Part shown: piece by piece, positions 1-64,000 of the stretch
Layout: the number at the start of each line of letters is the position of its first letter
Position numbering within the stretch: the stretch's first letter is position 1
Source of the DNA: Chloroflexus aurantiacus J-10-fl
Lineage (GTDB): Bacteria; Chloroflexota; Chloroflexia; Chloroflexales; Chloroflexaceae
Reading direction: 5' to 3'
Length of the DNA: 64,000 nucleotides
Assembly (NCBI RefSeq): GCF_000018865.1
Contig: NC_010175.1
Location: 186,001 to 250,000 of the forward strand
Program-made: the position numbers and the translations under genes
The notes under the pieces: model-generated
What the model saw: only the letters and a program-made list of their open reading frames with translations
The model's database searches: none
What the model was told of the DNA's origin: nothing

Positions 1-291
1 TCAGCAATTAGAACTATGCTCAAGCTCTTCCAACGGCTGGCAGAAGCTGACCCGGGTTTCCTTGACCGTTTTGCCGCAATGAAGCACGGCAGTAAACGGA
101 AATACATAGCCCGCAACAGGCTAGAACTCTATCCCGATCGGCCTGATTTGGCTAAACAATGCTCCGTTGAAATTATCCCCGGATGGTGGATGGGGAAAAA
201 CTTCAGTAAGCGTGATATCAAGCATATCATAGAAATGGCACTCGGAATTATATCTCCAACACTGCGGGCCAAAATACAATACGAATTGTAA
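1..291 (+). CDS. C-terminal part of an unrecognised conserved-looking protein (5' truncated)
   Basis: The reading frame is open from the first base of the window, so the visible 96 or so codons are only the C-terminal end; an ATG at 16 is internal to that open frame and need not be the start. The stop is TAA at 289-291. The segment is basic and aromatic, with a run around RPDLAKQCSVEIIPGWW and a following FSKRDIKHII helix. I have a weak memory of similar C-termini in small DNA-related proteins, but not enough to name a family. No partner gene is visible upstream. Coding status is likely because composition and frame stay protein-like to the stop; function is unknown. Confidence 0.45.
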   Translation, partial: SAIRTMLKLFQRLAEADPGFLDRFAAMKHGSKRKYIARNRLELYPDRPDLAKQCSVEIIPGWWMGKNFSKRDIKHIIEMALGIISPTLRAKIQYEL

Positions 292-432
292 GAAATATCC
301 TGGAGGCTATGCACTCGTATCGTCACCCAGGCATGAAGTGGAAAATCGGTCAGGCACTGACCGTAAGTGGCTGAGTGTGCCGGTGCTTGTCGAACGATGG
401 TCTGACTTCTACTATCAAGCAGAACCACCCCA

Positions 433-461
433 TTGACGCCAGGGAACAAAAGTGCTATGAT
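433..461 (+). promoter_or_regulatory. Sigma70-type promoter of kimA
   Basis: TTGACG at 433-438 and TATGAT at 456-461 are separated by exactly 17 bases. Transcription would begin near 468 and leave a leader of about 140 nt before the chosen kimA start at 610. This is seen directly in the sequence; activity is inferred. Confidence 0.65.
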
Positions 462-522
462 CCGGTGAGCGTCAGGGATGATGCGCAGGTTGATGATCTA
501 TCGACTCTGCGACCGACAGCCG

Positions 523-564
523 ACGGAACGCCGACTGCCGTGCGCGGTTTGCGTTCCGTTTTTT
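523..564 (+). terminator. Intrinsic terminator inside the kimA leader (attenuator candidate)
   Basis: ACGGAACGC (523-531) pairs perfectly with GCGTTCCGT (551-559), followed by six T from 559 to 564. It lies between the promoter at 433-461 and the kimA start at 610, so it could only act as a conditional terminator of kimA. A second hairpin, CGCAG/CTGCG around 485-509, precedes it. The block CCGACAGC just before the stem recalls the 3' conserved block of ydaO/yuaA (c-di-AMP) riboswitches, but only about 55 nt lie between the predicted transcription start and the stem, which is too short for that aptamer. Confidence 0.7.
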
Positions 565-609
565 ATGTGGAAACCGAATCAACGGCACCTTAGCAAGGAA
601 TGTGTGGCT

Positions 610-2460
610 ATGTTCGCCCAGCTTAAACGCATTCTGGTTGGAAGACCGATTGCAACTGAACACCAACATCACGAACGTCTTAACAAAGCAACTGCACTGG
701 CTGTCTTCTCTTCTGATGCGTTGTCCTCGGTTTCATATGCAACAGAAGCAATCCTCACAATCCTGGTTTTAGGCGGCAGTGTCGCATTAGGACTTTCGTT
801 GCCAATTGCGGCAGCGATTGCCGGATTGCTGTTGATTGTCGGTTTTTCCTACCGGCAAACAATTCATGCCTATCCGCAAGGCGGTGGTGGGTATATTGTC
901 ACCCGCGATAATCTGGGCGATCTACCGGGTCTGGTTGCTGCCGGTGCGCTGCTGATCGATTATGTCTTGACAGTGGCTGTGAGTATTTCCGCCGGTGTGG
1001 CAGCCATTACCTCGCTCGCAACGAACTGGGGTTTCCCAACACTACGCGATCATGCCGTTGAGATTGCGTTGGTTTGTATTTTGATCGTTACGATTGCCAA
1101 TCTGCGCGGTGCCAAAGAGAGCGGTTTTATCTTCTCGATCCCAACATATGCGTTCATCAGCGGTATCTTGTCGATGATTGTCTTCGGTATCGCCCATGAT
1201 TTGATGTTCGGTGCCGACCCTGTTGTCCACTCGATTGATCCCGACATTCCACCGACCGGTGAGGTATTATCGCTCTGGCTCATTCTGCGCGCTTTCGCCG
1301 CCGGTTGTACGGCACTCACCGGGATTGAGGCCATCAGTGATGGTGTGCAGGCGTTTAAGCCACCGGAGGCGCGTAACGCTGCTATTACGCTGACCTTGAT
1401 GATTAGCCTGCTGGTGACGATGTTTCTTGGGATTACCTGGCTGGCCTATACGCATCAGGCTGTACCAAATGAGTTTACCCACGAGACGATTGTCTCGCAA
1501 ATTGCCCGCACGATCTTTGGGGTGGGGCCGCTCTACGTCTTCATCCAGATAGCAACCGCCCTGATCTTAGTATTAGCCGCTAACACCGCCTTTGCCGATT
1601 TTCCGCGCCTCGCGTCATTTCTATCGCGTGATCGCTTCTTGCCGCGTCAGTTCTCTTCGCGCGGTGACCGGCTGGTCTTTTCCAACGGGATTCTGGTGCT
1701 GGGGCTGTGCTCTGCGGTGCTGGTTGTGATCTTTCAGGCGAATGAGATCGCGATGTTGCCGCTGTACGCGGTGGGTGTATTCACTTCATTCACCCTCTCG
1801 CAATCAGGGATGGTGCGCCGGCATTTTCGCCGCAAGCAACCGGGCTGGCACTACAGTGCGATGATTAACGGTATCGGAGCTACGCTGACGGGCATTGTGC
1901 TGGTGATTTTGATGGTCACCAAGTTCGTTCATGGCGCATGGATGGTAATTACGGCGATTCCGATCCTGGTGATGGTCTTCCGCGCCATCAATCAGCACTA
2001 CCAGCGTGTGGCGGAGCAGTTGTCGCTAAGCGGTGCTATCCTGCCGCCGGAACTGCGTCGGCATACAGCAATTGTGCTGGTGAGTGGGATTCATCGCGGC
2101 GTTCTCCCCGCTTTACAATACGCCCGTTCGATTGCGCCCGATAATGTGACAGCGGTGTATGTCGATCTTGACCCGGAAGCGACGGCGAAGCTCCGCCAGC
2201 GCTGGCAGAATTGGGGATGTGATATTCCGCTCGTAGTACTTGAGTCGCCGTATCGCTCGTTGATCAATCCGATCTTACGCTACATCGAAGAGGTTGAGTC
2301 GCGCTATGGTGATGATGTGATCACGGTTATCTTGCCCGAATTTGTGCCGGCGCGGTGGTGGGAGCATCTCTTGCATAACCAGACCGGTTTGCTGATCAAA
2401 ACGGCATTGCGCTTACGCGGTACAGTCGTGACCAGCGTACCATACCGCTTAGCGCGTTGA
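610..2460 (+). CDS. kimA: KimA-type (YdaO-like) potassium transporter, APC superfamily
   Basis: The 616-residue protein matches the B. subtilis KimA (YdaO) family from end to end: the N-terminal FSSDALSSVSYATE segment, the YPQGGGGYIV segment, DYVLTVAVSISAGVAAI, a CTALTGIEAISDGV segment and VLAANTAFADFP. It has about twelve hydrophobic segments, then a soluble C-terminal domain of about 150 residues from roughly residue 465. KimA proteins import potassium, driven by protons, and the Bacillus protein is inhibited by c-di-AMP. The same frame is open back to an ATG at 478, but the start at 610 fits the family length (about 607) and has AAGGA 8-10 nt upstream; the longer reading would translate through the leader terminator. 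It is convergent with the kinase gene, with only 16 bp between the stops. Confidence 0.88.
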   Translation: MFAQLKRILVGRPIATEHQHHERLNKATALAVFSSDALSSVSYATEAILTILVLGGSVALGLSLPIAAAIAGLLLIVGFSYRQTIHAYPQGGGGYIVTRDNLGDLPGLVAAGALLIDYVLTVAVSISAGVAAITSLATNWGFPTLRDHAVEIALVCILIVTIANLRGAKESGFIFSIPTYAFISGILSMIVFGIAHDLMFGADPVVHSIDPDIPPTGEVLSLWLILRAFAAGCTALTGIEAISDGVQAFKPPEARNAAITLTLMISLLVTMFLGITWLAYTHQAVPNEFTHETIVSQIARTIFGVGPLYVFIQIATALILVLAANTAFADFPRLASFLSRDRFLPRQFSSRGDRLVFSNGILVLGLCSAVLVVIFQANEIAMLPLYAVGVFTSFTLSQSGMVRRHFRRKQPGWHYSAMINGIGATLTGIVLVILMVTKFVHGAWMVITAIPILVMVFRAINQHYQRVAEQLSLSGAILPPELRRHTAIVLVSGIHRGVLPALQYARSIAPDNVTAVYVDLDPEATAKLRQRWQNWGCDIPLVVLESPYRSLINPILRYIEEVESRYGDDVITVILPEFVPARWWEHLLHNQTGLLIKTALRLRGTVVTSVPYRLAR

Positions 2461-2476
2461 TCTGCTCACAATGATG

Positions 2477-3307
2477 CTAGCCGTGATCGGGGACACGAGC
2501 CATCCGTTGGGCAATCTGTACCCGATCCGGTAATGCCATATCACCGACTCCCTCAACAACACATGCCGCCGCCGCAGCAGCAAAGTGAGCCGCTCCTACC
2601 GGATCGCCGGTTTCCCACAGGCGAATCAGAAACGCGGTGGTGAAGACATCACCGGCGCCGGTTGGATCACTCTCTTGGGCAGGAAACGCCGGGATGTGAT
2701 GCGGTTTACCGTGGATGAAGAGGGTGGCACCCGCTGCCCCGTGGGTCACGATCCCGATTGGTACCAGCCGGGCGTAATACGCAGCTAGCTCATCATCACC
2801 GGCGACATCCTCGCTGCTGAGCGTCAGAACGTGGAGATGCCTCAGTTCCGCAGGAGTCGGTCGCCAGCGTCGAGGCCGGATCGGTGTTGGCAGATCGGTA
2901 TTCCAATCGCGTAACCAGCCTTGTGCAGTTGCGCCAATCAGGGCACCAGGAAACGCACCGGCCAGGTCTGGTGAACACTCATGCAGTACCGGCCCCAACA
3001 GCACGATTGGCGCTGTCCGCCATGCCGCCGGTAGAGCGGTGACCGGGATAGACGGCGCAATCGCATGTAGCCATTGCTGCCGTCCGGCAGGTGTGTAGCG
3101 ATTCTCGAAGGTAGAACTGAACGTTGTGGGCAGGCTGATCCAGGCAACGCCAGGCGGAGCAGGCTCGACGCTGGCCGTCACAATGGCTGCACGCAGGCCA
3201 AGGCGCTGGGCCAGCAGAGCAGCAAAGCGAGCTGTACCGCCAGGAGCAGTAGTCTGCTGCGGTAACAAATCACGGGTAACGTGGCCGATGGCAACAAATT
3301 CGATCAT
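2477..3307 (-). CDS. PfkB-family carbohydrate/nucleoside kinase
   Basis: A 276-residue ribokinase-like protein. The N-terminus (FVAIGHVTRDL, then GGTARFAALLAQRLG) is the substrate-side start of PfkB kinases, and DPTGAGDVF near residue 225 is PfkB signature 2, with the aspartate that acts as catalytic base. The ribokinase family phosphorylates sugars, nucleosides or related small molecules with ATP; the substrate cannot be told from the sequence. The start at 3307 was chosen because the conserved fold begins there; the frame is open further upstream to 3418 but those residues are unlike the family. It is monocistronic and convergent with kimA. Confidence 0.8.
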   Translation of the reverse strand: MIEFVAIGHVTRDLLPQQTTAPGGTARFAALLAQRLGLRAAIVTASVEPAPPGVAWISLPTTFSSTFENRYTPAGRQQWLHAIAPSIPVTALPAAWRTAPIVLLGPVLHECSPDLAGAFPGALIGATAQGWLRDWNTDLPTPIRPRRWRPTPAELRHLHVLTLSSEDVAGDDELAAYYARLVPIGIVTHGAAGATLFIHGKPHHIPAFPAQESDPTGAGDVFTTAFLIRLWETGDPVGAAHFAAAAAACVVEGVGDMALPDRVQIAQRMARVPDHG

Positions 3308-3437
3308 CGTGGAGTGACTCCAATTACATCGAACTATGCATAATGGTGTGCAGATTATACCAGAGAGGTGCGCGAAGGGGAGGTTGGGGTTGGCGGGTTC
3401 ATAGATCGGCGGGTTCATAGCCCGGCGGCTTAAAACC

Positions 3438-3670
3438 TTGCCTCAATTCGCGGAAGGCCGGCAGGGCTGCCTGGTGGCGGGGTGTGGGTGCCGGGCGGCG
3501 GGTTTCATGGGTCGGCGGGTTGAAACGCTGCCTCAATTCGTGGAAGCCCCTCCGGGGCTGCCTGGCAGCGGGGTGTGGGTGCCGGGCGGCGGGTTAATTC
3601 ATCGGCGGGTTTCAGGAGTCGGTGGGTTAAAACCCTGCCTCAATTCGTGGAAGCCCCTTCGGGGCTACCT
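3438..3670. repeat. GC-rich tandem repeat, 90-107 bp units
   Basis: Three imperfect units share TAAAACCCTGCCTCAATTCG, then GGAAGCCCCTCCGGGGCT, then GGCGGGGTGTGGGTGCC; the CCTCAATTCG marker falls at 3441, 3531 and 3638. The GCCCC(T/C)CCGGGGC part can fold into a hairpin. A related unit lies at 26540-26640. The third unit is interrupted after 3670 by the inserted element and resumes at 4545. I see no gene from 3308 to 4652. Confidence 0.75.
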
Positions 3671-4544
3671 CTATGCATTACCCACATGTCACGCTGCGTT
3701 AGGCCAGGCTGCAAGCACTCTCTGTGGCGCGGGCTTCCAGCCCGCGTGCCGGCATCATCGCCACCGCCGTCAGGTGCTGGCCGTGGCCGCTGGTGCGCAG
3801 GCACGAACCAAGTGTAACAACACCGCTACGCCCAGGTATCGCATGTATGCCTGACTGACTCGATGATTGTCACGAGCACATCCAGTACCGCCGTGACCAG
3901 GATGGGTAACGGTGGGCCACGCGCCGGATCGTGAGCACGGCTGGCGCGGCAGCATGGCTGCCGCACTCCAAACTACGCGACACGGGTAATGGTGGTCGGC
4001 AACGGTATCGACACTGAAACGTGATCCCACTGTGCGCAGAGCTGCGGGGTAACCGCTGCGACCTCCACGTGATCGCGAGCGCGGCTGGCGCGGCAGCATG
4101 GCTGCCGCACTCCAAACTACGCGACACGCACATGATGCGTGAGTAAGGCAACCCATCCGGCACGTGATAGCACGGCTGGAGCTGCGCGCTATCACCGGGC
4201 CAGTTGCCCACAACAGCATCCATAGCGATCATCACCGCTGATACGCACGTAGTTGACACCAGGTATGGGTAATGCGTAGCCGGGTGGGAGAGGGGAGGGC
4301 AGACATTTGATCGAGGGCTTCCTGATAGGGTAGACGTTGTATTCGTTCATCTATCCTGGCCGTCCGTGAATGCCGCCAGGGGCGGGAGCTTGCGTTTGGC
4401 TCCTCCCTCCAGCACTGGTACCGGCACCATGCGCGCCGGAGGCGCGCGCTCCCAGCTCCCGGCTGGGGAGCACACCCGTCATCACGCCCCCGACCCGCGC
4501 CGGCACGCGGGCAATGCAGTATTCGCGTTATGGGTAATACATAG
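3671..4544. mobile_element. Non-autonomous insertion element with terminal inverted repeats and 10-bp target duplication
   Basis: The left end CTATGCATTACCCA (3671-3684) is the inverted counterpart of the right end TGGGTAATACATAG (4531-4544), with one mismatch. The element is flanked by a perfect direct repeat, GGGGCTACCT at 3661-3670 and 4545-4554, and removing it restores a normal unit of the surrounding tandem repeat. A further inner end, TGGGTAATGCGTAG, lies at 4266-4279, so the insertion may be composite: a 609-bp core homologous to 31869-32346 plus a 265-bp extension. It holds two copies of the GCGGCAGCATGGCTGCCGC core (3946-3973, 4090-4117). No transposase-length frame is present. Confidence 0.75.
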
Positions 4545-4652
4545 GGGGCTACCTGGCGGCGGGGTGTGGGTGCCTCCAGCCCCAACGGGGCTTACATGCT
4601 GTCAGGGATGGCTTTAGCCCACCTGACCCGGCGGGGCTACCCGGCGGCGGTA

Positions 4653-5549
4653 CTAAGCCACCACAGTCTGCTCACCAACTTTACGCAACCACGGCAAGAG
4701 AATATCGAGAAATGCAGCCGGTGTCTCATCGAACGGACAATGACCGCTGTCGGGGATGATTTTGATCTCGGCGTGTGGGATCATCCGTTGCCTGATAATT
4801 TCGGCATGGGCGGGTGGAATCGAGCGATCTTCGGCTCCCCAGATGAGGAGCGTGGGTTGTTTAATTTCGCCGGGCGTAAGGTCGAGGACTAGATTGGCAA
4901 ATTCACGGCTGACTTTCAGGTATGAACCTGCACCATAACGGCGAAGCGGGCCACTAAATAGCTCAACCAGCTCCGGGGTGACACATTCTTTGCGATGGTA
5001 CGCCGACAACAACCCCTGCCGTACCCCCCAGCGATTGCCGAATACGCCGGCCAGTGCCTCGCCAATCAGCGGTGAACCTATGGCATCGAGCATGAAACGA
5101 TCAAAGGTGCTGAGTGGCCGTGCCTGTAACTGTGCTCCTGAGCTGTTGACCAGAACCAGGGCATGTACCAGATCAGGGTAGGCACGCGCCAGTTGCGCGC
5201 TGACCACACCTCCCATCGAATGACCAACCACCACCGCCGGACGACCAATCGTATTGCGGATCAATGCTGCGGCCTGGGCTGCCCACCGTTCGCGACTGGG
5301 CCGACCGGCAGGCCGCGCCGAGTAACCGAAATAGTAGAGATCGAGAGCGTATAACGTCTGTTCACCGGCAATTGCTCTCATCACCGGACGCCAGTGTTCG
5401 ATGAGGGCACCATACCCGTGGATCAAGAGCACCGGCAAGCCCTGGACGGGTGAGGACATCCAGACCCGCATTAAGCCATCAGGGCCACTGCGGTACTCCT
5501 CCCGAATCTCAAATTTGCGGGTGGTATTGATTTCGGTTGGGGTTGACAT
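4653..5549 (-). CDS. Alpha/beta hydrolase-fold protein
   Basis: The 298-residue protein shows the expected landmarks: an oxyanion-hole HGYG near residue 44, the nucleophile elbow GHSMGG with the catalytic serine near residue 110, an aspartate in WGAEDRSIPP and a histidine in DSGHCPFDE. The cap region lies between about residues 145 and 225. The reaction (esterase, lipase, lactonase or C-C hydrolase) cannot be decided. The start at 5549 has GAGGA seven bases upstream. It is read on the same strand as the DUF4097 gene behind it, but a strong terminator at 5583-5625 lies between them, so it is probably transcribed alone. Confidence 0.85.
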   Translation of the reverse strand: MSTPTEINTTRKFEIREEYRSGPDGLMRVWMSSPVQGLPVLLIHGYGALIEHWRPVMRAIAGEQTLYALDLYYFGYSARPAGRPSRERWAAQAAALIRNTIGRPAVVVGHSMGGVVSAQLARAYPDLVHALVLVNSSGAQLQARPLSTFDRFMLDAIGSPLIGEALAGVFGNRWGVRQGLLSAYHRKECVTPELVELFSGPLRRYGAGSYLKVSREFANLVLDLTPGEIKQPTLLIWGAEDRSIPPAHAEIIRQRMIPHAEIKIIPDSGHCPFDETPAAFLDILLPWLRKVGEQTVVA

Positions 5550-5582
5550 GATCTATATCCTCAATCTAGTTTGGGTCACTTA

Positions 5583-5625
5583 AAGCAACAAACGTGGTAT
5601 ACCTGTTATCAGGATACCACGTTTG
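5583..5625 (-). terminator. Intrinsic terminator behind the DUF4097 gene
   Basis: CAAACGTGGTAT (5589-5600) pairs perfectly with ATACCACGTTTG (5614-5625), and CCT/AGG extend the stem into the loop. On the minus strand the stem is followed by TTGCTTTA. It lies 30 bp past the stop at 5655. Confidence 0.7.
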
Positions 5626-5654
5626 CAAATACTATGCACAGATTTTGCCTGCGA

Positions 5655-6728
5655 TTATTTGTACAGGCGGAGGGTAATGTCACCAGAAGTTGTGTTGGTC
5701 TTCAGAACGGTGCGGCCCTGGCCGAACGTGGCCGTAAATGAGCGCGAGTTAGCCGACAGCGCAGACAGTTCCGACGGGATGTTTATCCTTCCACTCACGG
5801 TTGTGAACGTCATCTGTGTATCAAGTGGCTCTCGCAGAACGAGTTCAACATTCCCGGCAATCGTCTCTATCTCCTGGCGTTCGGCAGCCGGTTGGCCGGT
5901 AAAGCGTACATCACCGCTCGTCGTACTGATGGTAAGCCGGGATGCCTCGGTAGCCTCGACAGCCACTCTGCCGGAGACGGTACCGATCACAGCAGTATTA
6001 AATGAACCTTGTAAGGTAACATCACCATCAATAGCCTGAATATCGAGATCGGTGAATTGACCATTCACATCCGTATCGCCACCAATGGTCACAACTTTTA
6101 GTCCGCCACGATGATCGCGCAGTTCAATATCGCCGCCGGTTGTGTTCACGGTCAGTTGACCGCTAGTACGGTCGGCAACCACATCACCGCTGACGGTAGT
6201 GATCGTTCCGCTCGCCTCAATCTGGCGCAGCGTTACATCACCTGAAACTAATTCAACGTTGAACGTTACATCGCGTGGCAGGGACAGTTCGAGGCTTGCA
6301 TACGGATCGCGGCCAAAATACCACATTATCTGCGGCTGACGGCGCACATGGACGAAGAGTGTGTCACCCCGCTGTTCGACCTCTATCGTAATCTGGGCCG
6401 CAGCCGCAGCCGCAGCGTTGGCTGCCCATCCAAAACCACGCCGCTCGCCACGTAAGATGACCTCTTCCCCATCGGTTGCCGATAATGTCACCTGATCATT
6501 GACACCAGTCACTTCGACGCGGCTGACGGCGAAACGCTGGACTGGTAGCGTTTGAGCACTATTTTCACGGGCCAGTTGCAGGTCAAAGCCGGCAATTGAG
6601 CCGCGACTGACCAGTTCAAACAGTAACCAGCCCAGTCCACCTATGATTAGCATAATCCCCAACAGACGGCGTCGGAGAGGATATTCAGGTGGACGTTGTG
6701 GGGAGACAGGCGGTTCAACGGTTTTCAT
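5655..6728 (-). CDS. DUF4097-type putative adhesin with N-terminal membrane anchor
   Basis: The 357-residue protein begins with a short cytoplasmic, proline-rich stretch and one membrane segment (about residues 25-43), so the rest is probably outside the cell membrane. From about residue 150 to the end it consists of short repeats of the type VSGDVTLR, TTSGDVRF, TVSGRINI and TTSGDITL, which is the hallmark of the right-handed beta-helix DUF4097/DUF4098 family. The biochemical role of this family is not known; members are often found beside anti-sigma factors or PspC proteins, neither of which is seen here. It carries a run of eight alanines near residue 104. Confidence 0.8.
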   Translation of the reverse strand: MKTVEPPVSPQRPPEYPLRRRLLGIMLIIGGLGWLLFELVSRGSIAGFDLQLARENSAQTLPVQRFAVSRVEVTGVNDQVTLSATDGEEVILRGERRGFGWAANAAAAAAAQITIEVEQRGDTLFVHVRRQPQIMWYFGRDPYASLELSLPRDVTFNVELVSGDVTLRQIEASGTITTVSGDVVADRTSGQLTVNTTGGDIELRDHRGGLKVVTIGGDTDVNGQFTDLDIQAIDGDVTLQGSFNTAVIGTVSGRVAVEATEASRLTISTTSGDVRFTGQPAAERQEIETIAGNVELVLREPLDTQMTFTTVSGRINIPSELSALSANSRSFTATFGQGRTVLKTNTTSGDITLRLYK

Positions 6729-6840
6729 GGTTTATTCCTTACACGTTATTGAACATGAACATATTAACAATGGACAAAACATCTTGTAACTGTCAGGTCA
6801 AGATGACACAACCCTGCGCAGACCGGTAAGCTTCCAATCT

Positions 6841-7362
6841 CTACTCCATCCGACGCCGTACCGACAACGAGAGTTGCAATGTCGGCCAATTCAGAACATA
6901 CGCACGCTGATCTGGTGTTTCAGGGCTTTGTGGGTGCATAGCAGCCTTTGCCACCGTTTGCCAGCGGCGGGCCACTGTTGCCAGGGCTTCGTCGCCACTA
7001 AATCCGTGGCGCACCAGCCAGCAGCCAACGGTCATGCCGGTACGGCCAACTCCACCGAGACAGTGAAGGTAGACGGTCGCGCCCCGGTTGAGCTGTTCGT
7101 CTATGGCAGCGAGGATGGCTTGCATCTGGGCCGGGGTAGCAGGCAGACCGAAATCGGGAATACTGAAACGCTGATGGTGCATGGGTGATGGTAATGCGGG
7201 CGCGTAAGACCAGGCTTCGCCCGGTGTGGTAAGATCAATGAAACAGGTGATTCCTGCGGCCTGATACCACGCAAGTCGCTGGATGTCAGCGGCGGTCGGA
7301 AAAGGATATTCCCCGGCGATAAATCTCTCTGTCACCAGATATGCGTTGGGATGAGGAAGCAT
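6841..7362 (-). CDS. Dual-specificity/tyrosine protein phosphatase-like protein
   Basis: The 173-residue protein carries the C-x5-R active-site loop in HCLGGVGRTGM (near residue 102), with the nucleophilic cysteine and phosphate-binding arginine. A general-acid aspartate may lie in FSIPDFGLP, about 35 residues earlier, as in cyclin-dependent-kinase-inhibitor-3-like and other atypical phosphatases. Substrate unknown. It is divergent from the NYN gene at 7471, so the 108-bp gap between them holds both promoters. Confidence 0.82.
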   Translation of the reverse strand: MLPHPNAYLVTERFIAGEYPFPTAADIQRLAWYQAAGITCFIDLTTPGEAWSYAPALPSPMHHQRFSIPDFGLPATPAQMQAILAAIDEQLNRGATVYLHCLGGVGRTGMTVGCWLVRHGFSGDEALATVARRWQTVAKAAMHPQSPETPDQRAYVLNWPTLQLSLSVRRRME

Positions 7363-7435
7363 AGCGTAGAACGCCGATCAATCAATCAAGGAACTATCAT
7401 TATCAACGTCACCAAAAGCAGATTATGCATATTCT

Positions 7436-7464
7436 GCTTTAACCAATCACTCTTCAGGTACAAT
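7436..7464 (+). promoter_or_regulatory. Possible promoter for a leaderless NYN-domain mRNA
   Basis: TACAAT at 7459-7464 stands six bases before the ATG at 7471, so transcription would start on or next to the start codon. The -35 region is weak (GCTTTA at 7436-7441). No Shine-Dalgarno sequence is evident, which fits a leaderless message. Confidence 0.4.
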
Positions 7465-7470
7465 ACAGAC

Positions 7471-7965
7471 ATGCCTATTTTAATCGATGGCCACAATCTG
7501 ATCGGTCAAATGCCCGACATTGAACTCAGCGATCCCGATGACGAAGCAAAGCTGGTCGCTAAACTACGTCGCTACGTCGCCAAAAAGCGTGGCCGGAAAA
7601 TTGTGGTTGTGTTTGATGGTGGTGTCTATGGTCATCCCCAAAATCTCAACGGGTTCGGAGTTGAGACACGCTTTGTTAAACCACCACAGAATGCCGACCA
7701 CGAGTTGATCAGGCAAATTCGGGCGATTCGCCGCTGCGATGAGTGGCTGGTCGTCTCCTCGGATCGGGCAGTGGTCGGTGAAGCGCAAGCCCGTGGCATT
7801 CGGGTGATGTCGGCCCAAGAGTTTGCCCGCCGTTTGCAGATGCTCGATCAGCCGCGCATCAATGCGCGTGATAAACGGGGCGACCGCCCTTTGAGTAAGG
7901 CCGAAGTCGAAGAATGGCTACGTTTTTTTGGGGTTGATGAGGACGAAGATACCTTATACTACTAA
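7471..7965 (+). CDS. NYN (YacP-like) domain protein, probable ribonuclease
   Basis: The 164-residue protein opens with MPILIDGHNLIGQM, the first conserved aspartate block of NYN/PIN-like nucleases, and has further acidic blocks in VVVFDGG and VVSSDRAVV, with the pattern seen in YacP (Rae1-type) proteins. Such proteins are metal-dependent RNases. The C-terminus is short and acidic (DEDEDTLYY). The frame is open upstream to 7351 but the domain begins at 7471, and a -10 box sits immediately before. The methyltransferase gene starts four bases after its stop, so the two may share a transcript. Confidence 0.8.
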   Translation: MPILIDGHNLIGQMPDIELSDPDDEAKLVAKLRRYVAKKRGRKIVVVFDGGVYGHPQNLNGFGVETRFVKPPQNADHELIRQIRAIRRCDEWLVVSSDRAVVGEAQARGIRVMSAQEFARRLQMLDQPRINARDKRGDRPLSKAEVEEWLRFFGVDEDEDTLYY

Positions 7966-7969
7966 CGCT

Positions 7970-8833
7970 ATGCCAGACCCGGTTACAGAACAAAACCGTC
8001 GCTCGTGGAATGCGGTTGTGCCTGCCCACGTCAGCCATCGCGCCGATGAAGCGGCGTTTCTCCGCCAGGGCGGCTCAACGCTGTTCCCCGAAGAAGTGGC
8101 CCTGCTCGGTGATGTGCGCGGTTGTCGGCTTCTGCATCTCCTCTGCAATACGGGTGCGGATAGCCTGTCGCTGGCTGCGCGTGGTGCTATCGTGACGGGG
8201 GTTGATTTGAGCGATGCCGCTATAGCTCACGCACGGGCGTTGAGTGTTGCCAGCGGTATTCCGGCTACGTTCGTGCAGGCCGATGTGTACGAGTATCTGG
8301 CTGCCGCTGCCGCAGCCAATACCCGCTTTGAACGTATCTATGCCGGCTATGGTGTTATCTGCTGGTTGCGCGACCTCACGGCCTTTGCCAATGGTATCGC
8401 ACATCTGCTGGCACCCGGTGGCCGGTTTGTGTTGATGGAGTTTCATCCGGCCTCGAATATGTTCAACGCCGACTGGCAACTGGCTTACGATTATCCACAG
8501 GGTGGTCAAACGCTGACCCTGCCCGGTGTCGGCGATTATGTTGGTGCTGCCGACGGTGGGCTATCACCGTCCGGGTTTTTGCCCGGAGTACGCGATTTTG
8601 TCAACCCAGAGCCGTGTACCCTCTATCGGTGGGGGGTTGGTGAGGTGGTGACTGCCCTGGTGCAGGCCGGCTTGCGCCTGCACGTATTGCGAGAGTATTG
8701 TTACGTTAATGGCGAGCGACCGTTCACGCGCATGGTGGCAACTCCGGAGCGCCGGATGTATCCCCCGGCAGATGTGCCTGCAATCCCGCTGATGTACGGT
8801 CTGGCTGTAGAAAAGGATACGAGCGATGGATGA
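7970..8833 (+). CDS. Class I SAM-dependent methyltransferase
   Basis: A 287-residue Rossmann-fold methyltransferase: motif I is LLHLLCNTGADSLSLA (about residues 60-75), followed by the acidic strand end VTGVDLSD and QADVYEYL. The family of this LHLxCNTGxDxLSLA type methylates small molecules; the substrate is unknown. The start at 7970 is four bases after the NYN stop, and its stop overlaps the folB start by eight bases, so it is probably translated together with folB. Its place at the head of a run of pterin-type genes makes methylation of a pterin or of a sugar on it a possibility, which is inference only. Confidence 0.82.
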   Translation: MPDPVTEQNRRSWNAVVPAHVSHRADEAAFLRQGGSTLFPEEVALLGDVRGCRLLHLLCNTGADSLSLAARGAIVTGVDLSDAAIAHARALSVASGIPATFVQADVYEYLAAAAAANTRFERIYAGYGVICWLRDLTAFANGIAHLLAPGGRFVLMEFHPASNMFNADWQLAYDYPQGGQTLTLPGVGDYVGAADGGLSPSGFLPGVRDFVNPEPCTLYRWGVGEVVTALVQAGLRLHVLREYCYVNGERPFTRMVATPERRMYPPADVPAIPLMYGLAVEKDTSDG

Positions 8834-9209
8834 GTGGGGGATTGGGCACGACCGGATCATTCTGAGCGGGATGCAGTTTATCGGTTACCATGGCACTCGC
8901 CCCGAAGAGAATCGACTCGGCCAGCGCTTTGTGGTTGATGTAGCCGTCCAGCTTGATTTGCAGGCAGCCGGTGTAAGCGATGATTTGAGTCAGACGGTTG
9001 ACTACAGTCAGATTCACGACCGGGTGCGCGAGATTGTCTGTGGGCCACCGCTCAAACTAACCGAGGCCGTCGCCGAGCGGATTGCCGCTGCCGTCTTGCA
9101 CGATCATCCGACGATAGTCGCAGTAGCGGTGCGGGTGACGAAACCGGGAGTGCGGTTGGGCGAGACAATCCTCGCCGGTTCGATGGTAGAAATTGTGCGG
9201 CGAAGATGA
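8826..9209 (+). CDS. folB: Dihydroneopterin aldolase FolB
   Basis: A 127-residue protein with the FolB/tunnelling-fold pattern: IILSGMQFIGYHGTRPEE near the N-terminus, DLSQTVDYSQIHD in the middle, LTEAVAERIA with the conserved glutamate, and VAVRVTKPG near the end. FolB converts 7,8-dihydroneopterin to 6-hydroxymethyl-dihydropterin and glycolaldehyde in folate synthesis, and some members also epimerise the side chain. The start overlaps the methyltransferase end by eight bases, and its TGA overlaps the next ATG (ATGA), so the genes are translationally coupled. None of the other canonical folate genes are adjacent, which leaves room for a role in another pterin. Confidence 0.87.
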   Translation: MDEWGIGHDRIILSGMQFIGYHGTRPEENRLGQRFVVDVAVQLDLQAAGVSDDLSQTVDYSQIHDRVREIVCGPPLKLTEAVAERIAAAVLHDHPTIVAVAVRVTKPGVRLGETILAGSMVEIVRRR

Positions 9210-9871
9210 TGCGTCCTCGGGTTACGCTATGTTTTGCCCAAACCCTCGATGGTCGGGTGGCAGCCGTTGACGGCAGCTCGCAGTGGATCAGCGGCCCCGA
9301 ATCGCTCCGCTTTTGTCATCACCTGCGGGCAAACAGTGATGCGATTATGGTTGGGGTTGGTACGGTGTTACGCGATGATCCACGCCTCACCACGCGGCTG
9401 GTAGCAGGGCCTGATCCCTTGCGGGTGATTGTAGACACCCATCTCCGCACACCAACGACCGCTGCCGTCATTCGTGATGGTGCCGGCACGGGTACCCTGC
9501 TGGCCTGCACTGCTGCGGCGCCGCTTGAACGACGTATCGCCTTACAGGAATGCGGCGCGACGGTGCTGACTATGCCGGAAGCGGCTGGCGGTGGTGTCGA
9601 TCTGGCAGCACTCCTCACAGCGCTCGGCGAACGGGGTGTGGCGAGTGTGATGGTTGAAGGTGGTGCGCGCCTGATCACGAGTCTGCTGCGCGCAAACCTG
9701 GTTGATGCGCTGGCAGTCACGATTGCGCCGATCATCCTCGGTAGTGGGCCGTCAGCTATCGGCGATCTGGGCATCCTCACGCTAAATCAGGCTCTGCGAC
9801 TGACGAACGTCACCTGGACGACGTATGGCGCTGATGTGGTGATCGAAGGCGATCTGGCACACCATCAGTAG
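9206..9871 (+). CDS. RibD C-terminal-domain (DHFR-fold) pyrimidine/pterin reductase
   Basis: A 221-residue stand-alone reductase domain: RVTLCFAQTLDGRVAA at the N-terminus, SDAIMVGVGTVLRDDPRLT, then MVEGGARLITSLL near residue 150 are the landmarks of RibD-C reductases. In riboflavin synthesis this domain reduces the ribosylamino side chain with NADPH; here the deaminase half of RibD is absent. It could be a free reductase of riboflavin synthesis, an archaeal-type diaminopyrimidine reductase, or a reductase of a pterin product made with its neighbours. It is coupled to folB by an ATGA overlap, and 25 bp separate it from the dehydrogenase gene. Confidence 0.8.
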   Translation: MMRPRVTLCFAQTLDGRVAAVDGSSQWISGPESLRFCHHLRANSDAIMVGVGTVLRDDPRLTTRLVAGPDPLRVIVDTHLRTPTTAAVIRDGAGTGTLLACTAAAPLERRIALQECGATVLTMPEAAGGGVDLAALLTALGERGVASVMVEGGARLITSLLRANLVDALAVTIAPIILGSGPSAIGDLGILTLNQALRLTNVTWTTYGADVVIEGDLAHHQ

Positions 9872-9896
9872 CAATCAGCGAAGCAGTCAAGACGGT

Positions 9897-10919
9897 ATGA
9901 AACCCTTACCCGCGCAAGCCATCTGGTTTACCGCCCCCCACACGGTGAGCATCCGTGAGGAGATTGCTCCACCACCGGCTTACGGTGACGTGCGGATCGC
10001 AGCTATTGCATCGTTGATCAGTCACGGCACCGAACGCCTGGTCTATCGCGGTGAGGTCGATCCAACCCTGGCCCTCGATCTCCCAACGCTGCAAGGAAGT
10101 TTTGCCTTTCCCATCAAATACGGTTACGCCATCGCCGGCAGAGTCATCGACATTGGCCCAGGGGTTGAGCAGTTTCAGATTGGTGATCCGGTCGCGGCCC
10201 TCCATCCGCACCAGACTATCTTCACCCTACCGGCGCATCTGGTCAAACGGCTACCGGACACCCTTGATCCGGCATTGGGTGGGTTCTACGCCAATGTCGA
10301 AACAGCGCTGACGATTTGCCACGATGCAGCACCAAGGCTGGGAGAAACTGTCGTTGTGCTGGGACAGGGTGTGGTTGGCTTGCTGGTCACACAGCTCTTG
10401 CAACGAACCGGTGCGCAGGTGATTGCGGTCGAACCCGATGCGCATCGTCGGGCGCTGGCCACCCAATTCGGTGCCACGACCCTTGCCCAGGCTGATCCGG
10501 CAACCATTGCCGAACTTACCGATGGACGGGGGGCCGATATAGTGGTTGAGGTGAGCGGGTCACCGGCTGCGTTACAACAGGCGATTGAACTAACAGCGAC
10601 AGAGGGGCTGGTGGTGGTTGCATCGTGGTACGGGCAAAAACCGGCACCACTGATCCTGGGAGGGCATTTTCACCGTGGTCGGGTACGCCTGCGCTCATCG
10701 CAGGTTGGTCGGCTGGCTCCAGAAACGCTGCCACGCTGGGATTACGCACGGCGGAGCGCCACCGTGATGAACCTCTTACCGCGCCTATGCCTGAACGAGT
10801 TGATCAGCCACCGCATTCCTTTCGTGCAAGCCGCAGCAGCGTATGATCTGCTTGATCAGGCACCGCCAGGGCTGGTACAGGTGATGTTGACGTATGCTGA
10901 TTACGCACCACAAACGTGA
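9897..10919 (+). CDS. Medium-chain dehydrogenase/reductase lacking the catalytic zinc ligands
   Basis: The 340-residue protein has the MDR fold: an N-terminal GroES-like half (SLISHGTERLVYRGE, FPIKYGYAIAGRVIDIG) and a Rossmann half with VVLGQGVVGLL near residue 155 and ADIVVEVSG. The cysteine and GHE motif that bind catalytic zinc in alcohol dehydrogenases are not where they should be (ISHGTE and KYGYA instead), so it should not act as an ordinary zinc alcohol dehydrogenase. It resembles the BchC/threonine-dehydrogenase-like group in general layout. Substrate unknown; context suggests oxidation or reduction of a pterin or sugar side chain. Confidence 0.75.
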   Translation: MKPLPAQAIWFTAPHTVSIREEIAPPPAYGDVRIAAIASLISHGTERLVYRGEVDPTLALDLPTLQGSFAFPIKYGYAIAGRVIDIGPGVEQFQIGDPVAALHPHQTIFTLPAHLVKRLPDTLDPALGGFYANVETALTICHDAAPRLGETVVVLGQGVVGLLVTQLLQRTGAQVIAVEPDAHRRALATQFGATTLAQADPATIAELTDGRGADIVVEVSGSPAALQQAIELTATEGLVVVASWYGQKPAPLILGGHFHRGRVRLRSSQVGRLAPETLPRWDYARRSATVMNLLPRLCLNELISHRIPFVQAAAAYDLLDQAPPGLVQVMLTYADYAPQT

Positions 10920-11110
10920 ACGATGGGAGTGATAGGCCCGCCGGAATCGCTCTCGTCCCTGGGCCGTGCTGGTGTGGTGACCAGCCGGGGTGCAGCGAAC
11001 GAAAACTATCGTCTGTAAGGATGCGATACATCCCAATAACACGGGCCAGTAGAAGATGGCCCGGATTTCTGAGAAGCGAAGACCTCGCGCTCTGTGCAAA
11101 GGAGACACGT

Positions 11111-11491
11111 ATGTATGAAGTCGGCGTCATTGCCCAGTTTGAAGCGGCTCATCGTTTGGAAGGGAACTTCGGCCCAGCCACCCGGATGCACGGGCATACC
11201 TACCGGCTGGAGGCGATTGTGAGCGGGGAGCGTCTGCAAGCGGACGGCACCCTCTTCGACATTACACGCCTGCAAGAGGCGGTCAACGCCATCGTTGCCG
11301 ACCTGCACTACCGTGATTTGGGTACTGTCGCCGGTCTGGAGAACGTGAATACCACTGCTGAAAACGTGGCGCGCTATTGCTGGGATCGGATTGCGGCTGC
11401 CATTCGTGGCGTTGGTTTAATGACGCTCACCGTGCGCATCTGGGAAAATCCGCAAGCCTTCGCCAGTTATCAGAGCAGGCTGGAAGGATGA
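11111..11491 (+). CDS. 6-pyruvoyltetrahydropterin synthase/QueD-like protein without the catalytic cysteine
   Basis: A 126-residue tunnelling-fold protein. The zinc ligands are visible as AAHRL near residue 13 and the HGH of RMHGHTY near residue 29, and the TTAENVARYCWDRI helix and WENPQAFASY end are typical. The cysteine that QueD/PTPS proteins carry four residues before HGH (C-x3-HGH) is replaced by alanine (GPATRMHGH), so canonical PTPS or QueD chemistry is doubtful. The start at 11111 is set by AAAGGAG 7-13 bases upstream; the frame is open back to 10916 but that stretch is unlike the family. Four bases separate its stop from the glycosyltransferase start. Confidence 0.82.
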   Translation: MYEVGVIAQFEAAHRLEGNFGPATRMHGHTYRLEAIVSGERLQADGTLFDITRLQEAVNAIVADLHYRDLGTVAGLENVNTTAENVARYCWDRIAAAIRGVGLMTLTVRIWENPQAFASYQSRLEG

Positions 11492-11495
11492 AGGT

Positions 11496-12545
11496 ATGGC
11501 CCTGCGCATTGCGTTTCTCACCGTCGGCGATCCGCAACGGCGTACCGGCGGCTACCTCTACCATCGCGAGGTCTTTCGGTGCTGGCAGGCTCGCAATCAA
11601 CCGGTCGAGGAGATTGTGCTGGGGCCGGCGGATGTAGCCGGACAGATCGCGGCCAGCAACCGGGCCGGCCAACTGGTTGAGGCAGGCCGCTATGATGTGA
11701 TTGTGGTTGATGCGCTGGCCCGCGCCGTCGTGGCTCCCTGGCTGGCGCACTGGCAGAGGCTGTGTCCGCTGGTGACGCTGGTTCACGAACTGCCGACAGT
11801 TGCCGGAGCAAGCGATCCGCGCGAGTACGAATGGGAACAGATGCTACTACGGGCTGATGCGCTGGTTGCAGTCAGCGATGATGGGGCTAACACGTTAATT
11901 GCGCGCGGCGTTGAAGCTGCCCGCATTCATATCGCTTCTGGCGGTTGTGACCGTCTGCTGAGTCGGATGCCGGTTGGCAAAGCGCGGGAAGAGCTGGTTA
12001 TCGCCGTCGCCCAATGGATTCCGCGCAAAAATCTGGCCCATCTGGTACGGGTGTGGGGGCAGGTAGCAGAGCATCCCTGGCGGCTGGAGCTGATCGGTGA
12101 AAGCGATGCCGATCCGGTGTATGCCGGTGAGGTCTGGCAGGCCATCCAGCACTGTCCGGCCAACGTGATTGTGCGTGGCGTCCTTGCAGATGACGAACTT
12201 GCCGAACGCTATGCGCGGGCCAGTCTGTTTGCCTTACCTTCGCGGTTTGAAGGGTATGGATTGGTCTTTGCCGAAGCGTTAGCTTGTGGGTTGCCGGTGA
12301 TCGCCGGCGCAGTCGGGCCGGTACCAGCCCTGGTTGGCGCTGGGGGAATGCTCGTTCATCCCGATGACGAGCAGGCATTGAGCGTTGCCTTACGCACTGT
12401 AATGCGCGACGCACACCTGCGTCAGCACTTGAGCACTGCTGCCCGGCAACGAGCAAGTACCCTCCCACGCTGGCAGGACACTGCCCAACACCTCTTATGC
12501 GCCATCGAATGGGCATACGCGCAGCGACATCGCGTATCAACCTGA
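11496..12545 (+). CDS. GT-B glycosyltransferase, family 4 type
   Basis: The 349-residue protein starts with a first Rossmann strand (RIAFLTVGDP), keeps the acceptor-side GGYLYHREVF loop, and ends with the donor-binding half: VAQWIPRKNL, LPSRFEGYGLVFAEALACG (the E-x7-E motif of retaining GT4 enzymes) and GLPVIAG. It should move a sugar from a nucleotide donor to an unknown acceptor in the cytoplasm. GGAAGGATGAAGGT lies directly upstream, and the gene begins four bases after the PTPS-like stop, so it is almost certainly co-transcribed with it. That pairing suggests a glycosylated pterin-like product. Confidence 0.83.
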   Translation: MALRIAFLTVGDPQRRTGGYLYHREVFRCWQARNQPVEEIVLGPADVAGQIAASNRAGQLVEAGRYDVIVVDALARAVVAPWLAHWQRLCPLVTLVHELPTVAGASDPREYEWEQMLLRADALVAVSDDGANTLIARGVEAARIHIASGGCDRLLSRMPVGKAREELVIAVAQWIPRKNLAHLVRVWGQVAEHPWRLELIGESDADPVYAGEVWQAIQHCPANVIVRGVLADDELAERYARASLFALPSRFEGYGLVFAEALACGLPVIAGAVGPVPALVGAGGMLVHPDDEQALSVALRTVMRDAHLRQHLSTAARQRASTLPRWQDTAQHLLCAIEWAYAQRHRVST

Positions 12546-12567
12546 CAAAATCGTCATCTTGTTTCCC

Positions 12568-12596
12568 TTGTGAGACCTTCTCTCGCATGCTACAGT
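12568..12596 (+). promoter_or_regulatory. Promoter of the lipoprotein gene
   Basis: TTGTGA at 12568-12573 and TACAGT at 12591-12596 are 17 bases apart, 57 bases before the ATG at 12653. Confidence 0.45.
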
Positions 12597-12652
12597 ATCT
12601 GGCGGTGTCAACCCTGGACGCCTGCGGTTATCGTAACAAGGGAGCAATTTCG

Positions 12653-13771
12653 ATGACTGGAAAAAAAGCAATCCTCTCTCTGATCACCACTGCCCTTGTT
12701 CTGTTGCTGACAGCCTGTGGCGGTGGCGCAACCAGCAGTTCACAGCCCACGCCAACGACCGAAGAAGCCCGCCCAACCCGCACCCCTCGCCCCGCCGGAA
12801 ATGTTACATCACCAACTACTGCGCCGACCACTGCTCCGACCACCGATACTACTGTCGAGCAAGCGCCAGTATTGAGCACGAACGCTGACCTGACGGCACT
12901 GGGTAATGTGCAGGTAGAGATGAAGCTGGAAGGAACATCACAGGAATCAGGGCAGGAGGCAGAACCGTTCAATCTGGTGATGCAGCAAATCATCCTCGCC
13001 AATGGTGATCGCAGTCTCACGATGGAAAGCACATCGCCCGAATCTGGATTAGTTCGCATTATCAGCGTTCAGGTTGGCGGTCAGGTGTACCAGTATGTAG
13101 AAGACAGCAATCAGCCGTACTGTATGGCCATGGGGAACTTCGATCTGTTCAGTGGGAGCATGCTCACTCCCGACGCCCTGATCGGTAGCATCCCAGAGGC
13201 ACAGCTCGTTGAGCGAGGGGTGCAGGTCAACGGTTTTACCACTGATCGCTACACCTTTACTATCAATGAACAGACCCCCAATTATCAGGGTGAGGCCAAA
13301 GGCGAAATCTGGGCTGCACAAGACCCGGCAGTTGTCGTGCGGCATATTGGTGAATTTACCGGCACGATCACAGGTGTCACTACGGAAGAAGGTGGAACAC
13401 CGCTCCCTGGCCAACTGGGCAACATCCGTTGGGAATACAACGTCACCCAACTGGACGCCAATACCAACATCACCCTGCCCGAAACCTGTGCTCAGCAGCA
13501 GGCCGCAGGTGCCGAGATTCCCCTACCGGCGAATATCAGCAACAGGGTTCAGATGGGTGACCTGATCAGCTTTGAAACCACCGAGTCACCGGATAACATT
13601 GTCTCCTTCTACCAGACCGAGATGGTGGCCCAGGGCTGGCAGGCCGGTGAAGTCAGTCAATACGGTAGCGATTACCAGCTCACCTTCAGCAAGGATGGGC
13701 GCACGGCGACCATTCTTGTCTCGGTGATTGATAATAAGACCAGCGTGATCATTATGCTCGCCTCATCGTAA
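12653..13771 (+). CDS. Exported lipoprotein of unknown function
   Basis: The 372-residue protein has a lipoprotein signal peptide: positive start (MTGKK), hydrophobic core and the lipobox LLTAC, with the acylated cysteine near residue 23. A threonine/proline-rich linker follows to about residue 75. The mature part has a beta-rich region (about 90-270) with patterns like LTMEST...GQVYQYV that resemble LppX/LprG-type or outer-surface lipoproteins in outline, and a C-terminal domain with VSFYQTEMVAQGWQAGEVSQ that resembles domains found in other Chloroflexi lipoproteins. It should face the outside of the cell membrane. AGGGAG lies eight bases before the start. No partner or function can be named. 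Confidence 0.75.
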   Translation: MTGKKAILSLITTALVLLLTACGGGATSSSQPTPTTEEARPTRTPRPAGNVTSPTTAPTTAPTTDTTVEQAPVLSTNADLTALGNVQVEMKLEGTSQESGQEAEPFNLVMQQIILANGDRSLTMESTSPESGLVRIISVQVGGQVYQYVEDSNQPYCMAMGNFDLFSGSMLTPDALIGSIPEAQLVERGVQVNGFTTDRYTFTINEQTPNYQGEAKGEIWAAQDPAVVVRHIGEFTGTITGVTTEEGGTPLPGQLGNIRWEYNVTQLDANTNITLPETCAQQQAAGAEIPLPANISNRVQMGDLISFETTESPDNIVSFYQTEMVAQGWQAGEVSQYGSDYQLTFSKDGRTATILVSVIDNKTSVIIMLASS

Positions 13772-13844
13772 GGTACGACCCATACGCAGGGAAACTTGCG
13801 GTCATCGTCAGCACAACTGAGCGTTACTTGAAACCGCTGCTCCA

Positions 13845-13873
13845 GGCGGGCGAAGCCACAACCTTCGCCCGCC
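13845..13873 (+). terminator. Terminator-like hairpin behind the lipoprotein gene
   Basis: GGCGGGCGAAG (13845-13855) pairs perfectly with CTTCGCCCGCC (13863-13873), loop of seven bases. There is no T-run directly after, so it may terminate weakly or protect the 3' end. Confidence 0.5.
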
Positions 13874-13962
13874 GTTCGTTTCCATCACCTGTATCAGCAC
13901 ACATGTTGCTTCATAAGCGGCTCACGAATTGCAGTACCAGGTATGAGAATACTTGAGTACTA

Positions 13963-13992
13963 TTGTCAATTTTTTATCAGCAATAGTACAAT
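13963..13992 (+). promoter_or_regulatory. Promoter of the cold-shock/sunset-domain gene
   Basis: TTGTCA at 13963-13968 and TACAAT at 13987-13992 are 18 bases apart; transcription would start near 13999, about 39 bases before the ATG at 14038. Confidence 0.6.
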
Positions 13993-14037
13993 ATTTTGTT
14001 GTATACGCCATCGCATTCATGCCAGACGAGCACCATC

Positions 14038-14616
14038 ATGGACACCACATTGAAGCAAGGCACACTCAGCGTATGGTACGACGAAAAAGGGTATGGATTT
14101 ATCGTTGACCCTCAAGAGGAAAGAACGTTCGTTCACATCACTGCCTTTGGCCGCATTCCCCGTCGCCCGGTCGTAGGCGACACGATCTTCTACACCACGA
14201 CTATTGATCGAGATGGCAAAATCCGCGCCGATTACGCCTGGATTGAGGGCTTACCTGCTCCCCGACGCAGGTCGTATGTTCATCAACACCGTAAAAAAGG
14301 TCAGCCCTGGAGCCTCACCGATGTTGTGTTGCTGTTGACAGTTATCGTGCTCTTCTTTGTGGCGGGAGGACTCTTTACAGTTGCATTTGCGGGTGATACT
14401 GTCACAACAACCGTAGCCCAAATCTTTGCCAAACGTCCCGGCCCGCCTGAGTGTGTCATTAAAGGAAACATCTCCATCGAAACCGGCGAGAAAATCTACC
14501 ATCTGCCCGGTATGAGAGACTACGATAGCACCCGTATTCGTGAAGAATACGGCGAGCGCTGGTTCTGTACCGAACAGGAAGCGATTGAAGCGGGCTGGCG
14601 GAGAGCGGGGAGGTAG
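14038..14616 (+). CDS. Cold-shock domain - membrane segment - sunset-domain fusion protein
   Basis: A 192-residue protein in three parts. Residues 1-75 are a cold-shock-like OB fold (GTLSVWYDEKGYGFIVD, then FVHITAF) of the kind that binds single-stranded nucleic acid. Residues about 98-122 form one membrane helix (DVVLLLTVIVLFFVAG). The C-terminal 50 residues (VIKGNISIETGEKIYHLPG, then RWFCTEQEAIEAGWRRA) match the short sunset domain found at the ends of nucleases and secreted proteins. Topology would put the cold-shock part inside and the sunset part outside. I chose the ATG at 14038 because the OB fold starts there. Function is unknown. Confidence 0.75.
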   Translation: MDTTLKQGTLSVWYDEKGYGFIVDPQEERTFVHITAFGRIPRRPVVGDTIFYTTTIDRDGKIRADYAWIEGLPAPRRRSYVHQHRKKGQPWSLTDVVLLLTVIVLFFVAGGLFTVAFAGDTVTTTVAQIFAKRPGPPECVIKGNISIETGEKIYHLPGMRDYDSTRIREEYGERWFCTEQEAIEAGWRRAGR

Positions 14617-14803
14617 GAAGCCCGGCATCCTGGAACCAGGTTGAAAACCTCTCTCTCGCATCGGGTGTGAGCCGCTCTTGGTGGGGTGTAGTGAGGGGAG
14701 GCAGAGGCCGGGGAGTGCGCGCTGGAAATGTGCGCTCCCAGAGATGGAAGCGTGCTGTGGTGAGGAGACGTGTGAACAGAGGCGTGTGTTCCCAGCGAGG
14801 AAT

Positions 14804-15077
14804 AGAACCCATTTCAAAAAAACATCTCCCATTGCCGACCGGCTCCCTGATCGTGACGAACACACCCAGCATCCTTGTCTCCAGCCAGATCAACGACGTG
14901 ACACGCGCCGGATCGTAAGCACGACTGGCACGGCAGCATGGCTACCGCACTCCAAACGTTGCGCCACGCGCATGACAGACGAGTAGGGCACCCAATCCGA
15001 CGAGTGATGGCACTGGCGATGGTCGTCAGCGCTCCTCGCTTCTACTCCGGCAGCCTGGGAGCAGGATAGACTATCGT
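14804..15077 (+). repeat. Dispersed ~270-bp repeat, copy A
   Basis: Begins AGAACCCATTTCAAAAA and ends GGAGCAGGATAGACTATCGT. It matches 60560-60848 along its whole length and the inverted copy ending at 41848 over its first part. It contains the hairpin core at 14930-14957. From 14617 to 14803 I see only GC-rich, non-coding sequence. Confidence 0.75.
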
Positions 15078-15165
15078 TTCCTCACCACTTCAGCGCAAGG
15101 GAAAGGCTGTTAGCCGTAGCAGCAGGTTGAGGAAGATTCATGACGATCAGGTTCTGCCTGCCCTG

Positions 15166-15194
15166 TTGACAAACCCGACGCTCTGTGGTATCCT
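15166..15194 (+). promoter_or_regulatory. Promoter of the ilv leader
   Basis: A consensus TTGACA (15166-15171), 17-base spacer and TATCCT (15189-15194). Transcription would start near 15201, about 32 bases before the leader-peptide ATG. Confidence 0.8.
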
Positions 15195-15232
15195 CTTCGC
15201 GGATCGTCAATTTGGGTGAAAAGTACAAATCT

Positions 15233-15316
15233 ATGGTTGCTCACTTTGTAAGCCTTATCCTTCTCGTACTCGTACTCCTCCTTAGCCTTATTGGCGGGTG
15301 GAGCAAACGTGTTTAG
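15233..15316 (+). CDS. Leader peptide of the ilv operon
   Basis: A 27-codon frame from ATG 15233 to TAG 15314-15316. Fifteen of the 27 residues are Leu, Val or Ile, with the run LILLVLVLLLSLI at residues 8-20. It lies between a consensus promoter and an intrinsic terminator, upstream of ilvB, which is the arrangement of branched-chain amino acid attenuators in enteric and other bacteria. The ribosome would slow at these codons when charged branched-chain tRNAs are scarce. A membrane micropeptide would look similar, so the leader reading rests on context. The ribosome site (GGGTGA about 12 bases upstream) is weak. Confidence 0.75.
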   Translation: MVAHFVSLILLVLVLLLSLIGGWSKRV

Positions 15317-15358
15317 GGAGGGGAAGGACGCAAAGCCCCAGATCAGGATGCAAGACTG

Positions 15359-15385
15359 AACCTCCCGAACATCGGGAGGTTTTTT
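15359..15385 (+). terminator. Attenuator terminator of the ilv operon
   Basis: AACCTCCCG pairs with CGGGAGGTT around a five-base loop, ending in six T (15380-15385). GGGAGG at 15316-15321, which overlaps the leader stop codon, is complementary to CCTCCC at 15361-15366 and can form the competing antiterminator. A ribosome resting at the leader stop would cover GGGAGG and favour termination; one stalled upstream would free it. Confidence 0.8.
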
Positions 15386-15719
15386 AGTACCCGTGAGAGG
15401 ATCAACGTGGTGCGGCTCAGCAAACACAACCTGCTCTTCTGGCTACGACAGGCATGGCAGCCGCAACTCGTTTTCGTGCCGGTAGCATCTCACCGGCATC
15501 TGGTATTCAATTCAGTTCACCGTCGCCTACCGACGCATCGCTGCGCGTTCGGTTACTCACAGCGGAGTGAGTAGCGGCGTATTGCCCCATTGCTGTGGCT
15601 CGTCGGTTATAGACCTGGTCGTTTGGAACGGCATAGCGCAGGGTTGCGCTAATGACCGCTACCTATGGCTGTGTCTCAAAAGCTCGGTTACAGATTCATT
15701 GTGGACAGGAGTAAGTTCG
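15386..15719 (+). other. Untranslated region between attenuator and ilvB
   Basis: No gene is apparent in these 334 bases. A small hairpin, CTCAC/GTGAG around 15555-15572, is visible. AGGAG at 15707-15711 is the ilvB ribosome site. Confidence 0.4.
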
Positions 15720-17462
15720 ATGACCAAACCTCTTACCGGCGCCCAGATTATGTGTGAAGCCCTCATCCGGGAGGGAGTCGAAGTGATGTTCGGCATTCCC
15801 GGCGGTGCCATCATGCCCTTCTACTACGCGATGTGGGATTATCGCGACCGGCTGCGCCACGTGTTGTGTCGCCACGAGCAGGGAGCCGGTCACGCCGCCG
15901 AGGGGTATGCCCGTGCCACCGGCAAGATCGGGGTCTGTATCGGCACCAGTGGCCCCGGCGCGACCAATCTGGTTACGCCAATTGCCGATGCGATGATGGA
16001 CAGTACGCCCTTGCTGGCAATTACCGGACAGGTCGGCAGTCACGTTCTCGGTAAGGATGCCTTCCAGGAGACGGACATTACCGGAATTACGATGCCGATT
16101 ACCAAGCACAATTATCTGGTGAAGAATGTCGATGAGCTGGCCTATGTCTTCAAAGAGGCAATTTACATCGCAACAACCGGACGACCCGGCCCGGTGCTGA
16201 TCGACATTACCAAAGATGCAATGCAGAAGACGACGGTACCGAACTGGGACATCAAGCTCAATCTGCCCGGTTACAAGCCAACCTATCATGGAAACCGTCG
16301 TCAGATTCGGGAAGCGATTAAGCTGCTGATCAGCGCGAAGAAGCCGTTGATCATCGCCGGTCACGGCATCATCATGGCGGGTGCGCACCGCGAGCTGCAA
16401 GAGTTTGCCGAACGGTTGCGGATTCCGGTGATTACCACCCTGCACGGCATTGGCGCTATCCCCGAAAATCATCCGTTGAGCATTGGTATGCCGGGTATGC
16501 ACGGCTGGGTGCATGTCAATCGCGCTATTCAGGAGTGTGATGTTCTCTTTAACATCGGCGGTCGTTTCGACGACCGGGTGACCGGTAAGGCCAGTACCTT
16601 TGCTCCCAACGCCCGCATCATTCACGTTGACATTGATCCCTCTGAGATTGGTAAGAACGTGCGAGTTGACGTGCCGATTGTCGGCGACGCCCGGCTGGTG
16701 TTGCAGGCATTCCTGGAGGATTTGCCCCCACCCAGCGAGCTGGCCGATCTGCACACGCATGCTTCGGACTGGATGGAGCACATCCGCGAGATGCAGGATA
16801 AGCACCAGGGGAAGCAGCAGTACAAGAACCGGGCCGCGATGGTAAATATGGCCTTGCCGCCGCACGATGTCTACGAGGCGCTGAGCCGCACTCTGAACGC
16901 ACGTGGCAACTATCGGGTGGTCACCGATGTCGGTCAGCACCAAATGTGGGCAGCCCAATTGATCGACTGGAACCACGGCCCACGCACGCATATTACATCG
17001 GGTGGTGCCGGAACGATGGGTTTTGCAGTGCCGGCAGCCATGGGCGTGGCAATCGCCTGCCCCAACGATACGGTCTGGGCTATTGTCGGTGACGGTGGCT
17101 TCCAGATGACCAATCAAGAGATGGCGACCATCGTGCAGGAAGGGTTGAAGAATGTCAAGATCGCCGTCATCAACAACGGCTATCTCGGCATGGTGCGGCA
17201 GTGGCAGGAGCTGTTCGAGCACAAGCGGTACAGCGGGACACCTCTCTCTGGCCCCGACTTTGCCAAACTGGCAGAGGCTTACGGCTGGAAGGGTCTGACC
17301 GTCGAACGCAGCGAGGATGTGCAGGATGCCATTGATGAAGCCCACGCGACCGATGGCCCAGTCCTGATCGATTTCCGGGTCGAACGGGAGGTCAACGTCT
17401 TCCCGATGGTGCCCCAGAACAAGTCAATCGGCGAGATGATCCTGTCTGAGTCGCAGGCGTAG
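15720..17462 (+). CDS. ilvB: Acetolactate synthase, large (catalytic) subunit
   Basis: A 580-residue thiamine-diphosphate enzyme that joins two pyruvates to acetolactate, or pyruvate and 2-ketobutyrate to acetohydroxybutyrate. The catalytic glutamate is E53 in RHEQGAGHAAEGYARATG, the central FAD-binding domain follows, and the TPP/Mg site is GDGGFQMTNQEM from about residue 457 with its partner NNGYLGM. Length is normal for the family. AGGAG lies eight bases before the ATG; the frame is open back to 15567 but that part is not family-like. The gene is followed 38 bp later by ilvN, and expression is probably set by the attenuator at 15233-15385. Confidence 0.95.
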   Translation: MTKPLTGAQIMCEALIREGVEVMFGIPGGAIMPFYYAMWDYRDRLRHVLCRHEQGAGHAAEGYARATGKIGVCIGTSGPGATNLVTPIADAMMDSTPLLAITGQVGSHVLGKDAFQETDITGITMPITKHNYLVKNVDELAYVFKEAIYIATTGRPGPVLIDITKDAMQKTTVPNWDIKLNLPGYKPTYHGNRRQIREAIKLLISAKKPLIIAGHGIIMAGAHRELQEFAERLRIPVITTLHGIGAIPENHPLSIGMPGMHGWVHVNRAIQECDVLFNIGGRFDDRVTGKASTFAPNARIIHVDIDPSEIGKNVRVDVPIVGDARLVLQAFLEDLPPPSELADLHTHASDWMEHIREMQDKHQGKQQYKNRAAMVNMALPPHDVYEALSRTLNARGNYRVVTDVGQHQMWAAQLIDWNHGPRTHITSGGAGTMGFAVPAAMGVAIACPNDTVWAIVGDGGFQMTNQEMATIVQEGLKNVKIAVINNGYLGMVRQWQELFEHKRYSGTPLSGPDFAKLAEAYGWKGLTVERSEDVQDAIDEAHATDGPVLIDFRVEREVNVFPMVPQNKSIGEMILSESQA

Positions 17463-17500
17463 GGCGCAGACAACCTTGTGAGATGAAGGAGTAGCAGACA

Positions 17501-18040
17501 ATGAAGAAACATACCATCGTCGCCCTCGTGCAAGATCGACCCGGTGTGCTGAGTCGTGTGACCGGGTTGGTGCGCCGTCGCGGCTATAACATCGAAAGCC
17601 TGGCCGTTGGACACAGCGAGACCCCCGGCGTTAGCCGGCTGACGCTGGTTGTCGAGTCGGAAGATGTCGAGCAGGTGGTCAAGCAGCTCTACCGCCTGAT
17701 CGAAGTGATCAAGGTGAGCGATGTAACCGACGATCCGACGGTTGAGAGCGAAATGACCATGATCAAGCTGCATGCGCCACCGGCAGTACGCCACGAGATC
17801 ATCTCGATGTGCAGCGTCTTTGGGGCACGGATCGTCGATGTCGGCAGCAATACGATGATCGTCGAAATGACCGGTACGCCGGGCAAGGTCGAGAACTTCA
17901 TCGAGGTAGTACGTCCCTACGGGATCAAGGAAATGATGCGCACCGGTCGCATTGCCATGGTACGTGGCGCTCGCGGCCACAACGCCGGAGAGTACGTAGA
18001 GCCGGCAACGAATGGCGCATCCGTACCGGTTCTCAATTAA
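17501..18040 (+). CDS. ilvN: Acetolactate synthase, small (regulatory) subunit
   Basis: A 179-residue regulatory subunit. The N-terminal ACT domain (about residues 3-77) is typical: HTIVALVQDRPGVLSRVTGL, then YNIESLAVG. A second half (about 80-160) matches the C-terminal domain of bacterial ilvN/ilvH products. It binds valine and modulates the IlvB subunit. The gene sits 38 bp behind ilvB and ends 10 bp before a 12-bp hairpin that separates it from ilvC. The symbol ilvH is also used for this length class. Confidence 0.93.
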   Translation: MKKHTIVALVQDRPGVLSRVTGLVRRRGYNIESLAVGHSETPGVSRLTLVVESEDVEQVVKQLYRLIEVIKVSDVTDDPTVESEMTMIKLHAPPAVRHEIISMCSVFGARIVDVGSNTMIVEMTGTPGKVENFIEVVRPYGIKEMMRTGRIAMVRGARGHNAGEYVEPATNGASVPVLN

Positions 18041-18049
18041 TCGTTAGCT

Positions 18050-18078
18050 ACTGAGACGCCCGCTTTGGGCGTCTCAGT
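18050..18078 (+). terminator. Hairpin between ilvN and ilvC
   Basis: ACTGAGACGCCC (18050-18061) pairs perfectly with GGGCGTCTCAGT (18067-18078), loop GCTTT. The sequence after it (GGTTCTTA) is not a strong T-run, so it may be a partial terminator or a processing site that sets different ilvBN and ilvC levels. Confidence 0.55.
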
Positions 18079-18137
18079 GGTTCTTACATCGTGCGCGATG
18101 CAGCGGGCATCGCATGAGAGTGAGGAATTAGAGAATC

Positions 18138-19160
18138 ATGGCAGAACTGTACTACGACAATCAGGCCGATCTCAACCGCTTGAAGAACAAGCCGATTGCC
18201 ATCATCGGCTTCGGCAGCCAGGGTCACGCCCATGCCCGTAACCTCGCCGACAGCGGCCTCGATGTGCGCGTCGGTCTTTACCCCGGCTCGAAGAGCTGGG
18301 CCAAGGTCGAAGCTGCCGGGTTGAAAGTGATGACGGTAGCCGAGGCTGCCCGCGAAGCGCAGATCGTGATGATCCTGACCCCTGACATCGGCCAGGCCGA
18401 CCTCTACCGCGAGCATATTGCACCGGCAATGGAACCCGGTAAAACGCTTATGTTCGCGCACGGGTTCAATATTCGCTTTGGTCAGATCATCCCGCCCCAG
18501 GGTATCGATGTCAGCATGGTCGCGCCGAAAGCGCCCGGTCATCGAGTACGCGAGGTCTTCGTGCAGGGTGGTGGCGTTCCGGCACTGATTGCGGTTGAGC
18601 AAGATGCGACTGGAGGAGCATTTGAAGATGCGCTCGCCTACGCCAAAGGACTTGGCTGCACCCGTGCCGGGGTGTTGCGCACAACCTTTGCCGAAGAGAC
18701 CGAGACCGACCTCTTCGGCGAACAGGTTGTCTTGTGCGGTGGCGTGAGTGCGCTGGTCAAGGCCGCCTTCGAGACCCTGGTCGAGGCCGGCTATCAGCCA
18801 GAAGTTGCCTACTTCGAGTGTATGCACGAGCTGAAGCTGATCGTTGACCTCTTCTACCAGGGTGGTCTCAACTACATGCGCTACTCGGTCAGCGATACCG
18901 CTGAGTGGGGCGATTACACAGCGGGGCCGAAGATCATTACCGATCAGACCCGTGCCGCTATGCGCCAGATTCTGGCCGACATCCAGAGCGGTGCCTTTGC
19001 CGAAGACTGGATCGATGAGAATCACAATGGCCGACCGCGCTTCAACGCCTACCGACAGGCTGATATTAACCATCCGATTGAGCAGATTGGTCGTGAGCTG
19101 CGCCGCATGATGCCTTTCGTCAACCCGCGCGAAGTCAAGCCGGGTGAAGGTGGCGCCTGA
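18138..19160 (+). CDS. ilvC: Ketol-acid reductoisomerase (NADP+), class I
   Basis: A 340-residue short-form enzyme that rearranges and reduces acetolactate to dihydroxyisovalerate. The dinucleotide loop is [13 protein letters not shown] (from residue 24) and the following [13 protein letters not shown] has the serine pattern of NADPH-dependent members. The knotted C-terminal domain has [12 protein letters not shown], with the two-magnesium acidic residues, and [13 protein letters not shown]-like helices (here [13 protein letters not shown]). GTGAGGA stands before the ATG. It lies between ilvN and leuA on the same strand. Confidence 0.95.
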
Positions 19161-19231
19161 GAGTAGATTGCATAGATCGTGGCCGGTAGTTGCTCCGGCC
19201 ACGACACACCACCACATCACAGGAGGTACCC

Positions 19232-20938
19232 ATGAGCAACACGACTGAACCGAGTGTAGAGTACGTCCGTATCTTTGACACAACCCTGCGCGATGGTGAA
19301 CAGGCTCCCGGCTGTACGATGACTCTGGAAGAGAAGCTGGAGGTTGCCCGCCAGTTGGCCCGGCTGCGGGTTGACATTATCGAGGCCGGTTTTCCGGCAG
19401 CTTCCCCCGGCGACTGGGCAGCAGTGCACGAAATTGCCCGCGAAATTGGTACTCCCGACGGCCCGATTATCGCTGCGCTGGCGCGTGCCAATCGCGACGA
19501 CATCGACAAGGCGTGGAGTGCAATTCAGCCGGCGGCCAAAAAGCGCATTCACACGTTTATGTCAACTTCAGACATCCATCTGGAATATCAATTTCGCAAG
19601 ACACGTGCCGAAGCTCTGGCCCTGATTCACGAGATGGTCAGCTATGCACGCTCGCTGTGCGAAGATGTCGAATTCTCACCGATGGATGCCGGTCGTACCG
19701 ATCCGCTCTTCCTGCGTGAAGCGGTAGCAGTGGCAGTGGCCGCCGGCGCAACGACGCTCAATATTCCTGATACAGTTGGGTACCTCACCCCTGACGAGTA
19801 CGGGGCGATGATCCGTGATCTACGCGAGAATGTACCGGGCATCGAACGCTGTATCCTCTCGACCCACTGCCACGACGATCTGGGCATGGCGGTCGCCAAC
19901 TCGCTGGCCGGCGTGCGGGCAGGGGCGCGGCAGGTCGAATGTACCATCAACGGCATCGGCGAACGGGCCGGTAACGCTTCGCTCGAAGAAGTGGTGATGG
20001 CCCTGCACACTCGTCAGCAGTACTACGGTCTGCGCACTCGCGTAGAGACGCGCGAAATTGCTCGCACATCGCGCCTGGTGAGCAGCTTCATCGGCGTACC
20101 GGTACCGCCCAACAAGGCCATTGTCGGTGCCAATGCCTTCGCCCACGAGTCGGGCATTCACCAGGATGGCGTCTTGAAGTACCGGCAAACGTATGAAATT
20201 ATGAGTGCCGAGACGGTTGGTCTCGACAGCAATACCCTGGTGCTCGGCAAGCACTCTGGACGCCACGCTTTCCGCAAGTATCTGGAAGAGAAGGGCTACA
20301 AGCTCAATGAGGAAGAATTCCAGCACGTCTTTGCCCGCTTCAAAGACTTGTGTGACCGCAAGAAGAAGGTTGATGACCGCGATATCGAGGCGCTGATCGC
20401 CGGTGAGATGCAGCATACGCCTGAACTATACAAACTCGATCACGTCCAGTATGCGTCGGGTATCGGCATGATCCCCACGGCGACTGTACGGCTGATCGGC
20501 CCTGATGGGCAGACCAGGATTGACAGCGCCCAGGGTACCGGCCCGGTTGATGCGGTCTACCAGGCAATCAACCGCATTATTCAGCGTCCGAACGAGTTGA
20601 TCGAGTTCTCGATCAATGCGATCACCGAAGGGCTTGATGCAGTCGCTGAAGTGACTGTGCGTATTCGCGAACAGGGTGCACCGGCCCGGTTGAACGAGAG
20701 CAGCAGTACCGCAACCAGCCTGACCGGTCGCCGACCGGCGCAGCAAATCTTTAGTGGGTACGGTGTACATACCGATACGATTGTGGCCGCTGCGCAAGCC
20801 TACATGGCGGCCCTCAACAAGATGCTGGCTGCCCGTCAGGAGCGAATCAAGGCTGAGGCAGTGGCGTATGCCGCCGGCTACAGCGGAGAAAGCGGGACAC
20901 TGCCGGTTGACATCTTCGGCGGTAGTACGCTTGGGTAG
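19232..20938 (+). CDS. leuA: 2-Isopropylmalate synthase
   Basis: A 568-residue DRE-TIM metallolyase that condenses acetyl-CoA with 2-ketoisovalerate. The N-terminal [13 protein letters not shown], the metal-binding [18 protein letters not shown] and [15 protein letters not shown] are all intact, as is the HESGIHQDG of the linker region. The C-terminal LeuA allosteric domain (about residues 410-550) is present, so leucine feedback is likely. A citramalate synthase or homocitrate synthase reading is less likely given the position between ilvC and leuCD. AGGAGG lies six bases before the ATG; the frame upstream to 19190 is not family-like. Confidence 0.92.
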
Positions 20939-20950
20939 ATGATCTTGTGC

Positions 20951-20986
20951 GATCCTGACGGGAAGCATATACTTCCCGCCAGGATC
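20951..20986 (+). terminator. Hairpin behind leuA
   Basis: GATCCTG-A-CGGGAAG (20951-20965) pairs with CTTCCCG-C-CAGGATC (20972-20986) with one mismatch, loop of six. It lacks a T-run. It may end the ilv-leuA transcript before pheA. Confidence 0.5.
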
Positions 20987-21060
20987 GGTTAACCACGACA
21001 CCGGGATGCCACAAGCGTAACCTGGCATCTCATCTGCAACACACCTGCGTCAGTACACGT

Positions 21061-21915
21061 ATGCAAACCATTGCCTACCTCGGCCCACCGGGAACCTTCA
21101 GCGAAGAAGCAGCGCTTGCCTATGCCGCAGGGCGCGAGGCACGACTGCTGCCGCTGGCCAGTATTCCGGCTGTGGTCACAGCCATTGAAACGGAAGCGGC
21201 AACCGTTGGGGTGTTGCCGATTGAAAACCTGTTGGAAGGTAGCGTCAGCTATACGCTTGATCTGCTGATCCACGAGACGAATTTGCAAATCGCCGGCGAG
21301 ATTGTTGTGCCAATTCGCCAGTATCTCCTGGCCCGACCCGGTTTACAACTGAGCGATATTAAAGTGCTGTACGCGCATCCGCAATCACTGGCCCAGTGTC
21401 GGCGCTTTGTTGAGCGCTGCCTGCCCGGCGTGGCTACCGTCGCTTCGCTGAGCAATTCGGCTGCCCCCGCCGAGGCGATGGCTGATGAACGTCCGGCGGC
21501 GGCAATTGGCACACTGCGCGCAGCCGAACTGGTCGGTGCAACGATCCTGGCCCGTGAGATTGCCGATAGCCCTCACAATGTGACGCGCTTCATTGTGCTG
21601 GCCCGCGAAGATGCCCCGCCCACCGGTGATGACAAAACCAGTTTCTGTTTTGGGTTCACCCGCGAGGATCGACCCGGCAGTCTGGTGAGCGCCCTCCAGG
21701 AGCTGGCCGTCGAAAATATTAATATGACGAAGCTCGAATCGCGCCCAACCCGTGCGATTCTTGGTCAATACATCTTTCTGGTTGACATCAATGGACACCG
21801 CCGCGAACCACACGTTGCCCGTGCCCTCGAACGCATTCGCCTGCATACGGGCATGCTGAAAATCTTTGGTAGCTATCCGCGCTGGCGTGGCGCTAATGGT
21901 AATCATGCGTCGTAG
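21061..21915 (+). CDS. pheA: Prephenate dehydratase
   Basis: A 284-residue monofunctional enzyme that turns prephenate into phenylpyruvate. The catalytic domain runs from AYLGPPGTFSEEAA through VLPIENLLEGSVSYTLDLL to NVTRFIVLARE, with the conserved threonine. The C-terminal ACT domain (about residues 195-275) carries the ESRPTR motif and should bind phenylalanine. No chorismate mutase part is fused. The gene sits between leuA and leuC, 25 bp before leuC, so aromatic and leucine genes may share a transcript; this mixture is worth noting. No clear ribosome site is visible before the ATG. Confidence 0.9.
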   Translation: MQTIAYLGPPGTFSEEAALAYAAGREARLLPLASIPAVVTAIETEAATVGVLPIENLLEGSVSYTLDLLIHETNLQIAGEIVVPIRQYLLARPGLQLSDIKVLYAHPQSLAQCRRFVERCLPGVATVASLSNSAAPAEAMADERPAAAIGTLRAAELVGATILAREIADSPHNVTRFIVLAREDAPPTGDDKTSFCFGFTREDRPGSLVSALQELAVENINMTKLESRPTRAILGQYIFLVDINGHRREPHVARALERIRLHTGMLKIFGSYPRWRGANGNHAS

Positions 21916-21939
21916 GTTGCGGCAAGGAGGAGAGCAAAG

Positions 21940-23364
21940 ATGAACAAACCGCGCACCCTGTTTGAGAAAGTCTGGGAAGCACATCTGGTACGACCAGAAA
22001 CCGCTGAAACGCCTGCCGTGCTCTACATTGATCTGCACCTCATTCACGAGGTAACCTCACCGCAGGCGTTTACTGAATTACGCCAGCGCGGGCTGCGGGT
22101 TCGCCGACCCGACAAGACGCTGGCGACGATGGATCACAGCACACCGACAACGCCGCGTAATCATCTGGGCATTATTCCCGTCGTTGATCCAATGGCAATC
22201 AGCCAGCTTGAACAATTACGAAAAAACTGCGCCGAGTTTGGGATTCCACTGTTTGAATTGGGTGACGAGAATCAGGGCATTGTGCACGTCATTGGGCCAG
22301 AGCAAGGATTGACGCAACCGGGGATGACCATCGTTTGTGGTGATAGTCACACCAGCACGCACGGCGCTTTTGGTGCGTTGGCCTTCGGCATTGGCACCTC
22401 GGAAGTCGGCCATGTGCTGGCAACCCAATGCCTGCTCCAACGCAAGCCAAAGACGTGTGCGGTACGGATTGATGGCCGGCTGGGGCCAGGGGTCACTGCC
22501 AAGGACATCATTCTGGCGTTGATCGCCAAATACGGCGTCGGCGGCGGTACGGGGTACGTCTTTGAGTACATGGGTGAAGCGATCCGTGCGCTGTCGATGG
22601 AAGAGCGGATGACGATCTGCAATATGAGCATCGAGGGTGGGGCACGGGCCGGTATGGTCGCACCCGACGATACGACCTTCGAGTATATCGCCGGTAGGCC
22701 CTTTGCGCCGAAGGGGGCCGATTTCGAGGCCGCTGTGGCACGCTGGCGAACACTCCCCAGTGACGAGGGGGCAACCTTCGATCACGAGTTAACCCTCTCG
22801 GCCAGTGAACTGAAACCAATGATTACCTACGGTACCAACCCGGGTATGGGCATTCCCATTGACGCCCCAGTTCCACGCCCGGAGGATATGCCCGATGCAC
22901 GGAGCCGGGCGGCACTCGACAAGGCGCTGGCGTACATGGGGCTTGAACCGGGCAAACCGCTCCTGGGCCACCCGGTTGATGTTGTCTTCATCGGTTCCTG
23001 CACCAACTCGCGCCTGTCAGATTTGCGGCAGGCAGCCCAGTTTTTCCGTGGACGCAAGGTAGCCCCCGGCGTGCGAGTAATGGTGGTTCCCGGATCGCAG
23101 CAGGTCAAGCGCGCTGCCGAGGCCGAAGGGTTAGATCGCATCTTCAAAGAAGCCGGTGCCGAATGGCGTGAAGCCGGTTGCAGCGCCTGTCTGGGCATGA
23201 ACGACGACAAAGTGCCACCGGGTAAATACGCTGTCAGCACCTCGAACCGCAACTTTGAGGGTCGGCAGGGGCCGGGAGCACGCACGATGCTGGCCAGTCC
23301 ACTCACCGCAGCAGCGGCAGCCATCACAGGCGTGGTTACCGATCCGCGCACGTTGTTGAACTAG
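21940..23364 (+). CDS. leuC: 3-Isopropylmalate dehydratase, large subunit
   Basis: A 474-residue aconitase-family protein that, with LeuD, isomerises 2- to 3-isopropylmalate. The 4Fe-4S cysteines are seen in [14 protein letters not shown] and [16 protein letters not shown] near residue 66, [19 protein letters not shown] and [11 protein letters not shown] are standard LeuC signatures. AAGGAGGAG precedes the ATG. The stop is 11 bp before the leuD start, so the subunits are co-expressed. No leuB is found in the window. Confidence 0.95.
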
Positions 23365-23375
23365 AAGAGGCTCTC

Positions 23376-23981
23376 GTGGAACCAGTTTCAACCATTACCG
23401 GCAAAGCCGTCGTGTTACCGGTAGAGAATATTGATACCGATCAGATCATCCCAGCCCGCTTTCTCAAAGTGACCGACCGCAGCGGTCTGGCTGCCGGTCT
23501 CTTCGAGGCGTGGCGCTACCAGGCGGACGGCACACCCAATCCCGATTTTCCGCTGAACCGACCGGAAGCTGCCGGGGCAACCATTCTGATCAGTGGGCGT
23601 AATTTTGGCTGTGGCAGCTCGCGCGAGCACGCCCCCTGGGCATTGCAGGACTACGGATTCAAAGCCGTGCTGGCACCATCGTTTGCCGACATCTTTCGCA
23701 GTAATTCGCTCAAGATTGGCTTGCTGCCGGTAACGATTGACCAGGCGGTCTACGATGAACTGGTTGCCCGTTATGCGGCTGATCCGCAGATGCATCTGAC
23801 GATTGATCTGGCAACACAGACGGTGACATTACCGGATGGCCGACAGGTGCATTTTCCGATTGATGCCTTCAGCAAATACTGCCTGCTGCATGGGGTCGAT
23901 CAACTCGGCTTCTTGCTCCAACAGGAAGAGGCGATTATCGCCTACGAAGCCAGCCATCCGCAGCCGGTGACGACTCGCTGA
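23376..23981 (+). CDS. leuD: 3-Isopropylmalate dehydratase, small subunit
   Basis: A 201-residue swivel-domain partner of Leu[14 protein letters not shown] near the N-terminus and [21 protein letters not shown] in the substrate loop are the family signatures. The best start is GTG at 23376, with GAGG about seven bases upstream. It is the last gene of this block; downstream lies a repeat-rich, gene-free kilobase. Confidence 0.94.
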
Positions 23982-25031
23982 GCACGAGGAGAGGGCACGA
24001 CGTATATCAAGTCTCGGCTGATAGTGCGCATCATTCTGGCTATCGGAACTGTGCTGGCGCACCACCGGGTGCGACACCGGCGAGTCGTTGGTAGGTCGGC
24101 GCCGTCAACTGAATTCATGCGCAGTCGCGTTCAGGTACAGCACTGGCGTGACATGAACGAGCGTGATACGCCAGTGCTGGTTGCAGCAGAGTGATGCGCC
24201 ACACCCCGTTGGGGTTCAAGGGCGGACACAACATCTATGCGCCTGGGCAAGAGATAGGACGTGAGGACGCTCTGAACGCCCTCACCCCCGGCCCCTCTCC
24301 CGCGCTGCGGCGCGCGGGAGAGGGGAGATCAGAAGCATGCGCTGGGGCTGCCTGATACGATAGCCGTTGTACTGGATCACATCTTCATCGATACCGTGCA
24401 TCACTGCTGATGGACGCATTGTTGCGCATCGACCCAGTGATGAGATTTGCCGACTGAGTAGTCCATCATTCGTCATCGGACGAGAGCGAAAAGTGGCTGA
24501 TAGGCAGGCCGGACGTCTGCTCCACAACCTACACCACCGCTCACGCGCCGTCGACTCATCACGGATGATCAGACCCGACGGACGCGATCTACCCGCACAG
24601 TATCCCCATGACTCGCGTGAAAACCGCTACAACATGCCCCTGATCGTCAGCACGGCTGGCGCGGCAGCATGGCTGCCGCACTCCAAACAATGCGCCACGG
24701 GCAATCCTGTCTGGCAACGGTATCCTCGCTGAAACGTGTGACTACTGTGTGGGGAGTAGGAACGCTGGTTGCACACTTCCGTGTGCAGGTGTGGTGGCAG
24801 GGTGATTATCGGATTACGGGTTATACACGCTACGACACCAGATTTGATATTAGCGCATATTTGCTGTCCCTACCCGAACCCATCGTAAGCAGGCGAATAG
24901 GGAGAGGGACGTAATGCAGAGCACGCACCTCTCCTCTCTCCCGCGCCTCGCCCCTGCTGGGAAGGGTACCACTCTCCACCGGCTTGAAGTAACCGGTGCG
25001 CGGTGACCAGTCTGATAAGGATCTCAGCCTA
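23982..25031. other. Gene-free repeat region behind leuD
   Basis: No supportable gene in about 1 kb. It holds a strong palindrome, CCCCTCTCCCGCGC (24292-24305) with GCGCGGGAGAGGGG (24312-24325), and a copy of the GCGGCAGCATGGCTGCCGC core at 24661-24688. The stretch CCTGATACGATAGCCGTTGTA at 24350 resembles 4320-4345 inside the inserted element. Confidence 0.55.
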
Positions 25032-26369
25032 TCACCCTGCTGCGCGCGCTGCGGCAAAAACAGTCTCGCTTAACGTTGGATAGGCGGCAAAGACGGCTGC
25101 CAGATCGGCCAGGGTAGCCCCGGTCTGGATCGCCAGGGCAACCGGGGCCAGTAGATCGGCAGCATGATCGCCCACTGCTACCCCACCGCGAACCTGGCGC
25201 GTGATCGGATCAAAGGTCAGCTCGATCCAGCCAGATGTCTCTGCACCAAGGTAGGACTTGAGCGACGAGCCATATTCAGCGCGGATACGTGACAGCTCTG
25301 TATCCATGACCAGTCCCACCTGGGCAACTTCAGGCACAGTGTAGACGGCATGCACGATGGTGTGCGGGCAATACCCCGGTGCCGGCAGATCGGCAGCGGT
25401 GCGCCCGGCGATCCACGCCTGCGCCAGCGCACGGTTCGCCAGCATCGGCCCGCCCGCCGCATCGCCGACCGCGAAGATGTGGTTGACTGGCGTGCGTCCG
25501 TAGTTGTCAACGGTTAGCTGACCATTCGCCTCAACGGTCAGGCCGGCGGCACTGAGGTTGAGCCGGCTCAGATCGGGTGTGCGGCCAATCGCCAGGAATG
25601 CCATGGCCGCCGTATAGGTAGTGCCATCTGCCGCGAGAACGCTTACCCCCTCTTCCGTGCGCTCGGCCCGTTCGACATCAACCTGATGTATCTCGACACC
25701 GTGTGCCTGCATCGCTGCGGCCAGGGTTGAACGGGCGTTGGTGGCAAACATCGGCAAAACGCCAGGGCTACCGACCAGCCAGGTCACTTTGACACCCAGC
25801 CGACTGAAGAGCGAGGCAAATTCGCTGCCGGTCGGGCCACCACCGATTACGATAATGTCGTCGGGAAGGGTATGGAGATGGCTGGCAAAGCGCGGCGCGA
25901 TGATCCGCTGCCCGTCCGGTTTCATCGTCGGGGGGAAGCGGGGAACAGAACCGGTCGCAATAATGATGACATCGGCGGTTATCGTCTGCTGGCCTGCCTG
26001 AGTCTGGATTGTCAATTCGTGAGGACTGCTGAAGGCGGCAACCCCCTGCATAACGGTTACGCCAGCCGCCTGCAACCGCTGCTGCTCGTGATCACTCCAT
26101 CGCGTTGCAACGTGTTTGATCCGTTGTAAGACGGCTGTCGGATCGACCTGCACCCCGTTAACCGCCACGCCCTCGCCGGCTGCCGCCGTCGCGATACCGG
26201 CAACCTCAGCGGCATGGAGCCATACTTTGCTCGGTAGCAGGCTATCCCAACCGGTACGACCGCCAATTGGCCCTTCGCTGACCAGTGTTACCTTTGTGTT
26301 GCCCTGGGCGGCAGCAACTGCTGCTTCCACACCGGCAGCCCCACCGCCAATCACGACAATCTGCTTCAT
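25032..26369 (-). CDS. FAD-dependent pyridine nucleotide oxidoreductase without the redox disulfide
   Basis: A 445-residue protein with the two-dinucleotide fold of the dihydrolipoamide dehydrogenase group: FAD loop IVVIGGGAAGVEAA, NAD(P) loop VIGGGPTGSEFASLFSRLG, and FAVGDAAGGPMLANRA. The usual C-x4-C active-site pair is missing: the segment reads GGRTGWDSLLPSK. The catalytic histidine of the C-terminal HPTLSE motif is also changed (YPTLSE). It therefore cannot be a lipoamide dehydrogenase or mercuric reductase and is closer in logic to the mycobacterial LpdA quinone reductases, which also lost the pair. GGAGAGG stands before the ATG at 26369. Confidence 0.8.
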   Translation of the reverse strand: MKQIVVIGGGAAGVEAAVAAAQGNTKVTLVSEGPIGGRTGWDSLLPSKVWLHAAEVAGIATAAAGEGVAVNGVQVDPTAVLQRIKHVATRWSDHEQQRLQAAGVTVMQGVAAFSSPHELTIQTQAGQQTITADVIIIATGSVPRFPPTMKPDGQRIIAPRFASHLHTLPDDIIVIGGGPTGSEFASLFSRLGVKVTWLVGSPGVLPMFATNARSTLAAAMQAHGVEIHQVDVERAERTEEGVSVLAADGTTYTAAMAFLAIGRTPDLSRLNLSAAGLTVEANGQLTVDNYGRTPVNHIFAVGDAAGGPMLANRALAQAWIAGRTAADLPAPGYCPHTIVHAVYTVPEVAQVGLVMDTELSRIRAEYGSSLKSYLGAETSGWIELTFDPITRQVRGGVAVGDHAADLLAPVALAIQTGATLADLAAVFAAYPTLSETVFAAARAAG

Positions 26370-26539
26370 AACGCCTCTCCGTATGTTCGATGAAGATAAT
26401 GCTCCTACCTGTCCGGTGATTACCTGTATATTCACCCACTATATAAGGTGATGCAATCAGCCGCCGAAAGGTTACAAGCGGACGGCGGATCGGCGGTGAG
26501 CAGCAGGTTGAGGAGGCAGCGGGTTGATACAGGTCGGCG

Positions 26540-26839
26540 GGTTAAAACCCTGCCTCAAGACATTGAAGCCCCTCCGGGGCTGGCCTGCCGGCGGGAGTGG
26601 CACCTCTCTAGCCCCAACGGGGCTTGCACGTCGTGAGGAAGGGCTTCTGCTCGTCTGACAGCGTGGCTGGCCTGCTGGCAGGAGGTGTGCCTCTAGCCCC
26701 CACCAGGGCTTACACATCGTGAGGGAGGGCTATCGCTCGCCTAACAGCGCGGCTGGCGGCCTGCCGGTGAGGTGTGATGCCCTGACCCCGTAGGGGCTTA
26801 CACGGAGTCAGGCGGGGTTTCAGCCTGCCTGACTCCGTG
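26540..26839. repeat. GC-rich tandem repeat with terminal hairpin, between the flavoprotein and the PBP gene
   Basis: About three 85-90-bp imperfect units marked by AGCCCC(A/C)ACGGGGCTT and GTCGTGAGG(A/G)AGGGCT. The first part repeats the unit seen at 3438-3670. The last part forms a perfect 13-bp hairpin, CACGGAGTCAGGC (26801-26813) with GCCTGACTCCGTG (26827-26839), 29 bp past the PBP stop, so it may end that transcript. Confidence 0.65.
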
Positions 26840-26867
26840 AACGTTCCTGTACGGTTGTGCTGTCGCC

Positions 26868-29800
26868 TCAATTGCCCTCAGTACTGTCGGATGCTGGTGG
26901 TTCGGGGTTTGGATCAGGTGCGCGAATGCCCAGCACGATGGTTGTGTCCGGCAAGATCCATTCGCCCGCTGCCGGGAGTGAACTCAGGACCACATACGGC
27001 CCATACCGATAATAATCCTCGCCGGCACGATCTGGCCCCTGGTAATCAACGTAAATCCGACCGGGGTCAATGCCCAACAGCGCCAGCACTTCTTTCGCCT
27101 GATTTTCACCCAACCGACGCAGATCGGGCATCAGGATAGCACCTTCAACCGGTGGCACCGGGATCGGTGGCTCAAACATTGCCGGGGTACACTCCGGCAG
27201 CTCTTCGTACTTGAGCGGAACCGTTGCATCACCGCCGCGCCACTTATACTCAACCTCTTCATCAGGATCGGGCGGTGGCAGCTTCCACAGGTAGATGTCC
27301 CGTACCAGCTCCGGCGGATAGGCGGCATCAGGCGCCGGTCGGCAATAAGCACCATCGGTTAAGGCGCTGAGGTCTTGCGGCAACGGTGGTGCTTTGGGGT
27401 CTGTTGGCGGCGGCGGTGGCGGATTGGGGCGTAGCTCGCCGCTGGTTGTCCACTCTTCCGGGGTCGGAATCCGGACAACACGTACTTTTGTGTAGGCCGA
27501 ACAGAAACCTTCGTTCGGGATGGCATCACCGGTGGTCGCTTCCGGTGTCGGTTGCGCTGCCTCTTCCAGCCGCTTGATCATATCAAGCGTAAATAGCTCT
27601 TCACGATAGCCACCGAATGGGCCGGGCAGTTCACAGATCGGACGCGGTACCACCTCTTCAGGTAGCACAAATTCGGTTTGGATTTCTCCGTTAGGGAAGG
27701 GTGCGGCGAACAGGTCGCGGTATCGCTCATCTTCGGCGATCAGCCGAAAGATATTCTCCATCACGTTGCGCCAGATAATGCCACCACCGGTCAGACTCTC
27801 GACCCGGGCGGTTGGTTCATTGTTGTTGTTACCCGTCCAGACGCCAACCGTCACAAACGGCGTATAGCCGACTGCCCAGGCGTCACGCCAGTCGTTGGTG
27901 GTACCGGTCTTGACCGCAGCCGGCAGGCTGAGCCGCAGCGGGCTGTTCAGTCCCCAGATGGCCTGGCGCGCACGATCATCACTGAGCATGTCAGAGATGA
28001 TTGCGACCAGCGCCGGATCAACCACCTCCTCGCCAGGGGTTTGGGTAAACCGTTCAAGAACACGGCCCTGCGAGTCGGTAATCTCCAGGATAGCGACCGG
28101 TGCAAAGTAACGACCACCGCTGGCCAGAGTGTTGTACGCGGTTGTCAGCTCCAGGGGCGACACCTCACCGCCACCGAGCGTCAACGAAAGGCCGTAGAAA
28201 CCGGCACCACGTTTCAGACCGGTACGGATGCCAACCCGTTCCAGCAACCGGATCGTGTAGTCAATCCCGGCAAACTTCAGTGCCCGCACTGCCGGCATAT
28301 TCAACGAATTCGCCAGTGCGGTACGGATACGAACCGGCCCGTTCCACTGGCCGTTATAGTTTTGCGGCGCGTACCAGTCACCGGTACCGGTTGGGAAGCG
28401 AGTTGGCACATCCCACAGCACCGTCTCTGGGGTCATCCCCTGTTCCATCGCCGCCAGGTAGGTAAACGGCTTCAGCGCCGAACCGGGTTGCCGCTCGCGT
28501 GTCGCCACATTCACCTGACCGTCGAGCACATTACCCGACTCGCCGGGCGTAGTGGTTGGTTTGACCGCGTTGTAATCAATACTACCGACCATCGCCAAAA
28601 TCTGACCGGTGTTCGGCTGCATAATCACGACCGCGGCATTGTGAATGTTGCGCGACTCCAGTTCAGCGATACGCTCGAAGGCGGTGCGCTGGGCCATCCG
28701 TTGCAATTGCAGGTCGAGCGTGGTTGTGATCCGCAAACCACCGCCATACACAATCTGAGCGCCGTAGCGTTGCAAGAGCAGGTCGCGCACATAGAAGACG
28801 AAGTGCGGCGCATTGAGGGGTGCCTCTTGCGGCGCGAACCGCAGCGGTGTGGCCAATGCCTGGCGAGCCTGCGCTTCGGTGATGTAGCCATCCTCAACCA
28901 TCCGACGCAACACAGCCGCCTGCCGGATCCGTGGCAGCGGTGTGCCGGCGGGCAGACGGGCATCGGGGTCAAGCCAGCCATCGCCGACAAAGACGGGCGG
29001 GAGATAACCACCCTGCTCGTCGCGCTCCAGATAGTTAATCGGATTGTAGACCGATGGTAACTGTGGCAAACCGGCAAGGAGCGACGCCTGGTTCAAATCA
29101 AGATCAGCCGCGCTCACCCCAAAATAGACCTCACTGGCCGCCTGAATACCGTAGGCCAGATTGCCGTAAAAATTCTCATTCAGATATAGCTCAAGAATCT
29201 GATCTTTGGTATAGATGCGATCCAGCTCCTGGGCGAGGATAATCTCCTTCAGTTTCCGTTCGTAACGCCGTTCCGGGAGACGCTCTTCCGGGGTGAGCAC
29301 GCTATTCTTGATCACCTGCTGTGTAATCGTCGAGGCACCACCGGTCTCTTCACCTGCCCGCAGGCTGTCAATCAGAGTACGCACAATACCGGCCAGATCG
29401 ATGCCCGGATTGGTATAGAAGGTCTTATCCTCAATCGCAATCGTCGCCTGAATCAACAGCGGACTAATCTCGTCAATCGTCACTTTTGTGCGCTTGCCGG
29501 TATCGAAAAACTCGTACAGCAGCTCACCGTTACGGTCAAAGATGCGCGAGTTCTCGAACAATTCCCGGTTATCGAGCAAAGCCAGTCGCGGTTTCAGACT
29601 CTCGGCAACCTGCGCGTAGGCATTGTAGGCAAAGCCGGCGATAGCGACGATCACCACCGCTACTAAACCAAGTCCGGCCAGGAGCGCATTAACAAGCCAG
29701 CGACTGACCGCAGATCGTGGTGTTGATCGGCCCCGCAACCCGCGCAACAGATGTGGCGGCACGTGGCGGCGACCATTGCGACCATTTGCATGTAAACGAC

Positions 29801-29876
29801 GTGAGCGAATCATAAGATGTATGACCTGATGTATTGTCTTGCAGCGTCCTGCTCTGCGCCGCGTATAGTCCGACAT
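26868..29876 (-). CDS. Class A penicillin-binding protein (PBP1A type) with PASTA domain
   Basis: A 1002-residue bifunctional peptidoglycan synthase. A basic cytoplasmic start, one membrane helix (about 60-83), then the GT51 glycosyltransferase with catalytic E149 in EDKTFYTNPGID and GGASTITQQ. The transpeptidase has the serine motif SALK (S466), SLN, and KTGTT (K656). A proline-rich stretch and a PASTA-like domain (about residues 900-985) end the protein. The first GT motif has asparagine where many enzymes have histidine. An extended -10 box lies just before the ATG, so the mRNA may be leaderless; an internal ATG at 29813 is the alternative start. Confidence 0.92.
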   Translation of the reverse strand: MSDYTRRRAGRCKTIHQVIHLMIRSRRLHANGRNGRRHVPPHLLRGLRGRSTPRSAVSRWLVNALLAGLGLVAVVIVAIAGFAYNAYAQVAESLKPRLALLDNRELFENSRIFDRNGELLYEFFDTGKRTKVTIDEISPLLIQATIAIEDKTFYTNPGIDLAGIVRTLIDSLRAGEETGGASTITQQVIKNSVLTPEERLPERRYERKLKEIILAQELDRIYTKDQILELYLNENFYGNLAYGIQAASEVYFGVSAADLDLNQASLLAGLPQLPSVYNPINYLERDEQGGYLPPVFVGDGWLDPDARLPAGTPLPRIRQAAVLRRMVEDGYITEAQARQALATPLRFAPQEAPLNAPHFVFYVRDLLLQRYGAQIVYGGGLRITTTLDLQLQRMAQRTAFERIAELESRNIHNAAVVIMQPNTGQILAMVGSIDYNAVKPTTTPGESGNVLDGQVNVATRERQPGSALKPFTYLAAMEQGMTPETVLWDVPTRFPTGTGDWYAPQNYNGQWNGPVRIRTALANSLNMPAVRALKFAGIDYTIRLLERVGIRTGLKRGAGFYGLSLTLGGGEVSPLELTTAYNTLASGGRYFAPVAILEITDSQGRVLERFTQTPGEEVVDPALVAIISDMLSDDRARQAIWGLNSPLRLSLPAAVKTGTTNDWRDAWAVGYTPFVTVGVWTGNNNNEPTARVESLTGGGIIWRNVMENIFRLIAEDERYRDLFAAPFPNGEIQTEFVLPEEVVPRPICELPGPFGGYREELFTLDMIKRLEEAAQPTPEATTGDAIPNEGFCSAYTKVRVVRIPTPEEWTTSGELRPNPPPPPPTDPKAPPLPQDLSALTDGAYCRPAPDAAYPPELVRDIYLWKLPPPDPDEEVEYKWRGGDATVPLKYEELPECTPAMFEPPIPVPPVEGAILMPDLRRLGENQAKEVLALLGIDPGRIYVDYQGPDRAGEDYYRYGPYVVLSSLPAAGEWILPDTTIVLGIRAPDPNPEPPASDSTEGN

Positions 29877-29883
29877 CGCAGGT

Positions 29884-29892
29884 AGTATAGCA
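29884..29892 (-). promoter_or_regulatory. Extended -10 promoter of the PBP gene
   Basis: On the minus strand TGCTATACT (TG-N-TATACT) lies seven bases before the ATG at 29876. The identical nonamer precedes rnpB. With such spacing the transcript would begin at the start codon. Confidence 0.55.
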
Positions 29893-29984
29893 CGTCATGA
29901 TCGAGATGGTATCTGACATGCGAATGATAGTTCTATCAGGTACAATAGAAGTTATCTGACAGGCGACGACTCGGCGGAGGGGCT

Positions 29985-31481
29985 ATGCACCAGCCTTCAC
30001 TCATCGGCCCGGCGATCCTGATTGTGCTTCTGATCACGCTGCCCCTGGCTTCCATCGGCGATCTGATCCTGGATCAGATCGGCTGGCAGCCGTTGTGGTT
30101 GATCGGTGCCAGTATCATCGCCGGTATGGAAGCGTTTGCCTTGCGGATGCGGATGCTGGCCGGCCTGCACGAAGCGGAAGGTGGCACGTTGCGCTATCTG
30201 GCCGCCGAGATTTTTGCGCTGGTTGTGCTGGCCCGGCTGGTAGCGACGCTGGGCTTCGGCGGCGAGGGTATCCGGGCGATGATGAGCTGGATCACTGATC
30301 CATTGGCCTTCTTCGATGTTCCATTTCTCATCTGCCTGCTGGCGCTGACTACGGTGGTGATGCTCAGTCGGAGCGGGATCGCTGCCATCGCGGCCATAAC
30401 ACCAAATCCACCCCAAAAAATGCCCCTGTACACTCTCGACGTACTCTTCTACAACAGCGACGCAAAAATTCGCCGCTGGAATGCAGTCAAAGCGATCATC
30501 AGCGGCGTAAGCTGGGGCGGGTTGTTGATCATCTGGCTCCAGAGCTGGCGGCCAGGGAATGCAGATGCGTTTTCCGGCTGGATTGCGTTGTATCTGATCG
30601 GCGGACTCAGCCTGATCGAGCTTGCCCGCCGGCGGGCGTCCCTGGCCGACTGGCAGAGCGATGGTGCCGAGGTCGCGGTTGATGTGCAACGAAGCTGGCA
30701 CCTGCTGAGCGTAATGCTCATCGGTCTGATGATCGTGCTGACGCTGGTATTTCCCTTCCCCCGCGAGATGTCCATGCCGGAAGAATGGCGCCGGGCCATC
30801 TACTCACTGGTCGGGCTGGTCATCTTCATCGGCCTCATCGCATCGCTCCTGTTCGTCGGCCTGATCAGTCTGATCATGCTGCTGCCAATGCTCCTCTACC
30901 TGCTGCTCAACTGGCTCCTCACCACAAACTCAACCTCCGCCGCGATGCCCATCCCGCAGCCGCCGCTCATTCCTCCGGCCACCGCCAGCGAGCCGATGGT
31001 ATGGCCCGGCCTTATCTTCTGGTTCTGTGTAGCCGTGCTCACCGTGCTGGCGTTCTGGCGGATTGCGCGCCGCCAGACGTGGCTGAAGGCGGCATGGGTG
31101 AATGCCGTGACCTGGCTGACGGCCTGGTGGCACCACCTGCGCCACCGGCGTATCGGGGGCTGGCCGCACTGGTGGCATTCGCAAGAGGAGCCGCCTCCCC
31201 CACCACACTCACGGTGCAGCCGCAGCGGGCCGGTGGATACGGTGATTGCCTGCTACCATGCTGCGCTCCGTCACGCCACTGCGCGTGGCTACCCCCGCCG
31301 GCCACCGCAGACCCCGGCAGAGTATGCGGAACGGATCAGCGGCGAGTTACCCGCAGGTGCCGCCGAATTACAGGCGCTCACCGAGGCGTATCAACGGGTG
31401 GTGTATGCCGGCAAGCCCTTCGACCGCTCCGAACGGCGACAGTTTAGCGCGTTATTGCGTCGCTTTCGGCGTAAAGTGTGA
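29985..31481 (+). CDS. Multi-spanning membrane protein with C-terminal DUF4129
   Basis: A 498-residue protein with about eight or nine hydrophobic segments up to residue 355, then a basic, tryptophan/histidine-rich linker and a C-terminal DUF4129 domain (CYHAALRHATARGYPRRPPQTPAEYAER). DUF4129 usually follows a transglutaminase-like domain or stands beside DUF58/MoxR genes; neither is seen here. Function unknown. It is divergent from the PBP gene (108 bp apart). GGAGGGG precedes the ATG. A heptanucleotide repeat starts directly behind the stop. Confidence 0.78.
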   Translation: MHQPSLIGPAILIVLLITLPLASIGDLILDQIGWQPLWLIGASIIAGMEAFALRMRMLAGLHEAEGGTLRYLAAEIFALVVLARLVATLGFGGEGIRAMMSWITDPLAFFDVPFLICLLALTTVVMLSRSGIAAIAAITPNPPQKMPLYTLDVLFYNSDAKIRRWNAVKAIISGVSWGGLLIIWLQSWRPGNADAFSGWIALYLIGGLSLIELARRRASLADWQSDGAEVAVDVQRSWHLLSVMLIGLMIVLTLVFPFPREMSMPEEWRRAIYSLVGLVIFIGLIASLLFVGLISLIMLLPMLLYLLLNWLLTTNSTSAAMPIPQPPLIPPATASEPMVWPGLIFWFCVAVLTVLAFWRIARRQTWLKAAWVNAVTWLTAWWHHLRHRRIGGWPHWWHSQEEPPPPPHSRCSRSGPVDTVIACYHAALRHATARGYPRRPPQTPAEYAERISGELPAGAAELQALTEAYQRVVYAGKPFDRSERRQFSALLRRFRRKV

Positions 31482-31482
31482 G

Positions 31483-31617
31483 ATAGGAGATAGGAGATAG
31501 GAGATAGAAGATAGGAGATAGGGGATAGGGGATAGGAGATAGGGGATAGGGGATAGGGGATAGGAGATAGAAGGTAGAAGGTAGAAGGTAGAAGGTAGGA
31601 GATTAGGAGATAAGAAG
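31483..31617. repeat. Heptanucleotide tract (GGAGATA)n, first locus
   Basis: About 19 heptamers with variation at two positions (GGAGATA, GGGGATA, GAAGATA, GAAGGTA), starting immediately behind the TGA of the DUF4129 gene. Confidence 0.9.
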
Positions 31618-31868
31618 ATAGTGGTTGAAGTGCCGGGGCTGTCGCCTTCAGCAGTTCAGGGATAGAAAGGGTGCAGTCAGATCACATCTGGTTGACCGGA
31701 GCGCATCGCTTTTGCTCCCCCATCACACGGGCGACGAGCTGATTTTTGATGTAGCACACCGCCACCTTCCTCCAGCGGGAGGAGGCCGGGAGGGGGGCGG
31801 GAATGAGATGCATGGGAGCTATGCAGAGCACGCCTTCACCCCCTGCCCCTCTCCCGCGCCCCAGCGCG

Positions 31869-32346
31869 CTATGCATTACCCACATGTCACGCTGCGTTAG
31901 GCTGGCTGCAAGTGCCCCCTGTGGCGGCTCCCCGTGGCGCAGGCTTCCAGCCTGCGTGCAGGCATCCTCGCCACCGCCGGCAGGTGCTGGCCGTGGCCGC
32001 TGGTGCGCAAGCACGAATCTCTTGCAACATAACCACCTACACGTAGGGGTCGCATGCATGCCTGACCGACGCGATGATCGAAACAAGCACATCCAACACC
32101 CTCGTGACCAGGATGGGTAACGGTGTACCACGCGCCGGATCGTGTGTACGGCTGGCGCGGCAGCATGGCTGCCGCACTCCAAACCTTGCGCCACGCGCAT
32201 GATGAGCGTGTAAGGCAATCCATTCAGCACGTGATAGCACGGCTGGAGCAGCGCACTGCCACCAGTCCAGTCGCCCACAACAGCACCTATGGCGATCATA
32301 CCGGCTGATACGCACGTGGTTGACACCAGTTATGGGTAATGCATAG
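31869..32346. mobile_element. Second copy of the inverted-repeat element, 478 bp
   Basis: The ends CTATGCATTACCCA (31869-31882) and TGGGTAATGCATAG (32333-32346) are exact inverted repeats. The body matches 3671-4279, including TCACGCTGCGTTAGGC, a CAGGTGCTGGCCGTGGCCGC stretch, the hairpin core (32157-32184) and ACGCACGTGGTTGACACCAG near the right end. Flanking CCAGCG occurs on both sides with a two-base offset, so a target duplication is not clear. It carries no gene. Confidence 0.7.
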
Positions 32347-32418
32347 CCAGCGGGGGGAGGCCGGGAGGGGGGCCGGGATTGCAGTAACCGGCAACCATAA
32401 TGGCGCACGCCCCTCCCT

Positions 32419-32455
32419 CCCCCGCTCCTCTCCCGTCAGGGGAGAGGAGCGGGGG
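32419..32455 (-). terminator. 16-bp hairpin behind the mct-mcl-mch operon
   Basis: CCCCCGCTCCTCTCCC (32419-32434) pairs perfectly with GGGAGAGGAGCGGGGG (32440-32455), loop of five. It lies 26 bp past the mch stop. There is no T-run, so it may act as a 3'-end stabiliser rather than a true terminator. Confidence 0.55.
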
Positions 32456-32481
32456 CCGGGGGGTGAGGTGAGGGCGACCAG

Positions 32482-33540
32482 TCATCCCCGACGCGGCATC
32501 AATACTGTGTAATCAAAATCAAGCACCACCGCCGGATCGTAGTTCCCCTCCGCGTCACGGTAGGGAAAATCGTGACACGGGCGATCTTTGGTGGCGACGG
32601 TACGTACCCGCAAGGCGCCAATATCGGTGCGGCCCGGAATCGCCATCTTGGCAAGAATCTCTGACCAGGCGTAGATCGTGTCGCCGGCAAAGCTGGGGTT
32701 GGTGTGGCGCCCGCTGTTGATGGCCGCAATGCTCAGCGCATTGGCCAGCCCGTTGAACGACAACGAACGCGCCAGGCTGATGATGTGGCCGCCGTACACG
32801 ATCCGCCGGCCAAACCGCCCTTCCCGCTCAACGTGGAGGTTGAAGTGGACCCGCGCTGTGTTCTGGTAGAGCCGGGTCGCCTGCATGTGCTCGGCCTCCT
32901 CAATCGTGACCCCGTCCACGTGATCGATCTTCTCACCCACCTCGTAATCGTCCCAGAGGTAGTTGCTGCCGGCGTGGGCCAGATTGTAGTTCGCCGCCGA
33001 TACGGTGTACGGGACGGTCAAATCGGTGACCGGTACCGAGTCGGGCAGGTCGGGGACAACCGTCTCCGGTGCCGGTGCGTTCGGGTCGCGCTTCCGCACC
33101 ATCACCCAGCGGATGTATTCGAGCACGACCTCGTCCCATTGGTTCACCCCCACCGAGTGGACATACACCACACCGGTTTTGCCGTCTTTGTTCTGGCGCA
33201 AACCGATCACCTTTGAAGTGGTGGAAAGGGTGTCGCCGGGGTAGACCACTGCGCCAAAGCGTCCACCGGCGTAGCCGAGATTGGCAATCGCGTTGAGCGA
33301 GATGTCGGGTACCGTCTTACCGAAGACGATATGAAACACCAGCAGGCTATCAATCGGCGCTCGCTCCAGCCCCAACGATTGCGCAAAGGGGGTTGATGAG
33401 GTAAGCGCAAAGCGGGAACCGTACAGCGACGTGTAGAGGGCAACGTCGCCTTCGGTAATCGTGCGCGGCGTGGCGTGGACAATCGTCTGACCAAGCCGAA
33501 AATCCTCGAAGAAGTTGCCGGGATTGGTTTTAGCGCTCAT
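32482..33540 (-). CDS. mch: Mesaconyl-C1-CoA hydratase (beta-methylmalyl-CoA dehydratase)
   Basis: A 352-residue protein of two MaoC/hot-dog halves (about 5-160 and 180-340) with the FRLGQTIVHATPRTITEGD start and NPSFAGDTIYAWSEI in the second half. In the 3-hydroxypropionate bicycle it dehydrates erythro-beta-methylmalyl-CoA to mesaconyl-C1-CoA, the step after Mcl joins glyoxylate and propionyl-CoA. The assignment rests on family plus its position directly behind mcl (21 bp) and mct. AAGGAGAGAGGG stands before the ATG. It is the last gene of the mct-mcl-mch unit. Confidence 0.92.
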   Translation of the reverse strand: MSAKTNPGNFFEDFRLGQTIVHATPRTITEGDVALYTSLYGSRFALTSSTPFAQSLGLERAPIDSLLVFHIVFGKTVPDISLNAIANLGYAGGRFGAVVYPGDTLSTTSKVIGLRQNKDGKTGVVYVHSVGVNQWDEVVLEYIRWVMVRKRDPNAPAPETVVPDLPDSVPVTDLTVPYTVSAANYNLAHAGSNYLWDDYEVGEKIDHVDGVTIEEAEHMQATRLYQNTARVHFNLHVEREGRFGRRIVYGGHIISLARSLSFNGLANALSIAAINSGRHTNPSFAGDTIYAWSEILAKMAIPGRTDIGALRVRTVATKDRPCHDFPYRDAEGNYDPAVVLDFDYTVLMPRRG

Positions 33541-33561
33541 CCCTCTCTCCTTGCTGCACCG

Positions 33562-34608
33562 TCACAGACCATACGCCTGGGCCAGGTCGGGGTCTTTCTT
33601 CGCAATCATCCGCGCCAGATCAACGATCACCTTCGCCTGCTTCCAGGTCGCATCGTCTTGCATCTTGCCGTCAATCATCGCCACCCCCGAACCATCGGGC
33701 ATCGCCTCCAGGATGCGTTTGGCGAAGAGCACCTCGTTCACGTCCGGGCTGAAGACGCGCTTGGCGATGGGAATCTGGTTGGGCGCGAGCGACCACGCAC
33801 CGGTGCAGCCGAGGAGGAAGGCGTTGCGGAATTGGGCTTCGCAGGCGGCTTCATCCTTGATGTCGCCGAAGGGGCCGTAGAAGGCGCGCAGGCCATGGGC
33901 AACTGCCACATCAACCATCCGCGCAATCGTGTAGTGCCAGAGGTCTTGCTGATAGAATGGCCGCTCGGCCTGACCTTCTTGCGGGTCGGCCAGCACGCCG
34001 TAGAAGGGGTGCCCACCGCCGACACGGGTGGTCTTCATGCCACGCGAAGCGGCGAGATCAGCCGGCCCCAGACTGAAGCCGTGCATGCGGGGGCTGGCAC
34101 CGGCAATTTCTTCCAGATTGACCATGCCCTGGGCGGTTTCTAGCAGAGCATGGATCAGAATCGGCTTTTTGATCTGGTGGCGGGCTTCGAGCAGCGCCAG
34201 ATACTGATCAACGAAGTGAATGTCCCACGGCCCCTCGACCTTCGGGATCATAATCACATCGAGTTTATTGCCCACCGCGGCCACAATCTCGGCAATATCG
34301 TCGAGCACCCATGGGCTGTTGAGCGCATTGACCCGCACCCAGAGCGCGGTATCGCCGAAATCGGTTGCTTTGACTACCTCGATAAAGCCGTTGCGGGCGG
34401 CCTCTTTGGCGTCCATCGGAATCGCGTCTTCCAGATTGCCGCACAGCACATCAACCTGTTTGGCGACTTCGGGAATACGGGCGCGAATCTTTTCCACGTG
34501 GGGCGGAAAAAAGTGGACGACCCGCTCTGGGCGAACCGGCAGCTCGCGGATCGGCTCCGGAGCACCGATGGCCAACGGTTTGTAGAAGTTGTGAGCTAGC
34601 TTGCGCAT
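33562..34608 (-). CDS. mcl: (S)-Malyl-CoA/beta-methylmalyl-CoA/(S)-citramalyl-CoA lyase
   Basis: A 348-residue HpcH/HpaI-aldolase-family (CitE-like) lyase. Arginine in [11 protein letters not shown], a glutamate in [12 protein letters not shown] and an aspartate in [12 protein letters not shown] should bind CoA thioester and magnesium. The Chloroflexus enzyme splits malyl-CoA to acetyl-CoA and glyoxylate, joins glyoxylate with propionyl-CoA, and splits citramalyl-CoA to acetyl-CoA and pyruvate, so it acts three times in the bicycle. GGAGGGAGAAG precedes the ATG. It lies 51 bp behind mct and 21 bp before mch. Confidence 0.94.
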
Positions 34609-34659
34609 GATCTTCTCCCTCCGTGTTTCAATCTCATCATTCGGCGGCAGTGCATACGG

Positions 34660-35889
34660 CTACGCTGCCCGATCTGGCCCGGCCACAATCCCTTCATCGT
34701 GCAAGCGACCGACTTCAGCTTCACTCAAGCCCAGCACCTCCAGCAAAATCTCATCGGTGTGCTCGCCGAGCCGGGGCGCAGGCTGGACAGGCAGACGCGG
34801 GACGGCAGTGAAATCCAGCGGCGAACCCGGCATCAGGTAGCTCCCAATGCCGGGCTGCTCGACCATCGCAAACATCGGGTTATCGGTGGAGCAGTCGGGG
34901 TCCTGGGCAATCGCTTCCCGTACCGTGCGGTACGGCGCCCAGGTGACGCGGTGCTGTTCAAAGATGCGTCGTACCTCGGCCAGCGTGCGGGCGTGGAACC
35001 AGGGTTCAAGCAGCGCAGCGATCTCGTGGCGGGCACGGAAGCGGTCGCCTTCCTCGTCCATATTCAGCCCCAGCCGCGCACCGAGCGCATTGAACGCATC
35101 CGTCAGACCGGTCGCCTTGCCCAGCGCCTTCCACTGCAAATCGGTCAAACCAACCACCATCACCCGCTTCCCATCGAGGGTCTCGAAATCGCGCCCGAAC
35201 GCCCCGTAGAGATAATTCCCCTGCCGTGGACGGTCGGTATCGTTGATCATCACCTCGGCAATCATCCCCAGATGGCCGATCATCGCCAGCCCGACATCCT
35301 TCAGCGCAATCTTCACCAGTTGCCCCTCACCGGTCAGCCGACGGTGACGCTCGGCAGCCAGCAGACCGAGCGCAATCATCTGCCCGGTCACAATATCCCA
35401 GGCCGGCAGCACGTGATTAACCACATCAGGCGTCGTGACCGGGCCGGTCATAAACGGCAGCCCCAACTGCGGGTTAACGGTGTAATCCACCTCTGACCCG
35501 CCATCGCGCCGCCCGACCAGATTGACCATAATCAGGTCGGCGCGGTGACGCTTCAGCTCATCGTAACTCAACCAACCGCGCGCCGGAAAATTGGTAATAA
35601 AGAGACCGGCATGCTCGCCGGGTGCGCAGATAAGCTGCGTCAGCAACTCCTGCCCGCGTGGATGGCGAATATCAATCGCAATCGAACGTTTGCCCTTGTT
35701 GAGACCGGCCCAAAACAGACTATGCTTACCGTCGAGCGTAACCGGCCAGCGTTTATAATCGAGACCGCCGCCGATAGGGTCGAAGCGAATCACATCGGCC
35801 CCCAACTGCGCGAGCGTCATGCCCCCCAGCGGTGCGGCAACAAAGGCCGATCCCTCCACTACACGCAATCCGTGGAGAATACCCTTCAT
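34660..35889 (-). CDS. mct: Mesaconyl-CoA C1-C4 CoA transferase
   Basis: A 409-residue class III (CaiB/BaiF, formyl-CoA-transferase-like) CoA transferase. The N-terminal GLRVVEGSAFVAAPLGGMTLAQLG is typical, and the aspartate in KIALKDVGLAM aligns with the catalytic Asp169 of formyl-CoA transferase. In the bicycle it moves CoA within mesaconyl-CoA from C1 to C4 without using a free acid acceptor. First gene of mct-mcl-mch; GAGAGGAG precedes the ATG. A 280-bp repeat array separates it from smtB, which is read in the same direction. Confidence 0.92.
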   Translation of the reverse strand: MKGILHGLRVVEGSAFVAAPLGGMTLAQLGADVIRFDPIGGGLDYKRWPVTLDGKHSLFWAGLNKGKRSIAIDIRHPRGQELLTQLICAPGEHAGLFITNFPARGWLSYDELKRHRADLIMVNLVGRRDGGSEVDYTVNPQLGLPFMTGPVTTPDVVNHVLPAWDIVTGQMIALGLLAAERHRRLTGEGQLVKIALKDVGLAMIGHLGMIAEVMINDTDRPRQGNYLYGAFGRDFETLDGKRVMVVGLTDLQWKALGKATGLTDAFNALGARLGLNMDEEGDRFRARHEIAALLEPWFHARTLAEVRRIFEQHRVTWAPYRTVREAIAQDPDCSTDNPMFAMVEQPGIGSYLMPGSPLDFTAVPRLPVQPAPRLGEHTDEILLEVLGLSEAEVGRLHDEGIVAGPDRAA

Positions 35890-36012
35890 GGTGCTCCTCT
35901 CAAATCAATGCGGATACCACTCACTGCCTCCGCAAGTATGCGATGGTATAGCCTGTTGGATGGGAAGACGTCATCTCGAACGTGACGAAGCGTCATTCGC
36001 TTCAGGATCGCC

Positions 36013-37034
36013 AGTACCGCGCAGCCCTGCACCAGCCGAACGGGAGATGGTGGATCGCCGTGCTCCCCATACGGTTTCGGGCAACGTATGGGTGCGCTGC
36101 GGTGCCATCACTCTTGCCGATGCAGGCCACCATTAGCCGAGGACGTGTAGAGCGCATCGCCGTGCATCGGTGCCACGCCCTCGCTCCCATAGCCAGAACC
36201 TGAGTCACCCGCTGCGAGCGCAGATCGGTGATCTGCGCCGGGTTGCGGGCCGGGCCGGCGAATAGTGCCTGGTGTCGCCGGTCGCCGGTCAATCGTGCCG
36301 CCCTGCCCCAGCCGAACGGGAGATGGTTGATCGCCGTGCTCCCCATACCGTGCCAGGCAAGGTATGGGTGCGCTGCGGTGCCGTCACTCTTGCCGATGCA
36401 AGCCACCAATTAGCCGAGGACGGATAGAGCGCATCGCCATGCATCGGTGCCACGCCCTCGCTCCCACAACCAGAACCTGAGTCACCCGCTGCGAGCGCAG
36501 ATCGCTAATCTGCGCCGGATTTTGGGCCGGGCCGGCGAATACTGCCTGGTGTCGCCGGTCACCGGTCAATCGTGCCGCCCTGCCCCAGGTCGTACCGTTG
36601 CCCTGCACCAGCCGCGCCGTGCTCCCCATACGGTTTCGGGCAACGTATGGGTGCGCTGCGGTGCCATCACTCTTGCCGATGCAGGCCACCATTGGCCGAG
36701 GACGTGTAGAGCGCATCGCCGTGCATCGGTGCCACGCCCTCGCTCCCCCAGCCAGAACCTGAGTCACCCGCTGCGAGCGCAGATCGGTGATCTGCGCCGG
36801 GTTGCGGGCCGGGCCGGCGAATAGTGCCTGGTGTCGCCGGTCGCCGGTCAATCGTGCCGCCCTGCCCCAGCCGAACGGGAGATGGTTGATCGCCGTGCTC
36901 CCCATACCGTGCCAGGCAAGGTATGGGTGCGCTGCGGTGCCATTACTCTTGCCGATACAGGCCACCATTAGCCGAGGACGTGTAGAGCGCATCGCCGTGC
37001 ATCGGTGCCACGCCCTCGCTCCCATAGCCAGAAC
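36013..37034. repeat. 280-bp tandem array (about 3.7 units) between mct and smtB
   Basis: Units start with AACCTGAGTCACCCGCTGCG at about 36197, 36475 and 36758, and with a diverged form at 37031, giving a period of 272-281 bp; a partial unit precedes at 36013-36192. The unit edge matches the last 40 bases of smtB (31 of 40 identical by eye), in the same orientation, so the array seems to contain copied smtB tail. Within each unit lie TATGGGTGCGCTGCGGTGCC and GTGCATCGGTGCCACGCCC. No real gene is seen from 35890 to 37034; the open frames in it only repeat the unit. Confidence 0.85.
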
Positions 37035-38252
37035 CTATATCACCCGCTTTGAACGCAGATCGTTGATCTGCTCGTCGCACATGCCGAGAATCTCTTTCAA
37101 GACCTCTTCCGTATGCTCGCCGAGTTTCGGGCCGAGCGAGCGAATGCTGCCCGGTGTCTCCGAGAGCTTTGGCACCACATTCGGCATGATCAACGTCTCC
37201 CCCAGGTCTTCGGCATCAATCGCGACCAGATTCCGACGAGCGTGGACGTGGCGATCACCGAAGAAGTCGGCAATGTCGTTCAGCGGTGCCGCCGGGGTAG
37301 CCGTGGCGTAACAGCGCTCAAGCACTTCGGCGCGGGTCAGCGAGCTACACCAGTCACGCACAATCTCGTTCACATCACTGGCGTGCGCCAGCCGTACTTT
37401 CTGGTCGCCGTAGACACTCGACGACGCCAGTTCGGGGCGCCCCATCGCATTTGCCAGTCGGGCAAACAGCTTATCGGTCGCACACGAGATCGCCACCCAT
37501 TTCCCGTCTTTGGTCTGGAAGTGGCCGTGAGGACAGGCAAACTCGTTGTAGTGGGAACCGTGGCGTTCACGCACCTTGCGATACATCCCGTAGGCCGGCA
37601 CCAGCTCATCGCTACAGCGGAAGACCGATTCGTACAGAGCGGCATCAATGTACTGGCCGCGTCCGGTCTGTTCGCGGTGGCGCAGCGCCAGCAGCACGCC
37701 AATACAGCCGTAGAGACCGGTCATGTAATCGGCGAGTGTCGTTGACCCCGGCGTCACCGGTGTCCCTTTCGGCATACCGGCCAGATACGCGATGCCACCG
37801 ACGGCGTGCGCAATCCGGGCAAACCCCGGTCGATCACGGTACGGCCCGGTCTGCCCATAGCCGGTGACCCGCAACATAATCAGGCGCGGGTTGATCTTGC
37901 TCAACACATCCCAACCCAGCCCCCATTTTTCCAGCGTACCGGGGCGAAAATTTTCGCACAGCACATCGGAGTGGGCGATCAGCTCTTTGAAGACACGCGC
38001 CCCTTCGGGATGTTGCAGGTTGAGCGTAACCGAACGCTTGTTGCGCGACTCGCTCAGCCAGGTCAGCGTATCGCCGCGTGCGGTCGGCGTCCCGAAGCGG
38101 CGCAGCGCATCACCGCCGATAGGATGTTCTACTTTCAACACGTCAGCGCCGAATTCGCCCAACAGGGTCGCACAAAAAGGCGCAGCAATCACCGTCGCGG
38201 CATCGATAACGCGAATTCCGGCCAGCGGCAACGTTGTGGTCGTTCCATCCAT
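37035..38252 (-). CDS. smtB: Succinyl-CoA:(S)-malate CoA transferase, smaller subunit
   Basis: A 405-residue class III CoA transferase ([57 protein letters not shown]). With its partner it transfers CoA from succinyl-CoA to malate, feeding Mcl. By alignment DAALYESVF places glutamate where formyl-CoA transferase has Asp169. The ATG at 38252 has GAGGTGAAGG upstream and gives about 44 kDa; the published enzyme has 46 and 44 kDa subunits, and I assign A and B by size and order, which could be reversed. The stop TAG at 37035-37037 lies at the edge of the tandem array. Confidence 0.87.
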
Positions 38253-38514
38253 TGCCTTCACCTCGTAAGTGGTATTGTTACAGCATAACCCAGGTTGCCA
38301 TCTGTGCTGTGAGCAGGACACGGAAGCTGACCTTCAGGATGAACAGCACGACGTTGCGCATAACACCGTGTGACGTACCTGCATGATTTGGGTAGCATCC
38401 AGTTCCCATCGACGCACTACGTCACGCCTCAAGGCAGTAAGTCAGGTTATACCCGTTCCTCGGTGTCCTCCGTGTCTCTGTGGTGACCAAGGTAGCAACT
38501 TGTGATCGGGATGG

Positions 38515-39882
38515 CTAAATAATCTTGCGGCTGCGCAGACGCTTGATCTCTTCGGCAGAAATATCAAGCAGCTCGCGCAACACCTCATACGTGGCATTCC
38601 CCAGCGGTGGGCCGAGGTTGGTCACCCGTCCCGGTGTTTCTGACAGTCTGGGGATCACGTTCGGAACCACCACTTCGCCGATACCCTCGGCTTCGATACA
38701 GGCAAAGTTGCCGCGAGCCAGAAAATGTTCGTCGTTGAACATATCGGCGATGCTGTTGAGTGGGCCAACGGGAACTTCCTTCTCCAGACAACGCCGCATC
38801 ACCTCGTCGCGCGTCAACGAACCGACCCATTCAATCGTGATCTGGTTCACAATATCGCGTGCTGCCAGCCGTTTGCGTTGATCGCCGTACAGTTCCGGCG
38901 AAGCCAGTTCCGGGCGCTCCATTGCTTCGGCCAGCCGTTCAAACATCTTGTCGGTGGTACAGGCAATCGCAACCCACTTGCCGTCCTTCGAGCGGAAATG
39001 GCCATGCGGAACAGCAATAAAACTCCCGGCCCCTTCGCGTTCACGAATCTTGCCGAACAGACCGTAAGCCGGGGCAATCTCATCCAGAATCCGGAAGACC
39101 GCTTCGTAAATCCCGACATCGATCAACTGCCCGCGTCCGGTCTGCTCTTTGTGGCGCAGCGCGATCAAAATCCCAATCGCCCCGAACAGACTGGCGATAT
39201 AGTCGCCGAGCGGTGCCGTTCCCGGCAAGACTGGCGTTTCGCCGGGGAACCCGGCCAGATACGAGAGGCCGCTGAAAGCGTGGGCAATATGGGCAAACCC
39301 CGAACGCCGACGGTACGGCCCGGTCTGACCATAGCCCGACACCCGCAGCATAATCAGTCCGGGATTCGTCGCCTGCAAAACAGGCCAGCTCAAGCCCCAT
39401 TCTTCCATCGTACCGGGGCGAAAGTTTTCAATCAGAATGTCGGATTTGGCGACCAGCTTCAGAAAGAGCGCAACGCCCTCTTGCTGACGCAGATCAATCG
39501 TGACCGACTTACGGTTACGGGCCTCGCTCAGCCAGGCCAGTGTTGCATCGTGGCGCGCAGTTGCAGTGCCGAAACGACGCATCGGATCGCCACCCAGCGG
39601 GTGTTCGATCTTGAGCACCTCGGCACCGAATTCACCCAGGATGGAAGCAGCATACGGGCCGGCCAGAAAATTACCTACATCAATGACCCGAATGCCACTC
39701 AACGGCAACTGCTCCTGACCGGTGCCCGGTGTGCTCATCGGATCACTGGCCGGCGGCTTTGATTCTGCGTGTCCTGATGGTTCTTCTCCTGTGGGGGGCA
39801 TCTCGCTTGTCCCGGTGACCTGTCCTTCTGACACCTCCGTTGGCTGACCGGTTGATCTGGTCAGGCGTGACGCTTTTGCCAT
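38515..39882 (-). CDS. smtA: Succinyl-CoA:(S)-malate CoA transferase, larger subunit
   Basis: A 455-residue class III CoA transferase, paralogous to its neighbour ([57 protein letters not shown]). It too has glutamate in DVGIYEAVF at the usual catalytic aspartate. About 60 extra N-terminal residues, rich in Ser, Thr, Glu and Pro, precede the fold; a start at 39738 would give a 407-residue form. The ATG at 39882 has AGGAGAGGGAAGAGGA before it. The gap of 262 bp to smtB holds no gene. Probably first gene of smtA-smtB, possibly reading on to mct-mcl-mch. Confidence 0.86.
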   Translation of the reverse strand: MAKASRLTRSTGQPTEVSEGQVTGTSEMPPTGEEPSGHAESKPPASDPMSTPGTGQEQLPLSGIRVIDVGNFLAGPYAASILGEFGAEVLKIEHPLGGDPMRRFGTATARHDATLAWLSEARNRKSVTIDLRQQEGVALFLKLVAKSDILIENFRPGTMEEWGLSWPVLQATNPGLIMLRVSGYGQTGPYRRRSGFAHIAHAFSGLSYLAGFPGETPVLPGTAPLGDYIASLFGAIGILIALRHKEQTGRGQLIDVGIYEAVFRILDEIAPAYGLFGKIREREGAGSFIAVPHGHFRSKDGKWVAIACTTDKMFERLAEAMERPELASPELYGDQRKRLAARDIVNQITIEWVGSLTRDEVMRRCLEKEVPVGPLNSIADMFNDEHFLARGNFACIEAEGIGEVVVPNVIPRLSETPGRVTNLGPPLGNATYEVLRELLDISAEEIKRLRSRKII

Positions 39883-40110
39883 TCCTCTTCCCTCTCCTTG
39901 CCGTAAACAAAAAGAATACCCGCAGCCACCATTGGCTAAGCATGAGGCCACCATGGCCGCCCTGGCTCATCCAGAATATGGATCATGGAGTCGTGTATTC
40001 ATACCATAGCATAAAAGCGAAACGTGCGCAATTGTCAGTTTCTAAGAGTTAACTGTGAGTTAATGTAAGTAAATACTTGCACCTCCTGCACAATTTGCGA
40101 TGGTTATACG

Positions 40111-40130
40111 TGGGTTATGCATAGTATAAT
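40111..40130 (+). promoter_or_regulatory. Promoter of meh next to an element-end-like sequence
   Basis: A perfect TATAAT lies at 40125-40130, 56 bp before the meh ATG; no good -35 is seen at the normal distance. It directly abuts TGGGTTATGCATAG (40111-40124), which differs by one base from the right end of the inverted-repeat element. Two GAGTTAA direct repeats, 11 bp apart, lie at 40046-40063 between smtA and meh. Confidence 0.45.
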
Positions 40131-40186
40131 AGGCCTGTTCCACGTACCAAACGTATCAATATTGCAAACAAGGAGGTCAACCGACC

Positions 40187-41029
40187 ATGAGCAGCGCGGA
40201 TTGGATGGCCTGGATTGGGCGTACTGAGCAGGTGGAAGATGATATTTGTCTGGCCCAGGCGATTGCCGCAGCCGCAACGCTTGAGCCGCCGTCGGGAGCA
40301 CCAACTGCGGATAGTCCGCTCCCTCCGCTCTGGCACTGGTTTTACTTTCTGCCCCGTGCCCCACAGTCGCAGCTCAGCAGTGATGGTCATCCGCAGCGCG
40401 GCGGCTTTATCCCACCGATACCCTATCCACGCCGCATGTTTGCCGGTGCCCGCATCCGCTTTCATCACCCGCTGCGCATCGGCCAACCGGCGCGTCGTGA
40501 AGGTGTGATCCGCAACATCACTCAAAAAAGCGGTCGCAGCGGGCCGCTGGCATTTGTGACGGTCGGCTACCAGATATACCAACATGAGATGCTTTGTATC
40601 GAAGAAGAGCAAGACATCGTGTACCGTGAGCCGGGGGCACCGGTGCCGGCCCCCACACCGGTAGAGTTACCACCGGTACACGATGCAATCACCCGTACTG
40701 TTGTGCCCGATCCGCGTCTGCTCTTTCGCTTCTCAGCCCTCACCTTCAATGCGCATCGGATTCACTACGACCGGCCATACGCTCAGCACGAAGAGGGCTA
40801 TCCGGGCCTGGTCGTGCATGGCCCCCTGGTAGCAGTCCTGCTAATGGAACTGGCCCGTCACCATACATCCCGCCCGATTGTTGGCTTTTCGTTCCGCAGC
40901 CAGGCGCCACTCTTCGATCTGGCCCCCTTCCGCCTGCTGGCCCGCCCCAACGGCGACCGCATCGATCTGGAAGCACAGGGACCTGACGGGGCAACGGCGC
41001 TCAGCGCGACGGTTGAGTTGGGGGGATGA
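40187..41029 (+). CDS. meh: Mesaconyl-C4-CoA hydratase
   Basis: A 280-residue FAS1/MaoC-type hot-dog hydratase. The N-terminal half is diverged (DWMAWIGRTEQVEDD); the C-terminal half has FNAHRIHYDRPYA and EGYPGLVVHGPL, the active-site region of the HTD2/MaoC group. In the bicycle it hydrates mesaconyl-C4-CoA to (S)-citramalyl-CoA for the last Mcl cleavage. AGGAGGT is nine bases before the ATG. It is divergent from smtA, so its expression may be linked to the other bicycle genes through the shared 304-bp spacer. A heptanucleotide tract starts right behind its stop. Confidence 0.9.
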   Translation: MSSADWMAWIGRTEQVEDDICLAQAIAAAATLEPPSGAPTADSPLPPLWHWFYFLPRAPQSQLSSDGHPQRGGFIPPIPYPRRMFAGARIRFHHPLRIGQPARREGVIRNITQKSGRSGPLAFVTVGYQIYQHEMLCIEEEQDIVYREPGAPVPAPTPVELPPVHDAITRTVVPDPRLLFRFSALTFNAHRIHYDRPYAQHEEGYPGLVVHGPLVAVLLMELARHHTSRPIVGFSFRSQAPLFDLAPFRLLARPNGDRIDLEAQGPDGATALSATVELGG

Positions 41030-41038
41030 GGGAGGAGG

Positions 41039-41247
41039 GAGGAGGGAGGAGATAGGAGATAGGAGGTAGGAGATAGGAGGTAGGAGATAGGAGGTAGGAG
41101 GTAGGAGATAGGAGGTAGGAGATAGGAGGTAGGAGATAGGAGATAGGAGGTAGGAGGTAGGAGATAGGAGATAGGAGATAGGAGGTAGGAGGTAGGAGAT
41201 AGGAGATAGGAGGTAGGAGATAGGAGATAGGAGATAGGAGATAGGAG
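41039..41247. repeat. Heptanucleotide tract (GGAGATA/GGAGGTA)n, second locus
   Basis: About 30 heptamers in which GGAGATA and GGAGGTA alternate irregularly, beginning nine bases behind the meh stop after a GGAGGGA stretch. Same sequence family and same position relative to a stop codon as 31483-31617. Confidence 0.9.
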
Positions 41248-41290
41248 GGCTAACGACTATCTCCGGTCTAATGAGACGTAGGATTGATTG

Positions 41291-41706
41291 CTTTGCCCGC
41301 TCGGCATGCACGTGGCGCGTAGTTTGGCGGGCGGCAGCCATGCTGCCGCAGCAGCCGCGCTCACGACCCAACGTGTGGCACGCCGTTGACAACATCATCC
41401 AGTAATGATGAAACAGGTGCTACTTGCCTTGCCCGCTCGGCATGCACGTGGCGCGTAGTTTGGCGGGCGGCAGCCATGCTGCCGCAGCAGCCGCGCTCAC
41501 GACCCAACGTGTGGCACGCCGTTGACAACATCATCCAGTAATGGTGAAACAGGTGCTACTTGCTTTGCCCGCTCGTGATGCGCGTGGCGCGTAGTTTGGC
41601 GTGCGGCAACCACGCTACCGCACTGCAAGCACACGCTTGATTAATTGCCTTGCCCGCTCGGCATGCACGTGGCGCGTAGTTTGGAGTGCGGTAGCCATGC
41701 TGCCGC
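41291..41706. repeat. 136-bp tandem repeat containing the GGCAGCC hairpin core
   Basis: Two almost identical 136-bp units (41295 and 41431 marker GCCCGCTCGGCATGC), a diverged third from 41567 and a fourth from about 41653. Each carries TAGTTTGGCGGGCGGCAGCC followed by ATGCTGCCGC, that is the hairpin core at 41322-41349, 41458-41485, 41594-41621 and 41679-41706. Confidence 0.85.
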
Positions 41707-41848
41707 AGCAGCCGTGCTCACGACCCGGTGCGTGGTACGCCGTTGACCCGGCTGGTCACGCGGACGCCGGGTGTGCTCGTCACGACCATGGAATCGGTTG
41801 GCAATGAATGAGATACCTTCTCGTCGATGTTTTTGAAATAGGTTCTAG
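41640..41848 (-). repeat. Dispersed ~270-bp repeat, copy C (inverted)
   Basis: Read on the minus strand it begins CTAGAACCTATTTCAAAAAC and continues with GGTATCTCATTCATTGCC and GTGACGAGCACACC, closely matching copy B at 60560. Its far end merges into the 136-bp tandem repeat. Confidence 0.7.
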
Positions 41849-41930
41849 TCTGACCCCACATCGTTCTCAACAACGTGTATCGTTCAGAAGTGCTACTGGC
41901 GAGCACTGGTTGGTTGTCGGCGGTGCAGCG

Positions 41931-41958
41931 GTAGGGGCACGGCATGCCGTGCCCCTAC
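41931..41958. repeat. 28-bp perfect palindrome, GTAGGGGCACGGCA type
   Basis: GTAGGGGCACGGCA is followed by its exact reverse complement. Sister elements lie at 42056, 58553 and 58700. Confidence 0.9.
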
Positions 41959-42055
41959 TAGTGCTGGCGTCCAGCAGTGCCTCGTTCAGGTACAGTATCA
42001 AGGCAAGAGTTGGCTGGTGTGTCACATTATGCTGCCATCTTTGATATGATGACGA

Positions 42056-42083
42056 GTAGGGGCGACGTATGCGTCGCCCCTAC
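42056..42083. repeat. 28-bp palindrome, GTAGGGGCGACG type
   Basis: GTAGGGGCGACG, central TATG, CGTCGCCCCTAC: 12-bp perfect arms. A further diverged hairpin core lies at 42118-42145. From 42150 to 42786 I see no gene; 42480-42610 is markedly AT-rich compared with its surroundings, and TTGACA at 42744-42749 may belong to the promoter of the next gene. Confidence 0.85.
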
Positions 42084-42786
42084 TGATCGTGCAAGCAAGC
42101 ACAACCCCTTTCACAGAGTTTGGCGTGCGGCAGCGTGGCTGCCGCAGCAGCAATCACACGCTGAATTAGTTGCCTTGCCCGCTCGTGATGCACGTGGCGC
42201 GAAGTTTGGCGGGCAATCCTGAGTCCAGGGCAGACAAAATGTGCGGGCTAACACGCCTTACGCCGCATCACAATATCCTGGAATATCCCGCTGATTTCGC
42301 CTCCTCCGCAACGTGTTCAAGCGCAGACAGCATCGATGAGTAAATACCTGCGGAATATTGTGAACGTGGGCACCAGTTTGCGAAACCGATTATTGCCCTT
42401 TGCAATGCGCTATACGCCGCACCGTTGTGCTGATTGATAACAGATGGATCATGCGACAATTCCGGGTTGTTATATCTTAACAAATATTCTCTGAGGGAAT
42501 GATTATAATTCAAACATCGCAATTTGAGATATGAATAAACAGATAAAAACAATAGCAAGAAAATGTTTTTAATAAAACATTTTTTAGTACACAAAATTAC
42601 TTGATTTTGATGCCTTATACATCTTTCCTGGTTATTACGTTATCGGGGTGACATTTATCAGAACCATTTCTCGGCCTGCGCTGAGGGGGAGTGCGTTACC
42701 CATGTTCGTCCTGTTACCAATTCCCATCTTCAATCAATCGCATTTGACACATTTGGATATCAAAACCATCGTGAGGAGGGCTTTGC

Positions 42787-44322
42787 ATGGAACCGGAGAT
42801 GCAAGCGTTCGTCGATTCGTTGCGCCACAACCTGACTGCCGAGGATGTGGTCAACCTCGAAGCCTGCATGGATTGCAAGATGTGCGGCGAGGCATGTGCA
42901 TGGTATCTGGTGACCGGTGATGAGAAACTTCATCCCACGTATAAGACCGGTCTGATTCGCCAGATCTATCATCGCTATATGACGGTGGAGGGGCGCATTG
43001 GGGGTGCATTGGGGTTAGTGCCAACTCCCACAGTCGCCGATTTGCGGGAACATATGCAATACTTCTGGGCATGTACTGCCTGTGGACGTTGTACCCTGGC
43101 CTGTCCATCCGGGATTAGTATTCGCCGGATTGTTCGCCTGGCCCGCGCCGCATACGCCGATTCCGGTCTGAGCCTCGCCAATCCCACCATTCGGTCAATT
43201 ATCGAAAATACTGATCGACATCGACATAGTTTTGGGTTAACCATGCCCCAGGTCATCGGTCGCGTCGGCCTGTTTTTGCGTAGTGAGGATTTGGAGGTGC
43301 CGGTTGATGTGCCTGGGGCTGACATGCTCTTTGTGTGCCCGGCAGCCGGTAATACGAAAATTCCTGATTACGGCATTAAACTTATCAAAATTCTGAATGC
43401 GGCTGGTGTCAGCTACACTATTTCGCCTTATGTGATTGATACCGGCACTGAGATTGACCATATTGCTGTGCATCATAACCTTTCAAAGCAAATGTTAGAA
43501 GATTGGGAACAGGAAGCGGATCGGCTGGGCGTGAAGAACATTCTGCTCGTAGAGTGTGGCTGCGATACCCGCACCCTTTACGCCGAAGCCTCTGAAACCC
43601 TGGGCCGGCCTTTCCGCTATCCGATTGTTAGTGTTGATGCGCTGATGCTTGATTTGATCAAGCAGGGACGGCTACCGGTTGAAAAGACTCATCTGAAGGT
43701 GACGCTGCACGATCCCTGTTATGCGACCCGTCTTTCTGGCCTGGGCGATCTGTTCCGCGAATTACTGAATCTCGTCACCGACAATTTTATCGAGATGACA
43801 CCCAACCGCGAGCATAATTATTGCTGCAATGGTGGTGCCGGTGGGATGCGGTTACCGGAAAACACTGCGACTCGTCGCAAGATTTCGGTGCTGAAGGCCA
43901 ACCAGATTCGCGCCACCAATGCCACATACGTGACATCACCGTGCGTGGTGTGTACGCTGTCACTGGAAGATACCTGTCAGACCTACGGCCTGGCCCCGCA
44001 AGGCGAACGTATGGCACTGGTGTTGTTTGAGGTTGTGTATGCCGCAATGGAGCAGGCGCTTGCCAAACGCGGTGAACTGGATCGGATGCGCATTCCGGCC
44101 GAATTACAGAATCGTGATCACGAGTTTTTCGTTGCGCACAGTATTGAGGGTCGCCTGTCAATGTTGATGCAGCTTCCCGAATTTCCAGCCCTCCTTGATT
44201 GGCTTGAGCAGGATGATATTGTCAGACGATTCAGCAAGGATCATCCTCACGTGTACGACCTGTTACGGGCCTGGCGTGAAGTCGTGACCGCACCAAAACA
44301 ACGCTCAATTACCGCCGATTAG
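42787..44322 (+). CDS. HdrD/GlpC-like iron-sulfur protein (heterodisulfide-reductase-type)
   Basis: A 511-residue protein with two N-terminal 4Fe-4S sites, C27-x2-C30-x2-C33-x3-C37 and C96-x2-C99-x2-C102-x3-C106 (CTACGRCTLACPSG), then two CCG-type cysteine domains, seen as CGCDTRTLY/HDPCYATR and YCCNGGAGG/SPCVVC. This is the layout of HdrD, DsrK and GlpC, which take electrons to or from disulfides, sulfur carriers or glycerol phosphate. The next gene encodes a cytochrome-b-like partner, so the pair is probably a membrane-bound quinone-linked reductase. GAGGAGGG precedes the ATG. Substrate unknown. Confidence 0.85.
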   Translation: MEPEMQAFVDSLRHNLTAEDVVNLEACMDCKMCGEACAWYLVTGDEKLHPTYKTGLIRQIYHRYMTVEGRIGGALGLVPTPTVADLREHMQYFWACTACGRCTLACPSGISIRRIVRLARAAYADSGLSLANPTIRSIIENTDRHRHSFGLTMPQVIGRVGLFLRSEDLEVPVDVPGADMLFVCPAAGNTKIPDYGIKLIKILNAAGVSYTISPYVIDTGTEIDHIAVHHNLSKQMLEDWEQEADRLGVKNILLVECGCDTRTLYAEASETLGRPFRYPIVSVDALMLDLIKQGRLPVEKTHLKVTLHDPCYATRLSGLGDLFRELLNLVTDNFIEMTPNREHNYCCNGGAGGMRLPENTATRRKISVLKANQIRATNATYVTSPCVVCTLSLEDTCQTYGLAPQGERMALVLFEVVYAAMEQALAKRGELDRMRIPAELQNRDHEFFVAHSIEGRLSMLMQLPEFPALLDWLEQDDIVRRFSKDHPHVYDLLRAWREVVTAPKQRSITAD

Positions 44323-44353
44323 TATGTTCGCTATTCGTAAGTAGAGGTGTCCT

Positions 44354-45175
44354 ATGCTTATCACGTTACTGAATATTGTTGCACCAATTGCAATGACCAT
44401 TTTTGTAGTCGGTGTTGGCTTGCGCCTGGGCCGATTCGTTATGGCATTACTGACGAAGCGCCGTTTTCGGGGAATATCACCAACATTCGAGTCGCCACCG
44501 CCACGCCTGGGCTTTTGGCAGTCGTTGGCTGCGGTTCTGTTTGGGCCGTATCAGCACTTTTATCGTCGTGCCAATCCCGTTTGGGGTCGCGGCTACCTGG
44601 CTTATCACGTTGCGATTATCACCGAGGTGATCGGGTACTCGATTTCGGCACTCATCGTCTTCGGAAACATCTTGCTCGGTCGACCGATCCCGGATGTGGC
44701 GTTACACCTTGAGCACAGCTTCAACTATACGCCGGCCAATCTGCTGGCGATCATCTTCGGCAATGGAGAAGAGCTACAATCACGCTTTCTTTTCGGTGAT
44801 TTTGCTCCCTACTTTGTGGGTATTACCTGGGTGGCAGTCATTTTTGCCGTTATTGGTAATCTTCATCTGATGACGGTTTTACTCCGCAGATGGAGTGGCG
44901 CAGTGGTGAGTGATATTGATCCTCCCGCACATCGTATCCGTACTCCTGGACGGCGACCGTTTGATCGGGTCTTGATTCGGACAATTATCTTCTGCATTAT
45001 CTGGACAGAACTGCTGGCCCGGTTGCAACTCGTCCCCGGTATCGTGTATGTTCACAGCCTGCTCGGTCTGGCCTTGTTCACCCTGTTGCCCTTCACCTAC
45101 CTGTTCCACATGGTCTACAACTTTTTGGCGGTCTTCTACGCAACCCGACGGCGCATGGCGCGTACCATTGCGTAG
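44354..45175 (+). CDS. NarI/DsrM-like membrane cytochrome b subunit
   Basis: A 273-residue protein with about five or six membrane helices. Histidines in AYHVAII, GNLHLM, YVHSLLGLALF and YLFHMVYNF are spaced like the heme b ligands of nitrate reductase gamma and DsrM/HdrE subunits. GAGGTG stands before the ATG, 31 bp behind the Fe-S gene, so the two are co-transcribed and should form one complex that exchanges electrons with the quinone pool. Convergent with fdhD. Confidence 0.78.
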   Translation: MLITLLNIVAPIAMTIFVVGVGLRLGRFVMALLTKRRFRGISPTFESPPPRLGFWQSLAAVLFGPYQHFYRRANPVWGRGYLAYHVAIITEVIGYSISALIVFGNILLGRPIPDVALHLEHSFNYTPANLLAIIFGNGEELQSRFLFGDFAPYFVGITWVAVIFAVIGNLHLMTVLLRRWSGAVVSDIDPPAHRIRTPGRRPFDRVLIRTIIFCIIWTELLARLQLVPGIVYVHSLLGLALFTLLPFTYLFHMVYNFLAVFYATRRRMARTIA

Positions 45176-45268
45176 CTGATGTTTTCAACGGGCAACACCT
45201 GGCAGACGGGGGTGTTGCCCGCTACACACGAGGAAGCCTGGTGTTGTCTGCGCGGGCAAAAGCTGTTT

Positions 45269-46126
45269 CTACCCCTCCTCCACCCGTCCGGCGCCGGCGT
45301 AAATGTTGAACGAGCTTCCCCGCAGAAAGCCGATCAGGGTCATATTAAAATGCTGGGCCAGGGTAACCGCCAGGGTCGAGGGTGCACCGACGGCGGCGAC
45401 AATCGGAATCTGGGCCATCAGTGCCTTTTGCATGATCTCGAAGCTGGCCCGACCACTCACCAGCAAAACTGATTGCCGCAGCAGTTCCAGTCGACCACCG
45501 AGCAGGTGATCGCCGATCAATTTGTCAACGGCATTGTGCCGACCAATATCTTCGTGAAGAGCGTGGATCTGACCGTCAAGCGAGATGAGGGCGGCAGCGT
45601 GTAAGCCACCGGTCCGACTAAAGAGTTCCTGTGCCTGTTGCACCCGTTGATCGATTCCGGCCAGCACCGAGCAACGTACTTGCAGGGTCGGGTCATCGAT
45701 AAGCGGTGTGCATCCGCGTAACCGCAGGGCTTCCAGCGAAATCTTTCCGCACACCCCACACGATGACGAGACGAAGAAGAGTCGGCGGATATGGTCGAGG
45801 TTGAGGTCAAGCTCTGGCCGCAGGGTAACGATCAGAGTGTTGAACCGCGCCTCTTCATCGAGATCGGCGTCAACGCAGTAGCGAATGGTCACGATGTCGT
45901 AGCGATCTCGTACAATCCCTTCGCCGAACAAAAATCCGGCGGCCAGTTCAACATCGGCGCCTGGCGTGCGCATCACGGTCGCCAGCGCAGTACTTTGCGG
46001 ATTGCCCGCTGTAGCCAGGCGAATCTCCAGCGGTTCTTCAACAACGACGGTGTCTTTTGTCTGTTGCCAGCGCCCATCGCGTACCTTCAGTATCGTGCGG
46101 CGCCGGGTGCTTGCTCGCGTTATCAT
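45269..46126 (-). CDS. fdhD: Formate dehydrogenase accessory sulfurtransferase FdhD
   Basis: A 285-residue protein with the family signature CGVCG (about residue 118, in SSSCGVCGKIS) and HTAALIS-like GGLHAAALISLDG, then ALHEDIGRHNAVDKLIG. FdhD carries sulfur from IscS to the molybdenum cofactor of formate-dehydrogenase-like enzymes. It starts 15 bp behind the stop of the oxidoreductase it should activate, in the same operon. Confidence 0.92.
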   Translation of the reverse strand: MITRASTRRRTILKVRDGRWQQTKDTVVVEEPLEIRLATAGNPQSTALATVMRTPGADVELAAGFLFGEGIVRDRYDIVTIRYCVDADLDEEARFNTLIVTLRPELDLNLDHIRRLFFVSSSCGVCGKISLEALRLRGCTPLIDDPTLQVRCSVLAGIDQRVQQAQELFSRTGGLHAAALISLDGQIHALHEDIGRHNAVDKLIGDHLLGGRLELLRQSVLLVSGRASFEIMQKALMAQIPIVAAVGAPSTLAVTLAQHFNMTLIGFLRGSSFNIYAGAGRVEEG

Positions 46127-46141
46127 GCCGTATGCCCCGCG

Positions 46142-48382
46142 TTAGCGCTGCTCCTGAAGCACCGCCTCAGTGATCGGATGGATGCTGACCAGCGCCTTGT
46201 ATGACGGCACACCCGCCCCTGGATCGCGCTGATGGGCATCAATCAAGACGTTACCCTCCGGCCAGTGGACCTGGATGTTGCCCGATTTGAGCGGTGCAAA
46301 CTTGATCCGTGCCCGCATTTCACCAACTGCTGAACGCAAGATGACCCAGTCCCCTTCGCGAACACCGAGTGTGGCCGCGTCAACAGGGTTGATGAGCACG
46401 TCATCGCGCAGCGCACCATTGAGTGGATCACGTTCATCGTGGATGAGCGAGTTGAATTGCTTGCCGCGGCGGGTCTTTAGCACGAACATAGCCGGCGGTA
46501 AGGTAGTTACAGGTGGCTTCAGCGGTGTGAACACCGCTTTTCCATCGGGTGTACCGAACCGACCATCGCGACACAGGATGCGCCCACCCCATTGAATATG
46601 ATCACCGGTCTGGTGCAAATGCTGAATCCCGTTGTATTCAGGGACAATGCGGGCAATTTCATTCCGAATCTGCTGACCGTCGGCGAAATGGATCAGATGC
46701 GCCTGTTCTGGCTTCGTTCGTTCCGCCACGCTCAGCAAAATCTCCCACTCACTACGCGCCTCGGCTGGTGGTGGGGCAATGTACGGTGAAAAGATGATTT
46801 CGCGTTCGGTTGAGGTTTCGGTTCCGCCATCGCGCTGCTCGTAGCGGGTGGCCGCCGGTAGCAAGATGACGGTGTCTGCCGGTTCAACCAGCATCTGCGT
46901 GGTGAGCACAATATCCTGGTGTACGCGCAGTGCCGGTCGAGCCAGCGCGGTACGAATGTAAGCGGGATCGGGCATCGTGTCGAGAAAATTCCCACCCACC
47001 GCGTAGAAGACATCGAGTTCGCCGTTGTAGGCGACATCGAGCATGTCACCGCAGCTCAGCCCTTTCCATGCCGGCACTGCGAATCCCCACTGTTCGCCGA
47101 GCCAGTGCGCGGTATCGGGTGTGATCGGTTTACCACCAGGGAAGGTGGTAGCGGTGCACCCCATCTCACCGCCGCCCTGTACCCCGCTGTGGCCGCGAAT
47201 TGGCATCACCCCACAATACTCACGTCCGATGAAGCCACGGGCCAGGGCCAGATTCAGAATCGCTTTCACATTCTCTACCCCGTACTCGTGCTGGGTAATG
47301 CCCATGCTCCACACGAATACGGCACTCTTCGCCTGAGCCAGCGCCTCGGCGAAGGCCAGCATCTCGCCGCGCGTTGCCCCACTCGCCCGCTCCAGATCGT
47401 CCCACGACTGCTGAGCCAGTGCCACCTGCACCCTCTCAAAGTCGCGCGTATGCGCTGAAATGAAGTCCCAATCCAGCCAGTTGCGCTCGATCAGGTGCTT
47501 GAGGGTCCCATTCAGGAAGGCAATATCACCACCGGTGTGAATCTGGAAGAAGCGATCAGCCAGTCGGGTGCCAAACAATGCACTTTCAAAGACACTTGGC
47601 ACCCAATAGCGTTCCAGTCCCGGTTCGCGGTAAGGATTGATGACAAGGATACGGGTGCCGTGTTGTTTGGCATAGTAGAGATATTTGGTCGTTACCGGCT
47701 GGTTGTTCGGCGCATCACTGCCGATGAAGATTAGCAGATCGGTACCAATCCAATCACGATAGCTACAGGTTGATGCAGCTACCCCTAGCGCCTGCTTCAT
47801 CGCCGTGGTACTCGGTGCGTGGCAGAGCCGGGCGGCGTTGTCAACGTTGTTCGTGCCGAGAAAACGCGCCACCTTCTGCGCTACGTAGTAGGTTTCATTC
47901 GTAATCCCGCGTGATGTCAAGTAAAACGCCATCCGGTGCGGATCGGTGTTACGCAACCGGGCAGCAATCTCGTTGAGCGCATCATCCCAACTGATCCGCC
48001 GAAACCCGGCTTCGCCGCGTCGGCGCAGCATCGGGTACGGGAGACGGCCCAAAGCACGCAGTTCACGTCCGTTCAGGCGTTGTAGGTCGGCTACATCGTG
48101 CAAACGATGAATGTCGAGCGGTGGCATCGTGTTCAGGCGCAGCAGATTGAGTCGCACCGTGCAGAGATGCACACCTTTCATTGTGAAATCACGCAACCCG
48201 GCTGTTCCCAACGCGCAGCCGTCGCATACACCTTCGTGCAAGATACGCCATGCTTTGCCGAGATTGTCGCGATTTTCCCAAATAGTACGCACGATCTCCC
48301 AATAGTGGTTCGGTTTGACGTGGCCTAAACCGTTGGGTACCAGACTGACCCACGTCGCGGGATTCCAGCCCCGTCGCTTCAT
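46142..48382 (-). CDS. FdhF/YdeP-type molybdopterin oxidoreductase
   Basis: A 746-residue protein of the molybdopterin family with the pattern of YdeP/TIGR01701-like alpha subunits: [12 protein letters not shown] and [17 protein letters not shown] at the N-terminus in place of a full 4Fe-4S cysteine set, [11 protein letters not shown] as likely molybdenum region, [17 protein letters not shown] and, near the end, the molydop-binding domain. No twin-arginine signal is seen, so it should be cytoplasmic. Whether it oxidises formate is unknown; YdeP is linked to acid resistance. The start at 48382 has GAGGAGG before it; the open frame continues to 48508. Confidence 0.87.
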
Positions 48383-48879
48383 ACTGCCTCCTCGCGGTTT
48401 GCCTTGTGAGGGGATATTAAGGGTATTGTACCAGCAAATACGCGCACGGTGGGTATGTTTGCCGAAGCAAATATTTATCCGGCGTCCAAAATAGTGTGAC
48501 CAACGCATAGAACTAGAACTTATTTCATAAAAACTGTGCGGTTACGCTCCCAGACGGTCGCACAGACGCATGCACGCTTACCAATTACCCAACAGCATAT
48601 CCTGCGCTCAGGCTGCCGTAGGTAGCGAGGAGGGCTGACAATCATCTCCGGTGCTATTGCGTGCCGGACTGGTTGCCTTGCCCGCTCGTTACGCATGTGT
48701 CGCATGGTGTGGCGTGCGGCAGCGTGGTTGCTGCACCTGGACTTTGGCCCTTTTTGGGAGGAGCTTGCATGTGACAGGCCAGGCTGGTATGGTGAGTAAT
48801 CAACAGGAACCACCATCACCTTCCAGGCGGCACGCTATGTAGCAGGACCCCACCCCCAAACCACCGTACCCGCGTTGCG

Positions 48880-49420
48880 GGTAACCTTACAGACACTCCT
48901 GACAGCACACCGACCGGCGTTTCGTTAGGAGCGGCCACGTCGTCGGGCCGTGGCACTGCTGGTTGGTAACCTGTTTGCGTTCGCCAGACATACCGTCACG
49001 CAGGTGTTGCTCGCGCTGGGATTGCACGACGCGAACTGAACGGTATTCTACCGCCTGTTCAGTCGGTCACGGCTTGATGAAGCAATCTTGAACAGGTGCC
49101 TGATCCGCATGACGCTGAAGCGCTGTCTGGCGCATGAGTCGTATTTGATTGAGGATCGACGGGAAACAGCTACCACGCACCAGTCGGACGTTCTCAGGGA
49201 AGCCACCCGCTCTTGCTGGTGCTGGTCGGGGAAGAGACATGGTCGCACGGGCAGCGGCGTCCCACCCGCGGGCGGCGAGAGCTGATGTTGTATTCAGTGC
49301 ATGCCGTTGCGGCGGCGACGAGCTGGACGCTGCCGCTGCCGGTGGAGCAGCTCCTGGCCTGGGTCTGCCAGCGCTGCGAGCTGGAGAGGAGAGTGGTGTT
49401 GTGGTGGTTCGCGCGTATAT
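48880..49420 (+). pseudogene. Decayed transposase remnant
   Basis: One frame reads LLVGNLFAFARHTVTQVLL, LFSRSRLDEAILNRCLIRM and AHESYLIED, like the N-terminal part of an IS701/IS4-group transposase, but it has in-frame stops at 48926 and 49037. From about 49150 the likeness moves to another frame (QLPRTSRTFSG), and around 49320-49390 to LPLPVEQLLAWVCQR. It therefore has at least two nonsense changes and one or two frameshifts. The 48383-48870 stretch before it holds a diverged hairpin core near 48709 and the start of the dispersed repeat (CTAGAACTTATTTCATAAAA at 48524) but no gene. Confidence 0.6.
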
Positions 49421-49458
49421 AACCGAAACGATGACCCTTATACTGAACCAATGGTCTC

Positions 49459-49869
49459 TTATGTAGACTGAACGGCGAGCGACAACGTCGGAGCCGGCGT
49501 GCCACATATCCCACACCCCGACGGATCACCGCTTGCCGGTACCCAGAGATTGCAATGCGGGCAATGAAAACTGAGTACCCGCGGAACCGGCGTCGGGGAG
49601 ATTGGTTGAGGGCGCAGTGCAGTTCGTAAACCGGCATGATCGGCGGCACCGAGCAATGTCGCTTGTTCGACCCGATCACCGGCAAAGAGCAGGTCGAGCA
49701 CCATACCCGGTGCTAGTAAATGGCGAGCAGTGATGTTCACGAATGCCGCATCGTCAATCGTGATCGTCTGCTCTGGCCCATGATCCGGCCACGGTTGTAC
49801 CGCCAGCGTAACGGTCTCGCCGGCAAAGAAGCCGCCGACATTCAAAACCTCTCGAATCACAACCCGCAT
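49459..49869 (-). CDS. Small protein with C-terminal zinc ribbon
   Basis: A 136-residue protein with a beta-rich first part (about 1-90) and a zinc-ribbon tail, FHCPHCNLWVPASG then GCGICG. No enzyme motif is visible. The ATG at 49869 has AGGAGATAGC before it. It lies 50 bp past... the glycosyltransferase start side is at 51336, so it follows that gene's stop (49921) by 51 bp on the same strand and may be its operon partner. Function unknown. Confidence 0.65.
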   Translation of the reverse strand: MRVVIREVLNVGGFFAGETVTLAVQPWPDHGPEQTITIDDAAFVNITARHLLAPGMVLDLLFAGDRVEQATLLGAADHAGLRTALRPQPISPTPVPRVLSFHCPHCNLWVPASGDPSGCGICGTPAPTLSLAVQST

Positions 49870-49920
49870 GAAGCTATCTCCTGTACCGAGTCGGTCATCA
49901 GACCAACCACACATGGCTCG

Positions 49921-51336
49921 TTACGGATGCTTCCCCTGCAACTCGGCAATCTTCGTTGCCACCGATTGCAAAGCGCCGGTATCATCTTCAGTCAACCCGA
50001 TCTCGGCCATCGCCTGAGCCGCTGTCTGCAACAGCAATGACGCCGGTGCGGCAGGTTGGGGTGATGGGGGCGACGGTGTTGTCTCTGCTTCAACCACCGG
50101 TGTCGGATCCCAAAGCGGATCAGGGCGAATGCGCTGTGGTGGCGCCCAGCCATACACCTTCGCCAGAAACTCGATCATCGCCTGTGCTGCACCGGCCAGC
50201 GTATGTTCGGTAGCGACGTAAGCCCGCGCCCGTGCCCCCAGTGCGGCTGCCAGCGCCGGATCGGTGAGCAGACGCCGACAATAGGCGATAATGAGGTCGG
50301 TTTCACTCTCGTCAACATCAACCTGCGCCGCTACATCGGGGGGCAATTCGCAAAACGCATCCACGGCGCTTACCAGGGTTGGCTTCCCTGCACCGAGCAG
50401 GCGAAGCAGGCTGGCACTGGTTTCGCCGGCAGTGGGATAACGTAAATTCAGGCAGACATCGGTAGCAGCCACGTAATCCTCAAATTGAGCCCGCGCAACA
50501 TAGCCGGTGACGGTCACCGCCTCTTGCAGGCCGAGACGCTGGATAACGCCTTTGAGGTCATAATTTGGCGACACCGAGCCAACCAGCAGACAATGCACAT
50601 CGATGCCTTCACGACGCAACCCGGCCACGGCGCGCAGGGTTGGTTCGATCCGCTTCCAGGCGTTGATATGGCCAAAGCTGGCCAGTAGCGGTTGATCGAG
50701 TGGTAAACCGAGTCGCTGCCGCGCAGCAATCCGGTCGATCAACGGTGGCAGTGGCACCCCCATCGGCACGTAACCACAGAGCAGGTCTGGACGGGTTGCG
50801 GTCACACGCCGCAACAGGTAATGGCTATGACCGATCACCGCTTTGGCTGCCGCTAACACGTCTTCGTTGCAGGGAAAAGCAAACGCAGCTTCGCTGAAGC
50901 GCGAACGGATCATCAGTTGCGCCATATGGTCACCGTCGGCACCGTAGCGTGCACGCATCATGGCTACATAGCGCTGGACATCGCGCTGAACGTTGGCCGC
51001 ATACCAGAGCATGAAGTGATGGAGCACAAAATCGTGCAACACAATCACGCCGGGTACACGCTGTGCCATCCGCCAGATACCGGCGTGGGCCGGGCTGTTG
51101 CCCATGTGATAGATAATCGCATCGAACTGTCCACGCCGGGCCATGCGTTCAAGCTGGCGAATCGGCTTAATCGGGAAGTGTTTCGCCAGATGAGGATTGG
51201 TTGGCCGTAAACCATCTTCAACGAAGAGCGTCAGTGCAGCATACTGTGCAAGATACGGCAGCAGCTCCTCACTGTAATCGGAGATGCCTGAAGGAGCCGG
51301 ATTGACCGGTGAACAGTAGGCAATACGCAACATCAT
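49921..51336 (-). CDS. GT-B glycosyltransferase (family 4 type)
   Basis: A 471-residue glycosyltransferase: first Rossmann half RIAYCSPVNPAPSGISDYSEELLPYL, with acceptor-side IYHMGNSPAHAGIW and VLHDFVLHHF; donor half with LLASFGHINAWKRIEPTLRA and LRYPTAGETSASLLRLLGAG in the place of the E-x7-E region. A proline-rich stretch and a short helical tail (EIGLTEDDTGALQSV) end it. Its ATG overlaps the stop of the DJ-1/PfpI gene (ATGA), so the two are translationally coupled. Cell-surface or storage glycan role is likely but unproven. Confidence 0.82.
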   Translation of the reverse strand: MMLRIAYCSPVNPAPSGISDYSEELLPYLAQYAALTLFVEDGLRPTNPHLAKHFPIKPIRQLERMARRGQFDAIIYHMGNSPAHAGIWRMAQRVPGVIVLHDFVLHHFMLWYAANVQRDVQRYVAMMRARYGADGDHMAQLMIRSRFSEAAFAFPCNEDVLAAAKAVIGHSHYLLRRVTATRPDLLCGYVPMGVPLPPLIDRIAARQRLGLPLDQPLLASFGHINAWKRIEPTLRAVAGLRREGIDVHCLLVGSVSPNYDLKGVIQRLGLQEAVTVTGYVARAQFEDYVAATDVCLNLRYPTAGETSASLLRLLGAGKPTLVSAVDAFCELPPDVAAQVDVDESETDLIIAYCRRLLTDPALAAALGARARAYVATEHTLAGAAQAMIEFLAKVYGWAPPQRIRPDPLWDPTPVVEAETTPSPPSPQPAAPASLLLQTAAQAMAEIGLTEDDTGALQSVATKIAELQGKHP

Positions 51337-51857
51337 GCTCGTTCCACCAATGCCGCCACCAGCTCGCGACAGAAGACCGGAATATCGGCGACAACCCGCC
51401 CCCATACCAGATGACCATCACGGAATGCGGCTTCATCAACCCACAGCGCACCGGCGTTGATCAGATCGTCTTTAATGCCGGTCGAGCCGGTAGCCGGACG
51501 ACCACGCACGATACCGGCAGAAATCGCGATGGAACCACCGTGACAAATGATCCCGATCACCTTTCCGGCGGCATCCATTGCCCGCACCAGATCGGTTACC
51601 ACCTGATAGCGACGCAATTTATCAGGCGCCCAACCACCGGGGAGCACAAGACCAAACAAATCATCGGCGCGCAATTCAGCAATCGTCGTGGTTGGCGTAA
51701 TCTCTAACCCATTCTTCCCCCGCACCGGGCGCAGATCAAGTCCGGCGGCCAACACCTCTGCCCCTTCTTCCTGCAAGCGCATCAACGGCACGTAGAACTC
51801 AAGGTCTTCTACCCCTTCTGCCAGCAGAATAGCGATCTGTTTTCCTGCCAGTCGCAT
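51333..51857 (-). CDS. DJ-1/PfpI family protein
   Basis: A 174-residue protein with the class I glutamine-amidotransferase-like fold of PfpI/YhbO/DJ-1: LLAEGVEDLEFYVPLMRL, the conserved glutamate in that loop, LVLPGGWAPDKLR, and the nucleophile elbow IICHGGSIAISAG with the reactive cysteine near residue 106. Such proteins act as proteases, chaperones or glyoxalase/deglycase-type repair enzymes. Translationally coupled to the glycosyltransferase behind it. Confidence 0.86.
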   Translation of the reverse strand: MRLAGKQIAILLAEGVEDLEFYVPLMRLQEEGAEVLAAGLDLRPVRGKNGLEITPTTTIAELRADDLFGLVLPGGWAPDKLRRYQVVTDLVRAMDAAGKVIGIICHGGSIAISAGIVRGRPATGSTGIKDDLINAGALWVDEAAFRDGHLVWGRVVADIPVFCRELVAALVERA

Positions 51858-51971
51858 AGCGGTTCTCCCTTGTCAGTGTAAGAGTCTATCTATACCCATG
51901 GATAATTCATTATTCAGACAAGCGCCAAAGACCGGTCTCAACCAGCACAGCACTTTTTCTGTCTTCAGGCA

Positions 51972-52892
51972 TCAGGCTTGCGACAACAACCTGTCAGCAC
52001 CCGGCCATTGCCGCACACAGTTGCCACCAGCCGCCTTTGCTGCGTACAAGGCTTCACCGACGCGACTCATCAATTCGACGGCATTTCGTGCATCACGCGG
52101 GAACGAGGCTAATCCGATAGAAATTGTCACCTGAAGATCAAGGGTACCGGGGCGAATGATCGATTCGGCTACCGACAGCCGCCACTGCTCGGCACGTTGA
52201 AACGCCGTTTCCGGCATGACACGCGGTAGCACCAGAAGTAATTCATCACTGCCATACCGACAAAAGATGTCGCCACCCCGCACCTGACGCCCAATCAAGC
52301 CGGCCAGATGTTGGAGCACGGCATCACCGAGAGCACGACCAAACTGCCAGTTCACCTGTTCGAGCTGGTCAATATCGATGAGCGCAACGCTCAGCACAAT
52401 CTGCTCACGGTCGGCCCGACGCAGTTCGCGATCAAGCGTCTCGTTAAGATAACGCCGGGTATACAGACCGGTGAGCGGATCGCGGATCTGCTCGTTCTGC
52501 AATCGCACTGTCAATGCCTGCACCTGCGCACGGGCTTCAGCCAGGTGTTGGCGACGGGTCTGATCAATCTGCCAGCGGATGGTTGCCGACGTGATGGCCC
52601 GCGTCAGACACAAAGGCTGTAACTCGGCGACGGTCAATACTTCATGCACCCCGATCTGCAATACGTGAGCAGCGCCAGCAGTATCAACCACCACTCCAAC
52701 CAGTGGTACCTGTTCGGCATAAGCTGCCAGCCCTTCAGGTATCTGCTCGCGCAGATCGATCAAGTTAGGTTGACCGGGTGTCACTGTGGAAGCCGGTACT
52801 ATCTGCCAGCCAGAACCCAGGCGGGCGCTGAGTTGAGTGATCAGTGCGTTATCAGTCGTGATAATCGGTAGAAACGAAACGGCTGATGCCAT
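51972..52892 (-). CDS. GGDEF-domain protein with receiver-like N-terminal domain
   Basis: A 306-residue protein. Residues about 1-115 resemble a degenerate response-regulator fold; a short coiled-coil linker (about 118-145) leads to a GGDEF domain that starts DPLTGLYTRRYLNETLDREL. The active-site loop reads RYGSDELLLVLP in place of GGDEF, so cyclase activity is uncertain, and it might be a c-di-GMP or GTP sensor. A GTG at 52904 would add four residues; the ATG at 52892 was chosen. Confidence 0.82.
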   Translation of the reverse strand: MASAVSFLPIITTDNALITQLSARLGSGWQIVPASTVTPGQPNLIDLREQIPEGLAAYAEQVPLVGVVVDTAGAAHVLQIGVHEVLTVAELQPLCLTRAITSATIRWQIDQTRRQHLAEARAQVQALTVRLQNEQIRDPLTGLYTRRYLNETLDRELRRADREQIVLSVALIDIDQLEQVNWQFGRALGDAVLQHLAGLIGRQVRGGDIFCRYGSDELLLVLPRVMPETAFQRAEQWRLSVAESIIRPGTLDLQVTISIGLASFPRDARNAVELMSRVGEALYAAKAAGGNCVRQWPGADRLLSQA

Positions 52893-52951
52893 ACAATGCC
52901 CCACAGTCTATGAGCTATGACAACGATAGCACAACTCGCCACGACCGACAA

Positions 52952-52980
52952 GTAGGGGAGGGTTTTGAAACCGCTCCTAC
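52952..52980. repeat. Imperfect GTAGGGG...CTCCTAC palindrome
   Basis: GTAGGGGAGGGTTTTGAAACC followed by GCTCCTAC, arms with a few mismatches. Same family as 53085. Confidence 0.6.
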
Positions 52981-53084
52981 GGATGGTGAAGCCATGCCTC
53001 GAATATGCGGTAAACCGTGATTATCCACACCCTTTACGATGAACGATGGGCACTGTGTTGATGATTACAGATGAATGTGCTTTA

Positions 53085-53112
53085 TAGGGGCGGGTTTTGA
53101 ACCCGCCCCTAC
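53085..53112. repeat. TAGGGGCGGGTT palindrome
   Basis: TAGGGGCGGGTT, central TTG, then AACCCGCCCCTA (53100-53111): perfect 12-bp arms. It belongs to the GTAGGGG...CCCCTAC family seen elsewhere in the window. 52893-53301 otherwise holds no gene. Confidence 0.75.
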
Positions 53113-53301
53113 TATACGCGGGATACGGCGAACGAGGAGTGGCGACAAGGTACGTCTTGCATCGCGTGCCATGCTTTGTATTGTTCAGAGATGAACAGAC
53201 TCCATTCTGCATAACAACAGAGGCGACCAGGCAGTCGCCTCTGTTGCTGCGTACATACGTGACTCATGGTGGAACATGGACCGACGTCTCAACCTCTCAC
53301 C

Positions 53302-54213
53302 TTACGTTCGCTGCGACAACCGGCGCCGTGCCCAGACAGCGATCAAGACGAGCGGCAACCAGACCGGCGTCCAGACCAGGAACACAATCACAGCATTTGC
53401 CAGAGTCTGGCCGAGCTGGATCAGATTGCGCAGAGCGATGCGGGCCACCTCTAGCGGTTGCCAGGCGTCCTCTTCAATGATCGGGGTTGGTGGCGGTACC
53501 GGCAGGAGTTCAACCGTAATAGTTGACATTGCCGCGCTCTGTTCGAGATACTGCATCCGACCCTTTATCCGCTCAATCTGCTCCTGGATCTCGGTAAGTG
53601 CCTGATTTACCATGAGCGCATCGTTGACATTCTGGGCACGAGAGAGCAGATCGAGGAGACGGGCATTCGTCGCTTCAAGGTTCCGCAACCGTGCCTCCAG
53701 ATCGACGTATTCTTCAGTGACATCGCTGCCACTGACACTGCGGCGCAGCACGTTACTGGCCAGGCCCTCTGCATCACGCAATACCGCTTCAAAATGCTCA
53801 ACCGGCACGCGCAAGACAATCGTTGCCCGCAGGTCTTCCCCGCTTCCGTACGTTTCGACACTTGCAACAAAGCCGCCAAGCGCTTCTGCTTTTTGCCGTA
53901 ACGCCTGTTCGGCAGCCAGAACATCGGCGACTTCCAGAGCGATGGAGGCGTTTTTGATGATCAGACGCTGCACAGCCACCTCACTGCCTATCGCCGATTC
54001 TCCACTACTTACACCACCGGCAAACGAAGCGGTATCTCGTTGGGCAGGAACCGGCGCACCGCTCAACATCGGTGCAGGTGTTGGCATCGCCACAAACGAT
54101 GTCTGTTCCGACATCATTGCTCCAGGCTGACCAAACAACACGACAGCGCCACCAACCAGTAGTACGATGATTCCGATGACGAATGCGACCCTGAAGCGTT
54201 TTAGCCTGTCCAT
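53302..54213 (-). CDS. DUF4349-domain membrane protein
   Basis: A 303-residue protein with an N-terminal membrane helix (about 9-29), a Ser/Ala/Pro-rich linker, and a DUF4349 domain from about residue 80: VQRLIIKNASIALEVADV, then GGFVASVETYGSG and VTEEYVDLEARLRNLEA. A coiled coil of about 60 residues follows (LRNLEATNARLLDLL to IERIKGRMQYLEQS), and a second membrane helix near the end (NAVIVFLVWTPVWLPLVLIAV). The bulk should face outward, tied at both ends. Role unknown. GGAGG precedes the ATG at 54213. Confidence 0.8.
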   Translation of the reverse strand: MDRLKRFRVAFVIGIIVLLVGGAVVLFGQPGAMMSEQTSFVAMPTPAPMLSGAPVPAQRDTASFAGGVSSGESAIGSEVAVQRLIIKNASIALEVADVLAAEQALRQKAEALGGFVASVETYGSGEDLRATIVLRVPVEHFEAVLRDAEGLASNVLRRSVSGSDVTEEYVDLEARLRNLEATNARLLDLLSRAQNVNDALMVNQALTEIQEQIERIKGRMQYLEQSAAMSTITVELLPVPPPTPIIEEDAWQPLEVARIALRNLIQLGQTLANAVIVFLVWTPVWLPLVLIAVWARRRLSQRT

Positions 54214-54859
54214 CTTAATCCTCCTGCACGGCAAGTGTGTTATATTGCCTTTGAAAGATGGACGTGGACGGGACGGCTAAAGTTCCTCATAATATCAAAT
54301 CTGGCATTATGAGACATAGCACGCTATCCACTCGATCACACCAGCCCTGCCCCTGAGCACGGATGTGCGGCACCGGCGTTTCCGCTACGCACGCCATGTG
54401 ATCATACGCCCGCACGGATGCTGGTTCGAGGCAGGCGCATATTGGAACGTTTTCAGTTGCGTGTGCTTTGCGGGATAACACGCTGGCATGGATTCCGGTT
54501 CGAGGCAGGGTTGCGTGTGGCGCAGGGTTTGGAGTGCGGCAGCATGGCTGCCGCAGCAGTCGTGCTTACGATCTGGCGCGTGGTGTAGCGGTACACCTGC
54601 TGGTAATGGTCATACCGGGCGGTCGCGTCGTGCGCAATGGATGGAATGAGTGGCTGGAACAGGACGAGGTAAGGTGATGCACTGGCACAGGCTGGAAGCC
54701 AACTCTACGGAAAGCCACATCGGTGCCACGCTGCCGGCACCGTTGGATGATCTACCGCGGATGTCCCTGGCAATGATGCGCAGTAGCATAGAAGACGGAG
54801 GGCAATTATCGTGCAAATCGTCGATCCGGCACTTCGGCTAGCAAGGAAATGACACAAGA
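54214..54859. other. Gene-free repeat region with one hairpin core
   Basis: No supportable gene. It contains the hairpin core GTTTGGAGTGCGGCAGCATG with GCTGCCGC at 54527-54554 and a CATAAT/ATTATG inverted repeat near 54288-54311. Confidence 0.5.
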
Positions 54860-55345
54860 TTATGTCAACTTAACCTGCTTCGCAACCTGCTGCACATTCC
54901 CCAGACAGCATGATCCCTGCGGATTGCGCACATCACACGCACATTGATCGGCGGCAATACCGGCTTTAATGTCAGCAATCACCGCTGCCCGCGCCTCTGG
55001 CGAAGCCTGTTGGATATCGCCTACCCGATATTGAAAACAGTAGCATACCAGCACATCTGGTCGTTCAGGCTCTTTCTGATACACCCGCTCACGGATCTGG
55101 TCTACGGTCAGCGTTTGACCGTTATCAGCGGCAAAATAGACCACCGGGCAGTGTTGTGAACGGCAAAACCAGAAGGATGACCCCTGAACCTGGCGCAGGC
55201 TAATCGATACCAATGCCTTCACCGTCTGCAAGCCTACTCGTTTACCGGATGCACCACACACCGGACACGATACAGTTTGTCGCCGAGGGGTATTCAAGCC
55301 ACATGTAGCCGATTCTGTCGGCGAGCACTCGCATGGTGTAGTCAT
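54860..55345 (-). CDS. CopZ-type putative iron-sulfur/zinc-binding protein
   Basis: A 161-residue, cysteine-rich protein with the layout of the N-terminal domain of Archaeoglobus CopZ and its free-standing relatives: a zinc site (CPVCGASGKRV then FCRSQHCPVVYF), KEPERPDVLVCYCFQY and CACDVRNPQGSCCLGNV, which should hold a [2Fe-2S] centre. The heavy-metal-associated domain of full CopZ is absent. Such proteins are linked to copper or mercury handling. The ATG at 55345 has GAGAGGA upstream. No copper ATPase is seen nearby. Confidence 0.78.
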   Translation of the reverse strand: MTTPCECSPTESATCGLNTPRRQTVSCPVCGASGKRVGLQTVKALVSISLRQVQGSSFWFCRSQHCPVVYFAADNGQTLTVDQIRERVYQKEPERPDVLVCYCFQYRVGDIQQASPEARAAVIADIKAGIAADQCACDVRNPQGSCCLGNVQQVAKQVKLT

Positions 55346-55620
55346 ACCATTCCTCTCGTGCAGGTGTTGTTTGATCGCAACAACACCATACACCTTCCAG
55401 CAACTGGAAGGTCAAGGGTGATGGATAGTGAAAAAGCATATCATCTTGCAGATTGTGTGTAAGGATTTGGTGTTTCTTCGTTCAATGTTTTGGAGTACAA
55501 TAAGCAACGTATCAATCCCATTGCCGGAAAGGGCAGTTCTTCGAGCACAGGTGATGAAGAGCAGAGGTGTGCCCTCTGCACCACACATACGCGAGAGAAC
55601 TCTCGATTTGGAGCACAGGC

Positions 55621-57909
55621 ATGGCGGCTCTTCCCTTCGTGATGATCTATCTCATCCCGGCAATTATTGCCACCGGGCTGGCGATTGTCATGTGGCAACG
55701 TCGTTACTATCGCGGAGGACGCCCCTTCACGCTCCTGCTGGCAGCGATTGCCTGGTGGAATCTCTGCCATGCGTTGAGCATCGCCGATACGACATTTGAA
55801 GGGACGCTCTTCTGGTCATTACTCCAAAATGTGGGCATTGTGCTGATTGGGCCATGCTGGCTCTTAATCGCACTGGCATACTCTGGCGAATGGTGGCGCG
55901 TTGATCGCCGGATTCGGCGCGGTATTTTTATCCCCGAATTGATTGCACTGATCTTCGCCCTTACCAACAACCTGCACTACCTTTGGTGGTCTACGGTTGT
56001 TGCCGATACGTCACGACCATTCCTCTGGCTCTCGGTCACCCGTGGGCCGGCCTTCTGGTTTCACAGCATCTACGCCTACGTCTGTCTGGCAATTGGCATT
56101 ATCATCCTCTTCCGGGCCTCGGCACATGCACCACCGGTACACCGCTACCATTCCCGGCTGATGCTGGCAGCGGCCCTCATCCCGGCAGTCGGGAACATCG
56201 CCTTTCTCAGCGGCCTCAAGGTGCCGTGGAATGACGATCCGACACCGATTCTGCTCCTCATTTCCGCAGCCCTGGCGATGTACACGACAATGCGCTATCA
56301 GCTTTACGATCTGGCACCACTGGCCGAACAGGAGGTGATTGCCGGGCTGCCCGATGGCTTAATTGTGCTCGACAGCCGTGGCCTGGTGGCTGAAATCAAC
56401 CAGCACGCGCCACGACTATTGGGTATCCAACAGGGGCGCTGGATCGGCAGGTCCTTAACCAGCCTGATCGTCAACTCGCCGTTTGAACGGGATTTGCAGC
56501 GGTTACTCAACACGCCGGTTACCGGCCCTTCCCGGCCTGTCATCTGCGAAAATGGCACACAGGCGATTGAAGTGCGCCTCCGCCCACTCCAATCGGCGGC
56601 TGGAATTACCACCGGTTCATTGCTTTTGATCCGCGATGTCAGTGAGCGTATGCGTGCCGAACAAGAGCGCGCACGCCACATTGCAGCCCTGCGTCTCATC
56701 AACAGCATCGCCCGCAGCGCCAACACCGCCCAAGAGACATCCACCCTGCTTAAGACGATTGCGCACATTATCGTGCAGGAAGGTCATTGGGAACGGGTAT
56801 CGATTGGTCTGATCGATAACGCGCAGAACATCCATGTGACGATTGATTACACAACGGCAGGCTATGGACGATTACACGATCAGGTAATCAGCGGGGTCGC
56901 CGCCAGTGCCCTGATCGAGCGTATTCAACATGGCCGACCCGAACTGATCAATTTGAGTGAACTCACTGTCACCGATCCACTGGCTGAAACCATGCAGCAA
57001 GAAGGGCTGCAATCGTTATTACTGGCCCCCCTGCGCCACGATCAACATGCGGCAGGCATTTTGGGCCTGGCTTCGAGTGAAACTAAGAGCATGACGCCAA
57101 CCCTTACCGAGCTGGTGATTGCCATTGGCGAATTGATTACCGATGCACTCATCCGGATTCGGCTCTACGAAGAGGTGCAACGTGCGGATCGGCTCAAAAC
57201 CGGCTTTCTGGCCACCGTCAGTCATGAACTACGTACTCCCCTTACCACCATCATCGGCTACACCGATATGCTACGCCGTGGTGTCCTGGGTGAATTAAGC
57301 CCGGAAGTCCAGGAGACATTGCATTATATGCGCCAGGCCAGTCTCAATCTGATGCGCCTGATTAGCGATATTCTTGAGTTCTCGCGGATGGAAGCCGGTC
57401 AGTTGATCATCGATATCGAACCGGTACCGGTTTCGGTTATCGTTCAGAATGTGGTTGGTCAGATGCAACCGCAGATCCGCGAACATCAGCTTCATCTGAT
57501 GGTCAATATTCCACCTGACTTACCAATGATTCAAGCCAATGCGGGTCGTCTCGAACAGGTTTTGATCAATCTTCTGAGTAATGCGATCAAGTTCAATCGT
57601 CCGCAAGGACTGATTGAGATCAAAGCCGAGACTCGTGGTGAGTGGGTACGCATCAGCGTGCGCGACACCGGCATTGGAATTGCCCCTGCCGATCAGGAAC
57701 GGATTTTCGAGGAGTTTGAGCGCGTCAAGCAAAAGAATGGACATTCAGTCAGTGGCGTTGGTCTGGGGCTGGCGATCTGTCGGCGGCTGATCCAGCACAT
57801 GGGCGGCAAGATCGGGGTCAAGAGTACACCCGGCGAAGGATCGACCTTCTTTTGCGACCTGCCAGTTGTGCCGGTATCGCGTACTGTTGGGGCAGAGGCC
57901 GACGTATGA
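55621..57909 (+). CDS. Sensor histidine kinase with 7TM, PAS and GAF domains
   Basis: A 762-residue kinase. Seven or so N-terminal helices (about 1-230) form a histidine-kinase 7TM sensor; a PAS domain follows (about 240-360, VIAGLPDGLIVLDSRGLV), then a GAF domain (about 385-530), the HisKA domain with phospho-acceptor H535 in SHELRTPLTTIIGY, and the ATPase with N654 (NLLSNAIKFN), D682 (DTGIGIAP) and GVGLGLAICRRL. No receiver is fused and no response regulator lies next to it, so it is an orphan. The ATG at 55621 was chosen as the start of the first helix. Its last codons overlap the 3' end of the RNase P RNA gene. Confidence 0.9.
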   Translation: MAALPFVMIYLIPAIIATGLAIVMWQRRYYRGGRPFTLLLAAIAWWNLCHALSIADTTFEGTLFWSLLQNVGIVLIGPCWLLIALAYSGEWWRVDRRIRRGIFIPELIALIFALTNNLHYLWWSTVVADTSRPFLWLSVTRGPAFWFHSIYAYVCLAIGIIILFRASAHAPPVHRYHSRLMLAAALIPAVGNIAFLSGLKVPWNDDPTPILLLISAALAMYTTMRYQLYDLAPLAEQEVIAGLPDGLIVLDSRGLVAEINQHAPRLLGIQQGRWIGRSLTSLIVNSPFERDLQRLLNTPVTGPSRPVICENGTQAIEVRLRPLQSAAGITTGSLLLIRDVSERMRAEQERARHIAALRLINSIARSANTAQETSTLLKTIAHIIVQEGHWERVSIGLIDNAQNIHVTIDYTTAGYGRLHDQVISGVAASALIERIQHGRPELINLSELTVTDPLAETMQQEGLQSLLLAPLRHDQHAAGILGLASSETKSMTPTLTELVIAIGELITDALIRIRLYEEVQRADRLKTGFLATVSHELRTPLTTIIGYTDMLRRGVLGELSPEVQETLHYMRQASLNLMRLISDILEFSRMEAGQLIIDIEPVPVSVIVQNVVGQMQPQIREHQLHLMVNIPPDLPMIQANAGRLEQVLINLLSNAIKFNRPQGLIEIKAETRGEWVRISVRDTGIGIAPADQERIFEEFERVKQKNGHSVSGVGLGLAICRRLIQHMGGKIGVKSTPGEGSTFFCDLPVVPVSRTVGAEADV

Positions 57910-58337
57910 CCGTACCCCCGATTCTGTTCTAAGCCGTCATCTCTCTCGCTGCCGGGCAGCGGCCACTCCTAACGCACCGGGCGTTACCCGGATTGTCGTC
58001 GTGGCGGCGATGCGAGCGAACGGGGTGGTTCGACGAACATCAGCAATGTATTCTCCCACCCTTGGCCCGCCCCACGCACCTTGCTCCCCATCAGTCGGCG
58101 CAGTCGCCTGGCCGCCGGCATTACTGCCGACGCCGGTCGGCTCTTACCCGACCGTTTCACCCCTTACCGGAAATCCGGCGGGACTGTTCTCTGTTGCCGT
58201 CTTGCGTCACCGGCAGATTACTCCACCGGTGCCCCCGCTTGCTGTTTCGCGGGGCGACCTTCCACACGATGGTGGGCGGGGAGTCGGGAAGTTCCTCTGG
58301 GGTTAAACCCCAGCGACGGCCCGTCATACGTCGGCGC
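57899..58337 (-). ncRNA. rnpB: RNase P RNA
   Basis: On the minus strand the sequence has the conserved RNase P RNA parts: AGAGGAACTTCCC near the 5' end, ACAGAGAACAGTCC, GGTAAGGGGTGAAACGG, GGTAAGAGCCGACC-like GGGTAAGAGCCGACC, GGGGAGCAAGGTGCG, and GATGACGGCTTAGAACAGAA near the 3' end. CCGACGTATGAC at the 5' end pairs perfectly with GTCATACGTCGG at the 3' end to form helix P1, which fixes both ends. The RNA cuts 5' leaders from pre-tRNA. Its 3' end overlaps the histidine kinase stop by about ten bases, tail to tail. Confidence 0.93.
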
Positions 58338-58345
58338 CATCTGTA

Positions 58346-58354
58346 AGTATAGCA
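58346..58354 (-). promoter_or_regulatory. Extended -10 promoter of rnpB
   Basis: TGCTATACT on the minus strand, seven to nine bases before the predicted RNA 5' end; identical to the PBP -10 at 29884-29892. Confidence 0.65.
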
Positions 58355-58456
58355 CACCAGGAGCGGATTACCAGTAGAGATTTGTGTCTACATCATATCA
58401 AGTCTTGCAGGTGTAATTCTGGTGCTGAAGCGTTTCCAGGTGTGCCACCAGCGAGC

Positions 58457-58580
58457 AGTAGGGGCGACTCATGCGGCGGCGTCGAGGCACGGCATGCGGC
58501 GCAGGGGCACGCCATGCGGCGGCAGCGTAGGGGCACGGCATGCGGCAGCGGCGCAGGGGCACGGCATGCCGTGCCCCTAC
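58457..58580. repeat. Cluster of GTAGGGGCAC half-palindromes ending in a full palindrome
   Basis: Four or five partial units (GTAGGGGCGAC, GCAGGGGCACGCCATGCGGC, GTAGGGGCACGGCATGCGGC) run into a nearly perfect 28-bp palindrome at 58553-58580. Confidence 0.75.
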
Positions 58581-58831
58581 AGGCCAGAGTCATCGGCGGC
58601 TGGCGTGTGATAATTCTAGCCTGCCCGTGTAGCATCTCACTTATGACAGCATTCGTAGCAGCAATCTACGTGCAAAGTCGTTTGGTTGTCGTCGGCGTCG
58701 TAGGGGCGACGCATGCGTCGCCCCTACAGGCCAGGTTCATCGGCGGCTGGCGTGTGATGAATTCCAGCCTGCCAGTGTAGCATCTCACTTATGACAGCAT
58801 TCGTATCTGCAATCTACGTGCGAGGTAAAGG
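58581..58831. repeat. 97-bp direct repeat flanking a perfect 28-bp palindrome
   Basis: The segment from ACAGGCCAGAGTCATCGGCG to GCAATCTACGTGC (58580-58675) recurs at 58726-58831 with few changes. Between the copies lies a perfect palindrome, GTAGGGGCGACGCA plus its reverse complement, at 58700-58727. No gene is seen from 58338 to 58923. Confidence 0.75.
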
Positions 58832-58923
58832 GTATACGCTCTGATTGGATAACAGGACGAACGCCATGCTTCCACACGATGAGTATCTGTGCATCACCTT
58901 CACGTCAATGCTCACAACCGGTG

Positions 58924-60468
58924 CTACATTTGAAAGCGGTTGAGCAACTCTTGTTTCATATCCCACAGCCGTTGACTGAGCGAGACGTGATAGATGTGCG
59001 GATTCATGATGCGTCGCACCCCAAGATCGAGCCGCTCAACATCGGCGTACCGCCGCGCCCGCATCTGCTCGATTGGTTGTGGCTCGATCAGACGCCGGCC
59101 TGCCAGCATTGCCGGCTCAAGCAACGGCTCAATCCCGGTCAGTTCGGCACGGACGACCACCCGCTGACGGGCATGATCGCTAGGGTGGCGTAGCCGAATC
59201 AGTTCTTCCTGGGTCGGGTCTTCGTCCTCAAGTGCAATCAGATCGGCGGTGGCCTTGCCCCGACTATCGTACAATCGCCAGACCCGCTTCAGGCCGGGAT
59301 TGGTCAGTTTGGCCGCACTTTCGGCGATCTTAATTGCGGGTTGCCATTCGCGTCCATCGTGCAACGCTACCAGCTTGTAGACTCCCCCCAACGCCCCTTC
59401 ACCATGTGAGGTCACCAACCGTGTACCAACACCGTACACCAGACGGCGAATAATAGCATTGGCATCGGCATTGTAGCGCGGCGCTTCCTGAACGATCTGG
59501 CTTTGAATCTGCCAGATCACCAGTTCATCGAGGTCATTGGAAAGCACAATAACGGTATCGGGAAAACCGGACCGATCAAGCATCAAGGCCGTTTGAATTG
59601 CCAGATACGCCAGATCACCCGAATCAAGACGCACACCAACTGGTTTGTGGCCTTTCGCCCGCAACTCTTCAAAGACGCGAATCGCATTGGGCAGACCGCT
59701 GTTCAGCGTGTCAATCGTATCGACCAGTAACAGACAATCGTCGGGATAGACCTCGGCGTAAGCACGGAAGGCGTCAAGTTCACTCATGCCGAGGGCCAGA
59801 AATGCCTGCACCATGGCGTGGGCATGTGTCCCTTTGGCGGTCTGCCCGACAGTATGGGCCAGACCGACATTCGAGGTAAAATCGGCGCCACCGATCAGCG
59901 CGGCACGGGTGCCGGCATTGGCTCCCATCCCCTGGCCGCGACGCAGGCCGAATTCCAGCACCGTGCTGGCACCACTCGCCTCGCGAATACGGCTGGCTTT
60001 GGTAGCAACCAGTGTCTGGTAATTGAGATGATTGAGCAGCGCTGTTTCCAAAATCTGCGCCATGAGCAACGGCCCACGCACAATCGTCATCGGCGCCTGG
60101 GCATGAACTACTCGACCCTCTGGGACGGCCCACAGCGTCATCCCACCGAAATGACCATGCCGACTCAGGTAGGTCAGAAAATCTTCGGCGAAGATCGGGT
60201 TACCGACCCGATTCCGCTGGTTGCGCAACACTTCAAGCTCGGCAGGGCCAAAGCATGCCGTCTCCATCCAGTCGAGGAGCCATTCCAGACCGGCAGCAAT
60301 GCAGTACCCGGCAGCGTGCAAGCCGTAGTTGGGTGGCTGGCGGAAGAAATGATCGAATTGCGCCATGCGTTCGTGAATGCCCATCCGAAAATAGAGTTGG
60401 GCCATTGTCAATTGATACTGATCGGTGAAGAGGATGCCGGTAGCAGTACGCTGTTGGACGTTGTTCAT
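58924..60468 (-). CDS. pncB: Nicotinate phosphoribosyltransferase
   Basis: A 514-residue enzyme of the long bacterial type that makes nicotinate mononucleotide from nicotinate and phosphoribosyl pyrophosphate. The N-terminal [18 protein letters not shown], the [19 protein letters not shown] block, [13 protein letters not shown] and [21 protein letters not shown] are the family landmarks. GTGAGG precedes the ATG. The promoter region carries a 19-bp inverted repeat like NrtR operators, so expression is probably repressed when NAD-related metabolites are high. Confidence 0.94.
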
Positions 60469-60483
60469 ACAAGCCTCACTGTA

Positions 60484-60502
60484 TAGTGTAAATTATACAC
60501 TA
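60484..60502. promoter_or_regulatory. NrtR-like operator of pncB
   Basis: TAGTGTA-AATTA-TACACTA, a perfect 7-5-7 inverted repeat covering the predicted transcription start. The AGTGT/ACACT half-sites resemble NrtR binding sites known from NAD genes; the regulator itself is not in the window. Confidence 0.65.
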
Positions 60503-60530
60503 ATATACCAGCGCAGGGCAGTGCTGTCAA
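60502..60530 (-). promoter_or_regulatory. Promoter of pncB
   Basis: On the minus strand TTGACA (60530-60525), 17 bases, TATATT (60507-60502). The operator begins at the last base of the -10 box. Confidence 0.75.
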
Positions 60531-60559
60531 TAGTTGTGAGGATAGCGGGTGAGCGTGCT

Positions 60560-60848
60560 AGAACCTATTCCAAAAAACATCTACCAGGAGGTATCTCATT
60601 CATTGCCGACCGACTCCATGATTGTGACGAGCACACACACCATCCTCGTAACCAGCCGGGTCAACGATGTGCCACGCGCTGGATCGTGAGCACGGCTGGC
60701 GCGGCAGCATGGCTGCCGCACTCCAAACGCTGAGACACGTGTATGCCAGGCGGGTAAGGCACCCAATCCAACGCGTGATAGCACTGGCAATGGTCATCAG
60801 CCCTCCTCGCTTCCATACCGGCAGACTGGGAGCAGGATATACTATCGT
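60560..60848 (+). repeat. Dispersed ~290-bp repeat, copy B
   Basis: Begins AGAACCTATTCCAAAAAACA and ends GGAGCAGGATATACTATCGT. It matches 14804-15077 throughout and the inverted copy at 41640-41848 over its first half; the hairpin core is at 60701-60728. From 60849 to 61213 I see nothing else. Confidence 0.75.
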
Positions 60849-61213
60849 TGGTGATTGGCAAGCGTTCATGCACCTGTGCAGTGGTCGGGTAGCACGACCG
60901 TACAGCTTTTGTGAAATAAGTGCCAGAAGGCGCAGATCATGCCTTCGCCTGATAACCAGGTCATATCACCTGGCGTGGAGCATGACTGATGCGGAAGTAT
61001 GGCTTCTGTCCTTCAAACACGCGACACGCGGATGGCTAGGCGGAAAGGGATATTGCTGGTCTAGCACGTAGTGGGTGGTGATCAACGGCAGTGTCGGTGC
61101 GCGCCGGAGGTACACACTCCTGGGGGCCAGCACAGCACACTGGCCCGCGATGGGACATCGCTCAGGTGCGGTGTCAGGGTGATGGTCGGATAGCAGGTAC
61201 CAGCAATACACCA

Positions 61214-62317
61214 CTACCTGACACTCGCTTCAGCGGCAAACAACCGACCCTGTTCAGTCAAGACCAGCATATCCCCGCGGCGCTGTACCAGCCCATGTTG
61301 CTCGGCCTGCCGTACAATCGCGCCGGCGAAGGCCGCCGGCCAGTGCAGCTCTTCGATCAGATGGCGCGGATGGCACTCAACATTGGCATCCCGGGTTCCT
61401 TCGTGATTGAGCAGATGGAGCGTCAACATCTGAAGTGCAAACCGTTCCCGGTTGATCTGCTGTTGGCGACGTTGGGCCACAATTCCCCGCCGTGGCGCAA
61501 ACAGGAACGCCAGCAGAAAGGCGATACCGGTCATGGTCGCCATGGTGCCGGCAATCGAGACATCGAACCAGCGGGCCAGCCAGTAACCACTGAGTGCAGA
61601 TGCAATCCCAATCGCTACACTGAGCAGGATCATCCGCGGCAGACGGTCGGTGAGCAGATATGCCGTAGCCGGCGGCGCCACCATCAATGCAATCACCAGG
61701 ATTGAACCAACCGCATCAAATGCGGTCACTGCGGTCAGCGAGACACTCGTCATCAGCCCATAATGAATCAGAGCCGGCGCGAAACCGAGCGTGGTCGCCA
61801 GCGCCGGATCGAACGTTGCCAGTTTTAGCTCTTTGTAAAAGAGCACAAGCAGGATAAGATTGAGCATTAGCGTCCCACTACCTACCACCAGCGCACGAGG
61901 CAGGCTTAATCCGAAGAGTTCGATCCGGTCGAAGGGCGCAAATGCCAGTTCACCGAGCAAGACGCTATCGGTATCGAGATGAACATTGCCGGCAAAGCGT
62001 GAGATGAGTAGAACCGCCAGACTGAATAGCGCCGGAAAGACCAGACCAATCGCCGCATCTTCGTGCATCAGCCGACTGCCACTCATCAGCTCCACCAGCC
62101 ATACTGTCAGTACGCCCATCGCAACAGCGCCGGCAAACAGGAGCGGCGAGGAGAGATTGCCGCTGATCAGATACGCCAGCACGATGCCGAGCAACACGGT
62201 ATGGCTGATGGCATCGCTGAGCATCGCCATCCGGCGTAAGACCAGAAAGACACCGGGAAGCGTGCAGGCAGCCGCAATGATCACCGCAATTAATTGCACT
62301 TCAAGTTGAGGACTCAT
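61214..62317 (-). CDS. Metal ABC transporter permease with C-terminal winged-helix domain
   Basis: A 367-residue protein. Residues about 1-280 are an ABC-3 family (manganese/zinc/iron) permease with eight or so helices and the conserved TVTAFDAVGSILVIALMVAP-like segment (here TAVTAFDAVGSILVIALM). The last 85 residues are soluble; HLIEELHWPAAFAGAIVRQAEQHGLVQ and DMLVLTEQGRLFAAE look like a DtxR/MntR-type winged helix. GAGGTAG precedes the ATG. Third gene of the ABC operon, 12 bp behind the first permease. Confidence 0.85.
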   Translation of the reverse strand: MSPQLEVQLIAVIIAAACTLPGVFLVLRRMAMLSDAISHTVLLGIVLAYLISGNLSSPLLFAGAVAMGVLTVWLVELMSGSRLMHEDAAIGLVFPALFSLAVLLISRFAGNVHLDTDSVLLGELAFAPFDRIELFGLSLPRALVVGSGTLMLNLILLVLFYKELKLATFDPALATTLGFAPALIHYGLMTSVSLTAVTAFDAVGSILVIALMVAPPATAYLLTDRLPRMILLSVAIGIASALSGYWLARWFDVSIAGTMATMTGIAFLLAFLFAPRRGIVAQRRQQQINRERFALQMLTLHLLNHEGTRDANVECHPRHLIEELHWPAAFAGAIVRQAEQHGLVQRRGDMLVLTEQGRLFAAEASVR

Positions 62318-62329
62318 GCGCTACCTCGT

Positions 62330-63205
62330 TCAATCAAAGGCGATCACTCGCTGGCGCCGTATGTGACGCCAGATCAGGCCACGCTCAGGAGCCAGCAGCA
62401 GCGAGATCATGGTGAACAGACTCATCACGAGCACAATCAGCGGGCCGGTGGCCAGACCTTCGCCCAGGGTGCTGATCCACGCCCCGATGAGCGAAGCCAG
62501 TGCCCCAAAACCGGCAGCCAGCACGACCATATATTCGAGCCGATTTGTCCACTGACGGGCGGCCACAGCAGGCGCGATTAGCATTGCACTCATCAGCACA
62601 ACGCCAACCGTTTGCAGGCCGATCACGATTGCCACGACGATAATCCCGGTCAGCAGCACTTCAAACCGACGCACCGGCACGCCGAGACTACGGGCAAAAT
62701 CGGGGTCGAAACTGATCAGCTTCACCTGGGGCCAAAAGATCAGGACCAGGGCAAGTGCAGGTAAACCGATAGCCAGCATGGCCCAAAGATCACGCTCGAT
62801 CAATGCCGCCGCCTGCCCGAAGAGAAAACTCTTCAAACCGGCCTGGGCAGCGTGAGGCTGCCGTTGCAAATACGAGAGCAAAACCAGGCCGAACCCGAAA
62901 AACACGGCCAGGGTCAGGGCCAGCGCAGCATCATCTTTTATGCGTGTGGTACGCACGACCGCCAGCAACCAGAGTGCCGCCACCAGGGCAGCAACGGCAG
63001 CGCCAATGAGGAGAGAGAATGGATCGCGCTGACCGGTGATCAGAAAGGCAAGCGCAATGCCGGGCAGCGCAGCGTGTGACATTGCATCGCCGAGCAATGC
63101 CTGACGGCGCAGAACCGCGAAGCTGCCGAGGAAACCACTGATCGCGCCGATCAGCATTGCCCCCAGGGTGACATTGCGGAAGGTGTAGTCGGTAAACAGT
63201 TCCAT
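62330..63205 (-). CDS. Metal ABC transporter permease
   Basis: A 291-residue ABC-3 family permease (TLGAMLIGAISGFLGSFAVLRRQALLGDAMSHAALPG at the N-terminus, in two pieces; VIGLQTVGVVLMSAMLIAP in the second half) with about eight helices and no extra domain. It should form a heterodimer with the following permease. The ATG at 63205 has GGAG five bases upstream; a TTG at 63229, overlapping the ATPase stop, is the alternative. Confidence 0.87.
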   Translation of the reverse strand: MELFTDYTFRNVTLGAMLIGAISGFLGSFAVLRRQALLGDAMSHAALPGIALAFLITGQRDPFSLLIGAAVAALVAALWLLAVVRTTRIKDDAALALTLAVFFGFGLVLLSYLQRQPHAAQAGLKSFLFGQAAALIERDLWAMLAIGLPALALVLIFWPQVKLISFDPDFARSLGVPVRRFEVLLTGIIVVAIVIGLQTVGVVLMSAMLIAPAVAARQWTNRLEYMVVLAAGFGALASLIGAWISTLGEGLATGPLIVLVMSLFTMISLLLAPERGLIWRHIRRQRVIAFD

Positions 63206-63225
63206 AGCCGCTCCGGTTACGCTGA

Positions 63226-64000
63226 TCAATCGCCTGGTGCCGGGGTTGGCCGGGCAGCGGGTGCAGTGTCGGTGGGTGTATGCAACAGGGCGAGACGACC
63301 ACCATACGTTGCCCGCAGATTCGCCTCGGTAAAGACCTCGGCAACCGGGCCGGCAGCAATTCGCCGCACGTTAATGAGCGCAACGTGATCGAAATACTCG
63401 GTCACGGTCTGCAAATCGTGGTGCACGACGACAACCGTCTTGCCGGCAGCTCGCAGGTCGCGTAAAACGTTGATGATGGCGCGCTCGGTCACGGCATCAA
63501 CGCCTTGAAACGGTTCATCCATCACGTAGATTTCAGCCGCCTGTGCCAGCGCACGGGCCAGGAAGACACGCTGCTGTTGACCACCCGAAAGCTGACCGAT
63601 CTGGCGATGGGCGAAATCGGCCATCTGGACCTGGGCAAGGGCGGCCAGCGCCGCGTCCCGCTCAGCCCGGCCCGGACGACGGAACCAGCCGAGATGTCCG
63701 TAGCGTCCCATCAACACCACATCAAGCACTGTCGTCGGAAAGTCCCAATCAACGCTGCTGCGTTGCGGCACGTAAGCGATCAGATGCCGTTGCTGGTGGT
63801 ATGGCCGGCCAAATACACGCACACTTCCCGCTGCTGGTCTGACCAGCCCTAGCATGGCTTTGAGGAGCGTCGTCTTGCCGGCACCATTGGGGCCGACAAT
63901 CGCCATCAACACGCCACGGGGAACCTGAAGATCAACGTCCCATAAAACCGGTTTATCACCGTAGGCAACGGTCAAATCTTTGATGTCAACTGCAACTTCC
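63226..64000 (-). CDS. Metal ABC transporter ATP-binding protein (5' truncated by window)
   Basis: About 258 residues are visible; the frame is open to the window edge ([15 protein letters not shown]), so the start lies outside. Walker [10 protein letters not shown], signature LSGGQQQR, Walker B IYVMDEP and the switch histidine VVHHD are all intact. It belongs to the MntB/ZnuC group that powers manganese, zinc or iron import; a substrate-binding protein gene is expected upstream, outside the window. The C-terminus has a Pro/Ala/Thr-rich tail of about 15 residues. Confidence 0.9.

Follow-up and report, generated by a model that had tools for sequence, protein, structure and literature searches.

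A gene-less element family of Chloroflexus aurantiacus, probably moved in trans and now orphaned, that shares its ends with a Tn5-like insertion sequence

The IS50 subgroup of the IS4 family, which includes Tn5, consists of elements of 1350-1550 bp that generate target duplications of 8-9 bp (PMC2266710). Bacterial MITEs, among them Correia/NEMIS, ERIC, Nezha and QMITE2, have been reviewed (PMC10969869), and ISRm22 of Sinorhizobium meliloti is an IS4-family element with copies inserted in REPs (PMC1525189). The elements described here resemble all three systems in part. The insertion sequence (IS) that shares their ends is like the IS50 subgroup in its order of transposase domains, its DDE residues, its end consensus, its duplication of about 9 bp and its size (1474-1484 bp), but it differs in having a lineage-specific end sequence, resident copies that are both damaged, duplications that range from 7 to 11 bp, and symmetric targets that are C-rich on one side and G-rich on the other. 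The elements without genes are like bacterial MITEs (PMC10969869) in being short and non-coding, with inverted ends, target duplications, a high copy number and a location mostly outside long genes. Unlike these, they have Tn5-type ends, an end motif that was not found in sister species, and lengths of 289 bp to 3.8 kb that arise when tails are captured and internal units are amplified in tandem. As with ISRm22, an IS4-family element goes into dispersed palindromes, but here just 15 of 52 insertions are in one palindrome type and the units moved are mostly MITEs. In the papers searched, among them the parts of the genome paper that deal with repeats and transposons, we found no earlier description of this MITE family. 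The family is new but of an ordinary kind, and its chief points of interest are its copy number and its insertion into the centers of GC-rich palindromes.

The window is the whole 64,000-nucleotide stretch that we analyzed, which corresponds to C1:186001-250000 of a genome of 5,258,541 bp. Positions below are those of the window unless C1 is given. The features of the focal element and of a second family member are:

3496-3670, plus strand: tandem-repeat units, the paralogous empty site
3661-3670, no strand: left copy of the 10-bp target-site duplication GGGGCTACCT
3671-4544 (C1:189671-190544), plus strand: composite MITE of 874 bp, delimited by the repeats at its ends, the duplication and the joining of the flanks
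3671-3684, plus strand: outer end of IRR type, starting CTATGCATTACCCACATGTC (CTATGCATTACCCA)
3671-4279, plus strand: 478-type MITE core of 609 bp, which includes an internal 144-bp duplication, placed by alignment to the 478-bp element
3927-3984, plus strand: first 58-nt copy of the internal duplication, with the GCGGCAGCATGGCTGCCGC hairpin
4071-4128, plus strand: second 58-nt copy, 144 bp downstream and 97% identical
4266-4279, minus strand: inner end of IRL type, CTACGCATTACCCA on the minus strand
4280-4544, plus strand: 265-bp tail module with the outer right end at its terminus
4531-4544, minus strand: outer right end, TGGGTAATACATAG on the plus strand (CTATGTATTACCCA on the minus strand)
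4545-4554, no strand: right copy of the target-site duplication GGGGCTACCT
31869-32346, plus strand: another member of the family, 478 bp long, whose 14-bp ends match perfectly

A preliminary description of this locus had reported inverted ends at 3671 and 4531, a perfect 10-bp duplication on both sides, and the restoration of a normal tandem-repeat unit when the insert is removed. All of these were borne out. The two outer ends, CTATGCATTACCCA and CTATGTATTACCCA (the reverse complement of TGGGTAATACATAG), are alike at 13 of 14 positions and are flanked directly by the two copies of GGGGCTACCT. When the flanks were joined with one copy of the duplication retained, they aligned to the adjacent repeat unit over 88 bases without gaps and with 9 mismatches, which indicates that the insert breaks up a single unit. 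The ends and the duplication do not belong to the tandem repeat. Within the same genome, adjacent repeat units provide the empty site; among the sister loci examined, no other genome showed a base-exact one. In G003, the only sister genome shown to retain the kinase-hydrolase pair, these two genes are still adjacent and are separated by an 871-bp spacer that lacks the element. This spacer also lacks a matching tandem repeat, so the empty-site evidence consists of the adjacent repeat units. The other sister loci had no kinase match within the stretch examined.

The focal element also contains a third, internal end (4266-4279) that was absent from the preliminary description. Across the 64-kb window we observed 12 end-like matches vs 4.1 +/- 2.2 in shuffled sequence, which is well beyond chance, as are the end and duplication counts for the whole genome given below. 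A solitary end-like match, CTATGCATAACCCA, occurs at 40111-40124 on the minus strand with no partner end nearby, and the window also holds two heptamer tandem arrays (GAGATAG at 31480-31621, 20 copies; AGGAGAT at 41047-41247, 29 copies). In a mechanical ORF listing, the region 3600-4600 has short frames only, and there was no Rfam match in 3300-4700.

The absence of a transposase from the element had led to the suggestion that it was moved in trans, and that a full element with the same ends and a transposase might be present. Such an element does occur in the genome, together with a second, more damaged copy:

C1:766523-768006: same-ended IS of 1484 bp with the 9-bp duplication GTTCCCCCC and a Tn5/IS50-type transposase of the IS4 family
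C1:21936-23100: second resident IS copy, deleted, with extra stops and the same TAG

The transposase frame of the 1484-bp IS has 459 codons and is open apart from the TAG. It matches PF14706, PF01609, PF02281 and NCBIfam NF033590, all above cut-off (domain names Tnp_DNA_bind, DDE_Tnp_1 and Dimer_Tnp_Tn5), and aligns to the solved Tn5 transposase with E 9e-48. Both ends of both resident copies meet the IS50-subgroup end consensus CW------Y---CA-A--W- (PMC2266710), which fits seven of the eight ends tested; the focal right end is one position off this consensus. The right end of the MITE resembles the left end of the IS (IRL-like) over about 36 bp, and its left end resembles the right end of the IS (IRR-like) over approximately 23 bp. 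The focal interior and the IS are alike only over these ~20-36 bp at the ends. A 1474-bp element in an Anaerolineae MAG (L236) has the same ends and an uninterrupted transposase that is 60% identical to the resident one, and its flanks share only a 6-bp match. From these comparisons of sequence, it is highly probable that the MITE family was mobilized in trans by an IS of the IS50 subgroup with the same ends and that it has probably been orphaned since.

In the mechanism that we propose, the Tn5/IS50-type transposase of the same-ended IS would have moved the MITEs in trans by cut-and-paste. By analogy with Tn5, it would bind ends of roughly 20 bp, pair one IRL-type end with one IRR-type end, cut out the element and join it to the target by staggered cuts of about 9 bp. 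It would prefer a symmetric target with a C-rich left arm and a G-rich right arm, often with a CCCCAGCGGGG center. The 874-bp copy would use the outer, second end beyond the 265-bp tail. The sequences themselves show common ends, target duplications, a transposase element with those ends, a lack of coding homology inside the MITEs, and composites bounded by their own duplications. Counting against the proposal are the 7- and 11-bp duplications, which fall outside the published 8-9 bp range of the IS50 subgroup, the one-position misfit of the focal right end, the single near-identical pair among the 478-type copies, and the failure to find an intact same-ended transposase in the search of this genome or a base-exact empty site among the sister loci.

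In this strain the family has probably been left without a working transposase, because the sole near-complete one has an in-frame amber TAG at codon 354, 3' of the catalytic D88, D185 and E324, as well as Asn331 (AAC) at the position of the YREK Lys. The YREK motif is complete in IS1165 (decayed) and in L236. A search of the transposase genes of this genome revealed no intact same-ended transposase, and its other DDE_Tnp_1 genes gave no match to the resident transposase at E <= 1e-5. The best-surviving alternative, although improbable, is that the family is still mobile here, either through read-through of the amber codon or because a truncated 353-residue transposase that retains the three catalytic residues works. 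The amber codon is common to both resident copies, which are only ~78% identical in DNA, so it may be old; in addition, the remainder of the frame is open and one MITE pair at two loci is 99.4% identical. However, Tyr (TAC in L236) occupies the amber position in the closest relatives from other genomes, and the YREK substitution is in the best resident copy. Polarized changes 3' of the amber codon are distributed 7/3/6 by codon position, which is no third-position excess, albeit with small numbers. The truncated form would also be without the Tn5 dimerization domain (PF02281, residues 356-439). We give even less weight to the possibility that the interrupted transposase is a working, down-regulated form that acts on MITE ends by read-through or as a truncated protein. 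If this were true, a seemingly dead insertion sequence would still drive about 150 MITEs.

The 478-bp element at 31869-32346, which the preliminary description had recognized as a relative, is 99.4% identical to a copy at C1:1140120-1140597, and its flanks have only an imperfect 8-bp duplication (CCAGCGCG/CCAGCGGG). Among 40 full copies of the 478 type, the median pairwise divergence is 14%. Copies are 7-11% off their consensus and there is one near-identical pair only (0.6%), with the remaining copies 5-13% from their nearest neighbor. These values seem to fit an old burst with scant recent movement. Per-site variation in the same 40 copies is 0.027 and 0.018 in the end 14-mers vs 0.095 in the interior, making the ends 3-5 times less variable, which may stem in part from choosing copies by alignment to a full-length query. 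The best-conserved interior stretch, on a par with the ends, is the palindrome GCGGCAGCATGGCTGCCGC, and a similar hairpin is found in a 136-bp tandem repeat at 41288-41622.

The proposal that the focal element is MITE-like or composite held up on both counts. Its core is 82% identical to the 478-bp element over positions 1-327 and 85% identical over 270-478, and it is followed by the 265-bp tail. At 874 bp the composite is longer than the usual MITE size of a few hundred bp, which the 478-bp type fits. The tail has about 25 sizeable matches in the genome, most of them adjoining a 478-type core, and it lies beside such a core at approximately 18 places. Several further tail-bearing elements have duplications at their outermost ends, which suggests that the transposase has acted on inner as well as outer ends. 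It is very unlikely that the 874-bp copy arose when a 478-type MITE landed beside a tail that was already present. Elements of the 478 type do move alone, with the duplication directly at the inner end (C1:180313-180778 and C1:2632008-2632486), but the focal duplication adjoins the outer ends at 3671 and 4544, and the recurrence of the core-tail pair and the outermost duplications of the other tail-bearing elements also argue against separate arrival. The 874-bp element is a composite, and this composite type moves as a whole. Partial MITE units of 374, 384 and 239 bp, with a right end in every unit, form tandem arrays in elements at C1:3832234-3836063, 3001755-3003768 and 2112229-2115497. In the first of these, the 374-bp units are enclosed by one CCCAGCGGG duplication. 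Two arrays break near a common internal position, at ~236-240 of the 478-bp element.

The genome contains roughly 150 gene-less elements that share the Tn5-like IS ends. A search with the 14-bp end, allowing up to one mismatch, gave 303 matches (150 + 153) vs 0 for the reversed control, and 0-1 matches in each of seven sister Chloroflexus species. A 20-bp end pattern had 207 matches in this genome, none in the seven sisters and 1-4 in each of four other genomes of the family. The census of elements covers approximately 461 kb around known sites, so its counts are minimum values. Of 251 convergent end pairs less than 5 kb apart, a perfect duplication spanned 8 bp or more in 30 and 9 bp or more in 24; as a control, 9534 cross-locus end pairs gave 114 and 66, respectively. 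Under a laxer rule we accepted at least 52 elements with duplications, with lengths of 289 to 3830 bp; since this rule lets through about 3% of random pairs, a few of the 52 may have passed by chance. Duplications are most often 9 bp long (25 of 52 elements; range 7-11 bp). The least probable reading is that the ends form a dispersed repeat, regulatory or REP-like, that only resembles a transposon. In its favor, copies are very numerous, many have no detected duplication and tandem arrays hold repeated right ends. It is ruled out as the main explanation because 30 pairs of inverted ends have perfect duplications that differ in sequence, because the focal target unit is restored and because two species have a transposase gene framed by these ends.

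Beyond this species, the same ends are also found in MAGs of Anaerolineae, Roseiflexus and Armatimonadota. Scanning contigs of other genomes with the end pattern yielded 110 stretches, chiefly from Anaerolineae, other Chloroflexota and Zipacnadia (Armatimonadota), with many short same-ended elements that have duplications of 9-11 bp. By contrast, a protein-based scan of the same contigs found no relative. A single end match came from the viral collection, on an IMG/VR contig (L334). In a Bacillota MAG (L231, 762-4030), a 3.27-kb same-ended element carries a decayed related transposase that is split by a further long frame running on the other strand.

Insertions favor a symmetric C-rich/G-rich target, often the center of the dispersed palindrome CCCCAGCGGGG. 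In 52 rebuilt target sites, C was present at -2 in 41 and at -4 in 40, and G at +2 in 42 and at +4 in 40; 15 of these sites have CCCAGCGGG or its complement. The palindrome CCCCAGCGGGG is itself dispersed, with 187 copies here and 438 and 252 in sisters G002 and G005, which both lack the element. The remaining sister species have 2-47 copies, and controls were near 0. Hairpin-specific targeting beyond the symmetric consensus could not be demonstrated: when arms were swapped between sites, this genome gave 3.65 vs 3.57 pairs of 8, and 18 foreign sites gave p = 0.08. In a rough, annotation-free comparison, 33% of insertion points were inside an ORF of at least 150 aa vs 82% of random points in the window.

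With approximately 150 copies in one species, none found in seven sisters and the same ends in distant MAGs, this family can be followed through what was likely horizontal arrival, then a burst and the loss of its driver. Its many insertions also provide a target profile of a Tn5-type transposase beyond the laboratory element.

Follow-up and report, generated by a model that had tools for sequence, protein, structure and literature searches.

The window analysed here is a 64,000-nt stretch of the Chloroflexus aurantiacus genome, and positions 7970-12545 hold six intact ORFs, all on the + strand:

7970..8833, +, class I SAM-dependent methyltransferase (MT), 287 aa (Pfam Methyltransf_25/11/12), of a Chloroflexales type and accessory
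8826..9209, +, FolB, dihydroneopterin aldolase/epimerase family, 127 aa (Pfam FolB, 108 bits)
9206..9871, +, stand-alone RibD_C reductase without a deaminase domain, 221 aa (Pfam RibD_C, 184 bits)
9897..10919, +, Zn-less medium-chain (MDR) dehydrogenase (ADH), BchC-like, 340 aa (Pfam ADH_zinc_N, 73 bits)
11111..11491, +, PTPS-like T-fold protein (PTPS'), 126 aa (Pfam PTPS, PF01242, 106 bits)
11496..12545, +, GT4 family retaining glycosyltransferase, 349 aa (Pfam Glyco_trans_1_4, 86 bits; Glycos_transf_1)

From MT to GT4, the intergenic distances are -8, -4, +25, +191, and +4 bases, with folB starting within the MT gene (the 8-base overlap). The first-pass annotation had described six genes on one strand, several of them overlapping or a few bases apart, which holds with the exception of the single large gap, between the dehydrogenase and PTPS' (+191).

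Protein families and catalytic residues

The PTPS-like protein had been described as lacking the catalytic cysteine, which is correct and understates the case, as the catalytic histidine is lost as well. In the window PTPS', the Cys is replaced by Ala23 and the His by Tyr67, while the zinc ligands His14, His27, and His29 and the pterin-anchoring Glu112 are retained. Among 111 homologues the catalytic His is never found and the Glu is always present. The Cys position holds Ala in 108, Glu in 2, and Ser in 1, although the pan-bacterial loci were retrieved with patterns that partly fix this Ala, so that the independent evidence lies in the His and in the Chloroflexota loci fetched by homology. 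PTPS' falls below the equivalog cut-offs of both TIGR03367 (QueD; 60.8 against 89.25 bits) and TIGR00039 (57.9 against 125.5), and its fold matches 3d7j and QueD with TM scores of 0.80-0.90. Its top match in both sequence and fold is SCO6650 of Streptomyces coelicolor (PDB 3d7j; E 1.4e-13, TM 0.90), in which the catalytic Cys and His are likewise lost, but where the third zinc His is also absent (HGA for HGH). Closest sequence, fold, and genomic neighbourhood all mark the window protein as SCO6650 type. Within this type, SCO6650 falls in a pan-bacterial sister subtype, and the window protein belongs to a Chloroflexota-type set that branches outside the SCO6650 clade in the strict sense (support 100). 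One subtype keeps the zinc site and another does not, so the role of PTPS' may differ between them. A review lists a PTPS-V subgroup as unresolved (PMC5041015).

The RibD-type reductase named in the first-pass annotation is one without a deaminase domain. It scores above the cut-off of TIGR00227 (192.1 bits against 150) and does not reach that of the archaeal equivalog TIGR01508 (147 against 186). The DDP/DNP and VEGG motifs are conserved in these reductases, and the best PDB matches, 6p8c and 2azn, are 2,5-diamino-6-ribosylamino-pyrimidinone 5'-phosphate (DARPP) reductases. Judged by its domain, its motifs, and the missing deaminase, the cluster enzyme is a putative DARPP reductase; a separate riboflavin RibD is encoded elsewhere in the genome.

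The dehydrogenase proved to be zinc-less, as had been proposed. At the two positions that we equate with the zinc ligands Cys46 and His67, Ser occurs in 96 of 96 homologues and Tyr or Phe in 95 of 96, respectively, so the catalytic zinc ligands of a zinc-dependent alcohol dehydrogenase are missing, and the GxGxxG motif is present in all 96. Its AF2 model (pLDDT 91.8) has threonine, butanediol, and sorbitol dehydrogenases as top folds. Among curated models spanning most of its length, the nearest relative of known chemistry is the bacteriochlorophyllide dehydrogenase BchC (TIGR01202; 72.1 bits, also 45), but the cut-off of 291.25 is missed, so it is not BchC; the protein is also present in nonphototrophs. 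The glycosyltransferase has a GT-B Glycos_transf_1 domain and an intact EX7E motif, which is conserved in 97 of 98 homologues.

Distribution and conserved core

RibD_C, the BchC-like dehydrogenase, the Cys-less PTPS', and GT4 form a core that recurs in Chloroflexota, Actinomycetota, Pseudomonadota, Acidobacteriota, and haloarchaea. This gene set is common to hundreds of bacterial genomes and some haloarchaea, with at least 556 candidate stretches recovered by the scan. Carriers include Halomonas, Variovorax, Terrabacter, Micromonospora, Acidobacteria, and Haloarcula, a distribution across nonphototrophs that rules out a phototroph-specific pathway and with it the phototroph context in which the cluster had been placed. 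The order RibD-ADH-PTPS'-GT4 is kept in distant Chloroflexota at 45-58% identity. The proposed six-gene unit thus stays together in relatives as far as this core is concerned, but not for FolB and the window-type MT, which are accessory genes restricted to Chloroflexales and a few neighbours. The latter was found in 10 of 25 Chloroflexota cluster loci; elsewhere the MT is of another, nonmatching type, and no locus common to the two was detected.

Among 80 listed loci, GT4 was present in 78, ADH in 73, RibD in 60, MT in 53, a CDP-alcohol phosphatidyltransferase in 42, GTP cyclohydrolase II (GCHII) in 32, and a creatininase in 16. The association is not due to chance, as the same neighbours surround distant homologues in many phyla and no core partner occurs at any of five QueD or true-PTPS control loci. 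Pairwise distances of PTPS', ADH, and GT4 covary (Mantel r 0.86-0.91; 0/500 permutations), which is partly a species-tree effect. One genome (L186) has GCHII-RibD_C-ADH-GT4 and no PTPS'; the T-fold protein may thus not be essential, or another protein may take its place.

A stand-alone GCHII is frequent directly upstream of RibD_C (for example, in L050, L051, and L056) and lies within reach at 8 of the 25 Chloroflexota-type loci in addition to the 32 of 80 given above. Besides RibBA, the window's genome encodes a further, stand-alone GCHII, which is displaced from the cluster (C1:~453.6 kb) and paired with an MFS transporter; the matching MFS-GCHII pair adjoins the cluster in three related genomes (L042, L044, and L047). 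As GCHII lies beside the cluster in relatives, the entry probably runs from GTP through DARPP to the ribityl form, and this stand-alone enzyme, overlooked in the earlier annotation, is likely the one that opens it, a function that the housekeeping GCHII could also serve. FolE was discarded as the entry enzyme, as it is located with a biopterin-type operon and not at the cluster. All three zinc Cys are conserved in 40 of 40 cluster GCHIIs, and the Tyr equivalent to Escherichia coli Tyr105 in 39 of 40, so arrest at the formylated step is unsupported as a general rule. SCO6655, which lies near SCO6650, is a GCHII paralogue that is reported to stop at the formylated intermediate. The creatininase gene of the pan-bacterial clusters fits the creatininase-family formamidase, a known DARPP-forming enzyme (PMC9478397).

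A candidate route to a glycosylated pteridine

The sequences show which genes are present, how they are conserved, and which catalytic residues remain; from these we infer a series of reactions and a product. The cluster may represent, in Chloroflexus, a widespread pathway in which GTP is converted through a riboflavin-type entry to a glycosylated 2-amino-4-oxo-pteridine (pterin-like) compound, a reading to which we give about an even chance. GCHII would open GTP to DARPP, and RibD_C would reduce the ribosyl to a ribityl chain; as the reductase has no deaminase, the 2-amino group of the pterin would survive. These two steps are the most secure, and we consider them likely. The NAD-type dehydrogenase would then oxidize a secondary alcohol of the ribityl chain, most simply the C2'-OH. 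Condensation of the resulting ketone with the 5-amino group would give a dihydroneopterin-type 7,8-dihydropterin ring, so that redox chemistry would stand in for the Amadori step of FolE. PTPS', without its catalytic triad, would hold the ring through the Glu and aid ring closure or tautomerization, after which, in Chloroflexales, FolB may trim or epimerize the side chain. Drawn in this way, the central steps are tentative, as C2' oxidation and ring closure follow from chemical logic. Last, GT4 would add a sugar and the MT a methyl group, and a glycoside as the end product is reasonably probable. Of the methylated or glycosylated pterin-like compound suggested in the first-pass annotation, the glycosylated pterin-like part is the best reading; the MT is accessory and not part of the core.

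A related reading has the ribityl chain kept and glycosylated in a flavin-like, lumazine-like, or ribityl-aminopyrimidine compound, with the dehydrogenase acting on the sugar and no pterin ring being closed. GCHII and RibD_C do belong to riboflavin-pathway families, one cluster (L057) contains a full RibD, and the creatininase-type formamidase occurs in riboflavin synthesis (PMC9478397). Nevertheless, the cluster reductases have no deaminase, RibH and RibE are missing from the recurrent families, PTPS' retains the Glu that anchors the 2-amino-4-oxo ring in PTPS and QueD, and the Chloroflexales operon has an inserted FolB, a dihydropterin enzyme, so we regard this alternative as unlikely. The glycosylated pteridine could also be attached to a lipid or surface polymer, in which case the cluster would centre on its transferase and flippase-like genes. 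The CDP-alcohol phosphatidyltransferase at 42 of the 80 loci, found in haloarchaeal and Thiodictyon plasmid clusters too, points this way, as do LPG_synthase_TM-like genes at 24 and membrane sulfatase/LTA-synthase-like genes at 22. However, such genes are absent from the window cluster and from the 25 Chloroflexota-type loci examined, and some lie on the strand opposite to the core, which makes an envelope conjugate quite improbable.

Roles in folate, riboflavin, biopterin, or queuosine synthesis are disfavoured, in agreement with the earlier view that the gene mix fits neither folate nor riboflavin. In a housekeeping operon, FolB would supply folate synthesis with 6-hydroxymethyl-dihydropterin, and the remaining genes would be neighbours by accident. 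In favour of this, FolB scores above the folB equivalog cut-off (TIGR00525; 94.2 bits against 72.15) and is the only FolB of the genome, so it may simply be the folate enzyme. Against this, FolB is absent from 24 of 41 family members, and of the 17 genomes that do have one, 15 carry the cluster with this FolB, which adjoins it where checked. In most phyla the core occurs without FolB, and the FolE of this genome belongs to a different operon, a biopterin-type one that also encodes an SDR and a dual-domain PTPS with the Cys, so a housekeeping role for the cluster seems very unlikely. Queuosine or another 7-deazapurine would make the PTPS-like gene a QueD, the automatic annotation (6-carboxytetrahydropterin synthase) of its homologues. 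The sub-cut-off QueD score and the lost catalytic Cys and His led us to reject this role, QueE-, QueC-, and QueF-type genes are absent among the recurrent neighbour families, and we consider it highly improbable.

Comparison with known pteridine systems

The closest parallel to the entry is that of archaeal and fungal riboflavin and archaeal F420 (GCHIII or GCHII, ArfB, and DARPP reductase), which shares the deaminase-less DARPP-type reductase, the probable GCHII first step, and, in some clusters, a creatininase-family deformylase; the next cluster enzymes, however, are the dehydrogenase, the T-fold protein, and the glycosyltransferase, in place of a deaminase, RibH, and RibE. In cyanobacteria and green sulfur bacteria, biopterin glucosides are made by FolE, PTPS-II, an SDR, and a glycosyltransferase. 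A glycosylated pterin is the expected end product here too, but the cluster has neither FolE nor SDR, its PTPS is of an inactive type, and the biopterin-type operon is separate in the genome. Toxoflavin synthesis, another specialized metabolism of GTP-derived pteridines, has GCHII as its first enzyme and also involves a methyltransferase, but no T-fold protein, dehydrogenase, or GT4. The pepteridine cluster (PMC5384830) also builds specialized metabolites from GTP-derived pteridines, but the window cluster has no NRPS-like gene. SCO6650-type clusters differ in their additional CDP-alcohol phosphatidyltransferase and creatininase genes.

The earlier remark that no described pathway is known to have this gene set agrees with the literature searched, in which we found no paper on the cluster, its product, or SCO6650. 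This, together with the covarying members and a conservation that spans Chloroflexus, actinomycetes, Halomonas, and haloarchaea, makes the cluster a good candidate for an unrecognized cofactor or protective pigment. If so, the orphan SCO6650 structure and many genes misannotated as QueD would gain a function, and the cluster might be a second way of making pterins. A wider version, in which GCHII, the DARPP reductase, and the BchC-like dehydrogenase rebuild the dihydropterin ring independently of FolE in bacteria and archaea, yielding a glycosylated and, in many lineages, membrane-linked pterin cofactor common to several bacterial phyla and haloarchaea, is rather doubtful. In Anaerolineae-type operons (L176, L178, L179, and L182), the six genes GCHII-RibD_C-ADH-PTPS'-GT4-MT lie next to one another, so direct reconstitution is a practical option.

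Operon structure and counterparts in Chloroflexota

The six genes picked out by the first-pass annotation are all intact and co-directional, and Pfam and NCBIfam returned the families it had named; none of the NCBIfam models names the cluster.

186,001-250,000 of the single 5,258,541-base contig: window
7970-12545 of the window, + strand: methyltransferase (MT), FolB, stand-alone reductase (RibD_C), Zn-less dehydrogenase (ADH), PTPS-like protein (PTPS'), glycosyltransferase (GT4)

Successive genes overlap by 8 and 4 bases and are then separated by 25, 191 and 4 bases. The 191-base gap between ADH and PTPS' (10920-11110) may be a recent insertion: the other parts of the operon have counterparts in the loci of sister species, but this stretch has none. 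A YacP-like NYN-domain nuclease gene (7351-7965) ends 4 bases before MT, keeps this position in other Chloroflexus and in the related locus L047, and is possibly co-transcribed with MT.

The proposal that these genes make a decorated pterin-like compound is supported in part, and the cluster is both wider and more sharply defined than the first-pass annotation had indicated. Of 400 Chloroflexota genomes, 26 (including the one that contains the window) carry a PTPS' orthologue at 41-86% identity, and the neighbors of these genes include RibD_C (20/25 loci), ADH and GT4 (22/25 each), and FolB and window-type MT (10/25 each). In the loci L050, L051, and L056, the gene immediately upstream of RibD_C codes for GTP cyclohydrolase II (GCHII). 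Searching with ADH added 14 loci (L172 to L185), in all of which ADH is accompanied by a PTPS' of a second subtype (GGDWGxEN..SHHY); GT4 adjoins this PTPS' in 13 of the loci, and four (L176, L178, L179, and L182) present GCHII-RibD_C-ADH-PTPS'-GT4-MT as a single run. GCHII is thus the probable entry enzyme.

Locus L186 (G250:C80) has the run GCHII-RibD_C-ADH-GT4 with PTPS' missing, and no PTPS-like gene was found anywhere in that genome at the threshold used. In three Chloroflexus species (L037, L038, and L040), a gene for a membrane protein of ~650 aa intrudes beside PTPS', and in L040 PTPS' and the 5' end of GT4 are duplicated around it.

Distribution beyond the phylum

Plasmid matches were found in Haloarcula sinaiiensis (ADH-PTPS'-GT4-MT, with creatininase and CDP-alcohol phosphatidyltransferase nearby), Thiodictyon (ADH-PTPS'-GT4-MT with a RibD-family gene), and Halobellus (ADH-PTPS'-MT). 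A genome-collection scan gave at least 595 pattern matches, at least 556 of them encoding a relative. By record title, the best 80 of these relatives belong to Actinomycetota, Pseudomonadota, Acidobacteriota, Chloroflexota, Planctomycetota, and Gemmatimonadota, and their neighbors are GT4 (78), ADH (73), RibD (60), MT (53), CDP-alcohol phosphatidyltransferase (42), GCHII (32), flippase-like (24) and sulfatase-like (22) proteins, and creatininase (16). Five loci that code for ordinary QueD or PTPS, used as controls, had none of the core partners.

Active sites and a candidate pathway

PTPS' has lost both the catalytic Cys and the catalytic His in 111/111 sequences (the fetch patterns partly fix Ala in loci of the SCO6650 type; the loss of His does not depend on these patterns), while Glu112 and Glu84 are each kept in 111/111. 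Chloroflexota-type and haloarchaeal-type proteins have all three His of the zinc triad, and the third His is Ala in the SCO6650 type, which forms one clade (support, 100). The AF2 model of the window protein (pLDDT 94) best matches 3d7j, SCO6650 of Streptomyces coelicolor (TM 0.90). In ADH, the zinc ligands are replaced, the NAD-binding GxGxxG is kept, and an acidic residue follows the second strand; its nearest folds are polyol-type and threonine-type dehydrogenases. The catalytic motifs of GCHII and RibD_C are conserved, and PTPS', ADH, and GT4 distances correlate (0.86-0.91).

GCHII and a deaminase-free reductase of 2,5-diamino-6-ribosylamino-pyrimidinone 5'-phosphate (DARPP), families that form the riboflavin entry in archaea and fungi, would yield 2,5-diamino-6-ribitylamino-pyrimidinone phosphate. 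The NAD-type, polyol-dehydrogenase-like ADH, a medium-chain dehydrogenase (MDR), would oxidize a side-chain hydroxyl, and we infer that the oxidized chain could condense with the 5-amino group into a dihydropterin, with FolE not needed; GT4 and MT would decorate the predicted product. Such a model would account for riboflavin-type and pterin-type families traveling together, the absence of a deaminase, the retention in PTPS' of only the ring-anchoring Glu, and the possible recruitment of FolB in Chloroflexales. In other lineages, the phosphatidyltransferase and the flippase-like and sulfatase-like membrane proteins suggest a membrane destination. The creatininase gene of clusters outside the window lineage also fits, since Sinorhizobium makes riboflavin with a DARPP-yielding formamidase of the creatininase family (PMC9478397).

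FolB and the other pterin and riboflavin genes

The window FolB is the genome's only FolB. Among 41 genomes of its Chloroflexota family, window-type FolB occurs in 15, all ADH positive; five ADH-positive genomes lack it, as do all 21 ADH-negative ones, and a profile search detected no FolB of any kind in 24. FolB therefore tracks the cluster rather than folate need, although it may serve both; an alternative folate step is implied in the FolB-less genomes, where folate is presumably needed.

The riboflavin genes stand apart from the cluster.

2,998,419: RibD-type frame, 435 aa (riboflavin)
3,000,336: GCHII frame, 410 aa (riboflavin)
3,528,999-3,531,500 (L066:7946-10445): dual-domain PTPS, FolE, and SDR in a row
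3,530,008: FolE, beside the dual-domain PTPS and SDR
453,638: second, stand-alone GCHII, with an MFS transporter gene two bases ahead of it

The second domain of the dual-domain PTPS carries GKCNNPNGHGHNY, and the row is likely a tetrahydrobiopterin operon. The MFS-GCHII pair adjoins the cluster in L042, L044, and L047, and this links the displaced GCHII to the cluster pathway. The MFS gene before it (L004:123-1471, near 453 kb) consists of two overlapping frames, which we attribute to a frameshift or sequencing error because the matching frame is unbroken in the relatives L042 and L044.
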